DNA of 64,000 bases from Cytophagales bacterium. GTDB lineage: Bacteria > Bacteroidota > Bacteroidia > Cytophagales > UBA9547. The position numbers were made by a program, and so were the translations under genes. Below, piece by piece: positions 1 through 64,000 of this stretch; positions within the stretch are counted from its first letter, which is position 1, and each line of letters opens with the position of its first letter. The notes beneath the pieces were generated by a model, which saw nothing but the letters and a program-made list of their open reading frames with translations, was not told the origin of the DNA and searched no databases. The stretch lies in the NCBI GenBank assembly GCA_013297755.1, contig JAAFIH010000002.1, positions 124,001 through 188,000 on the forward strand, read 5' to 3'.

Positions 1-923
1 TTAAAAGTAGAAGTAGAATCAATGGTTACTTTTTTTGAATTTCTAAGTGCATATCCTAATAGTACAATCAAAATGGGAGTTCCTAAACCCAAAATATGAA
101 TAGGAACATCTGTTTTATCTCCATTCAAAACTCCTAATACTAAAGCCATGGCAGACAAATAGGATTCTGGCAAAGGCTCAATAAAAGTTTCCACTTGCCC
201 AGCTATTTTCATGGATGTTGTAAAATTATTGTTTGCCATAGGTCCACCAAAACTAATGGCAATGCCTTGTTTATCAATGGCTTTGCTCATACTAGCTGCT
301 TGAAATGCAGTATCATAGTCACTAGCATGATAAACTATATATTTGTTGGTATTTTGTATTTCTTGAGCATGCCCAAACTGCCCACTAGCTTGTAAAGAAA
401 ACAACTGTTGAGTAGCTTTTTGATAAGTAATCAACTCTTCTGCAACAGGAGAAAAAATACTATCAAGCATACCTGCCATACTCAAAACTGGAATGGTAAA
501 ATCTTCCATGCCTATAAAAATATCAGGTTTAGATTTAAGCTGTCTAGCTGTTACTTTGCTGATAATTAAATTATTTTGCTGGTTGATGCACTCTTGAACC
601 ACAGCTTGTACCAGTTGCTGTCTTTGTGCTAATGTTTGGTCTGATACTTTTTTATTTTTTGCAAATTCAAGTTTGGCTTGTTTGAGTATTTCATCTCCTT
701 GAATGGCAAATTTAGAAGCTATTTTTCCCATTCTGGTAAAATTTCCATTATCACTCACCACCAAACAGCCATTATCTTTTAGAGCCAGTGTTTTTTTGAT
801 TTCACTGGCTGTGGCATAGTGCTCAGAAATCAAAAAAGCATCACACAGCTCTGGATGTGGGTTTTGCAAAGTAGCCAATGGGTCTTTGCTATTGAGTACA
901 AATTGGTAGGTGAGAACACTCAT
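1..923 (-). CDS. TIM-barrel-like protein, possibly tRNA-guanine transglycosylase (TGT/DpdA) superfamily; C-terminus outside window
   Basis: An open frame of 307 codons begins at ATG 923-921 and runs off the left edge without a stop. Seen: GMEDFTIP at residues 138-145, SFGG near 224, HILGLGTP at 276-283 and VTIDSTS at 299-305. The order of these blocks, with a glycine-rich turn followed by a strand carrying an aspartate, recalls the late strands of TGT-type TIM barrels, where a G-x-G-P turn precedes the active-site Asp strand. That assignment is inference from pattern only. No zinc-binding Cys cluster is visible, but the C-terminus is missing. The gene starts 7 nt after the stop of the preceding membrane-protein gene, so the two are probably co-transcribed. 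The first 117 bp inside the gene are copied exactly at 3824-3940. It may be an unrelated barrel enzyme. Confidence 0.55.
   Translation of the reverse strand, partial: MSVLTYQFVLNSKDPLATLQNPHPELCDAFLISEHYATASEIKKTLALKDNGCLVVSDNGNFTRMGKIASKFAIQGDEILKQAKLEFAKNKKVSDQTLAQRQQLVQAVVQECINQQNNLIISKVTARQLKSKPDIFIGMEDFTIPVLSMAGMLDSIFSPVAEELITYQKATQQLFSLQASGQFGHAQEIQNTNKYIVYHASDYDTAFQAASMSKAIDKQGIAISFGGPMANNNFTTSMKIAGQVETFIEPLPESYLSAMALVLGVLNGDKTDVPIHILGLGTPILIVLLGYALRNSKKVTIDSTSTF
794..910 (-). repeat. 117-bp direct repeat, copy A (inside the TIM-barrel-like gene)
   Basis: This stretch is identical, base for base, to 3824-3940 in the same orientation. It covers codons 5-43 of the TIM-barrel-like gene. 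Flanks differ at both ends, so the duplication boundary is sharp. Confidence 0.95.
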
Positions 924-930
924 AATTCTA

Positions 931-1605
931 TTATTTAGCTATTAAAATCACTAAAAATGCAATCATTAGCACAATACTCACTACTACATGAGTTGTAAAT
1001 AATTTTTGGTAATCATTTAGGTGATGCATATTTACCCCACAGGTAGAATTTAATTGATGAAGAAATTTTTTAAATTCTTCTCCATCAAAAGTAGCAGAAT
1101 CTTGTATGGTAAGATAAATTTCAAAATTTTTGGTGGCATCTCCTTTCACTATAGCACTATTATTTTCTCTTAAATATTCATTGACTTTACTTTCAAGTTC
1201 AGCACTTGTAAATCCATAAAAACCAGTAACTTCTAATTTCCAAGTATAGTCTTTAGCAATTACCTTTCTGGGCTCTGGTGGGTCTGGGAATACTTTTTCA
1301 AATTCACCAGAGTTATTCTTAATTACAAGCAATAATATGGCGAAAAACAAAATAAAAATACCTAATACAAAAAAGAAATAATCGTCATCTGTAGAATACT
1401 TTAATAGTAATGTTGTAACAATTATAGCCAAACATAAAATAAAATACATAGCTATTGTAATTATATCTTCAATATAAGAATATCTTGAAAATTTCAATTT
1501 ATTATCTTTGATGTAACTAATACTTCTATTAGGTTGTATAAAGGACAATCCTAATGTAGAAAAAAGTAATACTAAAGAAAATATTTTTTCTAATTCTAAA
1601 AGCAT
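931..1605 (-). CDS. Small membrane protein of unknown family, module 1 (224 aa)
   Basis: I do not recognise the family. The N-terminal half has three hydrophobic segments (about 5-25, 47-68 and 75-96), followed by a Pro-rich hinge with the pattern FPDPPEPRK (about 106-114). A soluble alpha/beta domain follows (about 118-195, starting at YTWKLEVTGFYGF), and a C-terminal hydrophobic segment (about 205-224) ends the protein. The closest relative is the 223-aa product at 7398-8069. Their DNA is nearly identical over roughly 1095-1253 versus 7559-7718, which suggests recent duplication or gene conversion of the soluble domain. The gene lies 67 nt after the 657-aa gene and 7 nt before the TIM-barrel-like gene. 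The soluble domain could form a cytoplasmic lid between membrane segments; this is inference. Confidence 0.85.
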   Translation of the reverse strand: MLLELEKIFSLVLLFSTLGLSFIQPNRSISYIKDNKLKFSRYSYIEDIITIAMYFILCLAIIVTTLLLKYSTDDDYFFFVLGIFILFFAILLLVIKNNSGEFEKVFPDPPEPRKVIAKDYTWKLEVTGFYGFTSAELESKVNEYLRENNSAIVKGDATKNFEIYLTIQDSATFDGEEFKKFLHQLNSTCGVNMHHLNDYQKLFTTHVVVSIVLMIAFLVILIAK

Positions 1606-1672
1606 ATTTGTATTGTATTCTTGATTTATTATAAATTTTAAAGATGATTTTAATTAGTAGCATAACAATGTG

Positions 1673-3646
1673 CTATGCTATTACTCTAGGTTCTGGTACT
1701 ATGGGTTCTGGTTTAGGTTGTGGTGGAATTTGATTGGGTTTATTACTTTTTTTAAAATCACAGTTTTTGAAATTATCTATGTGATTACCTAATTCTTCTT
1801 TCATGGCTTCAAGCATTTCTTCCCAACTTTCCTGATATGATTGTTGATTTTTTGATTTATTGTCATCAATTCTTTTTTGTATAAAATCCCTTCTATTTTG
1901 TAACTGTCTTAATCTATTTTTAATTTGATTAATTTTTAATTTGAAAAGAAAGGTTACAGCAGTCATAGCAACTATAGCAAGTATTTTGTTTGGAATTCTA
2001 GCTAGACTTTGACATAATACATCAAGAAAAAGTTGTGTAGCATCAATTTCTTTCTCAACCTCTAGAATTTTTTTATTTAATTCTTCTAATTCATTTAGAT
2101 TTTCTGGAATTGAATTTGGTGGTATTGGTGGTAAATTATCATCTGATGGAGTATCTTCAACAATAATTTCAGTTCTAGCATTTGTATTGCTTTTTTGAAT
2201 ATTTGAAGAAGTAGAAGTATTTAGCGCATAAACATCAAATAGTATAGGATTCATAGCCCCATATCTACCCAATTCTAAAGTATAGTTTAGACTCAAACCA
2301 TTGGCTACTAGTTGGAAATATTGGTTAGTTTCTAACTGAATCCAACTCCACAAATTTGTTTTAGAGTTTGCATTTTTTTGTTCTCTAGCAATAGATAATG
2401 CAGCTTTACCATCATATTCTTTGTTTTTTAAATCCCAAGTGCCTTCTATTTCTACATATCCATTTTTTACCAAACCAGTAGAGTCAATTTTTATATAAGG
2501 TAATACTGCAAAAATCTCTTTTTCACTATCATCAGTAATTTTGAGATGAGTTATAGCTTTTCTGTATTTGTGAATAATGTCTAAATCAGACACTTTTCCA
2601 GAGACTACTATTTTTTTGTTATTATATCTTTCAGAATTAGTTAAGAGTTCTGTAACTTGTACAATTGGGGAAGAAAAATCAAATGAAGTATTACTTAAAG
2701 GAATTTCAGACAATGCTTTTTGATATTTTTTGTATAAAGTGGTTTTTTGACTAAAATTTGAAATTATTTTAATCTTTTCTATAAAAACTTTGCAGGTGAT
2801 AGCATTTCTTAAGTTTTTGCTTAATTGTAGCAAATCTTTACTGGAACTTTTGATTGTAATTTTTGATTTCTTAACTGAAATTATTTCTAAATAACATCTT
2901 TTAACATACAAATCAAGTAAATTGCTTTTCTCTTGTAAATATTTAAAATCTAGCTTTGAAGAACTTTTTGTATTTGATTTTAAGTTTTGAAGAAGAGTAA
3001 AATTATAAAGATTAAAGTTTTCAGAATTTAGATTCAATTTTTTATCAATACTCTCAATATCTGTTATTTCATTTGGTGAATATTGAAAATTGAATTCAGC
3101 TAAAATGTTTGCATAATAGTATCTTGAAAATGAACCTAAATAATAATCTAATGAAGAATATAAGAAATCAAAATAGTATTTTTTGTATTCATTAATATTA
3201 TTTCTAAGCTCTTTTTTGGATAGGTTGATTTGAGATTCAGAAATTATTTTCTCTAAATCAGTATTTGTTGAATTTAAAATTTCACTTTTAATCTTCTGAT
3301 AATCAATATCTGGAGCAATTTCATTTAAATACTTTGTTATTTCATTATCAGAATTTGGGATATTTTTTTTTAACCAAATTGCATCAATCTTTTCCTCAGG
3401 AGGGACAACATAATATTTGTTTAAGTATTCATTATACCCTAATAAAGTAGAATCAATTGACTTTGTTAACTCAATTAATGTATCCTCATATTTTTTTAAA
3501 GTAATAAAAACTTTAGCACATTCTTCTTTTATACCAGTCCAATCTTCTGAAATGATTTTATGATGGATTTTTGTTGTATAATACTCATAAGATAATGATA
3601 TATTATAAAATTTTACATCTTCAATAAGACCTTTGGTAGTATTCAT
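1673..3646 (-). CDS. Large OB-fold-like membrane-associated protein of unknown function, module 1 (657 aa)
   Basis: I do not recognise the family by name. The first ~310 residues are mostly helical and Lys/Asn/Ser-rich. Residues about 325-405 look like an OB-fold nucleic-acid-binding type domain, with strands such as KKIVVSGKV, HLKITDD and GYVEIEGTW. A conserved block follows (NLWSWIQLE, then YGAMNPILFDVYAL). The C-terminal third has an acidic Pro-rich linker, a Leu/Glu coiled coil, one hydrophobic segment (about 563-580), another coiled coil and a proline-rich tail ending EPRVIA. The module 2 homologue (5202-7294) shares the domain order, and the module 3 remnant (8767-8935) matches the last ~55 residues. 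The upstream DNA holds a 76-bp repeat also found upstream of module 3. This is the only undamaged large gene of the array. Confidence 0.85.
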   Translation of the reverse strand: MNTTKGLIEDVKFYNISLSYEYYTTKIHHKIISEDWTGIKEECAKVFITLKKYEDTLIELTKSIDSTLLGYNEYLNKYYVVPPEEKIDAIWLKKNIPNSDNEITKYLNEIAPDIDYQKIKSEILNSTNTDLEKIISESQINLSKKELRNNINEYKKYYFDFLYSSLDYYLGSFSRYYYANILAEFNFQYSPNEITDIESIDKKLNLNSENFNLYNFTLLQNLKSNTKSSSKLDFKYLQEKSNLLDLYVKRCYLEIISVKKSKITIKSSSKDLLQLSKNLRNAITCKVFIEKIKIISNFSQKTTLYKKYQKALSEIPLSNTSFDFSSPIVQVTELLTNSERYNNKKIVVSGKVSDLDIIHKYRKAITHLKITDDSEKEIFAVLPYIKIDSTGLVKNGYVEIEGTWDLKNKEYDGKAALSIAREQKNANSKTNLWSWIQLETNQYFQLVANGLSLNYTLELGRYGAMNPILFDVYALNTSTSSNIQKSNTNARTEIIVEDTPSDDNLPPIPPNSIPENLNELEELNKKILEVEKEIDATQLFLDVLCQSLARIPNKILAIVAMTAVTFLFKLKINQIKNRLRQLQNRRDFIQKRIDDNKSKNQQSYQESWEEMLEAMKEELGNHIDNFKNCDFKKSNKPNQIPPQPKPEPIVPEPRVIA

Positions 3647-3660
3647 ATTTTATTCATTTA

Positions 3661-3736
3661 TTTAAAACCAATCTATAATATTTTAATTTATTTTTATTAT
3701 TACACAATTCAATTTAATAATTATTTAATATTCATA
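3661..3736 (-). repeat. 76-bp upstream-region repeat, copy A (probable promoter of module 1)
   Basis: These 76 bp match 8988-9063 at 73 positions. Copy A lies directly upstream of the 657-aa gene (start at 3646). Copy B lies upstream of the module 3 remnant. The sequence is extremely AT-rich with T-tracts. Conservation of a non-coding block in front of the same gene type suggests a promoter or leader; no clear TAnnTTTG box was located in it. Confidence 0.75.
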
Positions 3737-3812
3737 ATTACATTCTCTAAAATGCTAAATTTTTTATTTACACTCAATCAAAGTACATAGTATTCTAAAC
3801 TTTTTTGAGAAG

Positions 3813-3953
3813 TCAAATTTTTCTTTTGATTTCACTGGCTGTGGCATAGTGCTCAGAAATCAAAAAAGCATCACACAGCTCTGGATGTGGGTTTTGCAAA
3901 GTAGCCAATGGGTCTTTGCTATTGAGTACAAATTGGTAGGATGTAAAATTCAT
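3813..3953 (-). pseudogene. Truncated 46-codon copy of the TIM-barrel-like gene
   Basis: Reading from ATG 3953-3951, the frame encodes 46 residues. Residues 6-42 are identical to residues 6-42 of the TIM-barrel-like product at 1-923, while the first few residues (MNFTS versus MSVLT) and the last few (KRKI then stop) differ. The copied DNA ends abruptly at 3824, and the rest of the gene is absent. It sits 41 nt downstream of the 190-aa gene, in the same relative place that the full gene has in module 1. A functional micro-peptide is unlikely but cannot be excluded. Confidence 0.8.
3824..3940 (-). repeat. 117-bp direct repeat, copy B
   Basis: Exact copy of 794-910, in the same orientation, forming most of the truncated 46-codon gene copy. 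The two copies enclose module 1 (about 3 kb), so recombination between them would delete or amplify that module. Confidence 0.95.
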
Positions 3954-3994
3954 ATTTTATTATTAACAATTTATTACTATTTGTACATTCCATT

Positions 3995-4567
3995 TCAATT
4001 ACTAGACAATATTTCTTTTAAAATAATTTTTGAATCACCTTTAGTAGTATCACTAGAAAGTCTTGTTTTTTCTTCTTTTATCATAGTCCTAAATTTTTGA
4101 AAATTTGTTTGTGTTGTATCATATTGTTTATACTTATCTAATAGTATAGTCAAAGAGTCAAGTGTTTTTAGTTTTTTTGAAGTACTGGTATCTTTATACA
4201 TTTTAAAATATCTTTTCAAAATATCAAAATAATTACGTTTTATATTTACAAATACTACATTATTAAAATTCTTTCTTAAAATACTATCAATCTTTGCATC
4301 ATTTCTGTATAACTTGTTTATGTTTTTTTTGACAATGGTGTCAAGCATATTTTTCTCCCATTCTATGGTGTTTTCTATTTTATAAAAATTAGTGTTCTTG
4401 ATTTGAACAGAGCAATAAATATCTGCATATTTTTTAATGTTGAGTATATAGAAAGATTCACATTTATCGTGAATTTTTTTTAGAAAAAAATCTTTTTTTA
4501 AAACAAAGAGTAGATTTATACTTATTATAACTACACATAGAATGGATAAAACAAAATTAAGCTTCAT
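3995..4567 (-). CDS. Hypothetical protein with N-terminal membrane anchor (190 aa)
   Basis: Unrecognised. The first ~24 residues form one hydrophobic segment (signal anchor or uncleaved signal; no lipobox cysteine). The remaining ~165 residues are Lys/Asn/Ile-rich and predicted largely helical, which suggests an extracytoplasmic helical domain. The gene starts 6 nt after the stop of the 211-aa membrane protein gene and is the last intact gene of module 2. No equivalent exists in modules 1 or 3, so it is either module-specific cargo or a diverged part of a large gene. Confidence 0.75.
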   Translation of the reverse strand: MKLNFVLSILCVVIISINLLFVLKKDFFLKKIHDKCESFYILNIKKYADIYCSVQIKNTNFYKIENTIEWEKNMLDTIVKKNINKLYRNDAKIDSILRKNFNNVVFVNIKRNYFDILKRYFKMYKDTSTSKKLKTLDSLTILLDKYKQYDTTQTNFQKFRTMIKEEKTRLSSDTTKGDSKIILKEILSSN

Positions 4568-4573
4568 ATCTTT

Positions 4574-5209
4574 TCAATTATGGTTAATAGAAAAATAAAT
4601 TGAATCTTTAAACAATTCAAAGATAGATTCCAACAAATCAAAATTTAGTATAAGTAGCACTGTGAAAATGAAATAATTGATTAGAAATATAATTTTAAAA
4701 ATCTTAGTAAGCTTATATGAATTTTCAAATTTGTATGTTGAAACTTCTGAACTAACAGTAGAAGCAAAAATATGTTTATTTTCATTTTTGTTGAAAAATA
4801 AAATCAACATGTTTTTTTCAAAATAAATATTTTTTCTCGTTTTAAATTTAAAATTTGCCTCTTTTAGTGTGGATTTCAGATTTTGAATATCAATCTCCTT
4901 TATTCCTTCTATTGTAATATTATTTGACATAAACTTATTTACTATAAAACAAAAAGCAGAAAGGATTAATAATAGTATGACTATCCAAATTTTATCAAAT
5001 GGGAATTTATTAATAATATAACTAATGGTGTATAGAACTAATGATACTATACAAAAGACAAAATAAAATGCAGTTACTAGATAATTATGAATTAAAATTT
5101 TATTTTGACATAGTACTTTAATCTCAAATACAGATTTAGAAACCCACAAATACAAAGAAATAAAAAATACAAGAATGAGAATGATTTGGTATATATCCAT
5201 ATTATGCAA
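4574..5209 (-). CDS. Small membrane protein, diverged member of the 225-aa family, module 2 (211 aa)
   Basis: The product has the same layout as the 223-226-aa proteins of the array: three hydrophobic segments in the first ~95 residues (about 5-22, 42-65 and 74-92), a soluble region of ~75 residues and a C-terminal hydrophobic segment (about 172-190). It lacks the YTWKLEVTGFYGF block and the Pro-rich hinge, so homology is inferred from architecture and gene position rather than clear identity. Its start overlaps the 3' end of the large module 2 gene by 8 nt, indicating translational coupling. It is followed 6 nt later by the 190-aa gene. Confidence 0.75.
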   Translation of the reverse strand: MHNMDIYQIILILVFFISLYLWVSKSVFEIKVLCQNKILIHNYLVTAFYFVFCIVSLVLYTISYIINKFPFDKIWIVILLLILSAFCFIVNKFMSNNITIEGIKEIDIQNLKSTLKEANFKFKTRKNIYFEKNMLILFFNKNENKHIFASTVSSEVSTYKFENSYKLTKIFKIIFLINYFIFTVLLILNFDLLESIFELFKDSIYFSINHN

Positions 5210-7127
5210 TTAAATCTACTATTGGAATTAATGGGGGCATTGGAGTTGTTTCTGGTCTTTCTTCACAAAGGTTCAATCCCTTGCAGTCCATATTCAAGTC
5301 TTCGTCTGCCAATTCTAAATCAAATAGAGAATTATAGTAATCACTTAATTTTAATTTATTCTCATACAATTCCATCTTTAATTCATTTATTTTATTTTCA
5401 AGTTCATTAATTCTTTTATGTATTTCTATAAAGGGTACATTAAATTGATATAAAAAATATTTGATTAAATCATGAATAGCTTTAGCAATGAGAATTACAG
5501 CTGAAATTATCAATACTGTTAAACCAACAGCACTTCCAAAAATTATTGCTGCTATAAAAGAAATAAATACAAAAAGGGCTATATACAGCAAATAATTAAA
5601 ATCTCCTCTCTCTTTAGTTAATTTATCATACTCTTGAATTTTTTCTTTTAATATATTAAGCTCATATTCAGCCTTCTTAATATTTTCTTCTATTTCTTGA
5701 TTTTTAACATCATCTGGAGGTAAATCATCAAAATTAGGAGTATCATCTGCTGCAACTCTCATATTTGAATTTGCACTTCTTGCTGTTTTATTTGGAACTG
5801 CACTTCTAAAATTTTGTGTGGCACTATATTTTGTTCCATACATGTTTTCAACTTTAAAAGGCATGGCAAACACATCATATAGTATTTGATTACAAGCCCC
5901 ATTGGCACCAGACTCTAGTGTCCATTCAATAGCAGTATTATGAGAAGAAGGAGTATAAATATCATTGATATTCAACAGCATCCAGCTCCAAAAATTATCT
6001 TTTGAGGTGGCTGATAATTTTGATTTACCTATAGAAAGAGATTGTTTATTCTTATTTTCAGTATTAATATTTTTCCAAATCCCAGAAACTTTTATATAAC
6101 TTCCTTTTACAGCTCCACATGAATCAATTTTGACATGTGGTAAAACTGCTTCTATGGTTTTGCCTTTGTTTGATTTAATTTTTACAATAGAAATTGCTTT
6201 TGTTCTGACATGTCTTATCTCAATATTTTCTATAAAACCATTAATGGTGATTAATTTACCCTCATAATAATTATAATCATCAATCAAATCATCCATTGAT
6301 GTTTTTTGACCAGATAAAATATCATAATCAATTTTTGATAAATTTTTGATGGCTTTAAAATAGGGTCTAGCTAGAGTATGAGATTTACCCAATGGCAAAA
6401 TGGCTTCTAGTTTTTTGTAAAACAGTAGTGCAGAAATCACATTTCTAAATGCATTGGATAAAACAAGATGTCTATTGAAGTATTTTTCATTGGTTGGAAA
6501 ATTATTTTTTAAGTATGCCAATTTTGAAACATCTTCTATAATTGAATCTAAGACTTTATCAAAATCCTTTTCATACCCATTAGGAAGGGTAATGACTTCT
6601 CTACTACTTTTATTGATTAAATCATTATTTTTAGTTATAATTTTTGTTATCAGAGCATTGTAATCTTTTGTAAAGTCCAACCCCATCAATGCTTGAGATT
6701 CTGATGTAATCTTCAAAAAATTTACATTAAATATTGAACTTGCATTGGCTAGTAAAGACCTAGAATACCATTGGTAAATCAATGTTGAAGTCTTTAAAAA
6801 ATATTTCTGATAATTAGGAAGCTTATCTTTAAAAATTAAAATGTATTTATCTTTACTGATAGCACTAAAATACTCAAAAAGTTGTTTAATATTTTCTTTG
6901 TTTTCAGAAGATACTTTTTCTTCTTCTATTAAGTCTATTGATTTAAGAACAGTTTTAAGTTCATTACTGTTTTGAAGTGAAGCTGGTAAATTTGGAAGTA
7001 TCTTTTTATTAAATGTATTATAATAAGTGTCTATATTTTTAAGTGAAGAAGAATAGTTTATTAATGATGGAATAATACTATCAATAGAGTTCAAGTGTTC
7101 CCATTTAATTGAGCCATAGTATCCCAC
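5202..7127 (-). CDS. Large OB-fold-like membrane protein, module 2, main part after a frameshift (641 aa from a GTG)
   Basis: Homologue of the 657-aa module 1 protein. An OB-like domain lies at about 285-370 (KLITINGFI, then GSYIKVSGIW), the conserved block reads NFWSWMLLN then GACNQILYDVFAM, and a coiled coil, a long double hydrophobic segment (about 520-565), a second coiled coil and a tail ending VDLIA follow. The GTG at 7127 is only the first start available in this frame. The expected N-terminus, homologous to the first ~60 residues of module 1, is encoded in another frame at 7129-7294. The gene is therefore frameshifted between about 7095 and 7127, or the assembly has an indel there. 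The 3' end overlaps the 211-aa gene by 8 nt. Confidence 0.7.
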   Translation of the reverse strand: MGYYGSIKWEHLNSIDSIIPSLINYSSSLKNIDTYYNTFNKKILPNLPASLQNSNELKTVLKSIDLIEEEKVSSENKENIKQLFEYFSAISKDKYILIFKDKLPNYQKYFLKTSTLIYQWYSRSLLANASSIFNVNFLKITSESQALMGLDFTKDYNALITKIITKNNDLINKSSREVITLPNGYEKDFDKVLDSIIEDVSKLAYLKNNFPTNEKYFNRHLVLSNAFRNVISALLFYKKLEAILPLGKSHTLARPYFKAIKNLSKIDYDILSGQKTSMDDLIDDYNYYEGKLITINGFIENIEIRHVRTKAISIVKIKSNKGKTIEAVLPHVKIDSCGAVKGSYIKVSGIWKNINTENKNKQSLSIGKSKLSATSKDNFWSWMLLNINDIYTPSSHNTAIEWTLESGANGACNQILYDVFAMPFKVENMYGTKYSATQNFRSAVPNKTARSANSNMRVAADDTPNFDDLPPDDVKNQEIEENIKKAEYELNILKEKIQEYDKLTKERGDFNYLLYIALFVFISFIAAIIFGSAVGLTVLIISAVILIAKAIHDLIKYFLYQFNVPFIEIHKRINELENKINELKMELYENKLKLSDYYNSLFDLELADEDLNMDCKGLNLCEERPETTPMPPLIPIVDLIA

Positions 7128-7294
7128 TTTTTAGTTACAATAAAATTATGATACCTCAAACTAAAATAATCTAAAGACCTTTCATTTACCTTTTGATCTA
7201 AAATTAAAATATTCTTATCTAAATCACCTTGATAATTTACAAATTCATTAATGAAATTTTCAGGTTTTTCAAGAATATTTTTTATGGATGACAT
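7091..7294 (-). CDS. N-terminal fragment of the module 2 large protein (67 aa, before the frameshift)
   Basis: ATG at 7294-7292. The segment SLDYFSLRYHNFIVTKKWDTMA aligns in spacing with the module 1 N-terminus (pattern L-x-Y-x-Y, H, I, then W), and then this frame stops while the homologous sequence continues in the frame of 5202-7127. The two overlap by 37 nt. It is part of a disrupted gene rather than an independent small protein, unless a programmed frameshift joins the two. Confidence 0.7.
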   Translation of the reverse strand: MSSIKNILEKPENFINEFVNYQGDLDKNILILDQKVNERSLDYFSLRYHNFIVTKKWDTMAQLNGNT

Positions 7295-7397
7295 ATTGAT
7301 TACAAATTATTTGGGCAAATCTATAATAATAATCTTTTCTTATTATTAAATAATTGTTACTATTTGACATTCAATAAAATAAATTAATGTTTTATTA

Positions 7398-8069
7398 TTA
7401 TTTAGATATTAATATCACTAAAAATGCAAACATTAATACCACACTTACTATTATATGGGTTGTAAATAATTTTTGATAATCATTTAGGTGATGTATATTT
7501 ACCCCACAGGTAGCATTCAATTCATTAAGAAATATTTTAAAATCTTCTCCATCAAAAGTATAAGAATCTTGTATGGTAAGATAAATTTCAAAATTTTTGG
7601 TAGCATCTCCTTTCACTATAGCACTATTATTTTCTCTTAAATATTCATTCACTTTTCTTTCAAGTTCAGCACTTGTAAATCCATAAAAACCAGTAACTTC
7701 TAATTTCCAAGTATATTCTCTTGTGATGGGTTTTCTTGGTTCTGGTAGGTTTGGGAATGTCTTTTCGTTTTCTCCATAGAATTTTGCAAGAATAAAAAAT
7801 GCCAAAAAAGCAGTTGCTATAAAAAATATGCTAAATATAAACATTGAATCTAATGCTGGTGTATTAAAAGCTGCTAAAACTAAAAAGAATAAACATGTAT
7901 AAAATAATAAAGCTGTAATTATTGCAGTACTTCCAAAAAAATATTTTTTGAACTTTAATTTATTTTCTTTTACTTCATTTATCTCCTTTCTTATCCCCCA
8001 AAACATAAATAAAGGATTAATTATCATTATAAAAATAAAAGACATTAAAAGTTCTAAGGGTATGTTCAT
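7398..8069 (-). CDS. Small membrane protein of unknown family, module 3 (223 aa)
   Basis: Close paralogue of the 224-aa product at 931-1605. The second half (TREYTWKLEVTGFYGF through the C-terminal membrane segment) is almost identical, while the N-terminal membrane segments have diverged. Layout: three hydrophobic segments (about 5-25, 45-68 and 75-95), hinge FPNLPEPRK, soluble domain and a C-terminal anchor. It starts 13 nt after the 226-aa gene in the same strand, so module 3 has two tandem copies of this gene type. Its downstream gap of 103 nt precedes module 2. Confidence 0.85.
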   Translation of the reverse strand: MNIPLELLMSFIFIMIINPLFMFWGIRKEINEVKENKLKFKKYFFGSTAIITALLFYTCLFFLVLAAFNTPALDSMFIFSIFFIATAFLAFFILAKFYGENEKTFPNLPEPRKPITREYTWKLEVTGFYGFTSAELERKVNEYLRENNSAIVKGDATKNFEIYLTIQDSYTFDGEDFKIFLNELNATCGVNIHHLNDYQKLFTTHIIVSVVLMFAFLVILISK

Positions 8070-8082
8070 TTGTATAAAAGGA

Positions 8083-8763
8083 TTAAATTCTAAGCATGAT
8101 ATAAAGTATAATATTAATCATTATATACATTAAAATAATACTAATTACTATATAAGAATATATTTTAAAAAATTTAGAATAGGTTTCTAAATGAAACATA
8201 TTTATATCATCTTTTGATTTTAAATCTTGTAAAAATAATTTTAGTTTTGCTTCCTCAAATGTTGGGGTTTGCTTTAGTAAATACACCTCAAAATGTGATT
8301 TTGCTTCTCCTTTTACTATCACAATATTTTTTTTATCTAAATATACATTTATCTTATCTTCAATTTCTTCATTAGAAAAATTATAAAACCCACAAACTCT
8401 CAACTTCCATGAATATTCTTGTAAATATTTTTTGGGAGTTGGAGGTTTTGGGTATGCATACTCAAACATACTATCTGGTTCAGAATTTTCTTTGATAATA
8501 TATATTGAAATAAAAAATATAAATAATAAGCAAAAACTAATAATGTAATAATCTGTAGGAGATAAAGGGAATAACATTGTTATTACTCCAATAACGATGT
8601 TTAATGTCAAAACTATTAACATCATTGTGATATCATTGATATACATGTATTTTGTAAATTTAAGAATTTTATTCTCAATATTTCTCAATGTAGATTTGAT
8701 ATAAAAATAAAAAGCAATATCTATTACTATAACTGCTAACAAAGAAATTATTTTAGTAATCAT
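8083..8763 (-). CDS. Small membrane protein of unknown family, module 3 first copy (226 aa)
   Basis: Diverged paralogue of the 223- and 224-aa proteins: three N-terminal hydrophobic segments, hinge YPKPPTPKK (about 107-115), soluble domain starting YSWKLRVCGFYNF and a C-terminal hydrophobic segment. The ATG begins 3 nt after the stop of the remnant large gene (8767-8935), which preserves the tight coupling seen between large and small genes in module 2. With the large gene lost, this gene may be expressed from the duplicated upstream region at 8988-9063. Confidence 0.85.
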   Translation of the reverse strand: MITKIISLLAVIVIDIAFYFYIKSTLRNIENKILKFTKYMYINDITMMLIVLTLNIVIGVITMLFPLSPTDYYIISFCLLFIFFISIYIIKENSEPDSMFEYAYPKPPTPKKYLQEYSWKLRVCGFYNFSNEEIEDKINVYLDKKNIVIVKGEAKSHFEVYLLKQTPTFEEAKLKLFLQDLKSKDDINMFHLETYSKFFKIYSYIVISIILMYIMINIILYIMLRI

Positions 8764-8766
8764 ATA

Positions 8767-8935
8767 TTATGCTATTACTTTAGGTTCTGGCATTTTAGGT
8801 TCTGGTATAGGTTTAGGCTGAGTTTGATTGCTTTTAGTATTATTTTGAAAATCACAGTTTTTAAAATAATCCATATTATTACCTAATTCTTCTTTCATGG
8901 CTTAAATCATTTCTTCCCAACTTTCTTGTTATTAT
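8767..8935 (-). pseudogene. C-terminal remnant of a third large OB-fold-like protein
   Basis: The minus strand encodes about 55 residues matching the tail of the 657-aa protein: ESWEEMI, stop, AMKEELGNNMDYFKNCDF, a proline-rich stretch, and EPKVIA. The stop TAA at 8904-8902 replaces a Glu codon of the homologue. The remaining ~600 codons of the gene are absent: upstream DNA goes almost directly into the 76-bp upstream repeat. This indicates an internal deletion that joined the leader to the gene end. Confidence 0.8.
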
Positions 8936-8987
8936 TTTACTATTAAATTTATTTTTTTCTTACTTTTTAAAAAGTGTTTTTTGTATA

Positions 8988-9063
8988 TTTAAAACAAATC
9001 TACATTATTTTAATTTATTTTTATTATTACACAATTCAATTTAATAATTATTTAATATTCATA
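8988..9063 (-). repeat. 76-bp upstream-region repeat, copy B
   Basis: Matches 3661-3736 with three mismatches. It lies upstream of the module 3 remnant, where a promoter for that module would be expected. Confidence 0.75.
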
Positions 9064-9447
9064 CTTATTAAATCCTCAATAATGTTTAAAAAATATCTAA
9101 AAACCTCAATTTCTGTAAATTAATCCTTACATCAAGCAAGAACTAACTCCAACTTAGTCAAAGGGATTTAATGTACATACATTTTTTTTCCAATATATGT
9201 TAAAAAAAGTAAGAATAAAATAAAATAACATCCAAAATAAATATCAAAATAGTAATAAGTTTAAGAAACCAAGAAAGTTGAATTTGACTACTAGCGAAAC
9301 CATTACCAAAAATATACCTATTGCTTTGTGTAAAATTGTTTTTAAAATTGGTTTTATAATATTTTTAAATCAAAATTATCAAAATTAAAACTAAATGTTC
9401 CTAAAATCGTAAGTGAGCCATAATATAATATATATTTTTTTAAAACT
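9064..9447. other. Intergenic stretch between the module array and AMP nucleosidase
   Basis: AT-rich DNA between divergent transcription units. I see no coding potential that looks real, no clear hairpin and no convincing TAnnTTTG box. Promoters for both directions are expected here but cannot be placed. Confidence 0.5.
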
Positions 9448-10233
9448 ATGAAAACAAAAGAAGAAATTGTAGACAACTGGCTTCCACGATACACTGGCAC
9501 ACCTCTACAAATATTTGGTGAATACATTTTACTTACCAATTTCTACAACTATGTAGAACTTTTTGCCGAACGATTTGATACTCCTATTTATGGGCGAGAT
9601 AAAGCCATGCAAACTGCCACTTCTGAAAATATTACTATTATAAATTTTGGCATGGGCAGCCCTATGGCAGCCACCATCATGGATTTACTTACTGCATTAA
9701 ACCCAAAAGCTGTTTTGTTTTTAGGAAAATGTGGTGGTTTACGTAAAATTACCAAAATTGGAGATTTAATTTTGCCAATAGCAGCCGTTCGTGGCGAGGG
9801 TACAAGCGACTCTTACATGCCAAAAGAAATTCCAGCTTTGCCTTCTTTCAGGCTTCAAATGGCTGTTTCTTCAACTATCAAAAAATATGAATTAGACTAC
9901 TTTACAGGTATGTGCTACACTACCAATCGTAGAGTTTGGGAACATGATGTTGTTTTCAAAGAGTATTTACAACAAATCAGAGCTTTGTGTATAGACATGG
10001 AAACAGCCACTATTTTTATAACAGGTTTTGCAAATAAAATCCCACATGGTGCCTTGCTATTGGTATCAGACAATCCTATGACACCAGAGGGTGTCAAAAC
10101 AGAAGAAAGTGATAAGATTGTTACTAAAAATTTTGTTTTAAATCATATCAATATTGGCATAGACTCTCTTGTAGAACTTAGAGATTCTGGCGAATCTGTA
10201 AAACATTTGAAGTTTGAACCAAGAAATATCTAA
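9448..10233 (+). CDS. amn: AMP nucleosidase, short Bacteroidota form (261 aa)
   Basis: Hydrolyses AMP to adenine and ribose 5-phosphate, acting in cytoplasmic purine turnover. The product belongs to the purine nucleoside phosphorylase fold: a nucleotide-site strand NFGMGSPMAATIMDLL (about 67-82), FLGKCGGL (about 92-99), the ribose-binding DMETATIF (about 186-193) and the purine-site Asp in LLVSDNPM (about 206-213). It lacks the extra N-terminal domain of the ~480-aa E. coli Amn, as is usual for Bacteroidota proteins of ~258 residues. The gene is monocistronic, with the converging tRNA and its terminator downstream. A related PNP-fold nucleosidase is the alternative. Confidence 0.85.
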   Translation: MKTKEEIVDNWLPRYTGTPLQIFGEYILLTNFYNYVELFAERFDTPIYGRDKAMQTATSENITIINFGMGSPMAATIMDLLTALNPKAVLFLGKCGGLRKITKIGDLILPIAAVRGEGTSDSYMPKEIPALPSFRLQMAVSSTIKKYELDYFTGMCYTTNRRVWEHDVVFKEYLQQIRALCIDMETATIFITGFANKIPHGALLLVSDNPMTPEGVKTEESDKIVTKNFVLNHINIGIDSLVELRDSGESVKHLKFEPRNI

Positions 10234-10357
10234 AAAACTGCTCAACAGTATTTTCTATTGATTTTTTTATTTTAGTATTGGTTTGGTTTTAGAAAACATA
10301 GATAGGGATGTAGAAATTTCCAAAAAAATGATTTCCCAAAAAAATTCAGAATTTACA

Positions 10358-10390
10358 TAAAAAAGCCTTTTAAACGTAGTTTAAAAGGCT
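10358..10390 (-). terminator. Intrinsic terminator of the tRNA-fMet gene
   Basis: A perfect 12-bp stem (10364-10375 with 10379-10390) and a 3-nt loop are followed on the minus strand by a run of T (A-run at 10359-10364 on the plus strand). It lies 5 nt beyond the tRNA 3' end. Confidence 0.85.
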
Positions 10391-10395
10391 ATTAG

Positions 10396-10471
<76 letters not shown>

Positions 10472-10485
10472 ATGTAAATGGAGTG

Positions 10486-10493
10486 CAAAGGTA
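10486..10493 (-). promoter_or_regulatory. -7 box of the tRNA-fMet promoter
   Basis: Minus-strand TACCTTTG fits the Bacteroidota TAnnTTTG box, 14 nt upstream of the mature tRNA 5' end. Confidence 0.7.
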
Positions 10494-10581
10494 ATGATTA
10501 TAATTTGTAAACCAATTTTATTTTTTTATTTTATTAGAAATAAATTTAAAAGTAAAATAAAAGGTATTGATTAATCATAAT

Positions 10582-11214
10582 TTATTCGTCTTCGTAGCCA
10601 CCACTGCCAGCAAACTCATCAAAGCCAAACTCATCGGTATCGTCTAAATCGTCTTCATCGTCTTCGTCATCAAAATCATTTTTGCCTTTCAAGTCGTCAT
10701 CTTCTAAATCATCGTACTCATCTTTGATGCTACCAGTTTTCTTTTTTGTGCCAAATCGTGGTTCGTCATCTTCGTCATCATCTTTTAGCGATGTTTCGTT
10801 AGTAATTTTTGATTCTCCCATGCTTTCTATCAAATCAGGATATTGGACAGAATTGCGTATAGGAATCATTTTTTCGTAAAAAATCAAAAAACGATGCTCT
10901 TCCAAATAGTCATAAATCAATAAAAACTCTTTTTGTAGCTCAAAAATTTCGTCTACAAATGTATTTTTTAAAGATTCTTTTTTGGGATCGTCTTCAAATA
11001 ATTCGTATTTGTATTCAGATAAATTCCAATCATCTGGATTAGAATAAAATCCAAAAGGTTCGCTCATTTTAAAGCTAAAAGCCTTTAAAATATGTTGAGC
11101 CAGTTGCATGAGTGTAGTATCTTTATGAAATTGAATGATACGATAGGGCATACGTTCAATTTTATTGCCAGCATCTGTAGCTATTATTTTTAATTGGAAA
11201 ATATCTTTATTCAT
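10582..11214 (-). CDS. pRiA4b ORF-3-like (IS1096 TnpR-like) family protein with acidic tail (210 aa)
   Basis: Residues 1-130 resemble the plasmid pRiA4b ORF-3 family (YRIIQFHKDTTLMQLAQHILKAFSF, then FGFYSN and YDYLEEHRFLIFYEKM), whose function is unknown. The name comes from plasmid and transposon passengers, but Bacteroidota carry chromosomal versions. From about residue 145 the protein becomes an Asp/Glu-rich low-complexity tail, which may make it a protein- or nucleic-acid-mimicking acidic domain; this is inference. A TATATTTG box is 31 nt upstream. It is a single-gene unit. Confidence 0.7.
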   Translation of the reverse strand: MNKDIFQLKIIATDAGNKIERMPYRIIQFHKDTTLMQLAQHILKAFSFKMSEPFGFYSNPDDWNLSEYKYELFEDDPKKESLKNTFVDEIFELQKEFLLIYDYLEEHRFLIFYEKMIPIRNSVQYPDLIESMGESKITNETSLKDDDEDDEPRFGTKKKTGSIKDEYDDLEDDDLKGKNDFDDEDDEDDLDDTDEFGFDEFAGSGGYEDE

Positions 11215-11244
11215 CCTTTAATTGCAATTATTCACTTTGATTTG

Positions 11245-11252
11245 CAAATATA
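11245..11252 (-). promoter_or_regulatory. -7 box upstream of the pRiA4b ORF-3-like gene
   Basis: Minus-strand TATATTTG fits TAnnTTTG and lies 31 nt before the ATG at 11214. Confidence 0.65.
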
Positions 11253-11396
11253 TATTGTGTAGATTTTAAAAAAAAATCAACTTAAAAATTTATTGATAAT
11301 TAATTTAATTAAAAATCAATAAAAGTAATAATATTGTATAAATGTAAAATAAAAATTAGGTTAAAAACTTGAAATTATAAATTAGTAAAAGTAAGA

Positions 11397-13670
11397 TTAT
11401 GGTATTACTTCATCGGCAATATCAATAGTATCACCATGCGTGTATAAAAGGCTGTCTGTGAGAGTAGTATCTATTTTTGGCAAGTAGGTACGACAGTTAT
11501 GTGCTTTTGCTATTGGGGCAGATGGTTTAGGAAAATAGCCCATTTTCACGCCTGATTCTTTATCTTTATAGGCTTTTTCCATAAATTTTCCATATATTGG
11601 CAAGGCAGTTTTTGAGCCTTCGCCATAAGCCGAAATTCTAAAATGTACGCTTCTATCGGCAGCTCCTACCCAAGATCCTGATACTAAATCTTTAGTAAGT
11701 CCTACAAACCACCCATCAGAGTGATTAGATGAGGTACCAGTTTTGCCACCAAATTCGTTGCCTCTAAACAAATCGTAGCCAAATAGTGCCTGTGATGTGC
11801 CACCTGGCTCTTCGAGGCCACCACGCAACATATACAACATCAACCAAGCACTTTCTTCGCTTATGGCTTTGCGAGTGATGGGTTTAAATTCGGCAAGTTT
11901 ACGCCCACCATTGTCTTCTATTTTAGTAATAAATATTGGTTCTGTAAATATTCCTTTGTTCAAAAAAGTACCATAAGCAGCTACCAATTCATACAGAGAT
12001 ACATCACTTGAACCTAATCCTACAGATGGCACAGGCTTTAAGGGGCTTTTGATTCCACATTTTTGAGCATATTTTATTACTGCATCCCAACCAATTTTTT
12101 GAATTAATTGTGCTGTAACAGTATTGACTGATTTTCCCATGGCCCAACGCAATGTCATGGGTTGGCCTGTAATTTTCCAATCAGAGTTGCGTGGTTTCCA
12201 AACTTTGGGTATCATTACACCTGCACTATCTTCGTTGTAATCTATCTGAATGGCTTGATCTACAATTTTATCGCAAGGTGCGTACCCAAAACTATCTATG
12301 GCTGCTAGGTATACAAATGGCTTAAAAGTACTGCCTGGTTGTCGCTTAGATTGTACTACATGGTCGTATTGAAAATATTTATAATTGATGCCACCTACCC
12401 AAGTTTTGATATGCCCTTTGAAAGGATCTAAAGTAAGAAATCCTGCATATAAAAAATGTTTGTAATATCTCAATGAATCTATAGAATTGAAACAAGTGTC
12501 TTTTTCGCCTTGCCAAGTAAAAACACGCATTTTTTTAGGCTTAATCAAATTTGCCCATATAGAATCTTTATTGTCTTGGTGTTTTGATTTTAAATTTTTG
12601 TAAACTTTTGTTCTTAGTATGGCATCTTCTATAAAATTAGGAATTTCTTTTTTATTTTCGTCTACCCAGGGGTTTGAGCCTTTCCAATGTCTAAAAAAAC
12701 GACTTTGTAATTCAGCCATTTGCTCTTCTACGGCTTGTTCTGCATGTTTTTGTAATCTACTATCCAAAGTTGTATAAATACGTAAGCCATCTGCATATAG
12801 ATCATAACCATTATCAGCACACCATTTATTTACAAAATTTTCGACCATTGTTCTAAAATATGTTCCTTGCCCTTCGTAGTGCATTTGCATATTTAGATTG
12901 AGTTGAATAGGTAATTTTTTGATAGAATCAGCTTGAGCTACTGTCAAAATATGGTCTCTGGCCATGATATTGAGTACAGTATTTCTGCGTTTAAGGGCAT
13001 TTTCGGGTTTCAAGAAAGGGCTGTAAAGGGTAGTTGCTTTGAGAACCCCTACCAGCATGGCAACTTGCTGGGGTTGCAAACTATCAGGCGAGGTCGAAAA
13101 AAATGTATGAGTTGCAGTATTGATTCCATAAGCTGTATATCCAAAATCGACTGTATTGAGATACATTGTAATAATTTGCTCTTTGTTGTAAACGGCTTCT
13201 AGTTTTACTGCTGTTATCCATTCTTTAAGTTTAAAAATAAAAGTTCTTACGCCAGGAATGTAGCTTAGCAATCCCTGAGAGGTGGCACCTCGTGTTTTGA
13301 ATAAATTTTTGGCTAATTGTTGTGTAATGGTACTACCACCACGCCTGTCGCCTTTGAGGGCATAATAAAATATAGAAATTGTGGCACCCCAATCTATCCC
13401 TTTGTGTTCGTAAAAATGGGCATCTTCGGTGGCTATCAATGCTTTGATAAGCATGGGTGATATTTTTTTGTATTCTACTGGCGTTCGATTTTCTCTAAAA
13501 TATCTACCCAATAATTTTCCATCTGAGGTGTAAACTTCTGAGGTAACATCAACTTCGGGTTTTTCTAGTTTATCAAAACTGGGTACTTTGCCAAACAGCC
13601 ACAAAAAATTGTGTTCTATACACAAGTATAGAAATAAAAAAAATCCAATTAAATATAAAAATTTTCGCAA
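11397..13670 (-). CDS. mrcA: Penicillin-binding protein 1A, bifunctional transglycosylase/transpeptidase (757 aa)
   Basis: Polymerises and cross-links peptidoglycan in the periplasm. It has one N-terminal membrane anchor (about 4-24). A GT51 domain follows, with ATEDAHFYEHKGIDW (about 80-94, catalytic Glu) and RRGGSTITQQLAKNLF. The transpeptidase domain has STFKPF (SxxK, about 440), SVN (SxN, about 517) and KTGTS (about 650). The length fits class A PBPs. The C-terminal ~60 residues are proline-containing and end soon after the transpeptidase fold. It is monocistronic, with a TACATTTG -7 box 26 nt upstream. Confidence 0.93.
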   Translation of the reverse strand: MRKFLYLIGFFLFLYLCIEHNFLWLFGKVPSFDKLEKPEVDVTSEVYTSDGKLLGRYFRENRTPVEYKKISPMLIKALIATEDAHFYEHKGIDWGATISIFYYALKGDRRGGSTITQQLAKNLFKTRGATSQGLLSYIPGVRTFIFKLKEWITAVKLEAVYNKEQIITMYLNTVDFGYTAYGINTATHTFFSTSPDSLQPQQVAMLVGVLKATTLYSPFLKPENALKRRNTVLNIMARDHILTVAQADSIKKLPIQLNLNMQMHYEGQGTYFRTMVENFVNKWCADNGYDLYADGLRIYTTLDSRLQKHAEQAVEEQMAELQSRFFRHWKGSNPWVDENKKEIPNFIEDAILRTKVYKNLKSKHQDNKDSIWANLIKPKKMRVFTWQGEKDTCFNSIDSLRYYKHFLYAGFLTLDPFKGHIKTWVGGINYKYFQYDHVVQSKRQPGSTFKPFVYLAAIDSFGYAPCDKIVDQAIQIDYNEDSAGVMIPKVWKPRNSDWKITGQPMTLRWAMGKSVNTVTAQLIQKIGWDAVIKYAQKCGIKSPLKPVPSVGLGSSDVSLYELVAAYGTFLNKGIFTEPIFITKIEDNGGRKLAEFKPITRKAISEESAWLMLYMLRGGLEEPGGTSQALFGYDLFRGNEFGGKTGTSSNHSDGWFVGLTKDLVSGSWVGAADRSVHFRISAYGEGSKTALPIYGKFMEKAYKDKESGVKMGYFPKPSAPIAKAHNCRTYLPKIDTTLTDSLLYTHGDTIDIADEVIP

Positions 13671-13696
13671 TTTGTTTTAGGCTTTTTATTTTTTTG

Positions 13697-13704
13697 CAAA
13701 TGTA
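13697..13704 (-). promoter_or_regulatory. -7 box of the PBP1A gene
   Basis: Minus-strand TACATTTG, 26 nt before the ATG at 13670. Confidence 0.65.
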
Positions 13705-14079
13705 TATAATATTTCCAATTTGATGGAATAGAATTGTTCTTATATTTTTTAAGATGATAATGTTTGCAGAGCAAACGTATTTAGGAATTTTTTAAATAAA
13801 TTTACTTATATTTTAATAATCCCTCCCTAGATCAAATTTTACAACTGCACATTTCTGGCTCAAAACTTTTGCTTTGCACTGATGATGTAGCAGAATCCAA
13901 AGAGAAGGACTTTAGATTGCAATATACCAAACCTCTTTTTTTAGTACTATAATAAATGTGTTTGTCCAGATTCCTTGTCCCTACTCATCGTTCAATCCAT
14001 TCTCATTGGCTCCCTTGTTTCCAACAGAGTAAGTAGTGAAAATACTTTTTAACGATTTTAAGAAACCCAAAAAAAATTT

Positions 14080-14087
14080 TATATTTG
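14080..14087 (+). promoter_or_regulatory. -7 box of the RHS toxin gene
   Basis: TATATTTG fits TAnnTTTG. The ATG is at 14104, so the expected start of transcription leaves only a ~10-nt leader. Confidence 0.6.
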
Positions 14088-14103
14088 TACTCTGTAAGAC
14101 GAT

Positions 14104-15672
14104 ATGTATAGCACTACTAATCAAAAATGTAATTTTTTTATAACCTCAACAATTTTATCTTGGATAGAAGGCCCACTAGCGGCCAACCTAGTACAAATCA
14201 ATGGAGAAAAGACACTAGGAAAAGGCAACATTTGGATAAGTTTCCTTATACGCAAAGAAACAGACGATAATGACGAAGTTTCTGTAAAACTGGCAGACAA
14301 CAGTATAACATGGAATGGCTCAAGTGCTGGTGTAGAAGTAGGCTATTTTGGCCGAAAAGACATCAATGGCAACAGACAATGGTCGCTCAAATACTATACC
14401 ATATTATCAGCCAATCAAAACCAGTTTAGATATCACTATGCATACAAAGATTTAGGACCTATTACCATAGGCAAAACAGATTTTGTAGTACTTAATCTAA
14501 ACTTTATGGGTACCAACCCAACGGGTACACCCCCAAGTTTTAAACCTTTGAATTTAACAGTGCAACTCAACCCAGAGGCAAGCACACTAGGCAAAAGCCA
14601 AGGACCAAATGGAGTAGAAAGGGTTTTTGCAATTTCAAGACAATTTCGCAATGTAGTATTCTATGGAGGCAACAGCAAAGGCAAAGGAAGCATGGACGAG
14701 TTTAGACTTGGCAGCAGCTATGCAGCTGTAACCCCAACAGTAGCCAACAATAGAATAGACATACGCTATGCCGCCAACTATTATCCCTTTGGAGCACCCA
14801 TGCCAGGCAGAAGTTTTAGTGCTGGGTTGGCGTATAGGTATGGGTTTAATGGACAAGAACGTGAAACAGAACTAAGTAATGCCCACACAAGTGCTGAATT
14901 TTGGATGTATGATGGTAGAATTGGCAGAAGATGGAATGTGGACCCAATAGTTAAAGTATGGGAGAGTAGTTATGCCTCATTTGTAAACAATCCAGTTAAA
15001 TTCAATGATCCAGATGGATTAGATGTATTTTTAAATGGAAAAGATGCCAAAAAAGCTGCTAGAAATTTAAATAAATCTTCAAGTTTAAAAATTAAAATTA
15101 ATAAAAAAACTGGGCAATTATCTGCTAAAGGAGATGCAAAAACAGATTATGATAAAAAGTTAAACGAAGCTATTAACAGCACGAAAGTTAGAGTTAATTT
15201 AACAACAACAAGAGAAAACACCATCATTACTAATGATGGTAAGTCTGGAGATTTAATTGAAGGGGCATTTGGAGGGAATAGTTCAAGTTTTGATAATTCA
15301 ATAAAAAATATAGACCCTGATAGTGATAGCCCCCATAATATTATACCTGGCACTAAGGTCACTGCAGAACAATTTGTAAACTTAAATCATGCTAAAATAG
15401 AACAAGATTTTGGAGGAAATTCAGTTGGTCAGATTGTAGGACATGAAATAAATGAAGCATATATTGCAGCAGATGAAACCCCTAACTCATCAAGTTCAAA
15501 TAATTCTAGTTATTTAAATGCACATCATAAAGCAATAAATATTGACAAAAACTGGAATAATAGTATTAATTTTGAGTTTAATCAAGCTGAAAAAACGTAT
15601 TATGTTACTAAACCAATTATCTTATTAAATAATTACCAAATGATATTAAAAACTAAATTATATACTAAATGA
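14104..15672 (+). CDS. RHS-repeat-associated core protein with jelly-roll domain and C-terminal toxin region (522 aa)
   Basis: Probable polymorphic toxin of Bacteroidota. Residues about 1-205 resemble a LamG-like jelly-roll (IWISFLIR, FVVLNLNFMG, MDEFRLGSS). Residues about 225-308 form the RHS core, with YGFNGQERETE, WMYDGRIGRRWNVDP and FNDPDGLD, after which such proteins switch to a variable toxin domain. The C-terminal ~214 residues hold GHEINEAY (His447, Glu448) and AHHKA (474-477), possibly metal ligands of a zincin-like effector, although the fifth position is Glu rather than the His of HExxH. No signal peptide is visible and the long RHS repeat region is missing, so this may be an orphan tip. 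The next gene overlaps its stop by 4 nt, as expected for toxin-immunity pairs. Confidence 0.75.
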   Translation: MYSTTNQKCNFFITSTILSWIEGPLAANLVQINGEKTLGKGNIWISFLIRKETDDNDEVSVKLADNSITWNGSSAGVEVGYFGRKDINGNRQWSLKYYTILSANQNQFRYHYAYKDLGPITIGKTDFVVLNLNFMGTNPTGTPPSFKPLNLTVQLNPEASTLGKSQGPNGVERVFAISRQFRNVVFYGGNSKGKGSMDEFRLGSSYAAVTPTVANNRIDIRYAANYYPFGAPMPGRSFSAGLAYRYGFNGQERETELSNAHTSAEFWMYDGRIGRRWNVDPIVKVWESSYASFVNNPVKFNDPDGLDVFLNGKDAKKAARNLNKSSSLKIKINKKTGQLSAKGDAKTDYDKKLNEAINSTKVRVNLTTTRENTIITNDGKSGDLIEGAFGGNSSSFDNSIKNIDPDSDSPHNIIPGTKVTAEQFVNLNHAKIEQDFGGNSVGQIVGHEINEAYIAADETPNSSSSNNSSYLNAHHKAINIDKNWNNSINFEFNQAEKTYYVTKPIILLNNYQMILKTKLYTK

Positions 15673-16052
15673 TTAAAGTATTTATTACTACAATAATTTT
15701 ATGCTTTTATTCAGGTATATGTCAAAATAATGCCACTGGGGAGTATAAAATTATAAAAATTGATTCTATAAAATACCATTATGTAATAAATGTAGTTTCA
15801 ATTAAAGAAACTAATAAAAAAATAATTCTGATTTCTAGTAGAAATTTTAAGTATAAGAATGAACCTATTATTAAAGTAAACGAAGTTTACTCTTTTAAAA
15901 TAAGACCTACTAGAATGATAAGAATTGGAGATGAAATAAAAGACTCCTTAATTCTAAATGGTAGGAGTTTTACGATAGATGATGTTAAAATATCAAATAA
16001 TGACCTACCATTTATTTCAAATAATTTAAATGGATTATACTTTGTCCCCTAG
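15669..16052 (+). CDS. Candidate immunity protein for the RHS toxin (127 aa)
   Basis: The ATG overlaps the stop of the RHS gene (ATGA). The first ~18 residues are hydrophobic, ending near GICQN, and look like a Sec signal, so the protein is probably exported. The rest is beta-rich and Lys/Ile-rich, with no recognised domain. The immunity role is inferred from position only; export would fit a toxin that acts or is neutralised in the periplasm. Base composition is lower in GC than the RHS core, matching the toxin region, as in exchangeable tip-immunity cassettes. Confidence 0.55.
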   Translation: MIKVFITTIILCFYSGICQNNATGEYKIIKIDSIKYHYVINVVSIKETNKKIILISSRNFKYKNEPIIKVNEVYSFKIRPTRMIRIGDEIKDSLILNGRSFTIDDVKISNNDLPFISNNLNGLYFVP

Positions 16053-16648
16053 CTAGGCGAAGAATAAAAAAATGCTAAAAGTTTGGCGAAGTCTCTGACT
16101 TCGTCATGGTGTATGCAAATCTGAGATTTGCTATAAAACAAAAAAAGTCATTATATTTTTATCAAAAACAACCAATTTTCGTGTTCCACGAAAAGCAGAA
16201 AAAACAAAAAAAAGGGGGGCAAAAAAACAAAAGTGGCTTCGCCACACTCGTAAATTTCTTTTCCCAGCTATTCGTAGTCTAGTGGGTGGGCAAAAAGCGA
16301 AGGAGACTACGAGTTTTAAATAAAAGTATTCAGCTCTTCCACTTCTTCCACAAAAATAGCAAAAGAGCTGTTCAACAGTTAGCGATAGCGATTGTTGAAC
16401 TTTAGATAAAAGAGGATTTTCAATCCTCACATATTATGCCAAAGGCATAACAAAAAAACAAAAACGGGGGCAAAAAACAAAAGTGGCTTCGCCAATAATA
16501 AATCTTTTTTAGGGATAGTGTAAGGACAGGGCATGCCCTGTCCTTGCTTTTACAATAGTTTGTGGCACTCATAACATTTTTCAAACAGATCAATTAAAAA
16601 GTCCCTTGGCCCCAAAGTGGTAACGGTTTACGAACGAAAAACGAAAAT
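16053..16648. other. Repeat-rich spacer with several short hairpins
   Basis: No credible gene. Seen: hairpins GCGAAGTC-TCT-GACTTCG (about 16084), GCAAATC-TGA-GATTTGC (about 16115), GAGGATT-TTC-AATCCTC (about 16412), GCC-AAA-GGC-type repeats (about 16438) and the perfect palindrome at 16522-16545. A direct repeat (ACAAAAGTGGCTTCGCCA) occurs at about 16229-16246 and 16479-16496. The composition and repeats suggest dispersed intergenic elements that have accumulated downstream of the toxin cassette. Confidence 0.6.
16522..16545. repeat. 24-bp perfect palindrome
   Basis: AAGGACAGGGC followed by its exact reverse complement around a central AT. It is GC-rich against an AT-rich background, followed by GCTTTTA on the plus strand. 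It is probably a dispersed palindromic element (REP-like) that may double as a bidirectional terminator between the immunity gene and hisF. Confidence 0.75.
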
Positions 16649-17404
16649 CTATATCCTCATCGCTATGTTTTTTTGATGTAAGTACTTTTTTAGTTGCATT
16701 ATTTCGATTTCTTTGAAATGAAAAATACTTGCAGCTAAGGCACCATCTGCACTACCTTTAGTAAAACAATCATAGAAATGGGCCATGTTGCCAGCGCCAC
16801 CAGAGGCTATCAATGGGATTTTGGCTTGAGTCGAAATCAAGGCGTTGAGGTCGTTTGCAAAACCATTTTTTACGCCATCGTGGTCCATAGAGGTTAGTAA
16901 AATTTCGCCAGCTCCCAAATTTTCTACTTGTTTTGCCCAAGATATAGTAAGAATATCAGTGGCTACTCTGCCACCGTGGGTGTGTACAATATGCTGATTA
17001 TCAACGCATCTAGTGTCAATGGCCACGGTTACAAACTGGCTTCCAAACGATTTGGCAAGTTTAGCTATCAAATCTGGATTTTTGACTGCCGATGAGTTGA
17101 TGGAAACTTTATCGGCTCCGTTTTGTAGTAATATTTCGGCATCTTCAATACTAGATATACCACCACCAACTGTAAATGGAATATTGATTACTCTGGCTAT
17201 TTTTTTTACTAATTCTGCTAGTGTTTTTCGCTTTTCGACAGTGGCAGTAATATCCAAAAAAACCAATTCATCGGCACCTTCTTGGGCGTATATCTGAGCA
17301 AGTTCTACTGGGTCTCCAGCATCTCTTAAATTTTCGAAATTGATTCCTTTTACAGTTTTTCCATCTTTAATATCCAAGCATGGTATAATTCTTTTGGTAA
17401 GCAA
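16649..17404 (-). CDS. hisF: Imidazole glycerol phosphate synthase cyclase subunit HisF (251 aa)
   Basis: Cyclase half of the HisFH complex. It converts PRFAR plus ammonia from HisH to IGP and AICAR in histidine synthesis. It is a complete TIM barrel, with the catalytic Asp in CLDIKDGK (about 11) and AIDTR (about 130). The phosphate loops ([16 protein letters not shown]) and DHDGVKNG are all visible. The start is TTG at 17404, giving the family-typical [11 protein letters not shown]; no upstream in-frame ATG exists. The gene is isolated from other his genes and follows the MMPL transporter gene by 36 nt, so it is probably co-transcribed with it. Confidence 0.96.
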
Positions 17405-17440
17405 TGCGTTTACATATTTAAAGTTAAATAATAATAATTA

Positions 17441-19759
17441 TTACAAAGTGGTAGTATTTTTTGTAGATTTTTTTACAAAAGTTGCCAACAAAGCTGGTAA
17501 CAAAATCATGTTGGTAAACAAGGATGAAAACAAAGTAATACAAGTCAAAACACCTAGAGCTTTGGTACTTCCAAATTCTGAAAACATAAAAATTCCAAAT
17601 CCTGCAATCAATACCAATGTGGTATAAACCATGCTTATGCCTGCATCTCTGATGGCTTTGACGGCTGCCTCCAAAACTGTAATATCTGGTATTGTCATTT
17701 CTTGTTTAAACTTACTTAAATAATGAATGGTGCTATCAATGGTAATTCCAAAAGAAATGCTGAAAATAATGGCAGTACTTATTTTCATACGTATATCAAA
17801 ATAACCCATAATAGCTGCAGTTATCATCATAGGAATCACATTAGGTATGATAGAAATGATAATCATTTTGAGATCAAAAAACAAGAAAGCCATCATCAAA
17901 GAAATTAAGGCAAAGGCTATAAACATGCTTTGGGTTAAATCATCTAGTAAATATTTATTGCCCTTGAGATACAGCAAAGAGGTACCAGTAATATTGACTT
18001 TGAAATCAGTATTAGCAAATATTTCTGCAATTTTTGATTTTAAATGTATGTTAAATAATGAATCCATTTTTTGAGTTCCTAAATCGGCCACTTTAAGCGA
18101 ATATCTTACGATTTGGGCATTGGTATCCACAAACGATTTCAGAAAATTGATATCACTATTTCCTTTGGCAAAATATTTTAAGATAAAATATTTTTCGGAA
18201 TTATCAGGCAAACGATAGGCACTAGAATCATTATTATAAAACGCTTGGGTAGCACTTTTGGTAATATTTACAATAGAAATGGGTGGCGATAGACTTGGGT
18301 GTTGGATTAAAAATTGCTCAAATTTTTCTAATTTATTCAAGTTTGATATTTTAAAAGCAGCTTTCTTTTTGCCCATATCTACCAATATTTCTAGCGGCAT
18401 CACACCTTTAAAATTACGTTCAAAAAAAGCCAAATCTTTCTTTATTTTGCCCCCTTCGGGCATGTCATCTACCATAAATCCTATGGGTTTTATTTTAGTA
18501 ATACCAAAAACAGAAACTACAATTATTACTAAAGTGATAGAATAAACCAAAGCTCTATATTTCAGTACTATGTTGGCAATCCATTGATTAAAACCCGTAA
18601 ACAGCTTTGTATCAAGGTGCATCACTTGTCGCTCGCTAGGGTCGGGCATATACAATAGCAAGGCTGGAATAACAATAATCGTAATCAAAAAAGTAGCAAA
18701 ACTCATAATACCAGCTACCCATCCAAACTCACGAATAATAGAAATATCAGTAAAAACCAAGACAAGAAACCCAACGGCAGTATTTGCATTGGTCATAAAA
18801 GTAACAAAGCCAATTTTTTCTATAATTCGACCAACGGCCTTCAATTTATTGCCATGTTTGCGATATTCTTGATGATATTTATTAAACATATATATACATG
18901 TAGGAATACTAATAACCACTATCAAGGCTGGCAACATACCTGTAAGCATACTCATTTTGTAACCAAAAAGTACAATAAAGCCTGCTGTCCAAATGGCGGT
19001 AATGGCAATGACCAAAATTGTAAAAATGACTGATCTAAAAGACCTAAAAAACATAAACAAAATGATACAAGTAACCAAACTAGATAAAAATATAAGCATA
19101 TTAAACTCTTGTTTAAAAATACCCATCATAACATATCGCACATAAGGAAGGCCCGCAAAGTGGGTTTCTATTTGGGTTTGATTGGTAAAATCTTCTGATA
19201 ATTGAGTAATATTGCCAATTAATTGTTTTCTGCGTGGCGAGTTTAAATATTCTTTGTTTAAAGAAATTGCCAAAAGTGTAGCATCTGATAACTTGTTGAA
19301 AATGAGGCCATTATAAAAATTAACATGAAGTGCTACTTGTAATAAGCTATCAAGTTCTGCTTGATATTGCACTTTTTTGGTAAAAATAGGTTGAAGCACA
19401 AATTTATCCTGCAGTGTATCTTTAAACAATCGCTTAATGGTAGGCAAAGATATAACATCGTTTACACCATCAATTTTTTGGATTTTTTCGGCAAGCTCTT
19501 GGTATTGTGCAAAATATTCTACTTTTTTGAGTTTTGCATCCTGCACACCAACCACAATAATATTGCCATCTTCGCCATACGTTTTTCTGAATTTTTCAAA
19601 AAAAATCATATCAGGATCATCACTTGGCACAACAGTAGCATAATCGTAGGACATCTCTACTTTAGTACCCATGTATCCCAAAAATGCAGTGATAATGACT
19701 GTAGAAATGACAAAAAATAACCTATATCGAATTATAAATCTCGAAAGTGATGCCCACAC
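17441..19759 (-). CDS. MMPL/RND-superfamily membrane transporter (772 aa)
   Basis: Inner-membrane exporter of the MMPL (hydrophobe/lipid) branch of RND proteins. It has 12 predicted membrane segments in two repeats of one plus five, each repeat with a large extracytoplasmic domain (about 35-215 and 415-600). Segments about 220-360 form a sterol-sensing-like bundle (LPALIVVISIPTCIYMFNKYHQEYRKHG), repeated at about 620-765 (SISFGITIDSTIHYLSKFKQEM). The intramembrane acidic residue in DSTIHY is typical. The start is GTG at 19759, placing MWASLSRFIIRYR ahead of the first segment. The substrate is unknown; related proteins move lipids or hopanoids. Upstream of hisF with a 36-nt gap. Confidence 0.88.
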   Translation of the reverse strand: MWASLSRFIIRYRLFFVISTVIITAFLGYMGTKVEMSYDYATVVPSDDPDMIFFEKFRKTYGEDGNIIVVGVQDAKLKKVEYFAQYQELAEKIQKIDGVNDVISLPTIKRLFKDTLQDKFVLQPIFTKKVQYQAELDSLLQVALHVNFYNGLIFNKLSDATLLAISLNKEYLNSPRRKQLIGNITQLSEDFTNQTQIETHFAGLPYVRYVMMGIFKQEFNMLIFLSSLVTCIILFMFFRSFRSVIFTILVIAITAIWTAGFIVLFGYKMSMLTGMLPALIVVISIPTCIYMFNKYHQEYRKHGNKLKAVGRIIEKIGFVTFMTNANTAVGFLVLVFTDISIIREFGWVAGIMSFATFLITIIVIPALLLYMPDPSERQVMHLDTKLFTGFNQWIANIVLKYRALVYSITLVIIVVSVFGITKIKPIGFMVDDMPEGGKIKKDLAFFERNFKGVMPLEILVDMGKKKAAFKISNLNKLEKFEQFLIQHPSLSPPISIVNITKSATQAFYNNDSSAYRLPDNSEKYFILKYFAKGNSDINFLKSFVDTNAQIVRYSLKVADLGTQKMDSLFNIHLKSKIAEIFANTDFKVNITGTSLLYLKGNKYLLDDLTQSMFIAFALISLMMAFLFFDLKMIIISIIPNVIPMMITAAIMGYFDIRMKISTAIIFSISFGITIDSTIHYLSKFKQEMTIPDITVLEAAVKAIRDAGISMVYTTLVLIAGFGIFMFSEFGSTKALGVLTCITLFSSLFTNMILLPALLATFVKKSTKNTTTL

Positions 19760-19961
19760 AATTAGTAAATGTTATATAAAATGAAAACAAAATTAATCTA
19801 AAAATGTAAATTTAAAAATTTAACACAAAGTAAATGTATAACCTAAAAACTTATTTACATTTTGAGGTTAGATTTTTTTTGAAATCATATTATCAAGTAT
19901 TTTTAAAATTAATAAGTATTAATTTCTTTTTCACAAGTATCAAAAAGTTGTAAATAGCTTA

Positions 19962-19969
19962 TATATTTG
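19962..19969 (+). promoter_or_regulatory. -7 box upstream of the M42 peptidase gene
   Basis: TATATTTG fits TAnnTTTG and lies 17 nt before the ATG at 19987. Confidence 0.6.
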
Positions 19970-19986
19970 TAAAAAAAATATTATTT

Positions 19987-21054
19987 ATGACATCAGAATC
20001 TTTTTCATTTTTAGAAAAATACCTTAATACTCCATCTCCAACAGGTTTTGAATACACTGGGCAACAAGTTTGGATAGAATATATCAAACCTTTTGTAAAT
20101 TCTTACTACACAGATGTATATGGAACAGCAGTGGCTATCATCAATCCTGAGGCACCATTTAAAGTAGTAATTGAGGCTCATTGTGATGAAATTTCGTGGT
20201 TTGTAAATTATATTTCAGAAGAGGGATATATATATGTGCGTAGAAATGGTGGTTCTGATCATCAAATTGCTCCATCAAAAAGGGTAAATATTTGGACAAA
20301 AAAAGGACCAATCAAAGGTGTTTTTGGATGGCCAGCCATACACGTAAGAGATGCTGCAAAAGAAGAAACGCCCACTTTGAAAAATATTTTTATAGATTGC
20401 GGCATGACAAAAAAAGAACTTTTAGAAGTAGGTGTAGATGTTGGCTGTGTGATAACTTTTGATGACGAATTTTTTGTATTAAATGAAAAATATTACGTTG
20501 GACGTGCTTTAGATAATCGTATTGGCGGTTTTATGATAGCTGAAGTGGCCAAACGATTGAAAGAAAATAATGTAAAATTACCTTTTGGATTGTATATAGT
20601 AAATGCCGTACAAGAAGAAATTGGATTGCGAGGTGCCGAAATGATAGCCAATCGCATCAAACCAGATGTGGCCATTTGCACTGATGTAACCCACGATGCC
20701 CAAAGCCCCATGTACGACAAAAAAAGAGATGGAGATATAGCTTGTGGCAAAGGTCCAGTTCTTACATTTGGTCCTGCAGTACAAAATAATCTTTTGCAAA
20801 TGCTTTTTGATGTGGCCGAAAGTAATAAAATTGCTATTCAGCGAGCCGCAGTTTCTCGCAGTACAGGTACTGATACAGATGCTTTTGCGTACTCTAATAA
20901 TGGTGTTGCCAGTGCTTTGATTTCGCTACCTTTGAAATATATGCACACTACCGTAGAAACAGTACACAAAGATGACGTTGAAAATGTAATAAAATTGATG
21001 TATGATTTTGTGGTACAGCTACCTGCCCATCATGATTTTAGATATATAAAATAA
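19987..21054 (+). CDS. M42-family metallo-aminopeptidase (355 aa)
   Basis: Cytoplasmic di-metal aminopeptidase (glutamyl aminopeptidase/endoglucanase M group). Metal ligands are visible: His in VVIEAHCDE (about 60), Asp in GRALDNRIGG (about 178), the Glu pair in VQEEIGL (about 212), Asp in CTDVTHD (about 235) and His in YMHTTVE (about 320). The length fits M42 (340-360 aa). A monocistronic gene, convergent with rpoN across a strong hairpin. It is likely to form a tetrahedral assembly that trims peptides; this is family knowledge. Confidence 0.92.
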   Translation: MTSESFSFLEKYLNTPSPTGFEYTGQQVWIEYIKPFVNSYYTDVYGTAVAIINPEAPFKVVIEAHCDEISWFVNYISEEGYIYVRRNGGSDHQIAPSKRVNIWTKKGPIKGVFGWPAIHVRDAAKEETPTLKNIFIDCGMTKKELLEVGVDVGCVITFDDEFFVLNEKYYVGRALDNRIGGFMIAEVAKRLKENNVKLPFGLYIVNAVQEEIGLRGAEMIANRIKPDVAICTDVTHDAQSPMYDKKRDGDIACGKGPVLTFGPAVQNNLLQMLFDVAESNKIAIQRAAVSRSTGTDTDAFAYSNNGVASALISLPLKYMHTTVETVHKDDVENVIKLMYDFVVQLPAHHDFRYIK

Positions 21055-21073
21055 GTATACATTAAAATTTGAT

Positions 21074-21112
21074 AATATATTACTTCTATAATCTCAATAG
21101 AAGTAATATATT
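21074..21112. terminator. Bidirectional terminator between the M42 peptidase gene and rpoN
   Basis: A perfect 16-bp stem (21074-21089 with 21097-21112) and a 7-nt loop sit between convergent genes. The right arm reaches the rpoN stop codon. AT-rich flanks supply T-runs on both strands. Confidence 0.75.
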
Positions 21113-22575
21113 TATAATTCTTTTCTTAATCTAGCAACAGGAATTTGTAATTGTTCTCTATATTTAGCTACCGTTCTACGAGCAATAGTAAAGCCTCTTA
21201 ATTTGATTAATTTTTCGAGGTCTTCGTCTCCTAATGGTTTTGATTTATCTTCGTTTTCGATAATTTCGGTAAGAATATTTTTAAGTTCTTTGGTACTTAC
21301 GTCTTCGCCAGCATCAGAAATGATACCATCAGTAAAAAAATATTTTAATGGAAAAATACCAAAATCAGTTTGTACAGATTTGCTATTGGCCACCCGAGAC
21401 ACAGTGCTCACATCCATGTCTATTTTATCGCCTATGTCTTTTAGAATCATAGGTTTTAATTTTGACTCATCGCCATCCAAAAAATAGTCATACTGATAAT
21501 CTACAATGGTTTTCATGGTTACCATCAAAGTATTTTGACGTTGTTTTATGGCATCTATAAACCATTTAGCAGAGTCTAGTTTTTGTTTTAAAAAGCCAAC
21601 GGCTTCTTTCATTTTTTTATCTTTTACCGATGATTTTTCGTACGTATCAAACATTTCAGAGTAAGAATTACTTATAAATAAATCAGGAGCATTTTTACCA
21701 TTGAGGCTTAGTTCCAAAATACCATTATTGTTTGTAATTACAAAATCTGGAATCAGAAATTGAGATTTTATTACTCCACCCTCGCCCCAACCTGGTTTAG
21801 GATTACATTTGGTAATTAGTTTTATGGCATCTTTTAGTTCGTCTGGTTTTATATTTGATTTAGTAATAATTTTATCATAGTGTTTTTTTGTAAACTCTTC
21901 AAAATAGTCTTCCACTATCATTATGGCATTGTTTACGTTTTTTAGATTATCAATTTTGCGATTGAGCTGTAGTAGCAAACACTCTTGCAAATCTCGGGCA
22001 GCTATACCTGCTGGTTCAAAATTTTGTATTTTATATAATACAGATAAAACCTCATCTTTTTCGGTTTCTATATTTTGAGTAAAAGCCAAATCGTTGATGA
22101 TGGCATCAATTTTTCGGTGTAAATATCCATCTTCTTCTATGCTACCAATGATTTGGTTTCCGATTATTTGCTGATGTTCGTCTAGTCCTAAAAAATTTAG
22201 TTGAGCTTGCAAAAGTTCAACTAAAGTGTCTTCTTGTACTACTGGAGCGTCTTTATCGTCTTCGTTGGGGTCGTTTCCATCGCCCGACATTTTATATCCT
22301 TTGTCATCGGCACCTAAATACTCTTCTAAATGTAGGGCATCGTCATCTGAATTATAAGTTTCGTTTTCGTCTTTTGTTTGAAGTAAGTCTTCGTCTTTGA
22401 TATCATCGTTTGTGTCTGAAATATTTTCTTCTAAGGCAGGATTTATTTCTAATTCTTCTTCGATGCGTGCATCCAATTCGGCCGTTGGTACTTCCAATAG
22501 TTTGATAAACTGTATTTGCTGTGGCGTAAGTTTTTGTTGTAATGATAGTTTTAAACCAAGTTTTTGCATATACAA
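21112..22575 (-). CDS. rpoN: RNA polymerase sigma-54 factor RpoN (487 aa)
   Basis: Directs core polymerase to -24/-12 promoters and needs AAA+ activators. The N-terminal region I is Gln/Leu-rich (LSLQQKLTPQQIQFIKLLEVP, about 9-29). An acidic region II follows (about 50-105). The core-binding and HTH regions occupy the middle (DIGDKIDMDVSTVSRV, about 381-396). The RpoN box ARRTVAKYREQL is at about 466-477. The length fits the family. The gene stands alone on the minus strand. No other sigma-54 regulator is encoded in the window. Confidence 0.96.
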   Translation of the reverse strand: MYMQKLGLKLSLQQKLTPQQIQFIKLLEVPTAELDARIEEELEINPALEENISDTNDDIKDEDLLQTKDENETYNSDDDALHLEEYLGADDKGYKMSGDGNDPNEDDKDAPVVQEDTLVELLQAQLNFLGLDEHQQIIGNQIIGSIEEDGYLHRKIDAIINDLAFTQNIETEKDEVLSVLYKIQNFEPAGIAARDLQECLLLQLNRKIDNLKNVNNAIMIVEDYFEEFTKKHYDKIITKSNIKPDELKDAIKLITKCNPKPGWGEGGVIKSQFLIPDFVITNNNGILELSLNGKNAPDLFISNSYSEMFDTYEKSSVKDKKMKEAVGFLKQKLDSAKWFIDAIKQRQNTLMVTMKTIVDYQYDYFLDGDESKLKPMILKDIGDKIDMDVSTVSRVANSKSVQTDFGIFPLKYFFTDGIISDAGEDVSTKELKNILTEIIENEDKSKPLGDEDLEKLIKLRGFTIARRTVAKYREQLQIPVARLRKEL

Positions 22576-22708
22576 ATCAATAATTAATTTTTAGTAATAA
22601 TATTATTAAATTAATCAATTTTTAAATATTAGATTAATGCCAAATTATTACATTTATTTTTAAAATTTATTTTCTAATTATTTTTAAATTAAATCATTAA
22701 AAATATTT

Positions 22709-23641
22709 TTATTCTTTAGAAATATTACCAGCCAACAAATACATTACAGCCATGCGTACTGCCACTCCATTTTCTACTTGTTGTAAAATAACAGAATGAG
22801 CAGAATCTGCCACATCGCTAGTAATTTCTACACCTCTATTGATAGGGCCAGGGTGCATAATGAGTATTTTTTTATCTAATTTATCAACCAAAGTCTTGTT
22901 AATTCCAAAAAAGTTGGCGTATTCTTTTAATGATGGAAAGTATTTTAATTGTTGTCTTTCGAGCTGTATGCGTAACACATTGGCCACATCACACCATTGG
23001 AGTGCTTTCATCACATCATGTTCTACCAAAATACCCAACGAGTCAATATATTTAGGTATTAAGGTACTTGGGCCGCATACCATGACAGAAGCACCCATTT
23101 TTTTTAGTAAGAAAAAATTAGAAAGTGCTACCCTAGAATGTAATATATCACCAAAAATACATATTTTTTTTCCTTCCAAAGAACCTAAATTTTCTCTGAT
23201 AGTAAAAGCGTCTAGCAAGGCTTGTGTAGGATGTTCGTGTGTACCATCACCTGCATTCACTACAATACAATTTGTGTTTTTTGCTATAAAATGAGGTGCA
23301 CCCACGCTTGCATGCCTCATAACGACCATGTCTACTTTCATAGCCAAAATATTATTGACGGTATCAAGTAGGGTTTCGCCTTTTTTGACAGAACTATTGG
23401 CAGCTGCAAAATTGATAGTATCGGCCGAAAGTCGTTTTTGAGCCAGTTCAAATGAGAGCCTAGTTCTGGTAGAATTTTCAAAAAAAACATTGGCAATAGT
23501 AACTTCACGCAAAGAAGGCACTTTTTTGATAGGTCTTTGCAACACTTCTTTGAAACTAATAGCTGTATCTAAAATCAAGGAAATATCGGCAGAAGACAAA
23601 TCTTTGATTCCTAGCAAATGTTTGGACGATAATTGAGTCAC
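22709..23641 (-). CDS. pyrB: Aspartate carbamoyltransferase catalytic subunit (310 aa)
   Basis: Forms N-carbamoyl-aspartate from carbamoyl phosphate and aspartate in pyrimidine synthesis. Carbamoyl-phosphate motif FENSTRTRLSF (about 54-64), HPTQALLD (about 137-144), a C-terminal HPGPINRGVE (about 264-273). The product is full length. No pyrI or pyrC lies next to it, so it probably works as an unregulated trimer. It is divergent from aguB across a 344-nt spacer. Confidence 0.95.
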   Translation of the reverse strand: MTQLSSKHLLGIKDLSSADISLILDTAISFKEVLQRPIKKVPSLREVTIANVFFENSTRTRLSFELAQKRLSADTINFAAANSSVKKGETLLDTVNNILAMKVDMVVMRHASVGAPHFIAKNTNCIVVNAGDGTHEHPTQALLDAFTIRENLGSLEGKKICIFGDILHSRVALSNFFLLKKMGASVMVCGPSTLIPKYIDSLGILVEHDVMKALQWCDVANVLRIQLERQQLKYFPSLKEYANFFGINKTLVDKLDKKILIMHPGPINRGVEITSDVADSAHSVILQQVENGVAVRMAVMYLLAGNISKE

Positions 23642-23796
23642 TTTAATAAAATACTTTTAAAATAAATTTTGTAAATTTACTAAACCAAAATGTATAAATG
23701 ATATTTTTGACTTAATTTTTATATTTATTTATCTACATCGTTTTAATAAGTTTAGTTATAATGAAACGAAAAACTAATATTACAATTTTATTTAAA

Positions 23797-23842
23797 ATCC
23801 CTCTTTTAATTTCTCCCCAATCGGGAGAAAAATTTTAGGGAT
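23797..23842. repeat. Imperfect palindromic element in the pyrB-aguB spacer
   Basis: An inner stem TTTCTCCC/GGGAGAAA (23810-23817 with 23823-23830) is nested in an outer ATCCCT/AGGGAT (23797-23802 with 23837-23842). It is the only structure I see in the 344-nt spacer 23642-23985. The core resembles the CTTTCTCC/GGAGAAAG hairpin at 59362-59380, which suggests a dispersed family. Confidence 0.6.
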
Positions 23843-23985
23843 GTAATCTTAATTTTTCGGTTTGATATAAAATTTATAATTTGATTTTAATTATTTTTAA
23901 GTCGATTTGTATGATATAAAATTCTTATTTTAATAGGATTAGAAAATTTACTTGTTTTATTTTGTTGATACTAAAATAAAATGGA

Positions 23986-24852
23986 ATGAAAAATAGGGTA
24001 AAAATAGGAATTGTCCAAACCAAATGCAGTTCAGATATAGTTTCAAATATGCAAAATACTGAAAAATATGTGTTGGAAGCCATTCATAAAGGGGCTCAAA
24101 TTATATGTTTGCCCGAAATGTATAGAACACTTTATTTTTGCCAATCACAAGATTATGCTCAATTTGAAACAGCAGAGCCTATTCCTGGACCATCTACAGC
24201 CATGTTGTCGGCTTTAGCAAAGCAACATCAAGTAGTAATAATAGCTCCACTTTTTGAAAAACGTGCCGATGGATTATACCACAACACGATTGCAGTGATA
24301 GATGCAGATGGCTCTGTGGTGGATATTTATAGAAAAATGCACATTCCACACGACCCTGGTTTTGAAGAAAAGTTTTATTTTACTCCAGGCGATTTGGGTT
24401 TTAAAGCCATTAAAACAAGGTTTGCAACCATTGGAACACTCATTTGTTGGGATCAATGGTATCCAGAAGCCGCCAGGATTACTGCACTCAAGGGAGCTCA
24501 AATTTTATTTTACCCCACGGCCATTGGTTGGGATTCCAAAGAACCAGATGCCATAAAACCATCTCAATTAGATGCCTGGAAAACTATTCAAAGAAGCCAC
24601 AGCATAGCTAATGGATGCTTTGTATGTGCCGTAAATAGGGTAGGTACAGAGTTGGATTTGAGTTTTTGGGGCAATAGTTTTGTGTCAAATCCTATGGGAG
24701 AGATTGTTTTTTCGGCCAATAGTGCTGATGAGCTTGCTCATGTGATAGACATAGATTTAGACGAAATCAGCCATACACGCACTCATTGGCAGTTTTTGAG
24801 AGATCGTAGGATTGATTTTTACCAAGATTTGACTAAAAGATATGTTGATTAA
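23986..24852 (+). CDS. aguB: N-carbamoylputrescine amidase, carbon-nitrogen hydrolase family (288 aa)
   Basis: Predicted to hydrolyse N-carbamoylputrescine to putrescine, CO2 and ammonia in the agmatine route to polyamines. The nitrilase-fold catalytic triad is visible: Glu in CLPEMYRT (about 42), Lys in YRKMHIPHDPGFEEKFYF (about 115) and Cys in GTLICWDQWYPE (about 153). The long match to plant and bacterial AguB proteins around HIPHDPG and WDQWYPEAAR favours this over other nitrilases. Its stop is immediately followed by the ccmB start with no spacer. Confidence 0.9.
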   Translation: MKNRVKIGIVQTKCSSDIVSNMQNTEKYVLEAIHKGAQIICLPEMYRTLYFCQSQDYAQFETAEPIPGPSTAMLSALAKQHQVVIIAPLFEKRADGLYHNTIAVIDADGSVVDIYRKMHIPHDPGFEEKFYFTPGDLGFKAIKTRFATIGTLICWDQWYPEAARITALKGAQILFYPTAIGWDSKEPDAIKPSQLDAWKTIQRSHSIANGCFVCAVNRVGTELDLSFWGNSFVSNPMGEIVFSANSADELAHVIDIDLDEISHTRTHWQFLRDRRIDFYQDLTKRYVD

Positions 24853-25521
24853 ATGAAAATATCTTTGATTAAAGTACTTTTGATACACGAGTGGCACAAA
24901 GATATGCGAAACAAAGCCTCTTTGTATGCTACTTTATTGTATACCATTTGTGCTATTTTTGTATGTTTTCTTTCTTTTGGAGCTAAACAAAACAATATTT
25001 CTATACTGGTATGGAACGCTCTTTTTTGGATTATTTCACTGTTTAGTTGCATGAACGCCATGAGTAGAAATATGGCCAAAGATGCTGATAGTTTGGCTTT
25101 ATATTATTATCAAATAGTTTCGCCACAACAGTTTATAGTTTCAAAAATTGTTTATAATGCATTATATCTTACTTTTTTGGGACTGATTAGTTTTATATTT
25201 CAAAGTTTTATTTTAGGAAATCAAGTGCAAGATAACTTACTTTACTTAATTTCAATTTTGATTGCTATGATTGGATTTTCTAGTGTTCTGACCTTGGTGG
25301 GTAGTATTGCATCCAAAGCCAAAAACAATACTACATTGATGGCCATTTTGAGTTTTCCTACACTTATACCTCTATTGCTTTTGTCTATAAAATTATCAAA
25401 AAATGCCCTTGATGGGCTAGAATTGGCTTCAAGTTACGATGAAACTATTACTATCATAGCCATAGATGCAATAACAATTTCGATTTCGGTCGTTCTATAT
25501 CCTTTTTTGTGGAAAAATTGA
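24853..25521 (+). CDS. ccmB: Haem exporter membrane subunit CcmB (222 aa)
   Basis: Membrane subunit of the CcmAB(CD) ABC complex that releases haem to CcmE for cytochrome c maturation. Six predicted hydrophobic segments; the N-terminus HEWHKDMRNKASL is typical of CcmB. The gene begins at the base after the aguB stop, so translation is coupled. No ccmA is adjacent, a common arrangement in Bacteroidota. It converges with mazG. The di-haem peroxidase at 61006 would be one client of such a pathway. Confidence 0.85.
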   Translation: MKISLIKVLLIHEWHKDMRNKASLYATLLYTICAIFVCFLSFGAKQNNISILVWNALFWIISLFSCMNAMSRNMAKDADSLALYYYQIVSPQQFIVSKIVYNALYLTFLGLISFIFQSFILGNQVQDNLLYLISILIAMIGFSSVLTLVGSIASKAKNNTTLMAILSFPTLIPLLLLSIKLSKNALDGLELASSYDETITIIAIDAITISISVVLYPFLWKN

Positions 25522-25529
25522 TAAAAAAT

Positions 25530-26324
25530 TTATTCACTTTTTTTTGCATTATTCCAATATACTTCCATTTCGTCTAAAGACATTTCAGCTAATGATTTGC
25601 CATCTTTTTTTGATTCAGTTTCTAAAAAAGTAAAACGATTGATAAACTTTTTGTTAGTAGCTTCTAGAGCATCTTCAGGGTTTATACCTACAAATCGAGC
25701 ATAATTGATAAGAGAAAATAACAAATCGCCAAATTCGGCTTGCATATTTTTTGGATTTGGCTTTATAGCAAACTCTTCGTCTTTGAACTCGTTGAGCTCT
25801 TCTTCTACTTTTTTCCAAACATCTCTTCTGTTGTCCCAATCAAAACCAGCTGAGCGGGCTTTTTCTTGTATTCTAATTGCTTTTACCAGTGCAGGAAGCG
25901 ATTTTGGAACACCAGAAAGTATGGTCTTGTTGCTATTCCCACCATTTTCGGCCAATTTTAGTTGCTCCCAATTTTTTTTTACATCCTCTTCGTTTTCTAC
26001 TTTTGCATCACTATATATATGAGGATGTCTATAAATTAATTTTTCGCAAACAGCATTGATTACATCTGCAATATCAAAAGTATTGGTTTCTGAAGCTATT
26101 TTAGCATAAAAAACCAAGTGTAGCATTAAGTCGCCCAATTCATTTTTTATTTCTTGAGCCTCGTTTTTTACAATAGCATCAGATAATTCGTACATCTCTT
26201 CTATGGTAAGATAGCGCAAACTTTCGGTGGTTTGTTTTTTGTCCCAAGGGCATTTTTCTCTAAGCTCGTCCATGATAGAGAGTAGTCTTTCAAATGCTTT
26301 AAGTTTAGATTCTAAAGTGTTCAT
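25530..26324 (-). CDS. mazG: Nucleoside triphosphate pyrophosphohydrolase MazG (264 aa)
   Basis: All-alpha NTP pyrophosphohydrolase that removes aberrant NTPs. Two MazG repeats are visible: the first with CPWDKKQTTESLRYLTIEEMYEL and the metal motif ELGDLMLHLVFYAKI (about 63-77), the second with GFDWDNRRDVWKKVEEELNEF and EFGDLLFSLINYARF (about 203-217). Full length for the bacterial two-domain protein. Convergent with ccmB, separated by 8 nt. Confidence 0.95.
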   Translation of the reverse strand: MNTLESKLKAFERLLSIMDELREKCPWDKKQTTESLRYLTIEEMYELSDAIVKNEAQEIKNELGDLMLHLVFYAKIASETNTFDIADVINAVCEKLIYRHPHIYSDAKVENEEDVKKNWEQLKLAENGGNSNKTILSGVPKSLPALVKAIRIQEKARSAGFDWDNRRDVWKKVEEELNEFKDEEFAIKPNPKNMQAEFGDLLFSLINYARFVGINPEDALEATNKKFINRFTFLETESKKDGKSLAEMSLDEMEVYWNNAKKSE

Positions 26325-26540
26325 GTATGTAAAAGATTATACTAAAAATATTTTTCACTAGGAATTTTTGGTTTTTTTATGATTTCATTTCAAATATATT
26401 TAAAATAGATAAATATACTTTTCAAATTACTGATTTTTTAAAACCCAATCAAATTTGTTGCTGCATAGATAAGGGTATAGAATCCAATTTCTTTGGCTTG
26501 ATTTTGATTGAGATTTTTAGAACTACATTTAGTTATTTTT

Positions 26541-27647
26541 TTATTTTAGTATAAAGATAATGTCAGTAAAAGTGGTAAATTTTTGAGGTTTATCTTTAAA
26601 TTCAAAATTCAATTTTAAGTCTTCGATTTTTATATTTTTAAAATTATCTAAATATTTGATTATTTTAGGTTTCAGAAGGTCAATATTTCTTTTTAATTTC
26701 CAAGAATCTGTAAAGTTTTCAGTATCTATTAAAACAAGAAATAGTCGATTTTCAGATCCAAAACGCATTTCACCTTGGTTTTCATACAACCATTTAGCCA
26801 AAATTTTTGGATTTAATTGAGCTTCTTTTAAAATTTCTAATTTTTCATTTTTTAAATCATTCAAAACTTTTAAGCAAAAATCATCATTTCTATCTTTCAT
26901 TTTTTCAATTATTTCATAATATATATCTGTTTGACTTGCATTTTTGTTAAAATATAAATTTGCTTCTTTTGCTTTCTTTTTTAAATAAGTGATTTCAATA
27001 GGTAAACCTTTTTCTTTTCTTTTTAATTTTAAAAATTCTTCTGGCATATAAGTAACTTTTAAATCAAAAGGAATATTATTAATAAAAAAATCGACTCCTT
27101 TTATCAATCCTACTGTTGGCAATACAGCATGATGCGATTTAAAAATATTTTCAATTATAATACTGCTCCAATGGTTATACCAACTATTTAGCACATACCC
27201 TTGTACAACAACATTGATTTCTGTATCAAATTTTGAAATTAATACATTATAAGATTTATGATTTTTTACATAATTATTTACTAAATATTTGTCTAATGAA
27301 TTTTGATAATCTCCACCCCATTTAAAACTTTTAAGTAAATAAAGTTCAGAAACCATTTGTTTGGTATCAAAATCATCTATTTGCTTATTGTATTCAGTTT
27401 TAATAAATTCGTCTAGTTTATAGTTTGAATTGGTAATATTGATACATAATAAATTAAACAATTCTACAAATTGTTTAGCCAAAGATGTTTCTTTAATTTC
27501 GATTTTATTGATAGCTAGAAATTTCTTAATAATTTCTTTTCTTACAATAGATTTTACTTTCAACCATAAAATCCCAGTTTTATCTTGACTAAACTCTTCT
27601 AATTTCTGACTTTGAAAGAGTTTATTCCAATATTCAAAATTTTTCAT
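26541..27647 (-). CDS. Putative type II restriction endonuclease, PD-(D/E)XK fold (368 aa)
   Basis: Partner of the upstream Dam-like methyltransferase, whose 3' end it overlaps by 14 nt. A nuclease core is visible: Glu166 in a helix, then Asp186 (GVDFFINN) and DLK with Asp195 and Lys197 (IPFDLKVTYMP), fitting the (P)D-x9-(D/E)-x-K pattern. Otherwise I do not recognise the family. It probably cleaves the site protected by the methyltransferase. The flanking genes (mazG and truA) are ordinary, so the pair looks like a small inserted R-M cassette. Confidence 0.75.
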   Translation of the reverse strand: MKNFEYWNKLFQSQKLEEFSQDKTGILWLKVKSIVRKEIIKKFLAINKIEIKETSLAKQFVELFNLLCINITNSNYKLDEFIKTEYNKQIDDFDTKQMVSELYLLKSFKWGGDYQNSLDKYLVNNYVKNHKSYNVLISKFDTEINVVVQGYVLNSWYNHWSSIIIENIFKSHHAVLPTVGLIKGVDFFINNIPFDLKVTYMPEEFLKLKRKEKGLPIEITYLKKKAKEANLYFNKNASQTDIYYEIIEKMKDRNDDFCLKVLNDLKNEKLEILKEAQLNPKILAKWLYENQGEMRFGSENRLFLVLIDTENFTDSWKLKRNIDLLKPKIIKYLDNFKNIKIEDLKLNFEFKDKPQKFTTFTDIIFILK

Positions 27648-28743
27648 CTACCAACTGATTTTTTGAATTGAATGATACAAAATATTTCTTTTTAGGGCTA
27701 CATACAAATAAAATTTCTTGACTACCTGCTACACTACCTTTTCCACCTCTACCATTTTGATATGTTTTTGTTTCAATTTTTACATTTCTGTATTTTGAAA
27801 TTAAATTTTCAAATTCTTTAATTCCAGGAAAACTTCTGTTATTGTAACTAATAAGCCAATTAGGGATATTTTCAGATAATTCAAACATTTTTTCAAAATT
27901 AGAAATGACATCTTTTTTTTTGTCAAAACCACTAAATCTTTGTGGTTCATATCTTTTAATGCCATTAATAAATTCTTTCTCTTTCCAATATTCTGTGTAA
28001 GTTTCTAATAAGTGATAAAAACCTTGATAATCAGCATGGCTATCACAATAAGGGGGGTCAAAATATGCTAGATCAATGTTTTCGATGCTAGGTAATAATT
28101 CTAAAATATTGAGATTATAGCTTTTATTGTCTTGATTATTATCAAAAATAGAGTTGTTGTATTTTGGTACAAGTTCCTCGAAAATTTCTTTAATTGGTCT
28201 TACTAAACTTCTATTTCGTTTAATCCTTTCAGGGTCGTTTGCATAAACCAAAGCTTGTGTATGTCCAAAGTGTCCCATAGTTATTTTCCTTGTTATACTG
28301 CGATTAATTATTGCAAATGCAAGGGATTGTTTCAATTTGTTGGTTAGTAAAGAAATATTTGCTCTAAAATTATCTAAAAATTGAGCTTCTTCTTTTTCAA
28401 AAAAAACTTGTGTAAAAACATTTTCTATTAAATTAAAATTATTTTTGTTTTTTGATGGTTGGAACAGAATTCTTACATCTTCTTTTTCTAATTTTATAGT
28501 ATTATTTTCAATTAAAGCTTTTCCAATTTGGTTATTAAAATTTAAAAAGTCGTTTGAAATAACTTTAAAACCTGACTGTTTAAATAAATATGCAACAGAT
28601 TGAGAACCCGAAAATGCGTCTATAGCAGTTTTTGTTCCTTTTGGAACAAATTGATTAATCCAGGGCAAAAGTGTATATTTTGCACCTAAATATTGTGGTT
28701 CTGGAAATTGGTAATCAAAATACTTGTATTCATTAAAAAGCAT
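27634..28743 (-). CDS. DNA adenine methyltransferase, Dam/D12 class (369 aa)
   Basis: N6-adenine methyltransferase. The N-terminal SAM-binding motif I reads IDAFSGSQSVAYLF (41-54) after LGAKYTLLPWI, and the catalytic motif IV DPPY is at 229-232, the D12 order. Target specificity cannot be read from sequence. The downstream nuclease overlaps by 14 nt, so the two form one operon; the pair is a type II R-M system rather than an orphan Dam. Higher AT content than neighbouring truA suggests transfer. Confidence 0.9.
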   Translation of the reverse strand: MLFNEYKYFDYQFPEPQYLGAKYTLLPWINQFVPKGTKTAIDAFSGSQSVAYLFKQSGFKVISNDFLNFNNQIGKALIENNTIKLEKEDVRILFQPSKNKNNFNLIENVFTQVFFEKEEAQFLDNFRANISLLTNKLKQSLAFAIINRSITRKITMGHFGHTQALVYANDPERIKRNRSLVRPIKEIFEELVPKYNNSIFDNNQDNKSYNLNILELLPSIENIDLAYFDPPYCDSHADYQGFYHLLETYTEYWKEKEFINGIKRYEPQRFSGFDKKKDVISNFEKMFELSENIPNWLISYNNRSFPGIKEFENLISKYRNVKIETKTYQNGRGGKGSVAGSQEILFVCSPKKKYFVSFNSKNQLVDEKF

Positions 28744-28840
28744 ATTTCAGAATATTTTTTAAAATTGAAATGATATATTTTTGAATATAAATTAGTTTAT
28801 ATCTATTTAAAGAGTAATTTTTTATAATTATTCCTAATTT

Positions 28841-29629
28841 TCAAATCACTGAAAAAGGCAATTTGAAGGCATCTATACCTTGTAATATTTGTTGATTTTC
28901 GTAATATACTTTTTCTAAAAATAAACCAGATGGGGGAGCAGTATACTTGGCTACTGGAAAATTAGAATTTTCAAATATATCATCTATTTCATCTAATTTA
29001 ATGTTTTCTCTACCAATTTCTACTAAAATACCAGTAAGCCTACGTACCATTTTCCACAAAAAATGAGAACCTACAATATGAATTATTATAGTATCTCCAT
29101 AAGTATGAATATCAATAAAATGCAAATCTACCATCGTTGATTTCTCCTCTTTAATATCATCTGTAAAATTTTCGTAATCTTTGAACCCAGACATCAAGTG
29201 GGTTGCTTTTTTCATTTTTTCTATATTTAGATCATCTTTTATCCACCATACAAATTGTTTTCCAAGAGATGTTTTTCTTGTCGAAATCAAATATATATAA
29301 CTACGAGCAGTAGCATCGTGCCTAGCATGAAATTTTGGAGTAGAGGGTTCTATGGCAAGTATAGTAATATCTTGTGGTAAATTATCATTCAATTTTATCA
29401 ACATTTGATGCAAACTAAGTTTGGTAACTATCTCTAAATGAGCTACTTGCTCTATGGCATGCACACCTGCATCTGTGCGACCAGAGCCATAAAATTCAAA
29501 TTGTGTAGTTTCAAAAACTCGTTCTATGGCTTTGAAAAATTCGCCTTGTACTGTACGCACATTTTTCTGGATTTGCCACCCTTGGTAGCGTGTTCCTTCA
29601 AATTCTATATATAGTTTAAATCTAGCCAT
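28841..29629 (-). CDS. truA: tRNA pseudouridine(38-40) synthase TruA (262 aa)
   Basis: Isomerises U38-U40 in the anticodon stem of many tRNAs. The catalytic Asp is in YGSGRTDAGVHA (about 48-59), and the N-terminal RYQGWQIQKNVRTVQGE is typical. Full length. It follows rdgB by 31 nt in the same strand, so the pair is probably co-transcribed. Confidence 0.95.
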   Translation of the reverse strand: MARFKLYIEFEGTRYQGWQIQKNVRTVQGEFFKAIERVFETTQFEFYGSGRTDAGVHAIEQVAHLEIVTKLSLHQMLIKLNDNLPQDITILAIEPSTPKFHARHDATARSYIYLISTRKTSLGKQFVWWIKDDLNIEKMKKATHLMSGFKDYENFTDDIKEEKSTMVDLHFIDIHTYGDTIIIHIVGSHFLWKMVRRLTGILVEIGRENIKLDEIDDIFENSNFPVAKYTAPPSGLFLEKVYYENQQILQGIDAFKLPFSVI

Positions 29630-29660
29630 GTTTTTGATAGTAATCTTTAATTTTATTACT

Positions 29661-30242
29661 TTAAAAATTGTTTTTTTCTAAAAATGCTATTAGTTTTTTT
29701 GTTGCAATAGCTCTGTGGCTAATTATATTTTTTTCAGTTTGCATCATTTCTCCAAAAGTAACATTATACCCATTGGGCACAAATATTGGATCGTAGCCAA
29801 AACCCTGATTACCAATAGGTTTATCAATAATTTTTCCATAAACTAAACCCTCAAATGCACACACACAATTAGAAGAGTAATAAGTGATTACAGTTTTAAA
29901 ATTTGCACTTTTATTAGAAAAAGGTTTTAAATTTTCTAAAACTAAAGCAATATTTTTATCATTGTCTCTACTGCCAGCATAATGTGCCGAATCAACTCCT
30001 GGGAGACCTAGCAAAGCATCAATTTCTAGTCCAGAGTCGTCTGCAAAACAGGCTACTTTGTAATTGTCAAATACATATTTTGCTTTTTGAAGCGAATTTT
30101 CTTCTATTGTACTTCCAGTTTCTGGCAATTCGTCTACGCAACCAATATCTTGAAGGCTTACTATCTCAAATTTATTTTGCAAAAGTGATTTTACTTCAGC
30201 AATTTTTCCTTTATTATTTGTTGCAAAACATATTTTATTCAT
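29661..30242 (-). CDS. rdgB: XTP/dITP diphosphatase, RdgB/HAM1 family (193 aa)
   Basis: Removes inosine and xanthosine triphosphates from the nucleotide pool. Substrate and metal motifs: FATNNKGKIAEV (about 5-16), ADDSGLEIDAL (about 68-78), GFGYDPIFVP (about 147-156) and a C-terminal SHRAIA. Complete. First gene of a probable rdgB-truA operon, divergent from the 109-aa gene at 30270. Confidence 0.95.
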   Translation of the reverse strand: MNKICFATNNKGKIAEVKSLLQNKFEIVSLQDIGCVDELPETGSTIEENSLQKAKYVFDNYKVACFADDSGLEIDALLGLPGVDSAHYAGSRDNDKNIALVLENLKPFSNKSANFKTVITYYSSNCVCAFEGLVYGKIIDKPIGNQGFGYDPIFVPNGYNVTFGEMMQTEKNIISHRAIATKKLIAFLEKNNF

Positions 30243-30269
30243 ATTTGTAAATATAAAACTATTATTTGG

Positions 30270-30599
30270 TTGAAAAAAAAAATAACTTTATTTGATTGGG
30301 TTTCTCAAAAATATATACTCAATATAAGAGATACCCAAACAATGGCTCTCAAAGGAACATTTAGAGTCTCAAGAGCCAAAATACTGGTTTTGATTGTCAT
30401 TTTTTTTGTTTTAATTTCTATATGCAATTATTTTATTTTTAATTTTATTACAGGTTACTCTTCGCACACTTCAAAAGCAGAAAAAGAGTTTAAAGTCTCT
30501 TTGCTTATGCTTACTTACAAAGTTGATTCTTTAGAAACTGAAATTGCCAAAAAAGATACTTTCATTCAAAATTTTAAAAATATCCTAAAAAATAAATAA
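30270..30599 (+). CDS. Short membrane protein resembling the N-terminal part of Bacteroidota M23 peptidases (109 aa)
   Basis: TTG start at 30270. A basic N-terminus is followed by one membrane segment (about 37-59), then GYSSHTSKAEKEFKVSLLMLTYKVDSLE and a short coiled coil ending NILKNK. The order membrane segment, GYSS, then TYKVDSLE closely resembles the region before the LytM domain of Bacteroidota M23 metallopeptidases, but here a stop follows and no peptidase domain is encoded downstream. It is either a truncated gene or a stand-alone partner protein. The 155 nt before the next gene show no LytM remnant that I can see. Confidence 0.6.
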   Translation: MKKKITLFDWVSQKYILNIRDTQTMALKGTFRVSRAKILVLIVIFFVLISICNYFIFNFITGYSSHTSKAEKEFKVSLLMLTYKVDSLETEIAKKDTFIQNFKNILKNK

Positions 30600-30754
30600 A
30601 TCATTTTATTAAAGTTAGTTTTGAAATTGTATTCCATTTTTTTATTCTAACTTTGCTTTAAAATTGAGCTAATCATTTTTTTTTACAATAACACAAAATT
30701 TAATTTTGTACTATTTAGATAATTATTACTTTATTTGTTTTTAATTTTAATAAT

Positions 30755-31765
30755 TTGGGACTTAAATATAATATTTTTTTTATTTTAAATCTTACTATTT
30801 TTTCGGTCTTTGGTTGTGATGTGTGTAATGTATTTGAATATGCTAATCGTCAAAATGCCCATTATGTAGGTGTTTTTTACAGAAATAGAATGTTTAATGG
30901 TTTCTCTTCTTTGGCTCACAATCATACCTATCAACCTATACCAAACTACAACCCAGGAGCTAGATTAGCACATGAGCCAGAGTCTAATGCTACAACAACT
31001 TTTGCCCAAACTAAGTATGATTTTGAGTTTTATCAGACTGTAGAAATTCGAGCAAATTATGCTTTGTCTTCAAAAATAAATATTCAAGCCATTCTTCCTT
31101 ATAATTGGTCGAGTGTATATTATAGTCAAGTAACTGAGTTTTTGGGTGCTACCAAGCCAATAGTAAGAAAAGACACAACTTATGGTACAAGTGGAGTAGG
31201 GGATGTAGTGCTTATGGCTGATTATATAATTGCTAAAGAAACTGGATTTTGGAAACATCTCATCAAACCTGGTATTGGTTTGAAAATGCCCACTGGTTCT
31301 ATTTCAAAAACTTACAATACTGGCAAAACATTAGCTTCTGATTTGCAGCCAGGCACTGGTAGTTTAGATCTACTTTTTAGGGCTAACTATCTGGTTACCA
31401 ATGATGTATGGGGATTTGATTTATTTACAAATTACAGAATATGTACTACAAATGCTTTGGGATATTCATTTGGAAATCGATTTAATATTACTGCTCTAGC
31501 CTATTATACTTTTAAAATTAAAAAAGCAAAAATATTACCCAAAGTTGGGATTTATACTGAATATGCCCAAAATGATAAAGTAAGAAATATAAAATTAATA
31601 AACACAGGTGGATACACTTACTTTTCGCATTTTGGTATAGATTTTATGCTAGGCAATGTAGTATTTCAAGTAACATTTCAAAAACCTTATTTTGAATATT
31701 TGTATGGAGACATTCCAGGCAACGCAGGCCGTTTGTCTTTAGGTTTGATTTATTCTTTTGAATAA
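30755..31765 (+). CDS. Putative outer-membrane beta-barrel protein (336 aa)
   Basis: TTG start at 30755 in front of a Sec signal (about 1-22). A CDVCN motif follows cleavage, then alternating amphipathic strands with many aromatic ends up to a terminal LSLGLIYSFE, typical of an outer-membrane barrel insertion signal. The pattern fits the Bacteroidota transporter-like barrels placed near phenol/MetA-degradation barrels. The substrate is unknown. Monocistronic; converges with the HAMP/GAF gene 7 nt away. Confidence 0.65.
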   Translation: MGLKYNIFFILNLTIFSVFGCDVCNVFEYANRQNAHYVGVFYRNRMFNGFSSLAHNHTYQPIPNYNPGARLAHEPESNATTTFAQTKYDFEFYQTVEIRANYALSSKINIQAILPYNWSSVYYSQVTEFLGATKPIVRKDTTYGTSGVGDVVLMADYIIAKETGFWKHLIKPGIGLKMPTGSISKTYNTGKTLASDLQPGTGSLDLLFRANYLVTNDVWGFDLFTNYRICTTNALGYSFGNRFNITALAYYTFKIKKAKILPKVGIYTEYAQNDKVRNIKLINTGGYTYFSHFGIDFMLGNVVFQVTFQKPYFEYLYGDIPGNAGRLSLGLIYSFE

Positions 31766-31772
31766 ATTTTTT

Positions 31773-33431
31773 TTAAGCAATAGTCTGTTTTTGTTTCAAA
31801 AGTTTAATTTCAGCCTCATATTTTAATCTTTCATCCAAAATTAATTGTTCGAGATCAGCAGATTTTCTGGCCATTTCTTCTTGTGTAGCCATCAGTTCTT
31901 CCATATTCTGACGCATCTCTTCTTCTTGGGCGCTTAATTGCTCTCCTTTATTTTGAGATTCAGAAAGTAATAATTTAGTTTTTTCATTAATAAAAATTGT
32001 TGATAATGTTCCACCAAGATTTTCAGCAAATTTTTCTATAAATGCCACTTCATGTTCTTTATATGGATAAAAAGTGGCCAGTTCTAATACACCAACTATT
32101 TCTAAATTATGCTTGATAGGAACCAATAATATACATTTGGGCGGAGCATCTCCAAGACCAGATTTAATACTGATATAGTCATTTGGAACATCTGTAATAT
32201 AGATTTTATCTTTATCAAAATAACATTGCCCTACCAATCCTTCTTGTATTTCTATTCTGTTGTTGGTATATTTTTTTCTATCAAAAGCATAACAAGAGGT
32301 TTGATCAAAGAATTTTTCTGAACCATTTTCTTTTAATAAATATATAGTTCCTTGATTTGAGTTTGTGTATTTTACCAATTTTAATAAAACTAAATCACAA
32401 ATTTCTATTGTATTAATATACGTTTTTTGGAAAATTTCAGCAAACATTGCGTTTCCTACAGCAGACCAATTTCTTTGTAATTCACCTTCTTTTACAGCTT
32501 TCAAATTGTCTCTCATTGTGATTAATGATTCGCCAAGTTGGTCAAATTCACCCATTTTTTTGAATTCATTATCAAAATTTCCACTACCTATTTGATTGGC
32601 AAAAATTGATGTATTATTGATTCCTTCAATGTAGCTTGATAGAGCCTGAGTCATTTCTCCAATCTCATCTTTTGTGATTTTGAGTTCAAGACCTTGAATT
32701 TTTCCTACTGATAAATTTAGTATTATTGTTTTAAAATCTTTAAGCTTTGTTCTTATATCGTTTCCAATATAATATGCAAAAATTATACCAAAAACTATTA
32801 CAAGAATGCTTGAAACTACAATAGTTAAAATAAAATTTTGTTCTGATTGTTTTATTTCATTTTCAGAAATGGATTTTAGTGTTTCAAAATCAGCATATAT
32901 TACATCAATATTTTTTTCAATTTCAATAAAATTTACTTTTATATTATTTTCTAATATATCTTCTGAAGTAAATTTTTTTGATGGATCTTGATAATCGTCA
33001 AAATTGTATAAAAGTCTTGTGATTTCTTTCAAACTAGCTATATTATTATTTATCAAATTTAAAGTTGATAAAAATAATTTTTTATTGTCATCTGATTTCC
33101 ATTTTTGAGATAATTCAAGTAGTTTTTTTCTGTTTTCTGGCAAATCTACATTCACAATCATGTTGAAATCTACTTTTTCGGCATCATATAATGGAGATTT
33201 TACCCATTTTTGGATCAAAACAAGACTTCTTATTTCTAAAATTTTCATTTTACTTAATCCAGTCATTGTAGGATCAATGATATTTGAAAATTCACTAATT
33301 TTTTTTCGATTTGTGTTAATGATAGTGGCAGAAACTATCAAATTGATAATAAAGGCAAATATCAAAAGTCCATATCCAAGATATATTTTACCAACGATAG
33401 TTTGTGTAATTTTTTTTATTTTTTTTATCAT
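31773..33431 (-). CDS. HAMP- and GAF-domain membrane signalling protein (552 aa)
   Basis: Two membrane segments (about 15-37 and 203-227) enclose a ~165-residue extracytoplasmic helical sensor region of the four-helix-bundle type. A HAMP-like linker (about 228-285) leads to a GAF domain (about 345-485: TYINTIEICDLV, GLVGQCYF, LLVPIKHNLEIVGVLELAT). The C-terminal ~60 residues are a coiled coil (EEEMRQNMEELMATQEEMARKSADLEQ) with no kinase, cyclase or MCP signalling tip. It is the last gene of a receptor-YfiR-HAMP/GAF operon. The output partner must therefore be another protein; this is inference. Confidence 0.85.
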   Translation of the reverse strand: MIKKIKKITQTIVGKIYLGYGLLIFAFIINLIVSATIINTNRKKISEFSNIIDPTMTGLSKMKILEIRSLVLIQKWVKSPLYDAEKVDFNMIVNVDLPENRKKLLELSQKWKSDDNKKLFLSTLNLINNNIASLKEITRLLYNFDDYQDPSKKFTSEDILENNIKVNFIEIEKNIDVIYADFETLKSISENEIKQSEQNFILTIVVSSILVIVFGIIFAYYIGNDIRTKLKDFKTIILNLSVGKIQGLELKITKDEIGEMTQALSSYIEGINNTSIFANQIGSGNFDNEFKKMGEFDQLGESLITMRDNLKAVKEGELQRNWSAVGNAMFAEIFQKTYINTIEICDLVLLKLVKYTNSNQGTIYLLKENGSEKFFDQTSCYAFDRKKYTNNRIEIQEGLVGQCYFDKDKIYITDVPNDYISIKSGLGDAPPKCILLVPIKHNLEIVGVLELATFYPYKEHEVAFIEKFAENLGGTLSTIFINEKTKLLLSESQNKGEQLSAQEEEMRQNMEELMATQEEMARKSADLEQLILDERLKYEAEIKLLKQKQTIA

Positions 33432-33442
33432 AAGTAAAATAA

Positions 33443-33970
33443 TTATTTGGTACTTAATGCTAAAAGTTCTGTCGAAACTTTCAATCCCACTTCTTCTATT
33501 TTTTGTTTATTGATTTGAAATTTGGTTTTAAAATCATCGTCTTCGTCTATCAACATGCTGATAGAGGCCCCTTTTTTTGTTAATCCATCTTTTTCGGTTA
33601 TTAATAAAGTAGGCGAGTTTGAAAGTGCATCAGTGCATTTTTTTATCAAATTGGCTTCTTTATTTGATAAAATTACCACATGAAATTCTTTTATTTTGTC
33701 TAATTGCGAATCGTTGAGTTGCGAAATAACTAATTTTTTGCCATTTATATTCTTTGTAGATGATAATTTTGATAATTCTCCAAATACTTCAGAACTGCCA
33801 ACTACTGCAATTTTATACTCTGATGCTGATTGATTTGGCCATTGTACATATTTTATAAAATTAATGACATACAATGACATCATTTTTTTGTCTAATTGTT
33901 GTGCAAAAACTTGGTTTTGAGTTGCTATAACAAACATTATAATAGCAATAAAAGATAGTTTAAATTTCAT
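33443..33970 (-). CDS. YfiR/DUF4154 family periplasmic protein (175 aa)
   Basis: Signal peptide (about 1-23, ending VFAQQ). The domain begins YVINFIKYVQWP (about 33-44), followed by YKIAVVGSSEVFGEL and a final strand-helix unit with ISMLIDEDD. YfiR proteins are periplasmic repressors of membrane diguanylate cyclases in proteobacteria. Here the downstream partner is a HAMP/GAF protein, so an analogous role in controlling its periplasmic sensor is likely. Gaps of 3 and 11 nt to its neighbours show an operon. Confidence 0.88.
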   Translation of the reverse strand: MKFKLSFIAIIMFVIATQNQVFAQQLDKKMMSLYVINFIKYVQWPNQSASEYKIAVVGSSEVFGELSKLSSTKNINGKKLVISQLNDSQLDKIKEFHVVILSNKEANLIKKCTDALSNSPTLLITEKDGLTKKGASISMLIDEDDDFKTKFQINKQKIEEVGLKVSTELLALSTK

Positions 33971-33973
33971 TTT

Positions 33974-36070
33974 TTAGCTATTTTTTGATAAATTATAAGT
34001 TAATTTGATAATAAATTCTCGTGATAATGCTGGCATAGGAGCAATAAAGTTTTGAGATGTTTGTAAGAATTGAAATTTTTTATTAAATATATCGTAACAT
34101 CCAAATCCTATTTGAAGACCTTTGGTATTGAAAGCATCGTTGAAATTGACAAATACATTAGCCAAAAATGTAGGTTCAAATCTTGAAATTAAAAATCCTT
34201 TGTCATCAAATTGTGTGGCTGCATATCTATTGCTCCACATACTTGCACTGGGTGCTATTGATATTTTTTGAGTTATGTTATAGGCAGCATTTAGGTTAAA
34301 TTTATGTTGGGCAATTCCTAAATTTATATTTGAAACTTCTAAATTATATCCCCTTATGTTGTAATCATCTATCTGTGGCATTCCTTGATCGGTGTAAAAA
34401 GAGTAATTTATATTGAAATAGCCCCAAGCATCTTTTACCTTAAATTCTGTTTCAAACCCTCTTGAGCCAAGTTTTTTGTTACCATTTTTGTCGCCATTTT
34501 TATAACTTTCTACATCTGTTTCGCTTACGTTATACAAAATTGGATTTTGGGTGGTAATATCAAATAAGTTAAGGGTAAAATAACTATTTCTAGTAATGGG
34601 AACTCCTATTTCAAATTCAAAAATATCTGATGTTTCAGGTACCATTATTGGTTTTCCTTTGTTGTCGAATGTTTCAGTAAGTGCAATGTTGAAAATTGTA
34701 GGTGCTCTAAAAGATCTGTTATACATACATTTGAGATTTACTTTGCCTATCCTACTTACCAATGCAAATCTTGGGCTGATGGCTATTTGCGAAAAAGAGG
34801 TATTTTTATCTAATCTAAACCCTAATGTAGGAGTAATAAATTTGTTTTTGTACAAAAATTGTGTAAATGCTGATAAATTGGTAAAACTGGCTTTATTTGA
34901 GTTGAGCGATGCAAATTGGTATGAATAATTAATGGCATTATCAATAAATATTTCGCCACCTGCTATGATATTCATTTTTTTTGTGGGATCGTAAGAAACT
35001 ATCATATTGGCTCTATATCTTTGAACTGGAACTTCAAAAGCTGTATTTTCCTCGGATGCTTCACTGCTCTCGAGATGGTAAGTTTTTTGGTTTTTAAAAT
35101 TTAGTCTTGTCGTAATATTTAGTTTGTCTGAAAAAGTATGGATATATTTTAATTCAGTAAGTAAATTGCTATATAAACTAGGGTAAGATTTTGTAAAAAC
35201 ATTGCCATATCCCATCTGTGTTCTAGTAGACATATTATCGTATACAAATCGTGCTGAAAGTCCTTTGTATCCGCAAGAAAAATTAAGATATGTAGGGTTT
35301 AATTGACTATTATTTTGATTTAACCTAACAGTATTTCCATTCATATCTGTATAATTTTGGTCACTTCTATGGCCAGTACCTGCCATAGCACCAAAGCTGT
35401 AATGGAATGATTTTATTTTTTCGCCAGCAAGCACAGAGGCATTTAATCTACCAAGAGCATTGGCAGTATGACCCATTTGAAATTGCGTTTGAAATCCTTG
35501 CACATCTTCGCCTGTTTTAGTAATAATATTGATTACTGCATATTCTGAAAATCCACCATAAATTGCTGAACCTGAACCTCTAATAATTTCAATTTTTTTG
35601 ATATGCGATAATGGAAAGTTGGTAGCATAGTTTACTGAACCATACAAGGTTTCGTTTATCTCTTGGCCATCGATCAAAAATAAATGTTTGCCCTCTTGTG
35701 CCCAATTACCACGAACACTAAGCCCCACAACGCCCTGAATATCAGCATTAAAGTCAAGTCCTGGTATTTGCCTAAGTAAGTCAATCATATCTCTTGCCCC
35801 AGATTTTACAATCTCTTCTTCAGTAATTACTGTTACAATACTTGGGGTTTTGCGGTAAGAAAGTGTTTTTTTTGAAGCCACATTTACATCTTGATTGATG
35901 TCTCTTTCCATTTTACTAAACTGGGCAGTAGATTTTTGCTCCACTAATTGTTTTAGGTCTGTGGTGTCGTTTGTAATGGTTGAATCTAGCTTGATTTGAG
36001 CATCAGTAATCACACAAATGAATAGTAAAATTAAAGTTTCTAATATTTTTATTCTTAAAAATTTAATCAT
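33974..36070 (-). CDS. TonB-dependent outer-membrane receptor (698 aa)
   Basis: Signal peptide (about 1-24). A TonB-box-like and plug domain follow (about 75-185: TPSIVTVITEEEIVKSGARDMIDLLRQIPGLDF, RGSGSAIYGGFSEYAVINIITK), then a 22-strand-type barrel to the terminal FIIKLTYNLSKNS. No N-terminal carboxypeptidase-like extension, so it is not of the SusC type. The substrate is unknown. First gene of the operon with YfiR and HAMP/GAF genes, suggesting that ligand uptake or occupancy is tied to signalling. A TATATTTG box is 24 nt upstream. Confidence 0.92.
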   Translation of the reverse strand: MIKFLRIKILETLILLFICVITDAQIKLDSTITNDTTDLKQLVEQKSTAQFSKMERDINQDVNVASKKTLSYRKTPSIVTVITEEEIVKSGARDMIDLLRQIPGLDFNADIQGVVGLSVRGNWAQEGKHLFLIDGQEINETLYGSVNYATNFPLSHIKKIEIIRGSGSAIYGGFSEYAVINIITKTGEDVQGFQTQFQMGHTANALGRLNASVLAGEKIKSFHYSFGAMAGTGHRSDQNYTDMNGNTVRLNQNNSQLNPTYLNFSCGYKGLSARFVYDNMSTRTQMGYGNVFTKSYPSLYSNLLTELKYIHTFSDKLNITTRLNFKNQKTYHLESSEASEENTAFEVPVQRYRANMIVSYDPTKKMNIIAGGEIFIDNAINYSYQFASLNSNKASFTNLSAFTQFLYKNKFITPTLGFRLDKNTSFSQIAISPRFALVSRIGKVNLKCMYNRSFRAPTIFNIALTETFDNKGKPIMVPETSDIFEFEIGVPITRNSYFTLNLFDITTQNPILYNVSETDVESYKNGDKNGNKKLGSRGFETEFKVKDAWGYFNINYSFYTDQGMPQIDDYNIRGYNLEVSNINLGIAQHKFNLNAAYNITQKISIAPSASMWSNRYAATQFDDKGFLISRFEPTFLANVFVNFNDAFNTKGLQIGFGCYDIFNKKFQFLQTSQNFIAPMPALSREFIIKLTYNLSKNS

Positions 36071-36093
36071 TCTGTTGTTTTTTAAGTGGTATG

Positions 36094-36101
36094 CAAATAT
36101 A
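36094..36101 (-). promoter_or_regulatory. -7 box of the TonB receptor operon
   Basis: Minus-strand TATATTTG, 24 nt before the ATG at 36070. Confidence 0.65.
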
Positions 36102-36338
36102 TCATATTTAATTATTTATATATTACTTATTTAAAATTTATTAATGAATTTAATTTACAAAATAATAAGTTTTTATAAATATATAATCCAAATAAAATAA
36201 ACAATGATAGAACTTAAAACACTTTTAAATTATTTATATAAAATTCAACAAATTTTTAGTATCAATTATTTTTATTGAATATAGATTGCTCAAAGTTTAA
36301 AATTCTTACAAAGATTTGTTTTGATTGAATAATAATTG

Positions 36339-36346
36339 TATTTTTG
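36339..36346 (+). promoter_or_regulatory. -7 box of the small secreted protein gene
   Basis: TATTTTTG fits TAnnTTTG, with TTTG at 36315-36318 about 20 nt upstream as a possible -33 element. Transcription would begin near 36353, which rules out the TTG at 36344 as the translation start. Confidence 0.6.
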
Positions 36347-36367
36347 TACTATCAAACATGGTTTAAA

Positions 36368-36784
36368 TTGAAAATTTTACATTTTTTCTTATTTTTAAAT
36401 ATTTATTTGACTATTTTTTGTTTTGGCCAAGCCAAACAAAGTAAATATGCAGACGAAGGTTTTGATGGTGGCTTAGTTTACAATAGTACTCCAGCATTTC
36501 CTATGCCTATGACTCAAAAACCAGTCTATATGACATTGTTAAAATATAGCACCAAAGATGTATATGCTGGCAATTTATGTGTGTTGGAGCAGACCAGAAA
36601 TATGGGCTTTGAATATTTGGTAATGTGCAATCCTAAAGTTTCGTTTGGCGATAAGATAAAAACTTTTTTTTACAATTTTGGCACAAATATTACACTAACT
36701 ACACGCAATGGTTTTGGTTGGAAAAAAAGATTGAAAACCAAAGTAGACGAGTGTAGAAAAAACTCTGGCGATTATGTTTGGTAA
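36368..36784 (+). CDS. Small secreted protein of unknown function (138 aa)
   Basis: I chose the TTG at 36368 because it directly precedes a Sec signal (MKILHFF to CFGQA) and lies downstream of the inferred transcription start; the frame opens at 36344. The mature part contains YMTLLKYSTKDVYAGNLCVLEQTRNMGFEYLVM and a basic C-terminus. No recognised domain. Convergent with the response-regulator gene, separated by 4 nt. Confidence 0.6.
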   Translation: MKILHFFLFLNIYLTIFCFGQAKQSKYADEGFDGGLVYNSTPAFPMPMTQKPVYMTLLKYSTKDVYAGNLCVLEQTRNMGFEYLVMCNPKVSFGDKIKTFFYNFGTNITLTTRNGFGWKKRLKTKVDECRKNSGDYVW

Positions 36785-36788
36785 AATA

Positions 36789-37181
36789 TCATACATAATG
36801 GCTTGTAAAGTGGTTTTCTAAGGTCTTGAAATTGACTGGTTTATGCCAAAAAGCATTTACCATTTTATAGTTAAGTGCCCTCTCTATATCTTTGGGATTG
36901 ATAGACGATGACAAGATATAAACTGGAATTTTTATGTCATTTTGCTTCATTTTATCCAAAATTTGCCATCCATCCAAAGAAGGCATATTAATATCCAATA
37001 GCAAAAAATCTATATTTTCACGGTTTTGAAGTATAAATTCAAAACCATTGATTGGACATTCGTAAGTGATACATTTTATGTCAGAACTATATTTTTGCAT
37101 GGTAGATTTGCTTACAAAATTGCTGACATAGTCATCGTCTATGACCAAAACATTGAGTTTGTTTTTAAATGTTACATTCAT
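36789..37181 (-). CDS. Single-domain response regulator (130 aa)
   Basis: A CheY-like receiver with no output domain. The acidic pocket is VIDDDYVSN (about 13-17), the phospho-acceptor Asp is in LLLDINMPSLDGW (about 61), with the switch Ser in YILSSS and Lys in WHKPVN. It probably receives phosphate from a hybrid or separate histidine kinase encoded elsewhere. Monocistronic. Confidence 0.92.
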   Translation of the reverse strand: MNVTFKNKLNVLVIDDDYVSNFVSKSTMQKYSSDIKCITYECPINGFEFILQNRENIDFLLLDINMPSLDGWQILDKMKQNDIKIPVYILSSSINPKDIERALNYKMVNAFWHKPVNFKTLENHFTSHYV

Positions 37182-37296
37182 ACTAAATCGGATTTTGTTC
37201 TTAATATTGCAACATAAAAAATAATAATATTTAATTCAAATTTTTTTAATATTTTTTTAATTGTTACTAAAAAATTAACAATTTAATAACACATTA

Positions 37297-38685
37297 TTAA
37301 AAATCAATAGCATTGCAGCGTGCCTCTGCCTGGCCCTGTACTATATAATGAAATGTGTAAGTACTGTCAGAAACACCTATCATTGAATGAAGTGTACAAT
37401 TTTTAACTTTTCCATTGAGTAAGATATTTTTATGTATTTGATTATTATTTAACGATTGAGCTATACTTTTTTGTAGCATTTCGAGATGTTCTTTTACTGA
37501 AACTTTCAAAAAAGGCGACATACTTTTCAATATTTTACCTTTTCCAAGCCAAGCTGCTGCTTTGTGTAATTTATTTTTGGTTTCGACACTAAAATTAGGG
37601 TTTTTTAATACTATCTCTTCTGTATCTTTATCAAAAAATGGAGTACCAAATATGGTCATATTGCCTTCATAATCACCCTTTACAGCGATATTTATGGCTA
37701 TTTTTTGTTTCAAATTCTTAAATTCAATAGTTGATATTTTGATTTTTTTACCTTCTGCTATCACAAATTCTTGATTCATTAGCTGTTTTTGTGCAAATTT
37801 GGTCATTAGTATATGTTTTATATCTGCATCAACCATTAAATCAAAGTAAGGATCAGTTGATTTTTTTTCTATATTTTGGTTTGATAAGTTTATAATTTCT
37901 TCAGAAACAATAACATTATTTATAATAGGTTTTGATTTTAAAAATAGTAATATTTGTAAACTTCCTTGAGCATTTTTAATTTCTGATGTATGCAAACTAT
38001 CAGGTTTTAGATGTAGCCAAAGTGGGGTTTGACTATCAATGGAAATGGGCTGTTGTATTTGTTTCCAAAATTCTAAAATACTTGGTTTTACATCAACTTT
38101 AGCATTCAAAAAACTCGAAATCAAGTTTGTAATTTTGTCTTTTTGAGCATTCAAAACTTGGTCGGCCATGCCTGATACATCCATTGAAAAAAAACCAGCC
38201 TGCACACTTGGTTTTTCTATCCACTCGTGGCTCAGCCATTGAACTTCAAAAGTTAAATTCCAATCTTTAGTCATTTTTGGGATAAAAAGTAGGGTTGGTT
38301 TTAGGTCTGCACTCAACGGAAAAGTGCCTCCAAAGCCACCAATATCAACTTTTGTTTTAGCGTCTATATGCACTGGCATAGCAAGTTTAAATCCAATGTC
38401 AGAACTTAAAATCACTGGTTTTGATAGTTTTTTTATGGTATAAGTGTAATTGTCATCCTCCAAAATAGAATCTTTGTAGAGTATGGTAGGCAAATAAGTG
38501 TCTATTTTTTTTTCTAACAAAGCATTAGAAATTTTTAAAGGTAGAATTATTGTTGATAATTGAGGTGTATAAGTAATATTTTGAGCATCTGAATAAGAAA
38601 TTTTTGTTTTTTTTGAGCAATTTAATAACAAAAATACGCTTGATACACAAATAGTAAAGTAATAAAAAATTAATTTTTTATTCAT
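37297..38685 (-). CDS. DUF4403 family lipoprotein (462 aa)
   Basis: Lipoprotein signal with LLLNC (Cys about 23). The remainder matches the DUF4403 pattern: STIILPLKISNALLEKKID near the start, then repeated beta-rich tubular lipid-binding-like units (TFEVQWLSHEWIEKPSVQAG, ILEFWKQIQQPI). Function unknown; structure-based families suggest lipid-binding tubes, which is inference. It follows the tonB-like gene by 8 nt, the last gene of the exbD-tonB-DUF4403 operon. Confidence 0.85.
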   Translation of the reverse strand: MNKKLIFYYFTICVSSVFLLLNCSKKTKISYSDAQNITYTPQLSTIILPLKISNALLEKKIDTYLPTILYKDSILEDDNYTYTIKKLSKPVILSSDIGFKLAMPVHIDAKTKVDIGGFGGTFPLSADLKPTLLFIPKMTKDWNLTFEVQWLSHEWIEKPSVQAGFFSMDVSGMADQVLNAQKDKITNLISSFLNAKVDVKPSILEFWKQIQQPISIDSQTPLWLHLKPDSLHTSEIKNAQGSLQILLFLKSKPIINNVIVSEEIINLSNQNIEKKSTDPYFDLMVDADIKHILMTKFAQKQLMNQEFVIAEGKKIKISTIEFKNLKQKIAINIAVKGDYEGNMTIFGTPFFDKDTEEIVLKNPNFSVETKNKLHKAAAWLGKGKILKSMSPFLKVSVKEHLEMLQKSIAQSLNNNQIHKNILLNGKVKNCTLHSMIGVSDSTYTFHYIVQGQAEARCNAIDF

Positions 38686-38693
38686 TGTGCTAA

Positions 38694-39575
38694 TTATCTT
38701 GATTTAATGATAAATGTAATAGTGCCTGTAGATGTAGATGGTGGTATTTTGCCATCTGTTTTTGAGAAAGTCAATTTCTCTACTTCTTGTTTATATAATT
38801 TTTCTACTGATGGGCTTACTGTTTTTTGCAGCGTTTTGATAGAAACTATTTCTCCTTGTTCGTCTATGGTGATTTGAAAAACTAATTTTCCGTTTTCGTC
38901 TTCGTTGTCATCGTTTACTTTGGGCATTTTTTCCCATTTCCAACCAGCCAAATCTAATGCAGCTCCTCCTTTTCCACCTTGTCCATCGCCACCTTCGCCT
39001 GGGTTGCCATACAAGGCTTTGGCGTTGATGTCGCCATTTGGATTTCCTTGATCTCCTATGGCTCCATTTTTGTCGCCATTATTGTTTCCACCCTCTGTGG
39101 CTGTTCCATTAGTTTTTTGATTAGCAATATTGGTATTATTTTTTGGTTTTTCGTTAGGTTGTGTTGTGGATATATTTTTTTTTATTTCTACATCTTTAGT
39201 AATATTATCGTTATTTACTATTTCTTTGTTTTCAACATTCGTTTCTGTTTTCAATTCAGATTCCTCAATGCCTGTTACCAAATTTTCTTTTGCATTTGGG
39301 TCTTGTGGGGTGGTTTCAGGGGTAGTTTGCTCTGTATTTTCTGATTCTGAGGGTTTCAATTCTTCCGTATTAGGATTATCAGAAACAGGGTTTATGGTTT
39401 GCACTTCGCCAGTGCCAGCATCTACGTAACCTAAATTCAATACCACACCTTGTCCAGCACCAAATGGGGGATTGGGTGTATCTAGTACAAATAAAAACAA
39501 AAACAAAAAAAACAATAAGTGGACTAGAATAGTAATAATCCATGCTTTTGTTTTGTGTTGGGTTGCTATGTTCAT
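38694..39575 (-). CDS. TonB-like energy transducer (293 aa)
   Basis: An N-terminal membrane anchor (about 12-32), a long Thr/Pro/Asn/Glu-rich periplasmic spanner, a Gly-rich part (GAIGDQGNPNGD, GNPGEGGDGQGGKGG) and a ~70-residue C-terminal TonB-like domain (KLVFQITIDEQGEIVSIKTLQKTVS). It links the ExbBD proton motor to outer-membrane receptors. The gene starts 1 nt after exbD ends. No exbB is present in the window, so the motor subunit must be encoded upstream elsewhere. Confidence 0.85.
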   Translation of the reverse strand: MNIATQHKTKAWIITILVHLLFFLFLFLFVLDTPNPPFGAGQGVVLNLGYVDAGTGEVQTINPVSDNPNTEELKPSESENTEQTTPETTPQDPNAKENLVTGIEESELKTETNVENKEIVNNDNITKDVEIKKNISTTQPNEKPKNNTNIANQKTNGTATEGGNNNGDKNGAIGDQGNPNGDINAKALYGNPGEGGDGQGGKGGAALDLAGWKWEKMPKVNDDNEDENGKLVFQITIDEQGEIVSIKTLQKTVSPSVEKLYKQEVEKLTFSKTDGKIPPSTSTGTITFIIKSR

Positions 39576-39576
39576 A

Positions 39577-39981
39577 TTATTTTGGGGCTTGGGTGGCTAG
39601 TATCATTTTTATTTTATGTTTGCTACCAAGGGCAAGTAAATCTACCAAATTTTGTACTTGTACTGATTTATCTACTTTCAATACAAAAGTTACATCAGCA
39701 TTTGAAGCCACTATATTTTTGAGTTTGGGTTCTAATTGGTTAAAATTGAGGGCTGTTTTGTCTTGGTTGATATAGTAATCTAAATCTTTGGAAACTGTAA
39801 TGCTAAACTGTTGTTTTGATACAGTTTGTCCAGCTTTGGCTTGTGGCAAAAGTAATTTTATCACATTTGGATTGGCTAGGGTAGAAGCTATTAAAAAAAA
39901 CAGCATCAAAAAAAACATGATGTCGCTCAAGGCAGATGTTTCTACGTGTACTTGTAGCTTTTTTCGATTTCTAAAATTCAT
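39577..39981 (-). CDS. exbD: ExbD/TolR-type biopolymer transport protein (134 aa)
   Basis: One membrane segment near the N-terminus with the essential Asp (SALSDIMFFLMLFFLIAST, Asp about 20), then a periplasmic peptidoglycan-binding-type domain (FSITVSKDLDYYINQ, VTFVLKVDKSVQVQNLVDLLA). Partner of ExbB in the proton-driven complex that energises TonB. First gene of the operon with the TonB-like and DUF4403 genes. Confidence 0.92.
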   Translation of the reverse strand: MNFRNRKKLQVHVETSALSDIMFFLMLFFLIASTLANPNVIKLLLPQAKAGQTVSKQQFSITVSKDLDYYINQDKTALNFNQLEPKLKNIVASNADVTFVLKVDKSVQVQNLVDLLALGSKHKIKMILATQAPK

Positions 39982-40206
39982 CTGGTATCTTTGTTTTTAA
40001 ATTATTCAAATTTGCAATTATTTTTTTGAAAATTATTAACAAAACATATATTTTTTGATTAAAGTATTTTTTTAGAATTTTTGTTGCTCAAAAAACGTAA
40101 TAATTTCTGATTTATTGTATCTTTTATCATTAATAGAAATTTTTAAAAAAAATATTTCAATGTTACCTTATTTTTAATCTAAAAGTAAGTTTTATAAATA
40201 ATGAAA

Positions 40207-40725
40207 CTACACTTTTGTATAACATTTTTTTATGGTTGGATTAGGCATGACTGGAGAAATTCTTATTGTTTTAGAATTAAACTTAAAATTAAAATCCATC
40301 AAAGATTCAATTTTTAAACCTTTATCTCTTTTATTATTTTCAATTTGTGAAACAAAATATAACTTAATTTCAGTGTAATCTCGGTCTAACAAATCTTTAA
40401 ACTTGACTTTAATAAAATCATTTAGCGTTGTATTAAATTTGTTTTTCAAATTGTCAAATGTAAAACTTCCAGCACTTTTAATATTTTTTAATTCAACCAA
40501 AGTCAAACCATAACCTATTTTTTCACATTCTCTGATTATTAAGCAATCGATAGATGGGGGTCTGTTAGCGATTTTAAGGTCATTATAAAATTTATCTACT
40601 TTTAAAATTACATAAGATTTAGTCTCTATATTTTCATCTAAGGTTACACATATATTATTCTCACAACAAGTTGGTTCAACATGTTTTGATAATTGAGTAT
40701 GTTTTTTTATTTTTTCAATCAACAT
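40207..40725 (-). CDS. Putative PD-(D/E)XK nuclease, partner of the ATPase (172 aa)
   Basis: Unrecognised by family, but PPSIDCLIIRE (Asp60) followed by LTLVELKNIKS (Glu78 and Lys80) fits a PD-(D/E)XK nuclease core. A Cys pair near the N-terminus (CC at 20-21) and another Cys could bind metal. Its start overlaps the ATPase gene by 11 nt, so the two are co-translated. The layout, AAA ATPase plus small nuclease, recalls two-gene phage-defence systems; this is inference. Confidence 0.65.
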   Translation of the reverse strand: MLIEKIKKHTQLSKHVEPTCCENNICVTLDENIETKSYVILKVDKFYNDLKIANRPPSIDCLIIRECEKIGYGLTLVELKNIKSAGSFTFDNLKNKFNTTLNDFIKVKFKDLLDRDYTEIKLYFVSQIENNKRDKGLKIESLMDFNFKFNSKTIRISPVMPNPTIKKCYTKV

Positions 40726-42160
40726 TTTTTTCTAAATAGTTTATACGTTCTTCATATAATTTTTGAGATACAGCTTGAAAATTATCATCATTCACTCCAT
40801 CGTCTGTTATTATCATTTCTGGATTAGCTATTGTTCCATTTTCTAGTTTTATAAGATGATAAACTTCAACTTTTTCAGGGTTGATTTCTTTTGTAATTAA
40901 CAAATTATTAAGTTGATTAAACATATAATTGCTATGTGAAGTAATAAATATTTTAATATTGAGTGCTGATAATTGAGCAAATATTTTAATAAGTATTACT
41001 TGTATTTCTGGGTGTAAATGTGCCTCTGGTTCTTCAATAAAAAGTATATCAAATTTTAGGTGGTTTGATTTAGTATTATTCTCTACTTTACTTTCAAAAT
41101 TTATAAAATCTCTAGTTTTAGAAGTACTATACTTATGATTTAAAATATGTTTGAAATATAAAACAAGTGGAGATAGTTCTGAAACCATAGAAGAAGCCTC
41201 TGATAAATTTAATTCTAAATCAATTCCATTTGGGTTAAATACAATTCTTTTTGATTTTTCATTGTATGAAACTCTACCTTTTAAAATGGTGTTTTCAAGT
41301 TGTTTTACAATTTCATTATATTGATTGTTCAAATTTTTATTGTTCAAAGTTGATAAATCAATAAAATAATCAGCAACAGGCTCTGATAGAGAAGGCAAAT
41401 CTATCGTTTTGTTTTGTAAGAAAAATCTATTTTGCGAAAGCTCAGCTAGAATAGGTGCATAAGAATTCATAGCAGTGTAAAGCCCAGAGCGACTAGCAGG
41501 CAAAAAATAGATGTCTTGAATATCGTAAAAAATACTTGTTAATATCGAATCAGACGCTGTAACAGCTGTAATGATAAATTTATTGGTTATGTTTTTTAAA
41601 TTTTCACTTGATAACAATTCATTATCAATAAGTAAGTCAATTTGATCAGTATTATTTTTTGAAATTTTAAGTTCTATTTTTTTATAAAAAGGTATGTACT
41701 TTAGATCTAATTTATTGTCTTCATTACAAAATATATGTAAAGTTTCATTTTCAAGTACATGACATACAATTTCAAAGTTTTTATTAGAATGTCTATTCTT
41801 AAGATTATCGATGGAGATAAAAGTATTTTTTAATGAATTTTCTATCCCTTGTAGTAAAACCTCTTTTAAATGAATGGTTACTATTTTTAAAAATAATTCA
41901 GTAGTTGCAATATCGTTTTCAGTTAAAAAATCATTTACATTAAAATTTTTGAATTGTAAATATGGTTCTTTGTCAAGGTTTATTGCGTTTGAATTTACGT
42001 TGTAAATTGTATTTTCTTTTACATTTTTTAACAAACAATAGATACAATAAGTAGCATAAGATTTACCAATGGCATTATGTCCATAGATCAAATGCAAATC
42101 TTTTTCTAAATCAAAAACTAAATAATCGATAGGACCAAAATTTTTAATTTCAATTTTCAT
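40715..42160 (-). CDS. SMC/OLD-like AAA ATPase (481 aa)
   Basis: ABC-type ATP-binding protein of the AAA_15/AAA_21 group. Walker A GHNAIGKS is at 27-34, Walker B FIEEPEAHLHPE at about 374-385, and the switch SHS at about 408-410. No TOPRIM domain follows, unlike OLD nucleases, and the middle part is helical. The downstream small nuclease overlaps by 11 nt. The ATPase probably senses a signal and licenses the nuclease, by analogy with ATPase-effector defence pairs. It carries its own TATCTTTG -7 box. Confidence 0.85.
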   Translation of the reverse strand: MKIEIKNFGPIDYLVFDLEKDLHLIYGHNAIGKSYATYCIYCLLKNVKENTIYNVNSNAINLDKEPYLQFKNFNVNDFLTENDIATTELFLKIVTIHLKEVLLQGIENSLKNTFISIDNLKNRHSNKNFEIVCHVLENETLHIFCNEDNKLDLKYIPFYKKIELKISKNNTDQIDLLIDNELLSSENLKNITNKFIITAVTASDSILTSIFYDIQDIYFLPASRSGLYTAMNSYAPILAELSQNRFFLQNKTIDLPSLSEPVADYFIDLSTLNNKNLNNQYNEIVKQLENTILKGRVSYNEKSKRIVFNPNGIDLELNLSEASSMVSELSPLVLYFKHILNHKYSTSKTRDFINFESKVENNTKSNHLKFDILFIEEPEAHLHPEIQVILIKIFAQLSALNIKIFITSHSNYMFNQLNNLLITKEINPEKVEVYHLIKLENGTIANPEMIITDDGVNDDNFQAVSQKLYEERINYLEKNVD

Positions 42161-42185
42161 TTTGTTTTATTTTTGTACAAAGGGT

Positions 42186-42193
42186 CAAAGATA
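42186..42193 (-). promoter_or_regulatory. -7 box of the ATPase-nuclease operon
   Basis: Minus-strand TATCTTTG fits TAnnTTTG, 26 nt upstream of the ATG at 42160. Confidence 0.6.
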
Positions 42194-42281
42194 ATTATTT
42201 TATGTTTATCAATACTTTTTTAAAACCTTAACTCTGCACTACTTGGTTAAAGTTCTAAAAAAAATAAAGTACAGTATAATC

Positions 42282-43052
42282 TCAATTATCAAACTCTAAC
42301 CTAAATTTATCATAGCATTGTAAAATTTCGTAGGTCAAATCATAGTCGTTTCCATTAAAAATTGTCTTGTCTGACGGCTTACAAAAATTCATAAATTGAG
42401 TAAGTTCGTTGCCTTTGAGTCCAGTAAGATTTTTGACCAATGCTTTGTTATATTTCATTTCAATTTTTTGCTGATATATATTTTTAGCTTCTAAAATTGC
42501 TATTTTTTCATATTGTTTTATACGTCTGTTCATACTCCAATCGCCAATGGGAATACCTACAATAGGCACAATCAAAGGAATATTTGAAGTATTTTGATTA
42601 CGATTTTGCTGAAAATTTTCGCCTACTCCAAGCCTTATATTTCCCATATCTATGGTAATATTATCAGTTCTTTGCATGGTTTGAAGTGGTTGTGATTTTT
42701 GGCGTATTCTATAATTGGCAATATCAATGGTAGGCAATTGGTATGTTTTTTGTGTCATTACAAATTTGAAAATTTGCTTACTTATAACATTGGTATCTTC
42801 TATAATTATAGCCAAAGTATGATGACTAATGTGTGATATTTCAATAGTATCACCTATTTTTACTCTCATTTTAAAATTACCAATGCTATTGGATAATGTG
42901 CCTAAAAGTCTATTTTTATTAAAAATAACTGCTCCATAAACAATATTAGACGAGTCATTTGAATATAATTTGCCCTTAAAATCTACCCAAGTTGAGGCTT
43001 CTAAAAATGAATGTATTAAAATAAATAAAAAAAATAGTTTTTTTGCCTTCAA
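42282..43052 (-). CDS. Carboxypeptidase-regulatory-like domain protein, exported (256 aa)
   Basis: Signal peptide (about 1-19). Residues about 22-100 form a CarboxypepD_reg-like beta sandwich (VYGAVIFNKNRLLGTLSNSIGNFKMRVKIGDTIEISHISH), common in Bacteroidota envelope proteins. The C-terminal half contains a basic helix (MNRRIKQYEKIAILEA) and a helical domain (LTGLKGNELTQFMNFCKPS). The function is unknown. Single-gene unit. Confidence 0.75.
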   Translation of the reverse strand: MKAKKLFFLFILIHSFLEASTWVDFKGKLYSNDSSNIVYGAVIFNKNRLLGTLSNSIGNFKMRVKIGDTIEISHISHHTLAIIIEDTNVISKQIFKFVMTQKTYQLPTIDIANYRIRQKSQPLQTMQRTDNITIDMGNIRLGVGENFQQNRNQNTSNIPLIVPIVGIPIGDWSMNRRIKQYEKIAILEAKNIYQQKIEMKYNKALVKNLTGLKGNELTQFMNFCKPSDKTIFNGNDYDLTYEILQCYDKFRLEFDN

Positions 43053-43258
43053 TCTTACTATTGATTATGTTATTAAACGAATACAATATTAAATAAGTTT
43101 ATCAACTTTTTATATAGTTTTACATTTTATTTTATAACGAAACTTAGTAAATTTTAGTCTTAATTTTTTATAAAAGCAAACAAATAAGGTTTTTAAATGT
43201 TGAATTGTGGGTATTTTTTTTAATATTTACTTATTTCAAAAAGAAAATTAAATGATTT

Positions 43259-43909
43259 ATGACTTTTAAAGAGTTGCAAAATAGAGTAAGTAATGGCGAA
43301 AATTTGTTTACAGAATTTAAACATAAAATTAATTTTCCAGAAAAAATTGCTGCCGAAATAGTGGCTTTTGCAAACACCAAAGGTGGCTTACTTTTGATTG
43401 GTGTAGACGACAATAAAGTAATATCAGGAATTAAAAATATTGAAGAGGAAATTTATGAATTAGATAAATTATTACTTAAATTAATAAAAAATTCGATTGA
43501 CTATTCCAAAGAAATAATACCTATATCTGATAAAAAATCTGTGCTTGCTGTTCGTATCAAAGAATCTGTGGTTAAGCCCAACAGTGTTGTGTCTTTGACT
43601 GGACAAAAAACTGAAATTGTATATGTACGATCGGCCGATAGAAGTGTGCAGGCCAGTAATTTAGTAATTAAAATAATGCAGTTGCAGTCTCAAAATACTC
43701 AAGTAAGACTAAAGTTTGGAGACATAGAAAAAAATATCATGCAAATAGTTGAAAATCAGGGTTTTACTACCATTAAATCAATCATTAATTTAAGTCATAT
43801 TTCTGAAAAAACAGCTCAAGAATCGTGTATAAATTTGGTACTTTCAGGTATTTTGAAAATAGTGCCTGAAGAAGGAAAAGAAGATAAGTTTATAGTTGTA
43901 GAGCAGTAA
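43259..43909 (+). CDS. AlbA_2/Schlafen-type DNA-binding domain protein (216 aa)
   Basis: The N-terminal AlbA_2 (AAA_4) domain includes LFTEFKHKINFPEKIAAEIVAFANTKGGLLLIGVDDNKVISGI (about 17-60), the pattern seen in transcriptional regulators and defence proteins. Residues about 150-216 look like a winged helix (IMQIVENQGFTTIKSIINLSHISEKTAQESCINLV). Probably a DNA-binding regulator. Its stop codon lies in the left arm of a terminator hairpin. Confidence 0.85.
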   Translation: MTFKELQNRVSNGENLFTEFKHKINFPEKIAAEIVAFANTKGGLLLIGVDDNKVISGIKNIEEEIYELDKLLLKLIKNSIDYSKEIIPISDKKSVLAVRIKESVVKPNSVVSLTGQKTEIVYVRSADRSVQASNLVIKIMQLQSQNTQVRLKFGDIEKNIMQIVENQGFTTIKSIINLSHISEKTAQESCINLVLSGILKIVPEEGKEDKFIVVEQ

Positions 43910-43933
43910 AATTTGTCGCTCTTACTGCTCTAC
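43898..43933. terminator. Bidirectional terminator after the AlbA-type gene
   Basis: A perfect 12-bp stem (43898-43909 with 43922-43933) and a 12-nt loop, between convergent genes. The left arm contains the stop codon of the AlbA-type gene, and TATTTGATTTT follows the right arm. Confidence 0.7.
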
Positions 43934-43942
43934 TATTTGATT

Positions 43943-45751
43943 TTAAAACATATAACTATTAGAACTAATCAATTTTTGAGCTATCAATCGTCTGGTGTTC
44001 TTGGTATTGATTGGTAAGTATTTTGCAAATCTTTTTAAGCCAACATGAAGCATTTTTTGCTCATCGCCATCGGTCATCGCATTGATTGCATTTTTGGCAG
44101 CTATGGTCATTTTATCTACAGTATCAAAAATCAAAGTTTGAGTCATGGCCATTTGAGCCTCTGTGGCATCTTTTCCTTTGATGTCAGTAAGTTTTTCGGT
44201 TCTTAGCAAAGTAGATTCTGCTACATAAGTATCAATAATCATGTCTGCAATATTCATCAAAATCTCTTGTTCTTGTGCCAGTTTTTCGCCAAATTTTTGT
44301 GCAGCAAAGCCTGCTACCATGAGAGCTATTTTTTTGAAATTTTTTACAGCTTTATACTCTTCGCTAAATAAAGTAGGTTCGCTATCATCCATTTCGGGTA
44401 TGGCCATCAATTCTTTTTGAACTGCCATGGCCGGGCCAAGTAAATCAATTTTGCCTTTCATGGCTCGTTTTATCAACATATCCACAATGAGCATACGATT
44501 GATTTCATTTGTACCTTCAAATATCCTATTAATTCGAGAATCTCTATAAGCTCTGTCCATGGGATAATCGGCCGAAAATCCATATCCACCCAATATTTGT
44601 ACTCCTTCATCGGCCACATAGTCTAACATTTCGGAGCCTGAAACTTTTAGTATGGCACATTCTACGGCAAACTCTTCGGCTGCTCCTAATACTGATTCGT
44701 TGTAAGATTTTCCTTTTTCTAACAGTAATAATTCAGAATTGTGTATGTCGTGCCCAGCTCGATACATGGCTGATTCTATGGCAAAAATACGAATGGCTTG
44801 TTCGGCCAATTTGTATTGAATGGCCCCAAAATTTGAAATAGGCACTTTGAATTGTATGCGTTCGTTGGCATATTTTACAGCTTGATTGGCCACTCGTTTT
44901 GCGGCTCCAAGAGCAGCAGCTCCCAGTTTGATACGCCCAATATTTAAAATATTGAAAGCTATCAAATGTCCTTTGCCAATATCGCCAAGTACATTTTCGG
45001 CTGGTATTTTGCAATCTTGGAAAAATACCTGTCTGGTAGAAGAGCCTTTGATACCCATTTTGTGTTCTTCGTTGCCTAAGGTAAGTCCTGGAGTGCCTTT
45101 TTCTACAATAAATCCAGTAAACCCGCCTTTTCCATCTACAAAGGCCTCGCCTTGAGCTTGAGCAAAAACTATAAATAAATCGGCAAATCCTGCATTGGTA
45201 ATCCACATTTTTTGTCCATTTAATGTATAATTCTTACCATCTGCACTCAATACAGCTTTGGTTTTGGCAGCAAGTGCATCTGACCCAGAACCTGGCTCTG
45301 TCAGGCAATAAGAGGCTTTCATTTCGCCACTTCCTAATTTGGGTAAATATTTTTGTTTTTGGGCATCTGTGCCAAAGTACAAAATAGGAAGCGTTCCAAT
45401 ACCTGTGTGGGCCGAAAGGGCAACAGCAAACGAGTGTGCACCTCCAATTTCTTCTGTTACTTTGAGTGTTGTATTAAAATCTTTGCCAAATCCTCCATAT
45501 TGCTCAGGTAAAGAAACCGACAAAAGTCCTAGTTCGCCAGCTTTTTCGAGCAAATGTGGCATTAATCCTACTTCTAAACTATCGATTCTATCCAAATGTG
45601 GGATTACTTCTTTTTCTACAAAATCTTTGGCCATGTCGGCAATCATGGCTTGCTCTTCATTGAAATCTTCTGGAATAAAAATATCGTTACTTTCGATTTG
45701 TTTAGTAATAAATTGACCTCCTCTAATGTTTGTTTTTGTTGTCGTTTCCAT
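43943..45751 (-). CDS. Acyl-CoA dehydrogenase with C-terminal extension (602 aa)
   Basis: FAD-dependent oxidation of acyl-CoA to trans-2-enoyl-CoA in fatty-acid beta-oxidation. Signatures: YCLTEPGSGSDA (about 152-163), WITNAGFADLF, and near the end of the core QILGGYGFSADYPMDRAYRDSRINRIFEGTNEINR (about 390-424, catalytic-region Glu in FEGT). The extra ~170 residues after the core match the VLCAD-like long forms of Bacteroidota. Monocistronic. Confidence 0.93.
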   Translation of the reverse strand: METTTKTNIRGGQFITKQIESNDIFIPEDFNEEQAMIADMAKDFVEKEVIPHLDRIDSLEVGLMPHLLEKAGELGLLSVSLPEQYGGFGKDFNTTLKVTEEIGGAHSFAVALSAHTGIGTLPILYFGTDAQKQKYLPKLGSGEMKASYCLTEPGSGSDALAAKTKAVLSADGKNYTLNGQKMWITNAGFADLFIVFAQAQGEAFVDGKGGFTGFIVEKGTPGLTLGNEEHKMGIKGSSTRQVFFQDCKIPAENVLGDIGKGHLIAFNILNIGRIKLGAAALGAAKRVANQAVKYANERIQFKVPISNFGAIQYKLAEQAIRIFAIESAMYRAGHDIHNSELLLLEKGKSYNESVLGAAEEFAVECAILKVSGSEMLDYVADEGVQILGGYGFSADYPMDRAYRDSRINRIFEGTNEINRMLIVDMLIKRAMKGKIDLLGPAMAVQKELMAIPEMDDSEPTLFSEEYKAVKNFKKIALMVAGFAAQKFGEKLAQEQEILMNIADMIIDTYVAESTLLRTEKLTDIKGKDATEAQMAMTQTLIFDTVDKMTIAAKNAINAMTDGDEQKMLHVGLKRFAKYLPINTKNTRRLIAQKLISSNSYMF

Positions 45752-45999
45752 GTTATTTGGTATTTGTTTTTAGTTACGAACCAAATTATATTAAGTTTAT
45801 ATATTTTTAAAAATTGTTTCTATTGCTATAATCTGACTTGTTTTTTGTATTATGACAACAAATGAAATTATTGTGAGAAACTAAGAATAGGGGAGTTGTT
45901 TTATATAAACTAAGAAAATCTTTTTTTTGCTTTTAAAATATTTTAGGTAATAATGCTTGAATTATTTTTTTAATTAGTTTTAAAGTATATACTTGCATA

Positions 46000-46281
46000 A
46001 TGGATTCGAGTAAAACGCTAGATTATCTAAAAGAAGAAATCAAAACTAAGCTAGAGTTTTTAAAAATTGATGTATTCTTTTTGTTTTCTTTAGCAGCAGG
46101 ATGTATAAGTATGGTTTTTTTGGATACTTTAAATGAAAATATATTAAAACAAATAGTAGTCTATTTTGGAACTTTTGTTTCGCTAAGTTGTTTGTTGTAT
46201 AAGATAGTTTTGATTAAAAATATAAGAGAGCATTTGGACGAAATAAAAAAATTGCAATATGATTCAGATAATAATAATTAG
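46000..46281 (+). CDS. Small membrane protein of unknown function (93 aa)
   Basis: Starts MDSSKTLDYLKEEIKTKLEFLK, followed by two hydrophobic segments (about 25-42 and 50-68) and a charged C-terminus. No recognised domain. The short gene at 46259 overlaps its end by 23 nt in another frame. Function unknown. Confidence 0.6.
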   Translation: MDSSKTLDYLKEEIKTKLEFLKIDVFFLFSLAAGCISMVFLDTLNENILKQIVVYFGTFVSLSCLLYKIVLIKNIREHLDEIKKLQYDSDNNN

Positions 46282-46357
46282 TATTTTTGGGGTTTCTTTT
46301 TTAGTAATGATGGGTTTTTGGATGTATTATACAGAATCTCGTACTGCTAAAGTATAG
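46259..46357 (+). CDS. Possible 32-aa single-span membrane peptide
   Basis: ATG at 46259 reads MIQIIIISIFGVSFLVMMGFWMYYTES and ends at TAG 46355-46357. It is one hydrophobic helix followed by a short polar tail. The start lies inside the 93-aa gene, giving a 23-nt overlap typical of coupled genes. It also overlaps the end of the opposing 116-aa gene by 11 nt. Too short to be sure. Confidence 0.4.
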   Translation: MIQIIIISIFGVSFLVMMGFWMYYTESRTAKV

Positions 46358-46697
46358 TAATTTTTTTGAGATTTTTTTTAGAATATTTTTTTTGTTCTAT
46401 TATCATTGTACCTTCTGTGGTATGATATTTTTCGGTTTGATACCATTTAGCATTTTCATCTTGGGCAATAATTCCAAACTCTTCTAATGTGTTCACGGCC
46501 AAACATGTGGCATCTAAAAAATTATCTACATTATCTTGCCAATCTCTTAAAATTACATCTTTTTCATTATCCAAAAAAAAAATATATTTATGCCATTCAG
46601 TATGAACATCTTTATTTTTAATGTATACTTCTACCCAGGCTTCTATTTTGCCTTTTTTTATTAAAACTGCATCTTTTTGGTATCTAATTGCTTTCAT
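46347..46697 (-). CDS. Hypothetical protein at the end of the R-M operon (116 aa)
   Basis: Unrecognised. Mostly beta then helical, with YIKNKDVHTEWHKYIFFLDNEKDVILRDWQDNVDNF and a Lys-rich C-terminus. It starts 5 nt after the stop of the 1324-aa restriction-modification gene, so it is probably its third operon gene; it could be an accessory or control protein of the system, or unrelated. Confidence 0.65.
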   Translation of the reverse strand: MKAIRYQKDAVLIKKGKIEAWVEVYIKNKDVHTEWHKYIFFLDNEKDVILRDWQDNVDNFLDATCLAVNTLEEFGIIAQDENAKWYQTEKYHTTEGTMIIEQKKYSKKNLKKITIL

Positions 46698-46702
46698 TGG
46701 TT

Positions 46703-49700
46703 TTACATTTGTTTTATCATTTCCTCTATAAATGCGATTTCTTGGTCGGTTAGTTCGTATTTTTTATATAGTTGTTTATCTATTTCAGAGATTGATTTTG
46801 ACCAATCTATGTCTGATTCAGACGTAAAATTTTGAAGTGGAACAAATTTATAAACTTTATTTGAGGCCGATTGAGTAATTTTTATTGCAGACACTAAAAT
46901 ACGCAAAAATTTAGTTTTAATGTATTTAATGAAATTTTTAGCTTCATTTTCAGTTTCAAAAGCAGAATATAAATATGATTGCGAACAAACTGAATTTTTT
47001 GGGGCATATTCTGGATAACCTAAAACTTTAGAATCAATTCCTGAACCACCAGAACCAGTTAAAAAAACTTTGTGTTTGTCTACGTCTTCTTTATTTTTTA
47101 CAATATCAGAAATTTTAACATACTCTATTTTACGCTTACCATTTTCAATATGATATAACAATGTATTGTGTTCTTCATTACTAAAAGAATATACATCAAA
47201 AGGTGTTTTTTTACTTTCTTTTGGATTTGAAGGAATTTTAAAGGGGGTATCAGAAGAAACAATTAAATCAACTGTTTTGTATTTTTTTGAAATTCTGTTT
47301 TTTTCTAGTTTTTCAATAATAACTGATAATTTAGGATCTCTTACTAGAATTTCAAATGTATTTAAATTTATTTGACTTTCACTTATTTTGCCATTACTAT
47401 TATAAATATAATTACACAATCCATCGTAACTTTTATTAATCATTAAAATACAAGTACCACCTTTTAAATCTATTCCTGTAAACAAATCATTGCTATCACT
47501 ATAAACCTCTAATCTTTGTATTTTTATATTATTTAACATTTTATTTCTAAAATCACTAAGTAAATTTTCTCTACCAGATGTAAACCATCTTGAGGGCATA
47601 ATTAATGAATTTATTTGAGATAAATTATTTGCAATTTCGCTAAATATTTGAAAAATTGGTGCATCATTATTTCCACCTGAACCTCCCTTCAACTGATAAG
47701 GTGGATTTCCCACAATCACATCAAATTTAAGTTTCTTACCGTTTATCTTCATAGTATCTTTTTCTACATAATCATTTTCTTTGATTAAATCGTAGGATGT
47801 GTAATGTTCTTCAATAAGTTCCATATCTAATTCTAATAATTTGTACACTTTTCGGGTAAATTCGTAAGCTATTTTTGAGGTGGGTATAGAGTAAAATTTG
47901 TTGGCTATACTTTTGCCATATTTTTTGTACACGGCATACACAAATTCGCCTTGTTTGGAGGCTATATCCAATATTTTTGTGTTTTTGGTGATGGCATTGG
48001 CTGGCAAACTGTCTATGATTTTGTCGGCTACGGTATCTGGGGTTACAATTTCGGATTCTGAAAGTCGAGTAAATTTTTTCATGGCTCTACTTGCTCTTTC
48101 TATGGGTGCCAGACTGGTATCGTTTGCCAAAGAATTTATATTTTGAATTTTGTATTCTAATTTACTCAATATATAATACTGTAAATTACTTCGTAATAAT
48201 TTCAGAATTTCGATGTTGAGATCTAGGTTGGCCGCAATTCTTTTGCTTTCCTTGTCTTTTTCTATCAAATCAATAATTTCTTGCAGAGATATTATTTTGG
48301 CTTGGGTACAAAAAGCAAAAAACAATATTCTGGAATAATAACTGGCAAATTTTTTCCTCAGGCTAGCTTCGTTAGTATCATTTTCTTCTGTTTTTTGTGT
48401 TTCAATGGTAGGCTTAGTGTCTCCACCAGGTTTATCTGTTTCTGGGGGTACTGGTGGAAAATTTATTTCATCTCCATCACCTGGCTTTTGGTGTGGTTTT
48501 ATTTTAAGCCCATCGTTTGAGCCAATTTCGTTTTGCCTTTCGATTTCTTGGCGTATAGCGTCAATGTTTAAAAGCGAAAAGTCTAAAGGGATTTGTTTGG
48601 CCTCGTCTAAAACACTTCTGTTGCTAGAATATTCTCTTACAGCATTTAAAATATCGGTAGGGTTTACCTGAACCAATTTGTCTTTATTGATATGAATAAT
48701 TGGCGATACTTCTAATTCCCGATTTAATCGTTCTATCAATTTCAAATTGCCATCTTTTTCTGTATTTGCGTTATAAATCTGGGCTTTTTCCTCTTGCATG
48801 ACAAACATTCTGTTGGGGTTGAAGTCTACCAACAAAGTTTGTGGTTTCATATTAAATTTAACAACATCACCGTTTGGCTCTGTCAAAACTTTGATATATT
48901 GGTTTTGTAGCCGAAATATGGCTTGGTCGTATTCTTGTGGCGAGGCTGTGTCTTTTAGGTACAGCATGGTGTCCCATTCTGGCACTGTGCTGCCTGTAAG
49001 CATTCTATTTACGGTAAGGGTAATTGTTTTTATGTTTTCGCTTTCACACTTTTTGATTTTGGCTTGTATTGCTTGTGTATCTTTTAGGCTTTTGTCGAGT
49101 TCTACACCAGATATATTGATGATTTGGTACTGGCTGAGGTGTTTAAAACTGTTGTTTTGGATTAAATCCTGCATAGCATCACAAGAAGCCCTAAAAGGCA
49201 ACACACATACGATGTGCCTGCACATTTTGCCTTCTTTTATTTTATCATAATCCAAAAAACTAAGTATATTGGCATCTGTGGCTGTGCCATCTATTACTTT
49301 TAAAAGATCTAGTATTTCTTGTGGGTGAACAAATTTTTTATGCAGATTTTTAGCTTTATCTATGCTGATGGATTGGGGTTTCAAAAGCTCTGAAAAAGCA
49401 TAAGTGATGCCTTGTTTTTTGAGTTCCTCCATTTTTTTTTGTGAAGATTCGTTGGGGTTAAACGCAAACCTTATCATTTGAGGAAATCCATAATAGGGAT
49501 TGTCCCATTCTTTGATGTGATCTTTGTTTAGATTATCAAGATCCCATTTTTTTTGGTCTTCAGCAATGTTGGTAAATTGATAAAAGGCAATGATATCATC
49601 GTTGGTAAATTCACTATTCATCAAAATACGGTATGGCGTACCCGAGAGATGGATGCGAATTTTGGCTTTGAGTTCTTTACTAATTTCTTTGAAATCATCA

Positions 49701-50677
49701 ATAGAAATATCGTTTAATTTTAATTCGTTTATAAGGTCTTTGGCTTTTATTTTATTTTCATTCAACACTTTGCCATACTCTGAGGCTCTAGCTCCAAAAT
49801 GGGTTTCATCGATGAGCAATAGGTCAATTTTATTTTCAAATATTTCTTTATGTTTAGATTTTATAGTATCGCCTTGCAAATCTTGTAGGGTAAGAAATAT
49901 AACTATTTTTTCATTTGCTTTTTGTTTTTCAATGATGATAGCATTGTTTGAAAGCAGGCTTGAGCTATCCAAAAAACAAAAACCCTCAAATTTTTGGTGG
50001 CTTTCTACCGTTTTTTTCCATTCTTCTTTTACATCAGCTTTGGCCGAAACTACCAAAACCAACTGAGCGTTCATTTCTACGGCACAGCACATAGATGTAA
50101 ACGATTTGCCAAAACGCATCACTGCATACATCAACAAATTTGTGCGACCCTGGTGGATGGCTTTTCTAAAATTATCTACCGTTTGTTGCTGATTTGGGCG
50201 TAGAGGGTAGTTTTCGGTACGTGTATACGTATGGGTAAGAGGGATTGGGCTTTCGTCAAAACGATAATACTGGTATTTGGTATCGTTGTTTTGGTGTGCT
50301 TTTAAGATGTCTTCTATGGCAGCTTTTAGGTCATTTTCGGTTGCATTTTCAAAAAATTCGTTAGAATAATAGGGTATATTTTTTAATGCGTTTGGCTTTA
50401 ATCTACTTCTTTTTAAATCATTTTCTAAAAAAAAGTGAACAGCAAAATCTCTAAAAAAAGTTTCATTATCTACTTTTGCTATGTTTTCAAATTTTTTTTC
50501 AAGGTTAGGGAAATATTTACGCCATTCGTTTAATCTCGTTTCGATAGGTCTGTAGGTATCGCCAACTTTTAGGTAATTGGGAATTGTTTGGGTAGAAAAA
50601 GCATAAATTTGAGGTTCAACTCTACCAACGATTAAATTATTGAGAATATTTACATTTATATATCTTGAATCAGTCAT
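46703..50677 (-). CDS. Fused GIY-YIG nuclease / SF2 helicase / N6-adenine methyltransferase restriction-modification protein (1324 aa)
   Basis: Domains in order. A GIY-YIG-like nuclease (about 20-90) has IYAFS at 24-28, YLKVGDTYRP at 35-44, a following Arg helix and FFRDFAVHFF (74-83). An SF2 helicase has the Walker-A-like MRFGKSF at 187-193, the DEAH-type box LLIDETHFG at about 281-289, LSGTPYR near 345 and a C-terminal RecA lobe with LTVNRMLTGSTVPEWD. A linker follows (about 745-775, Pro/Asp-rich). The methyltransferase has motif I KILDIASKQGEF near 897 and catalytic NPPY at about 989-992. A likely target-recognition region covers 1010-1324. The upstream gene (50681-51664) ends 3 nt before it. 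The protein resembles single-chain type ISP/Eco57I-like enzymes, but with GIY-YIG in place of the usual nuclease. Confidence 0.88.
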   Translation of the reverse strand: MTDSRYINVNILNNLIVGRVEPQIYAFSTQTIPNYLKVGDTYRPIETRLNEWRKYFPNLEKKFENIAKVDNETFFRDFAVHFFLENDLKRSRLKPNALKNIPYYSNEFFENATENDLKAAIEDILKAHQNNDTKYQYYRFDESPIPLTHTYTRTENYPLRPNQQQTVDNFRKAIHQGRTNLLMYAVMRFGKSFTSMCCAVEMNAQLVLVVSAKADVKEEWKKTVESHQKFEGFCFLDSSSLLSNNAIIIEKQKANEKIVIFLTLQDLQGDTIKSKHKEIFENKIDLLLIDETHFGARASEYGKVLNENKIKAKDLINELKLNDISIDDFKEISKELKAKIRIHLSGTPYRILMNSEFTNDDIIAFYQFTNIAEDQKKWDLDNLNKDHIKEWDNPYYGFPQMIRFAFNPNESSQKKMEELKKQGITYAFSELLKPQSISIDKAKNLHKKFVHPQEILDLLKVIDGTATDANILSFLDYDKIKEGKMCRHIVCVLPFRASCDAMQDLIQNNSFKHLSQYQIINISGVELDKSLKDTQAIQAKIKKCESENIKTITLTVNRMLTGSTVPEWDTMLYLKDTASPQEYDQAIFRLQNQYIKVLTEPNGDVVKFNMKPQTLLVDFNPNRMFVMQEEKAQIYNANTEKDGNLKLIERLNRELEVSPIIHINKDKLVQVNPTDILNAVREYSSNRSVLDEAKQIPLDFSLLNIDAIRQEIERQNEIGSNDGLKIKPHQKPGDGDEINFPPVPPETDKPGGDTKPTIETQKTEENDTNEASLRKKFASYYSRILFFAFCTQAKIISLQEIIDLIEKDKESKRIAANLDLNIEILKLLRSNLQYYILSKLEYKIQNINSLANDTSLAPIERASRAMKKFTRLSESEIVTPDTVADKIIDSLPANAITKNTKILDIASKQGEFVYAVYKKYGKSIANKFYSIPTSKIAYEFTRKVYKLLELDMELIEEHYTSYDLIKENDYVEKDTMKINGKKLKFDVIVGNPPYQLKGGSGGNNDAPIFQIFSEIANNLSQINSLIMPSRWFTSGRENLLSDFRNKMLNNIKIQRLEVYSDSNDLFTGIDLKGGTCILMINKSYDGLCNYIYNSNGKISESQINLNTFEILVRDPKLSVIIEKLEKNRISKKYKTVDLIVSSDTPFKIPSNPKESKKTPFDVYSFSNEEHNTLLYHIENGKRKIEYVKISDIVKNKEDVDKHKVFLTGSGGSGIDSKVLGYPEYAPKNSVCSQSYLYSAFETENEAKNFIKYIKTKFLRILVSAIKITQSASNKVYKFVPLQNFTSESDIDWSKSISEIDKQLYKKYELTDQEIAFIEEMIKQM

Positions 50678-50680
50678 GGT

Positions 50681-51664
50681 TTATTTTTCTAAAAGAGATA
50701 TAAATTTAACTGGTTTTTGTACACTCCAATCCATGATATGGCAATAGATGCCACTATGTTTTTTTATATTGTTTTGAAAACAGCCTTCGCAAAAAGTAGA
50801 AACAGTTTTTATTTCTCCAAACAAATTTTCTTGAACTTTGGTAGTGCCAGTACAACTATTGGGTATTGTGCCTTTGAGGCCATCCATTTGCCAGATATTC
50901 CAAGAAATAATTTCTGCTATTGTTTGGATATTTTCTAAAGTAGGTTCTGTGCCAAACTTGAGGCTATAATTTTCAATAAATGTAATCAGTAGAGCCTCAC
51001 GAGCCAAAAGTAAACTATCGCCTTGCCACTCAAAACCATAAATGTTTTTATAGGCAATTTCAGTAGCATTTAACCAATGATTTAATGTGTTTACATTTTC
51101 ATTTATTACCCTTAATTTTCGATCCAAAAGACCAATTCTATCTTCTATTTTAATACTTTTGCCAGTGGTGGTATCGTATCGGCTCACAATATATGGTGCT
51201 TCGCCACAGGTTATTTCTAGGCGAGTATCCAGCACATATTCTTGCCACGTTTTGCCTTCTGGGAAAGTAATTTTTTCTCGGTTTGTTTCCCAAGATTTTG
51301 TTTTTTGGTTGATGACGATTTCTGTATTAAAAACACCCACTTTGCCAAACCAAGCATTGTCTATCAAATTATTCATATTATTGCAAATCCAAGAAGGCGT
51401 AAAAACTTCAGCCATCTCTTTGGAGCGAGCTTGTTGCAAAACTTTGTCTTTATGAACCCTGGGCATAATCACATTTCCTTTTTCGCCAGTAATGGCCTCT
51501 CTCACAATTTCGGCATTGTAAGTGTATAATTGGCCTAGATGTTTATAGTTTTCTGTGGCCCAAAAAATATTTTTTTTTGTAGTTTGGTCTTTTAAAAGAA
51601 TATCAAGAATAGTAGGATATTTCTCTATCAATTCGTTTTCTAATATGTCGATTACTACTTGCAC
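50681..51664 (-). CDS. Restriction-modification companion protein, subunit M-like (327 aa)
   Basis: GTG start at 51664; no in-frame ATG upstream before a stop. The N-terminal third is helical, then SKEMAEVFTPSWICNNM (about 92-108) resembles the motif-X region of N6-methyltransferases. LEITCGEAPYIVSRYD (about 160-175) recalls motif I, but no NPPY/DPPY motif follows, so it is probably not catalytic. The C-terminus has four Cys in CTGTTKV to CEGCFQ, possibly metal-binding. It matches proteins annotated as restriction endonuclease subunit M beside large helicase genes. First gene of the operon, likely required for DNA recognition by the 1324-aa enzyme. Confidence 0.75.
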   Translation of the reverse strand: MQVVIDILENELIEKYPTILDILLKDQTTKKNIFWATENYKHLGQLYTYNAEIVREAITGEKGNVIMPRVHKDKVLQQARSKEMAEVFTPSWICNNMNNLIDNAWFGKVGVFNTEIVINQKTKSWETNREKITFPEGKTWQEYVLDTRLEITCGEAPYIVSRYDTTTGKSIKIEDRIGLLDRKLRVINENVNTLNHWLNATEIAYKNIYGFEWQGDSLLLAREALLITFIENYSLKFGTEPTLENIQTIAEIISWNIWQMDGLKGTIPNSCTGTTKVQENLFGEIKTVSTFCEGCFQNNIKKHSGIYCHIMDWSVQKPVKFISLLEK

Positions 51665-52129
51665 TTGTGTATGAATGGTATTGGTTTATTTATTTTATAA
51701 ATGTAATAAGTTTTATCTTTTTATACGAGAATATTTCAGTTGATTTTGATTTTATCCCTTTCAACTTTAGAAATGTTGAGTTGCGAATTTAGCTTATATT
51801 TTATAATTTCTTATTTTGAATTTCAAAATTGTATTTTTGTGTTTTGTTTAATCCTTATAATTATTTAAAATTTGTTGGAGAGAAGCTAAAACTAACTCAA
51901 GGATAGTTATTTGTGATTTACTAAAAAATGTCAATGTATTATTTTTCTTGGTCTTAAAATATTTATAAGTGTCTTTATTTATTGATATTGAAAGAATATA
52001 GCATTTATATATTATATTTAAAAATAAAGTAAAATTACTTTTATTTATTTTTAATTAAATAAAATTGCTAATCACAACTTAGTTTACAATTTTTGCATTG
52101 GTTAAATTTTTATTTTATAATTAATTTTA
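51665..52129. other. Intergenic stretch between the R-M operon and the nudix gene
   Basis: AT-rich spacer between divergent operons. I see no gene, repeat or clear hairpin. Promoters for both directions must lie here but no unambiguous TAnnTTTG box was located. Confidence 0.5.
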
Positions 52130-52795
52130 ATGAAACTGTTTATAAACAACAAAAGAGTAAAATTTTTGCATGAATCCAAATCTTTGAATAATAGTAATTA
52201 TTCTAATTTTATAAACATAAAAGAAAATGTGGGTAGAGAGCCATTGATGGGCAAAGTTTTGGTGTATAAGTCTGATAATGAATCGATTAAGTCTTTTTTA
52301 AAATTATTGGAAACCCCTATTTTTTCAAACGTACATACCATTCATTTTTTGGTAGAAGATGTTAGCAAAATAGTAAAATGTATCAAAAAAGAATATAAAA
52401 TAATAAAAGCAGCTGGAGGTGTTGTTGTCAAAAACAATCAAATATTGATGATTTATAGATTAGGAAACTGGGATTTGCCAAAAGGAAAGCTCGAAAATGA
52501 AGAAAACGAAGATTTTGCTGCTCTTAGAGAGGTTTATGAAGAGTGTGGTATTGTGGCTCTAATCCAAACTAAATTATGCACCACATGGCACACTTACACT
52601 GATAAAGACAAAAAAATATTAAAAAAAACAACTTGGTATATCATGCAAAATTACGATGATACTCAAATGAAACCTCAAACTGAAGAAGGAATAGAAAAAA
52701 TTGAATGGACTGATGTAGCAGACATTGATTCTAAACTCAAAAATAGCTACCTTTCACTAAAATATGTACTGAAAAAATACAAAAAAACGATTTAA
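52130..52795 (+). CDS. Nudix hydrolase (221 aa)
   Basis: The Nudix box GKLENEENEDFAALREVYEECGI spans about 118-140 with all signature residues (G-x5-E-x7-REVYEECG). A ~95-residue N-terminal extension of unknown role precedes the fold (KAAGGVVVKNNQILMIYR at about 98). Typical of Bacteroidota nudix proteins that act on nucleotide derivatives; the exact substrate is unknown. It starts a cluster with lgt 7 nt downstream and the DUF2452 gene. Confidence 0.88.
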   Translation: MKLFINNKRVKFLHESKSLNNSNYSNFINIKENVGREPLMGKVLVYKSDNESIKSFLKLLETPIFSNVHTIHFLVEDVSKIVKCIKKEYKIIKAAGGVVVKNNQILMIYRLGNWDLPKGKLENEENEDFAALREVYEECGIVALIQTKLCTTWHTYTDKDKKILKKTTWYIMQNYDDTQMKPQTEEGIEKIEWTDVADIDSKLKNSYLSLKYVLKKYKKTI

Positions 52796-52802
52796 TTTAT
52801 AT

Positions 52803-53621
52803 ATGTTAAACTTTATTACTTGGGATGTAAACCCAGAAATAGTAAGATTGGGTACTTTTGCTATACGTTGGTATGGGGTGCTTTTTGCAGCTGGTTTTTT
52901 GATTGGCCAACAATTGATAGAATATTTTTTTAAACTTGAAAATAGAGATAAAAAAGATTTAGACAATTTATTACTATACATGGTTTTTTCTACCATTATT
53001 GGGGCTAGGCTTGGTCATTGTTTTTTTTATGAACCAGAATATTACTTGGCCAACCCTTTATCTATTTTCAAAGTTTGGGAAGGTGGCTTGGCAAGTCATG
53101 GAGCCACTGCTGGTATTTTGATAGGTATTTATATATTTTCGAGGCGTTATCAAGGCTATACTTGGCTATATTTATTGGATAGACTTGTGATTGTGATTGC
53201 TCTTGGGGGTTGTTTTATAAGACTTGGCAATTTAATGAACTCTGAAATTGTGGGCAAACCTACTGCTGCTCCTTGGGGATTTATTTTTAGTAAAAATAGC
53301 AATAGCATTACTGGTTTTGCCGAAGATTTTGCTAGGCATCCATCGCAGTTGTATGAATCTATTTTTTGCTTCTTTTTATTTTTATTATTACTTTTCTTGT
53401 ATCTCAAAATGAAAGAAGCTACGCCTTATGGTCGAATTTTTGGGTTGTTTGTAGTCTTATTATTTACCCAACGTATTTTAAATGAATTTACCAAAGAAAA
53501 TCAAGTTGATTTTGAAAATGCTCTACCCCTAAATATGGGTCAGTTGTTGAGTATACCTATGGTAATATTTGGAATTTTTGTGCTTTACAAAAGTTTTACC
53601 AAAAAGCCTTTGCAGATATAA
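52803..53621 (+). CDS. lgt: Prolipoprotein diacylglyceryl transferase (272 aa)
   Basis: Transfers diacylglycerol from phosphatidylglycerol to the lipobox Cys of prolipoproteins, in the inner membrane. Seven membrane segments. The signature RLGNLMNSEIVGKPTAAPWGF (about 140-160), the RWYGVLFAAGFLIG start region and HPSQLYE (about 179-185) are visible. The lipoprotein genes nearby (for example at 37297 and 61006) are among its likely substrates. Confidence 0.95.
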   Translation: MLNFITWDVNPEIVRLGTFAIRWYGVLFAAGFLIGQQLIEYFFKLENRDKKDLDNLLLYMVFSTIIGARLGHCFFYEPEYYLANPLSIFKVWEGGLASHGATAGILIGIYIFSRRYQGYTWLYLLDRLVIVIALGGCFIRLGNLMNSEIVGKPTAAPWGFIFSKNSNSITGFAEDFARHPSQLYESIFCFFLFLLLLFLYLKMKEATPYGRIFGLFVVLLFTQRILNEFTKENQVDFENALPLNMGQLLSIPMVIFGIFVLYKSFTKKPLQI

Positions 53622-53668
53622 ATATGCCATTTTTTAAACATTTTTTGTATTAATTTGTTATACAACCT

Positions 53669-54139
53669 ATGATAAATGAAGAAAACGAGCAGGCCATAGG
53701 GCAATTATATACTGGTATTATTGATCCCAAAAAAACGGTCGAAAATCCTGGCCTTATTGCATTTGCTCATACTGTGGGTGGTGCTATTATAAGACCAGAA
53801 GACGCAGGTAAAATCAAAAGTAAGTCTCTTACATCTATGCGCCAGCAAACAGATATGCAGATGGGACAACTCTACAAACAAATGCAACTTATTGCTGAGC
53901 AAGCCAACCATATCAAAAAAAGAGTTGAAATTTCTGAAAGAATCTATCAAACTGAAATGAAATTTGAGCCACTTATCAGTCATAGTTATTTTTTATACGA
54001 ACGAGAAGATGGTACAGACTTTATGTCTATGATTGCACCCAACGAGTGGGGGAGAAGTAAGAAATTTGCAAGGTGTATATCCAAAGTTACACTACTTGCT
54101 GACCACACTTGGGAGGTGTCTGATGTAGATTTGCAGTAA
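53669..54139 (+). CDS. DUF2452 family protein (156 aa)
   Basis: Matches the DUF2452 pattern: NPGLIAFAHTVGGAIIRPED (about 29-48), a helical middle (MRQQTDMQMGQLYKQMQLIAEQA) and FEPLISHSYFLYEREDGTDFMSMIAPNEWG (about 105-134). The family is cytoplasmic and of unknown function. It follows lgt by 47 nt and converges with the thioesterase gene. Confidence 0.85.
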   Translation: MINEENEQAIGQLYTGIIDPKKTVENPGLIAFAHTVGGAIIRPEDAGKIKSKSLTSMRQQTDMQMGQLYKQMQLIAEQANHIKKRVEISERIYQTEMKFEPLISHSYFLYEREDGTDFMSMIAPNEWGRSKKFARCISKVTLLADHTWEVSDVDLQ

Positions 54140-54141
54140 AA

Positions 54142-54567
54142 TTAGGATTTCTTTTTGTCCATTACAGCCACTGTCAGGCGACTTACACACACAAGTTCGT
54201 TTTGTTCGTTTTTAATTTTAATTTCCCAAACGTGTGTTCTTTTTCCGATATGCAGTGCTTGAGCTTTGCCATATACATAACCTGAAGTAGCACTTTTGAG
54301 ATGGTTTGCGTTTACTTCTATGCCCACAGCATATTGTTTTTCTCTATTTACACACAGATTGGAGGCCAAGCTACCCAAAGATTCGGCCAATACTACTGAG
54401 GCTCCACCATGCAAAAGTCCCAAAGGTTGCTTTGTGCGTTCATCAACAGGCATTTTTCCACATAAATAATCAGCACCTATTTCAGTATATTCTATACCCA
54501 AATGTTTAGTAATATTAATGTGAAATTGGGTATTAAGTGTATCTAAACTTATATTTTGATCAAGCAT
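54142..54567 (-). CDS. Hotdog-fold acyl-CoA thioesterase, PaaI/MenI-like (141 aa)
   Basis: Hotdog fold with the catalytic-region Glu in LGLLHGGASVVLAESLGSLAS (about 49-69, HGG then AES), and a central strand VGIEVNANHLKSAT. The family hydrolyses aryl- or acyl-CoA thioesters; DHNA-CoA thioesterase of menaquinone synthesis is a plausible alternative role. It follows the membrane-anchored receiver gene by 6 nt. Confidence 0.88.
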   Translation of the reverse strand: MLDQNISLDTLNTQFHINITKHLGIEYTEIGADYLCGKMPVDERTKQPLGLLHGGASVVLAESLGSLASNLCVNREKQYAVGIEVNANHLKSATSGYVYGKAQALHIGKRTHVWEIKIKNEQNELVCVSRLTVAVMDKKKS

Positions 54568-54573
54568 AAAAAA

Positions 54574-55053
54574 TTACTTAGCACTTGTAAAAAAATAAAA
54601 TAAGGCCACAAATAACATAGCAATAGCAAGTCCTATGTAAATAAATATTTTGTTTTTAACAAAAAATGAAATATCACCTTTTTTCTTAGCTATAATTTCA
54701 TTGATGTTTTTTAATAAATTCTGAAAAGCATTGTGTTCTTTGTTTAGATAAGCATAAACACCAGAGTTTAGGTATTGAATACAAACCGAAATATCAGACT
54801 GCCCAGAGAGTACTATAATCTCTGCTTGTTTAGATTTATCTTTAATTTTAGTAATATATTTTAGAGATTGCTCATCTTCTAAGATGTGATCCAAAATAAT
54901 AATATCGAAAGATTCGCTAGAATCTAGTTTTTCAATCAAGGACTTACATGTAGGAACACAGACGATATCAAAGTTTTCTAAATTGTTTTTGAGATACTCT
55001 GTAAGAGCAATTTCATCCACTTTATTGTCTTCTGCTAACAGAATTTTAAGCAT
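54574..55053 (-). CDS. Receiver-domain protein with C-terminal membrane anchor (159 aa)
   Basis: Residues 1-120 form a receiver domain: acidic pair EDNK (about 8-11), phospho-acceptor Asp in IIILDHILEDE (about 55), Ser in VLSGQS and Lys in LNKEHN. After a basic stretch (AKKKGD) a single hydrophobic segment (about 135-155) ends the protein. Receivers are almost always soluble, so a tail-anchored one is unusual. It could keep phosphotransfer at the membrane; this is inference. It is first in an operon with the thioesterase. Confidence 0.85.
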   Translation of the reverse strand: MLKILLAEDNKVDEIALTEYLKNNLENFDIVCVPTCKSLIEKLDSSESFDIIILDHILEDEQSLKYITKIKDKSKQAEIIVLSGQSDISVCIQYLNSGVYAYLNKEHNAFQNLLKNINEIIAKKKGDISFFVKNKIFIYIGLAIAMLFVALFYFFTSAK

Positions 55054-55160
55054 CTTTATTTAAAATTACAATCTTAAATCTAACTATTTTTACAAATATA
55101 TCATAACTAAACTAATATAGTAAAGTAAAGTTGATTTTTTTTTATTGAAATGCTATTTTT

Positions 55161-55916
55161 TTATTTTTTGATAAAATAAGGAGTAATAAATTGCATTAAT
55201 TTTCTTATAGGTTTCATCCAAAAAGTAAAAAAATAGGGCTGTATATTGTTTTCTATCCAAGCATTTTTGTCTTCATGATTGGCTTTTATTCTATTTAATA
55301 GAGTAACATTGCTTTTGCCGCCAATTTGCATTTTTACGGTTACTTTTGGCAGATATATTACTTTGCATTTTTGAATATAAAGGTACCTAAGCATTAGTTC
55401 GTAATCAGCTGCAATTTTAAATTTTGTGTTGTATAGTTGGTGGTCGAGGTAATATTTTTTAGTACAATAAAAAGTAGGGTGTGGGGGCATCCAACCAAAT
55501 TGAAATTTTGTGGCAGAAAAAGAGCCAGAAATCCAGTGTCTATAAATTTTCTCGCCATTTACATATTGCAAATCTGCATATAGTGCCTCAGGGTTGTGTA
55601 ATTCAAACATTTGATGAATATCATATAAAGCATCTTTGTAAGCAAAAACATCGTCAGCATGCAACAAACCTATAATTTGGCCATTGGCATTTCTTATTCC
55701 TTTGTTGATGGCATCATAAATGCCAGCATCTGGTTCTGATATTACTTTTGCAATTTTATTAGCATATTTTGAGATTATTTGTAAGGTATTGTCTGTAGAT
55801 TTACCATCAACTATGATATATTCAATATCTGAAAATGTTTGGCTCAAAACCGAACAAATGGTGCGTTCTATGGTTTTTTCACTATTAAAACATACAGTTA
55901 TTAAACTTATTTTCAT
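55161..55916 (-). CDS. Glycosyltransferase family 2 (251 aa)
   Basis: GT-A fold. SLITVCFNSEKTIERTICSVLSQTFSDIEYIIVDGKSTDNT (about 3-44) is the nucleotide-sugar N-terminus, with the DxD-like HADD (about 90-93). EPDAGIYDAINKGI (about 62-75) is typical of WcaA-like enzymes for surface polysaccharides. The acceptor is unknown. Single gene. Confidence 0.92.
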   Translation of the reverse strand: MKISLITVCFNSEKTIERTICSVLSQTFSDIEYIIVDGKSTDNTLQIISKYANKIAKVISEPDAGIYDAINKGIRNANGQIIGLLHADDVFAYKDALYDIHQMFELHNPEALYADLQYVNGEKIYRHWISGSFSATKFQFGWMPPHPTFYCTKKYYLDHQLYNTKFKIAADYELMLRYLYIQKCKVIYLPKVTVKMQIGGKSNVTLLNRIKANHEDKNAWIENNIQPYFFTFWMKPIRKLMQFITPYFIKK

Positions 55917-55974
55917 ATATTAATCATAATTTAAAAAAAAATATTTTAAAATAATATTACAAATAAAAGTAATA

Positions 55975-57954
55975 TTATTCAATTACATCAATTATTTTAA
56001 ATTCAGTTCTTCGATTTACTTGATGCTCTTCTTCTGTTTGAGCATCTTTTATTCTATGTTTAGTTTCGCCATATCCTACTGGTTTTATACGTTTGGCTTC
56101 TACGCCATTTTTTACAATGTATTCTACGGCAGATTTTGCTCTGTTTTGAGATAATTTTAGGTTATAGGCATCGTTTCCTCGAGCGTCTGTATGTGAGCCA
56201 AGTTCTACCACTACACCTTTGTTTTTGGTCATAAAATCTATCAATAATTGCAAATCAGGCTCTGCATCATGTCTTATATCTGCCTTGTTGTAGTCATAAT
56301 AAATATGTTCTAACACAATTTCTTGGCCAATTTGAATTTTTTGTAAATTGATTTTAGTTTCATAAAATCTGTTGATTAAGGCAGGCGAAACTGAATCTTT
56401 TTTGTAAGAATAATTTAAAGTTTTAAATGTAGCTGTATTAGAAAAGTAACCTTGTTTTTCGGCCATTAAATTATATTCTTTTAGTGAGTCAATAGGAATA
56501 GTAATTTTGCCATCCAATCCAACAAAATCTTTGAAATATACTTTTGCAGAATCAATTTTTGCTGTTACAAATGCACTATCTAGGGTTTTAGCTATGGTGT
56601 CGGTAGAGGATTTTTGGGTTATTTGTACAACTAAGTAATCCTTTATCACTTTCACAACTGGTTTTGGGGGTGGTATTTCGTAAACAAATGAATATATGTC
56701 ATCATCGCCTTTGCCGCCTGCTCTATTTGAGGCAAAATAACCTGAGTTTTTGTCCTTATAAGCTATTCCAAAATCGTCTGAAGGGCCATTGATATTCATT
56801 CCAAGATTTATAATATTGGTTTCTTTGGTTACAGTATCTTTGAAAAGTGCAAAAATATCAAGCCCACCCAAGCCTGGATGTCCATCAGAGGCGAAAAAAA
56901 ATCGTCCATCATTACGTTGGTATGGAAACATTTCGTTGCCAGGTGTATTGATTTCTTTGCCCATATTTTTGGGTTTATCCCAAGTGCCAAGACTGTCTGA
57001 CCATACAGATTTGTATAAATCCACGCCACCATATCCCCCTTTTCGGTTAGATGCAAAGTACAAAATTTTGCCATCTGGCGATAGGGCAGGACTAGTTTCC
57101 CAATATCTACTATCCGAAATCGTAGATATAACTTTGGGTTGTTGCCATTCGCCATCTCTGAGGTCTGTGGAGTATAATTCGGTTTCTACGCCAGATTTTC
57201 TTTTTCCATCGTTGCTTCTTACAAAAATAATACTGCTGCCATCTGGCAAAATAGCTGGGCAGGCTTCGTGGGTTCTATTTTGGTTGATTTTTTCTCCAAA
57301 ATCTTTTTTTACGCCTGATTCTTCGGTTATGCCATCAAACTTAAATTGATAAATATCTGTAAAACCAGACCCAATAGCTGTATATTCAAATTGATTGTTG
57401 GATGCAGTGTAGATTAAATCACCCTCTTTGGATACCTGTGGGGCATATTCTGGGCCATCAGTATTTATATCGTTTCCCATATTTTTTACTTTGTAGTACA
57501 CATCTTTTTGCATCAACACATATATAGTATCCAAAAATTGAGATTCTTTTTTGGCCATCTCTACTAAAGAAGTGTTTGCTCCATTTTTTGCATAGCTTTC
57601 AAAAAAGTTTTTAGAATTGATATAATCACCATTAGCTTTGAGGCATTTAGCAAGATTAAATGTAAGTTTATCTTCTTTGCTACCAGCATTGAGTGCATTA
57701 GAGTAATATTTTGCAGCTTCAATATTACGATTGGTTAGTCTAAAATTTTCAGCAATCAAGTAATTTAGTTTTGATTTGGTACCGCCTTTTTCTAGAGATA
57801 ATTTAAAATATTCAGTAGAGGCATTGTACTCGCCTTGTTGTAGTTTAGCAAGTCCTTTTTTATAGGCTTTATTAGCTGCATTACCACATTGTAGAAACTG
57901 TAAAACACAAAAATACAAAACAATTTTAATACCAATATTTATACTTTTTTTCAT
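55975..57954 (-). CDS. OmpA-family protein with TPR, PD40 and carboxypeptidase-like domains, PorE-like (659 aa)
   Basis: Signal with possible lipobox (FLQC, Cys about 23). Domains in order: TPR-like helices (about 28-135), WD40-like PD40 repeats (about 150-430; repeats such as ETSPALSPDGKILYFASNRKGGYGGVDLY and GGLDIFALF), a carboxypeptidase-regulatory-like domain (about 460-535) and a C-terminal OmpA peptidoglycan-binding domain (about 548-655: YDYNKADIR, GSHTDARGND, NRAKSAVEYI). This order matches PorE of the type IX secretion system, a periplasmic lipoprotein. Other Bacteroidota OmpA proteins share it, so PorE identity is tentative. Confidence 0.85.
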   Translation of the reverse strand: MKKSINIGIKIVLYFCVLQFLQCGNAANKAYKKGLAKLQQGEYNASTEYFKLSLEKGGTKSKLNYLIAENFRLTNRNIEAAKYYSNALNAGSKEDKLTFNLAKCLKANGDYINSKNFFESYAKNGANTSLVEMAKKESQFLDTIYVLMQKDVYYKVKNMGNDINTDGPEYAPQVSKEGDLIYTASNNQFEYTAIGSGFTDIYQFKFDGITEESGVKKDFGEKINQNRTHEACPAILPDGSSIIFVRSNDGKRKSGVETELYSTDLRDGEWQQPKVISTISDSRYWETSPALSPDGKILYFASNRKGGYGGVDLYKSVWSDSLGTWDKPKNMGKEINTPGNEMFPYQRNDGRFFFASDGHPGLGGLDIFALFKDTVTKETNIINLGMNINGPSDDFGIAYKDKNSGYFASNRAGGKGDDDIYSFVYEIPPPKPVVKVIKDYLVVQITQKSSTDTIAKTLDSAFVTAKIDSAKVYFKDFVGLDGKITIPIDSLKEYNLMAEKQGYFSNTATFKTLNYSYKKDSVSPALINRFYETKINLQKIQIGQEIVLEHIYYDYNKADIRHDAEPDLQLLIDFMTKNKGVVVELGSHTDARGNDAYNLKLSQNRAKSAVEYIVKNGVEAKRIKPVGYGETKHRIKDAQTEEEHQVNRRTEFKIIDVIE

Positions 57955-57997
57955 TTTTATGTAAGATTTTTAATTATTAAATTAAAACATTTTAATA

Positions 57998-59236
57998 TTA
58001 ATTTTGACTAGAATGATAATATAAAACACTAGCATTTGAGTCTCTTAATGTTTTGGAAACAGCTTTTTTAATATCATCTACTGTTACTTGATTGATTAAT
58101 TTCGACTCCTTATTTACAATACTTGCATCGCCCATGTTGGCGGCAAATGCTACATTCATACATCTGTTTAATAGTTCAGTTTCTGCCATTTCAAGATATG
58201 TTTCTGCTTGGTTTTTTACTTTAGCTAATTCGTTTTCGATGTTATCTAAAGTAATATTGTACACTTCTTCATCAATAGCTTTTTCGGCTTTTTCAAAAGA
58301 AACATCTTTATTTAATTTTCCTTCAATCATAAAAATACCCTCGTCTATTGATCCCAAACAGTAAGCACTGATAGCACTGAATAATTTTTTTTCTCTTACT
58401 AATTTTTGATACAATCTTGACGACTGCCCTCTTCCCAAAATATCGCTCAATAAATCATGTGCATAAAAGTCAGTATCTAATCGCTTTCCCATCAAATATG
58501 CTTTATAAATGGCATTTGAGGGTACATTTGAAGTTACATTAAGCGTTTTTTTCTTATTTAAAGATATTTCTTTAGGTAAATTTCTGGTAATTTTTTCGCC
58601 TTTTTTTATATCACCAAACCATTTAAGGGCTAGTTTTTTTATTTGTTCTAATTTTACATTTCCACCTACTACCAAAATGGCATTGGTGGGGTTGTAAAAT
58701 TTTTGAAAAAAAGATTTCACATCGTCCATTGTTGCGTTTTCGATATGAGAAATATCTTTTCCAATTGTAGCCCATTGGTAGGGGTGGGTTTCGTAAACTA
58801 GAGGTCGAATTTTGAGCCAAACATCGCCATAAGGTTGATTTAGGTATCTTTGTTTGAACTCTTCAATAACGACTTTTCTTTGAACTTCAAGTACTTTTGG
58901 GTCGAATGATAGTGATTTCATTCGATCGCTTTCGAGCCAAAAAGCGGTTTCTATATTGGCTGCTGGTAGTGTTATATAATAATTTGTAACATCAGGCGAA
59001 GTAAAAGCATTGTTTTCGCCACCTACTTTTTGCAAAGGAGTGTCAAATGTAGCTATATTTTGTGAGCCACCAAACATCAAATGCTCAAAAAGATGAGCAA
59101 ATCCAGTTTTGTGAATTTCCTCGTCCCTAGAACCTACATTGTAAATAATATTTACAACTGCCATTGGGTTAGAGGTGTCTTCGTGTACAAAAACTTGTAA
59201 CCCATTATCTAATTCAAAATTACTATATGCTATCAT
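57998..59236 (-). CDS. M16-family zinc peptidase, single-chain inverzincin (412 aa)
   Basis: Inverted zinc motif HxxEH in FAHLFEHLMFGG (about 46-57), with a third ligand Glu in VVIEEFKQRY (about 124-133). Follows the pattern of small M16 peptidases (~410-440 aa). No signal peptide is visible, so the protein is likely cytoplasmic or unconventional. It is often paired with a second M16 gene; none is adjacent here. A TATATTTG -7 box is 6 nt upstream of the ATG. Confidence 0.9.
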   Translation of the reverse strand: MIAYSNFELDNGLQVFVHEDTSNPMAVVNIIYNVGSRDEEIHKTGFAHLFEHLMFGGSQNIATFDTPLQKVGGENNAFTSPDVTNYYITLPAANIETAFWLESDRMKSLSFDPKVLEVQRKVVIEEFKQRYLNQPYGDVWLKIRPLVYETHPYQWATIGKDISHIENATMDDVKSFFQKFYNPTNAILVVGGNVKLEQIKKLALKWFGDIKKGEKITRNLPKEISLNKKKTLNVTSNVPSNAIYKAYLMGKRLDTDFYAHDLLSDILGRGQSSRLYQKLVREKKLFSAISAYCLGSIDEGIFMIEGKLNKDVSFEKAEKAIDEEVYNITLDNIENELAKVKNQAETYLEMAETELLNRCMNVAFAANMGDASIVNKESKLINQVTVDDIKKAVSKTLRDSNASVLYYHSSQN

Positions 59237-59241
59237 TGCTC

Positions 59242-59249
59242 CAAATATA
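59242..59249 (-). promoter_or_regulatory. -7 box of the M16 peptidase gene
   Basis: Minus-strand TATATTTG ends 6 nt before the ATG at 59236, implying a nearly leaderless message. Confidence 0.55.
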
Positions 59250-59322
59250 GAAATTAGAATTTAATAATCAAAAAATAGGTTTAGAGGAAGTTAAATTTTA
59301 GTTATTTTTTTTAGAAAATAGC

Positions 59323-59433
59323 AATTATAATTCAATGTCGTTTACTTAAGAATCTGATTATCTTTCTCCTTTGGAGAAAGACAAAGATAGAGGCATTAAA
59401 AAACGCTTAAGTAAACGACATTGAATTATAATT
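59323..59433. repeat. Inverted-repeat element with 28-bp perfect arms
   Basis: Arms 59323-59350 and 59406-59433 are perfect reverse complements (28 bp). The 55-bp centre holds a nested perfect hairpin CTTTCTCC-TTT-GGAGAAAG (59362-59380). The element lies between nhaA's 3' end and the M16 gene. It has the size and form of a small MITE or mobile palindrome, and could act as an nhaA terminator. The rest of the 59237-59567 spacer holds only the M16 -7 box. Confidence 0.8.
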
Positions 59434-59567
59434 CCATATCCTTTACAAAAGTATTTTTTATTAGCTTTCATCGTTAATTACATAAAAATATATTTCTATT
59501 AGAATTATTATTACTAAAAATCTGTTTATTTAAGTAATAATAACTCTATTTATTTTAATATTTACAA

Positions 59568-60899
59568 CTATTTGGATAGTTTTTTTAGTAATATATAGCC
59601 AATAATACCTGATAAAGTAGAAGCTAAAAGTATCGCAATTTTTGCAGTTTCGATATGATTAAGATTAGTAAAAGCAAGTCCAGTAACAAACATAGACATA
59701 GTAAAACCAATACCTGCTAACCAAGCCATGCCATAAATTTGTTTCCAAGTAATACCATCTGGGATTTGTGCAATTTTTAATTTTACAGCAATAAAAGATG
59801 TTAGTAATATTCCTGTTGATTTTCCAATCATTAAACCAAACATAATACCCAAGGCCACAGGCGATGCCAAACTATCAAAAGCTGATGTATTGATTAGTAT
59901 ACCTGCATTGGCAAATGCAAAAAGTGGCATAATAAAATAGTTGGTAATAGGGTGCAAAAATATTAAAACATTGTGAAGTGGTGCCTCCATTTTATGGCTT
60001 TCATCTTGTATTTTTTCTATAATTTCGGCTCTTACGAGCTTATCTGTGGTGTTTTTGTCTAAAAGTGTCAAAATATAGCTTTGTAAAATTTCGGTTTGTT
60101 TTTTGTATATTTCGCCATAATTTGAAAAACTAAATGGAACTGCAATAGCATAAATTACCCCAGATATGGTAGGATGAATACCTGCCATATAAAAAAAGTA
60201 CCACAATAAAATGCCTAGAAAACTGTACAAATATAAATTTTTTGCACCCATTTTGTTCATACCTAACAAAATAGCTACAATAATAAAACCTGAAAATAGA
60301 AATTGCCAATCCAAATTTGAGGAGTAAAAAAATGCAATTACCACAATTGCACCTAAATCATCAGCAATGGCAAGTGCAGCCAAAAATATTTTTAAACTAA
60401 ATGGTGCTTTTTTGCCCAAAAGCGAAAAAACTGTGAGGGAAAAAGCTATATCAGTAGCAGTAGGTATGCCCCAACCAGAACTTGTAGATTGACCAAAATT
60501 AAAAAATAAATAGATAAGGGCAGGAAACATCATGCCACCTAAAGCTGCCAAAACAGGTAAAATAGCTTTTTCTTTGCTACTTAAAGCCCCTTCTATGATT
60601 TCTCTTTTGATTTCGCCCCCAACTACTATAAAAAATAATGTCATCAAAACATCATTTATAAGTGTATGAAAATCAATTGAAAAACCTCTATTCCCCAAAC
60701 TAAAACCAATTTTGGTATGCCAAAAATGAAAATATGATTCTCCTAATGGACTATTTGCAATTATTAAAGCCAAAATGGTTACTAATATCAATATTAGCCC
60801 TCCAAGTTCTATGTCTTTGAAATATTGTTGTATTGGCAATACAATGGAGTTTTTAACTTTATTGATTTTTCTTTTGTTTTGGATATGTTTGATTTCCAT
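59568..60899 (-). CDS. nhaA: Na+/H+ antiporter NhaA (443 aa)
   Basis: Exchanges Na+ for protons at the inner membrane. About eleven to twelve membrane segments. The ion-site pair is in LAALAIADDLGAIVVIAFFY (Asp-Asp, about 177-178), with FIVVGGEIKREIIEGAL near the N-terminus and GWGIPTATDIAFSL (about 143-156). Full length; the first ~30 basic residues extend beyond the E. coli protein. A TACATTTG -7 box is upstream. Confidence 0.95.
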   Translation of the reverse strand: MEIKHIQNKRKINKVKNSIVLPIQQYFKDIELGGLILILVTILALIIANSPLGESYFHFWHTKIGFSLGNRGFSIDFHTLINDVLMTLFFIVVGGEIKREIIEGALSSKEKAILPVLAALGGMMFPALIYLFFNFGQSTSSGWGIPTATDIAFSLTVFSLLGKKAPFSLKIFLAALAIADDLGAIVVIAFFYSSNLDWQFLFSGFIIVAILLGMNKMGAKNLYLYSFLGILLWYFFYMAGIHPTISGVIYAIAVPFSFSNYGEIYKKQTEILQSYILTLLDKNTTDKLVRAEIIEKIQDESHKMEAPLHNVLIFLHPITNYFIMPLFAFANAGILINTSAFDSLASPVALGIMFGLMIGKSTGILLTSFIAVKLKIAQIPDGITWKQIYGMAWLAGIGFTMSMFVTGLAFTNLNHIETAKIAILLASTLSGIIGYILLKKLSK

Positions 60900-60916
60900 A
60901 TTTTTGAAAATAATAG

Positions 60917-60924
60917 CAAATGTA
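60917..60924 (-). promoter_or_regulatory. -7 box of nhaA
   Basis: Minus-strand TACATTTG, 17 nt before the ATG at 60899. Confidence 0.6.
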
Positions 60925-61005
60925 GCTTTTTAATGATTAGATTTGTATTAAAATTAGATTTCTTTAAACTTTGATACTTTCATTTTGTTTTGAGTTTTTA
61001 AATAT

Positions 61006-62109
61006 ATGAAACTAAATATAATTTTAATCATTTTTGTATTTTTATTTTTTTCTTGTGAGAAAACGCAAGTAAAAAAAGAAGAAATACCTGCTCCCGAGGA
61101 TTATGTTTTGGTTGTGCCAAGCTATTTTCCAAAAATCATTATTCCTGATGATAACAAACCTACCAAAGCAGGAGTAGCTTTGGGTAGGCATTTGTTTTAT
61201 GATAAAAAACTATCAAAAGACAATACTATATCTTGTGGTTCTTGCCATTTACAACAATTTGCATTTACAGATGGGCTTGCCAAAAGTGTGGGTGTGGGTG
61301 GAAAAATTGGTAAAAGAAACGCTATGTCATTGGCAAATTTAGCTTTTTTGCCCAAAAATTTCTTTTGGGATGGCAGATCTATCTCGCTAGAACACCAAGC
61401 CATTTTCCCTATTTTAGATTCCCTAGAAATGAATAATACAATGGATGATGTACTATTTAAACTTAAAAATGATAATAATTATCGTACTTTGTTTACCAAT
61501 GCTTTTGGTAATACAGACATTACAAATGCTCGAATTTTGAATGCCATAGCGCAATTTGAACGAACTTTAATCTCATCTAATTCTAAATATGATAAATTTT
61601 TGCGTGGAGAATATACCATGACTGCTGAAGAGAAATTAGGTTTAGATTTGTTTTATATACACCCTGATGGCAACGAAATCCCTGCTCTTAGGGGAGCAAA
61701 TTGTGGCGATTGCCACGCTGGAACGCTACAAACTGACTTTAACTTACGTAATAATGGCTTGGATTTGAATCAAAATATTAAGGATGCTGGTTTACAAAAA
61801 GTTACAGGTTTGGCCTCTGATAAAGGTAAGTTTAGAGTAGTATCTTTGCGAAATATTGAACTTACAGCACCTTACATGCACGATGGTAGATTTAAAACCC
61901 TAGAAGAAGTATTAGAACATTACAACGAACATGTGCTTTTTGGGTCATCATCCAATACAGATGTGTTGATGTTGGCTTCTAATTCGCCTGGTAGCTTACC
62001 GCAAAATCTAAATCTATCGCCAAAAGAAGTAAAAGCAGTAATAGCATTTCTTAAAACACTAACAGATACAGAATTTGTAACAAATCCTAGTTTTAAGTCG
62101 CCTTTTTGA
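61006..62109 (+). CDS. Di-haem cytochrome c peroxidase, MauG/CcpA type lipoprotein (367 aa)
   Basis: Lipoprotein signal with FLFFSC (Cys about 17). Two c-type haem sites: CGSCH (about 77-81) and CGDCH (about 235-239). The pattern GRHLFYDKKLSKDNTISCGSCH and LTAPYMHDGRFKTLEEVLEHYN is typical of bacterial di-haem peroxidases that reduce hydrogen peroxide with electrons from a cytochrome. Anchored in the periplasm, probably to the inner leaflet of a membrane. Monocistronic. Confidence 0.94.
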   Translation: MKLNIILIIFVFLFFSCEKTQVKKEEIPAPEDYVLVVPSYFPKIIIPDDNKPTKAGVALGRHLFYDKKLSKDNTISCGSCHLQQFAFTDGLAKSVGVGGKIGKRNAMSLANLAFLPKNFFWDGRSISLEHQAIFPILDSLEMNNTMDDVLFKLKNDNNYRTLFTNAFGNTDITNARILNAIAQFERTLISSNSKYDKFLRGEYTMTAEEKLGLDLFYIHPDGNEIPALRGANCGDCHAGTLQTDFNLRNNGLDLNQNIKDAGLQKVTGLASDKGKFRVVSLRNIELTAPYMHDGRFKTLEEVLEHYNEHVLFGSSSNTDVLMLASNSPGSLPQNLNLSPKEVKAVIAFLKTLTDTEFVTNPSFKSPF

Positions 62110-62274
62110 GGTGTAATAATATTGTAACAAATTTAAAATATTTTTAACTTATTATTACTTTTTATATAATATTTAAGTCAAAATGAACCTTTGAGATGTT
62201 AAATGTAAAAATTACTTTTGTTTGATTTTAAAGTCATTTGGGATTTTGATTAATTTAATGCCACAATATGAAAA

Positions 62275-62787
62275 TTAATTGTTATTCCAAGTCTTTAAAC
62301 GCTTTTCCATTTCAGTAACTAATTCAAAATTGTTTTGATACATGGTGTTTGTATGAATTAACTTTTTCAGTTTATCAGAAGCTTTAACTGGGTCTATTAA
62401 TTTCGCCTCAATTAATTTATCAAATATCCAAAGCATACCATGATATTCGATTGATTTTTTCTTAGCACAATTTCTAACTGCTTTATCACTACTCAATACC
62501 ATTGCTTTAATTTTTTCAGCTAAATGCAGAACGGTTTTATCGTTATCGGATAATGATTTTGGATAATTGAAGTTAAACAATGTTAGTCTATCCTCTTCCG
62601 TTAAAATGTGAGTTGCAAATTTGCCAATGCTCTGATAAGCTTTTAATAATTCTCTTTGGTGTGCATCCAGCTCATTAAACACATCTAAGGAAGAGTGTAT
62701 TTCGATTTCTAATGAAAAGAATTGTGAGGTTAATTCTAACTCATAAATATCAATAAAAATACAAGCATCTGTAACCGCTAATTTCAT
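62275..62787 (-). CDS. PIN-domain protein, putative RNase (170 aa)
   Basis: PIN fold with acidic residues at the expected places: Asp7 (VTDACIFID, also Asp13), Glu in VFNELDAHQ (about 39) and Asp near 99 (VLSSDKAVRNCAKK). Starts with an ATGA overlap with the XRE-ImmA/IrrE gene upstream, so the two are translated together. This two-gene arrangement resembles a toxin-antitoxin or stress module in which the metalloprotease-regulator controls the PIN protein; this is inference. Confidence 0.8.
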   Translation of the reverse strand: MKLAVTDACIFIDIYELELTSQFFSLEIEIHSSLDVFNELDAHQRELLKAYQSIGKFATHILTEEDRLTLFNFNYPKSLSDNDKTVLHLAEKIKAMVLSSDKAVRNCAKKKSIEYHGMLWIFDKLIEAKLIDPVKASDKLKKLIHTNTMYQNNFELVTEMEKRLKTWNNN

Positions 62788-63842
62788 TCAACCACCATTA
62801 TTTGTTTTCTAAATTCAAGTAATGATTGATTATTTAAAACGGCTGCTTTATTGATAGAAACTAATTCTTCGGCTAAAGCACGAAATAATAATTGATTGAA
62901 ACGATTAGATGATTCAGAACCTATGTATTGCACAGGCTCATTAACTTTCCATTGATTATGTCCCATGATGTACATAAATTGGCGTAAATACGATTCAGTA
63001 ACAATTCCTAAATCTTTGGCTCTGTACATAATTGCTTGAATAGAAATACCATACTGTTTTTTGATTTCGCCTAGCTCTTGTATGTATAGTTTATTTCTTT
63101 TTCCACCTAATTCTTTTTTTGCAGCAGCCTCTGGAAACAACATTGAAGCTGCAAACTGATGGCAGTATTTTTCTTTAGTATTGTCTTGTAACCCTTCTAA
63201 ATTCATTAAGGTGTGCCCAAGCTCGTGAAACAAAGTAAAACGTAAACGGTCATCTGATTTTAAATTACTTCTATTGAGTACAATTACTGGAATAGTACCA
63301 TTTACCCAAGTTTGCATACCATCAAAGCTATTATTTGATTCAATAGTAATTACTTTGATATGATTGTCTTCCAGTAATTCTATACCATTGCTGATGGGAT
63401 CACTTCCTAATTCCCATTTTTCTCTAACTTTTAAAGCAGCTTTCTCAACATCTTGAAATGAATTGATAGTAGCCCAACCCTTTAATGGATTTTCAAAATT
63501 GGTTGGAATGCCTATGATTTCTTCAAGTTCAATGTAACGAGAAAGAATGTCTTTGCTTTTTTCAATTATCTTTTGCTGTTCTTTTACTGGCAGCTTTTTT
63601 AATTTACGAAATTCTAATTCTCCAAATTCAATTTTGGTATCACGGGTAAAGTAATCTGCTTTTACATTCAATGCTTCGCACAAAAAACAAAGCATTTCAC
63701 TATCTGGAATTAATTCACCTTTTTCGAATTTATGCAAAGATTGGCGAGTTACTTTTTTGTTGATTCTATCTTCTAAATCTTGAAGTGAAAGGCCATTCAA
63801 CATACGGGCTGACTTTAACCTTTCTGCGAATAATTGTTTCAT
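62784..63842 (-). CDS. XRE-family transcriptional regulator with ImmA/IrrE metallopeptidase domain (352 aa)
   Basis: An N-terminal XRE helix-turn-helix (about 6-62: RLKSARMLNGLSLQDLEDRINKKVTRQSLHKFEKGELIP). The ImmA/IrrE (COG2856) domain has the zinc motif HELGH at 206-210. I set the start at the ATG 63842-63840: a longer frame could begin at TTG 63878, but that codon overlaps the -7 box and the family starts just before the helix-turn-helix. It overlaps the PIN gene by 4 nt. Such proteins repress DNA and lose repression when cleaving a partner. Confidence 0.9.
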   Translation of the reverse strand: MKQLFAERLKSARMLNGLSLQDLEDRINKKVTRQSLHKFEKGELIPDSEMLCFLCEALNVKADYFTRDTKIEFGELEFRKLKKLPVKEQQKIIEKSKDILSRYIELEEIIGIPTNFENPLKGWATINSFQDVEKAALKVREKWELGSDPISNGIELLEDNHIKVITIESNNSFDGMQTWVNGTIPVIVLNRSNLKSDDRLRFTLFHELGHTLMNLEGLQDNTKEKYCHQFAASMLFPEAAAKKELGGKRNKLYIQELGEIKKQYGISIQAIMYRAKDLGIVTESYLRQFMYIMGHNQWKVNEPVQYIGSESSNRFNQLLFRALAEELVSINKAAVLNNQSLLEFRKQIMVVE

Positions 63843-63875
63843 AATATTTTTTTTATTAGTGATAATATCATGCCA

Positions 63876-63883
63876 CAAAGGTA
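63876..63883 (-). promoter_or_regulatory. -7 box of the XRE-ImmA/IrrE-PIN operon
   Basis: Minus-strand TACCTTTG, 33 nt upstream of the chosen ATG. A pair TTATGCC (63963-63969) and GGCATAA (63994-64000) lies ~80 nt further upstream and could be an operator; the second arm touches the window end. Confidence 0.55.
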
Positions 63884-64000
63884 CAATTATTAAGTTACAA
63901 ATTTTATATTTTATGACATTTTTTAACCTTGTTTTGTTAATTTCCTTTTTTGGCAGATTTATTTATGCCATAAAAACAGTAGTTTGACAAAAAGGCATAA

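Follow-up and report, generated by a model that had tools for sequence, protein, structure and literature searches.

The window, a stretch of 64,000 nucleotides, begins with an array of three modules on the minus strand, laid out in the order 76-nt leader, OB-like protein, one or more 3+1-span membrane proteins and barrel gene (Table 1). Only module 1 is near-complete. The OB gene of module 2 is frameshifted and its barrel is reduced to a 47-codon remnant, and module 3 retains the leader, a C-terminal OB remnant and the membrane genes. The first-pass annotation had described a gene set in three copies, duplicated in tandem with partial decay of two modules. Both points hold: the ORFs lie where they had been placed, proteins of different modules are homologous, and the decay is seen in the frameshift and the remnants. 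DNA repeats of 300, 191, 137 and 91 nt, at 92%, 81%, 94% and 91% respectively, support duplication. The leader occurs in two copies, and none of 100 shuffles gives one. Promoter-like sites number 76 against 75.1 expected, and terminator-like sites 4 against 2.3 expected.

Table 1. Features of the array, in positions of the window
Feature	Position	Strand	Basis
Module 1 barrel (TGT/DpdA-like), 5' 307 codons in the window	3..923	-	ORF list; two relatives at 42-45% identity
Module 1 3+1-span membrane protein, 224 aa	931..1605	-	ORF, homology, hydrophobic spans
Module 1 helical, OB-like and coiled-coil/hydrophobic protein, 657 aa	1673..3646	-	ORF, homology
76-nt leader repeat of module 1, ahead of its OB gene	3661..3736	-	DNA repeat
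Module 2 barrel N-terminus remnant, 47 codons at 83%, in-frame TGA	3810..3950	-	Similarity; DNA repeat
Module 2 single-span protein, 190 aa	3995..4567	-	ORF; without family match
Module 2 divergent 3+1-span membrane protein, 208-211 aa	4574..5200	-	ORF, span pattern
Module 2 OB protein, 641-aa open part	5202..7127	-	ORF, homology
Probable frameshifted N-terminus of the module 2 OB gene, 67 codons	7091..7294	-	Position and by-eye similarity
3+1-span membrane protein, 223 aa	7398..8069	-	ORF, homology
Module 3 3+1-span membrane protein, 226 aa	8083..8763	-	ORF, homology
Module 3 OB C-terminus remnant, stop-interrupted	8770..8937	-	Similarity to the 657-aa protein
76-nt leader repeat of module 3	8988..9063	-	DNA repeat

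A barrel gene had initially been placed at the end of modules 1 and 2. This is correct for module 1, and module 2 has the remnant only. The module 1 gene, first given as 307 codons, comprises 397 codons, extends past the window and overlaps a 75-codon ORF behind it. A genome-contig scan with the barrel found two relatives, one in a Flavobacteriales MAG and one in a Rubritalea MAG, named from Bacteroidota and Verrucomicrobiota; their loci are called L012 and L013 here. Both relatives are single proteins of 475-478 aa that cover both parts of the window gene, and the window barrel, split across two ORFs, may be decaying. The barrel region is followed by a C-terminal tail of 75-80 aa. In both of these three-gene operons the barrel relative sits, on the same strand, behind an OB protein homologous to that of the window, with a short gene for a coiled-coil or hydrophobic protein separating the two. 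This common arrangement establishes the OB protein and the barrel as a conserved pair, which spans two phyla and is very rare. The co-occurrence in other genomes that the first-pass annotation had proposed as a check is thus found in two.

The OB proteins of modules 1 and 2, of 657 and 641 aa, are homologous and about 30% identical. The OB region of the former matches the OB protein of L012 (E 5e-22), and the latter matches those of L012 (E 2e-26) and L013 (E 2e-6). A frame change in the module 2 gene separates the 641-aa part from its probable N-terminus (ORF 7091-7294), which matches the N-terminus of the 657-aa protein by eye, the BLAST similarity being insignificant (E 0.06). The module 3 remnant consists of 56 C-terminal residues with three in-frame stops, at 64% to the 657-aa protein. 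Strands are predicted with low confidence at 328-401, in a poor model of the protein (pLDDT 49.8). Two sub-threshold matches fall in the same region, tRNA_anti-like in the 641-aa protein (E 0.24) and DUF1980_C in the L013 protein (E 0.038), each in one of four members. The short protein of L012 (108 aa) aligns only marginally with the C-terminus of the 641-aa protein (E 0.014 to 0.084).

The 224-, 223- and 226-aa membrane proteins are homologous; the latter two are 59% and 37% identical to the first. By hydrophobicity, the N-terminal half of all three contains spans; a soluble domain and a single C-terminal span follow. The 211-aa protein of module 2 has similar spans, but its similarity is only marginal (E 0.007 with the 208-aa form) and confined to the TM region. 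The C-terminal halves of the 224- and 223-aa proteins are 85% identical and the N-terminal halves 32%, so that, judged by these identities, the pair is a mosaic. The C-terminal type of the OB protein tracks the type of membrane protein: the 657-type and its remnant precede the 224-aa protein and the 226/223 family, and the 641-type precedes the 211-aa protein. The 224-aa protein reaches 18.4 bits (E 0.001) with a lantibiotic-immunity permease model whose cut-off is 145; this sub-threshold match is probably due to the membrane spans of the protein. The membrane proteins had been counted as part of the set, but no 3+1-span genes are seen in the L012 or L013 loci.

The TGT-like reading of the barrel in the first-pass annotation gains moderate support from profile comparison. 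Aligned with 18 cellular TGTs by hhalign, the three-sequence barrel profile scores 34.5 (P 0.0011), above all 100 column shuffles (mean 17.2, sd 2.8, max 26.5) and the reversed control (19.0), but the HH probability is 20%. A set of 14 phage DpdAs scores 21.4 against the same TGTs. The barrel-TGT alignment is colinear across 151 columns. It pairs PDYLIGLED of the barrel with GADIIMAFDE of TGT, VLHSYDY with IVQGS, HILGLGSP with YLMGVGTP, and a further segment, IDATSTFKDADDG, with FDCVMPTRNARNG; GGP lies near GGLSVGEP. The barrel motifs were initially spotted by eye. Residues D58-x-G-x-F62, E140-D141, GGPM (G226-G227), HILGxGxP (H276, G279-x-G281-x-P283) and D302 are invariant in all three barrels. 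All of them except the first coincide with TGT motifs, with the order preserved. In TGT the motifs run DSGGF ... GG ... MGVGTP ... FDCVMPTR and include a catalytic Asp pair; the Asp pair and the motif order are present in the barrels. The assignment of D58 rests on alignment to the DpdA model, in which SDNGNF of two out of three barrels lines up with the DpdA motif at near-zero scores; there LLSxxY...SDNGNF of the barrel aligns with LESWHY...LDSGAF of phage DpdA.

Other comparisons separate the barrel less well from unrelated proteins. When 135 proteins were ranked against the TGT profile, barrels took places 2, 4, 10 and 11, the window barrel accounting for the last two. Phage 9g DpdA took place 9, and an unrelated protein scored 26.7, exceeding every barrel. 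With single TGT sequences the barrel scores 21.0 and ranks 7 of 77, unrelated proteins reach 23.7, and the ranks of four single DpdAs are 13, 41, 49 and 69; these single-sequence hhalign controls fail to separate TGT from unrelated proteins. Against the DpdA profile the barrel scores 21.1 (P 0.081), which is exceeded by two of 100 shuffles. In hmmsearch the barrels have negative bits under the TGT model, and the DpdA model gives 3.4 and 0.8 bits, the third barrel not being listed. No PF01702 match is among those listed for the three barrels at E up to 10, where filters drop most matches above 0.1, and among PDB sequences the barrel profile picked up nothing but a La protein, by chance (E 0.24). 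The canonical zinc motif of TGT is CxCxxC. It is absent from the three barrels and from 9g DpdA, and also from all 18 cellular TGTs of the lineage, so it is not diagnostic here. In a by-eye alignment of HGFG with LGLG, the position of the DpdA histidine (H196 in phage 9g) is occupied by L278, and the invariant H276 stands two residues before it.

The barrel model is poor (pLDDT 50.8, pTM 0.45). Foldseek gave no match with it at E <= 0.001. The best VIA-align match is a GH5 cellulase (Z 6.6); DpdA 7ui4 reaches Z 6.0 at 14% identity, and 16 of the 50 structural matches listed are TGT (15) or DpdA (1), at Z 5.3-6.0. From its sequence the barrel probably belongs, with moderate confidence, to the TGT/DpdA superfamily. 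With the same confidence we infer that it would have the fold of TGT and keep the acidic residues with which TGT acts on the base and on C1'.

As the first-pass annotation had noted, the families go unrecognised: with Pfam, NCBIfam, PHROGs and PADLOC the proteins of the system have sub-threshold matches or none. Relatives within the genome sets were confined to the own genome (1/295, 1/390, 1/380 and 1/296, in overlapping sets), and group searches around L012 and L013 gave nothing beyond the query genomes (1/299 and 1/288). The genome-contig scan with the OB alignment found nothing, and L012 and L013 came from the barrel scan that followed. Peptide patterns made from the barrel, from the 224-aa protein and from the OB and barrel alignments found no relative in viral contigs. 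Searches by tblastn gave no match in plasmids with the 657-aa protein, the L012 and L013 barrels and the L012 OB protein, nor in phages with the window and L013 barrels. A phage origin was rejected, as no viral relative was found at the sensitivities used, and a housekeeping function was rejected on the ground of rarity. The G+C content is below that of the flanks in the window array, in the OB and barrel genes of L012 and in all three L013 genes. It is uneven, with 0.348 in the window barrel against 0.247 in the array and 0.407, above its own flanks, in the short gene of L012, so parts of the system may differ in origin.

The first-pass annotation had suggested a defence or conflict locus, which PADLOC does not support: at E <= 1 there were no matches for the array proteins of the window or for the OB proteins and barrels of L012 and L013 (108- and 171-aa proteins left out). 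The two window neighbours scanned on one side gave nothing in PADLOC, and the phosphorylase on the other side, found in all five genomes tested, gave weak matches only (E 6.6e-4 and 1e-3). As to a position beside defence genes, also proposed as a check, a TIR gene lies near L013 alone (the L012 neighbours were scanned by Pfam only), and no clear defence gene was seen beside the window array or L012. No dpd partner or preQ0-synthesis gene is among the flanking proteins scanned (9 at L012 and 10 at L013, part of the ORFs there, and the window neighbours). Many of the scanned neighbours are housekeeping proteins. An empty-site comparison through the phosphorylase was uninformative: in four relatives no other window neighbour was found beside it, one of the contigs being only 6 kb long. 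No tRNA genes that could serve as integration sites were found in L012, L013 or L003. A tRNA-Met gene lies at 10396-10471 of the window, about 1.3 kb from the array.

With a core, a predicted OB-fold protein followed by an enzyme that resembles base-exchanging ones, which recurs in two other, distant bacteria, the locus looks like an uncharacterised and perhaps defensive system, not housekeeping. Direct observation covers the repeats, the decay, the OB-barrel gene order common to three genomes and the rarity. With about even confidence we read the locus as an accessory system, rare and spread horizontally. Its core would consist of a helical protein with an OB-like domain, a short coiled-coil/hydrophobic partner, here apparently fused to the C-terminus of the OB protein, and a TGT/DpdA-superfamily barrel enzyme. 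In this genome the set was duplicated to three modules, two of which have decayed, and a fast-evolving 3+1-span membrane protein would have been added. The OB protein might hold nucleic acid, in which the barrel could exchange or remove a base, and the hydrophobic partner and 3+1 proteins may tie this complex to the membrane, whether they serve as an anchor, an effector or an antidote. The setting points to conflict, either phage defence or inter-bacterial competition. That the locus represents a new class of immune or competition system, with OB-guided base exchange or removal by a TGT-superfamily enzyme, a membrane-active coiled-coil/hydrophobic partner and 3+1-span proteins that diversify locally and tune its action or neutralise it, is a tentative proposal, which we consider possible but doubtful.

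The pairing of OB C-terminal type with membrane-protein type would also fit a toxin/immunity array. The large OB protein would then be an effector, either secreted or acting on membranes, whose hydrophobic C-terminus varies; the 3+1-span proteins would confer immunity, cognate or orphan, and the barrel would be a downstream passenger or loading factor. The OB C-terminal remnant before intact membrane genes and the mosaicism resemble a displaced effector with orphan immunity, and the permease match of the 224-aa protein, probably to its spans, points the same way. The barrel, however, is kept in the L012 and L013 operons though no membrane immunity-like gene is seen there, known toxin domains are unmatched, and three modules make statistics impossible; we think this explanation unlikely. 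A metabolic TIM-barrel on a membrane-bound OB scaffold, duplicated by chance, or another non-defence accessory enzyme would agree with the weak fold evidence, the cellulase as top structural match and the many housekeeping neighbours. It is made quite improbable by the extreme rarity across two phyla, the decay, the recombination and the TGT motifs. True DpdA-type modification of DNA with 7-deazaguanine, in a Dpd-like restriction-modification system, would account for the aligned LLSxxY...SDNGNF motif and the presence of 7ui4 among the structural matches. The neighbours scanned lack preQ0-synthesis and dpd proteins, however, the H196-equivalent histidine is missing in the by-eye alignment and the profile match to DpdA is not useful, which leaves this the least probable explanation.

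The preferred reading, an accessory system built on the OB-barrel core, can be compared with several known systems. The barrel resembles cellular TGT (PF01702) in its colinear alignment and motif order and differs in having no listed PF01702 match, in its C-terminal tail and in its OB and coiled-coil operon partners; the window genome encodes its own separate Tgt besides. With DpdA it shares the N-terminal DxGxF context and a structural alignment (7ui4, Z 6.0), but not the histidine, the preQ0/dpd genes among scanned neighbours or significant sequence similarity. Effector-immunity arrays such as those of the Bacteroidales T6SS have in common with it a displaced C-terminal remnant, repeated small membrane genes and mosaicism; here, in contrast, an enzyme-like barrel is conserved behind the cassette and an immunity-like gene is unseen in two related operons. 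BREX-related capture systems (BRC) carry GNAT and TGT modules and likewise recruit a TGT homologue to a multi-gene conflict system (PMC12839542); PglZ, DUF6079, HerA/FtsK, DUF4007 and GNAT are not among the neighbours scanned here. Enzymes of the TGT superfamily are known to modify both tRNA (with queuosine and archaeosine) and DNA (in Dpd systems and in phages; PMC6884629), and TGT was recently reported as an add-on to BREX-related systems (PMC12839542). A TGT-like barrel with an OB partner and a membrane component would, if true, bring base exchange into a system of a new kind, for which the three-gene operon of L012 and L013 offers a small and testable example.

The array consists of three modules built on one plan: a leader, a large helical and OB-like protein, one or more membrane proteins with three hydrophobic spans followed by a soluble domain and one C-terminal span (3+1-span proteins), and a putative TIM-barrel gene. 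The 76-nt leader was found at two places but in none of 100 shuffles, and DNA repeats of 300, 191, 137 and 91 nt at 81-94% identity lie within the array. Identity between the large proteins is about 30%. The 224- and 223-aa membrane proteins are 59% identical overall, with 85% in the half containing the soluble domain and last span and 32% in the half containing the first three spans. By 25-column block, identity is 22-32% in blocks 1-4, 59% in block 5, 96 and 100% in blocks 6-7 and 72-83% in the last three; this unevenness indicates a mosaic. Outside the array, the 70 contigs of the source genome contain no further match (E <= 0.001) to the barrel, to the 657-aa protein or to the 224-aa protein.

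Features of the array in 5' to 3' order on the minus strand. Plain coordinates refer to the window; L004 is the surrounding region of the source genome (window coordinate plus 4000).
Feature	Position	Strand	Basis or placement
Leader, 76 nt	8988-9063	-	sequence repeat
C-terminal remnant of large protein, interrupted by stops	8770-8937	-	homology
Membrane proteins, 226 aa then 223 aa		-	between remnant 8770-8937 and split large gene
Large (OB) protein, split by frame change	7091-7294 and 5202-7127	-	
Protein of ~208-211 aa, then 190-aa protein		-	3' of split large gene
Barrel N-terminus remnant, 47 codons	3810-3950	-	
Second copy of 76-nt leader	3661-3736	-	
Large protein, intact, 657 aa		-	3' of leader 3661-3736
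Membrane protein, 224 aa		-	between 657-aa gene and barrel gene
Barrel gene, 397 codons, then overlapping 75-codon ORF	L004:3506-4923	-	runs beyond window start

The 190-aa single-span protein (3995-4567) gave no family match and is weakly similar to its 211-aa neighbour (E 8e-6 without composition correction).

The first-pass annotation recognised none of these families, and searches of Pfam, NCBIfam, PHROGs and PADLOC likewise gave no convincing match for the proteins of the system. Relatives were sought with short exact barrel patterns in genome_contigs (84,980 species, one genome each). The scan led to two loci, L012 in a Flavobacteriales MAG (Bacteroidota) and L013 in a Rubritalea MAG (Verrucomicrobiota), whose barrels are 45% and 42-43% identical to that of the window. 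Both parts of the window barrel match one continuous protein in both relatives. The stop codon of the first part and the start codon of the second share an ATGA, and the split falls at a methionine also present in the fused relatives. At both loci two genes lie directly upstream of the barrel on the same strand, one for an OB-like protein and one short (483 and 108 aa in L012, 412 and 171 aa in L013), with 2 to 62 nt between neighbouring genes. Across the OB region, both OB proteins share homology with their window counterparts (L012, E 2e-26 and 5e-22; L013, E 2e-6). The co-occurrence in other genomes to which the annotation had looked thus holds for the OB protein and the barrel; a 3+1-span protein was not seen in either operon. 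The short protein of L012 has a hydrophobic middle; that of L013 is free of hydrophobic spans and resembles a charged coiled coil. In the window, the equivalent of these short proteins is plausibly the C-terminal part of the large protein, direct similarity being marginal (E 0.014 to 0.084). In L012, a tRNA_anti-like (OB) protein (E 4.9e-8) is encoded at L012:5387-5776 (-), separate from the operon and a few genes away.

The system is rare. In overlapping genome sets, only the source genome matched the 657-aa protein (295 genomes of the class), the 224-aa protein (390 of the order), the barrel (380 of the order) or the barrel profile (296 of the phylum), and neither of the two congeners listed matched the 224-aa protein or the barrel. 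In the groups around the two relatives, 1/288 and 1/299 genomes matched, these being the query genomes themselves. Phages and plasmids gave no match for the queries run, nor did viral contigs at the sensitivity of the patterns. The G+C content of the array is 0.25 against 0.29-0.31 around it (0.35 in the window barrel gene). In L012 it is 0.30 for the OB gene, 0.28 for the barrel and 0.41 for the short gene against flanks of 0.35-0.37, and in L013 it is 0.38-0.40 for all three genes against 0.47-0.48. The occurrence in two phyla and the mostly low G+C point to spread by horizontal transfer.

The barrel probably belongs to the TGT superfamily. SDNGNFTRM, E-D-x-T-I-P-V, H-x-x-D-Y, G-G-P-M, H-I-L-G-x-G-x-P-I-L-I and I-D-x-T-x-x-F-K-D-A are invariant in the three barrels. 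In a profile-profile comparison with a set of 18 cellular TGTs taken from relatives, the barrels score 34.5 (P 0.0011, HH probability 20%); 100 column-shuffled barrel profiles score 17.2 +- 2.8 (maximum 26.5) and the reversed profile 19.0. Phage DpdAs are known TGT relatives, and 14 of them score only 21.4 against the same set. The alignment places PDYLIGLED on GADIIMAFDE, HILGLGSP on YLMGVGTP and IDATSTFKDADDG on FDCVMPTRNARNG, the region of TGT that contains the nucleophilic Asp; it does not reach SDNGNF. The phage DpdA profile gives 21.1 (P 0.081; 2/100 shuffles higher, 21.7 and 23.8), and here SDNGNF is paired with LDSGAF. A DpdA HMM makes the same pairing in 2/3 barrels at bit scores near zero, and a TGT HMM scores the barrels negatively.

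Among 135 proteins compared with the TGT profile, an unrelated protein comes first (26.7), single barrels rank 2, 4, 10 and 11 (10 and 11 are the window barrel in truncated and full form) and the 9g DpdA is at rank 9. In the reverse direction, single TGTs take places 7 and 8 of 77 proteins (21.0 and 20.9), unrelated proteins reach 23.7 and single DpdAs rank 13, 41, 49 and 69; the single-TGT alignments, of about 150 columns, are the longest among the best 25 listed except for the barrel itself. CxCxxC, the canonical TGT zinc motif, occurs in 0/18 cellular TGTs of the source genome and relatives (L019-L036). The structure model of the barrel is poor (pLDDT 50.8), and Foldseek found nothing significant with it. 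VIA-align matched DpdA 7ui4 (Z 6.0, 222 residues, 14% identity) and placed 15 TGT entries among the best 50 listed, with a GH5 cellulase (Z 6.6) above the DpdA and TGT entries; all matches are below Z 8 and, by the tool's note, possibly reflect a common arrangement only.

TGT and DpdA use an Asp to attack C1' of a guanosine; the base is released and replaced by another. Base exchange by DpdA is also described in PMC6884629. If the barrel works alike, it would carry out such an exchange, and holding the nucleic acid would be the natural candidate role of the OB protein. The coiled-coil or hydrophobic part and the 3+1-span proteins may recruit the complex to the membrane or be active at that site. 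That the array is itself a Dpd system is unlikely, because the neighbours scanned include no preQ0 or dpd genes and the barrels have no histidine at the DpdA position.

The locus fits a conflict system in three respects: a conserved core alternates with mosaic membrane genes, spare modules have decayed, and the system is rare. Read instead as a toxin-immunity array, the locus would have its remnants explained, as well as the covariation of the OB C-terminus with the type of membrane protein; this reading, however, leaves unexplained both the barrel and why L012 and L013 lack membrane genes of this kind.

Direct support for conflict from the neighbours is slight: of the three loci, L013 alone has a TIR gene close by, 1.1 kb past the barrel and in the same orientation. 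The genes behind that operon (L013:10198-11740, +) encode a 297-aa protein without Pfam match and the TIR protein, which resembles ThsB and SAVED-TIR effectors; on visual inspection both proteins look anchored in the membrane. A phosphorylase adjoining the window array matches PADLOC models weakly (E 6.6e-4), was found in 5/5 genomes tested and is therefore taken as housekeeping. Also adjoining the array, in the opposite direction (L004:251-3354, +), are genes for a 439-aa membrane protein, a 182-aa TIGR02594 family protein (E 3.8e-26), a 113-aa protein that matches spanins weakly (E 0.03-0.2) and a 228-aa protein, possibly lysis or conflict genes. A CHU_C type IX secretion signal domain is encoded nearby, which makes Bacteroidota the probable source phylum. 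A tRNA-Met at 10396-10471 (-) (L004:14396-14471), about 1.3 kb from the upstream end of the array, is a possible integration site.

In the papers listed on DpdA/TGT, defence, OB-folds and operons, as far as titles and the openings of abstracts show, no account of this gene set was found, and one may exist elsewhere. TGT does occur in BREX-related systems, according to PMC12839542, where its partners differ from those of the array.
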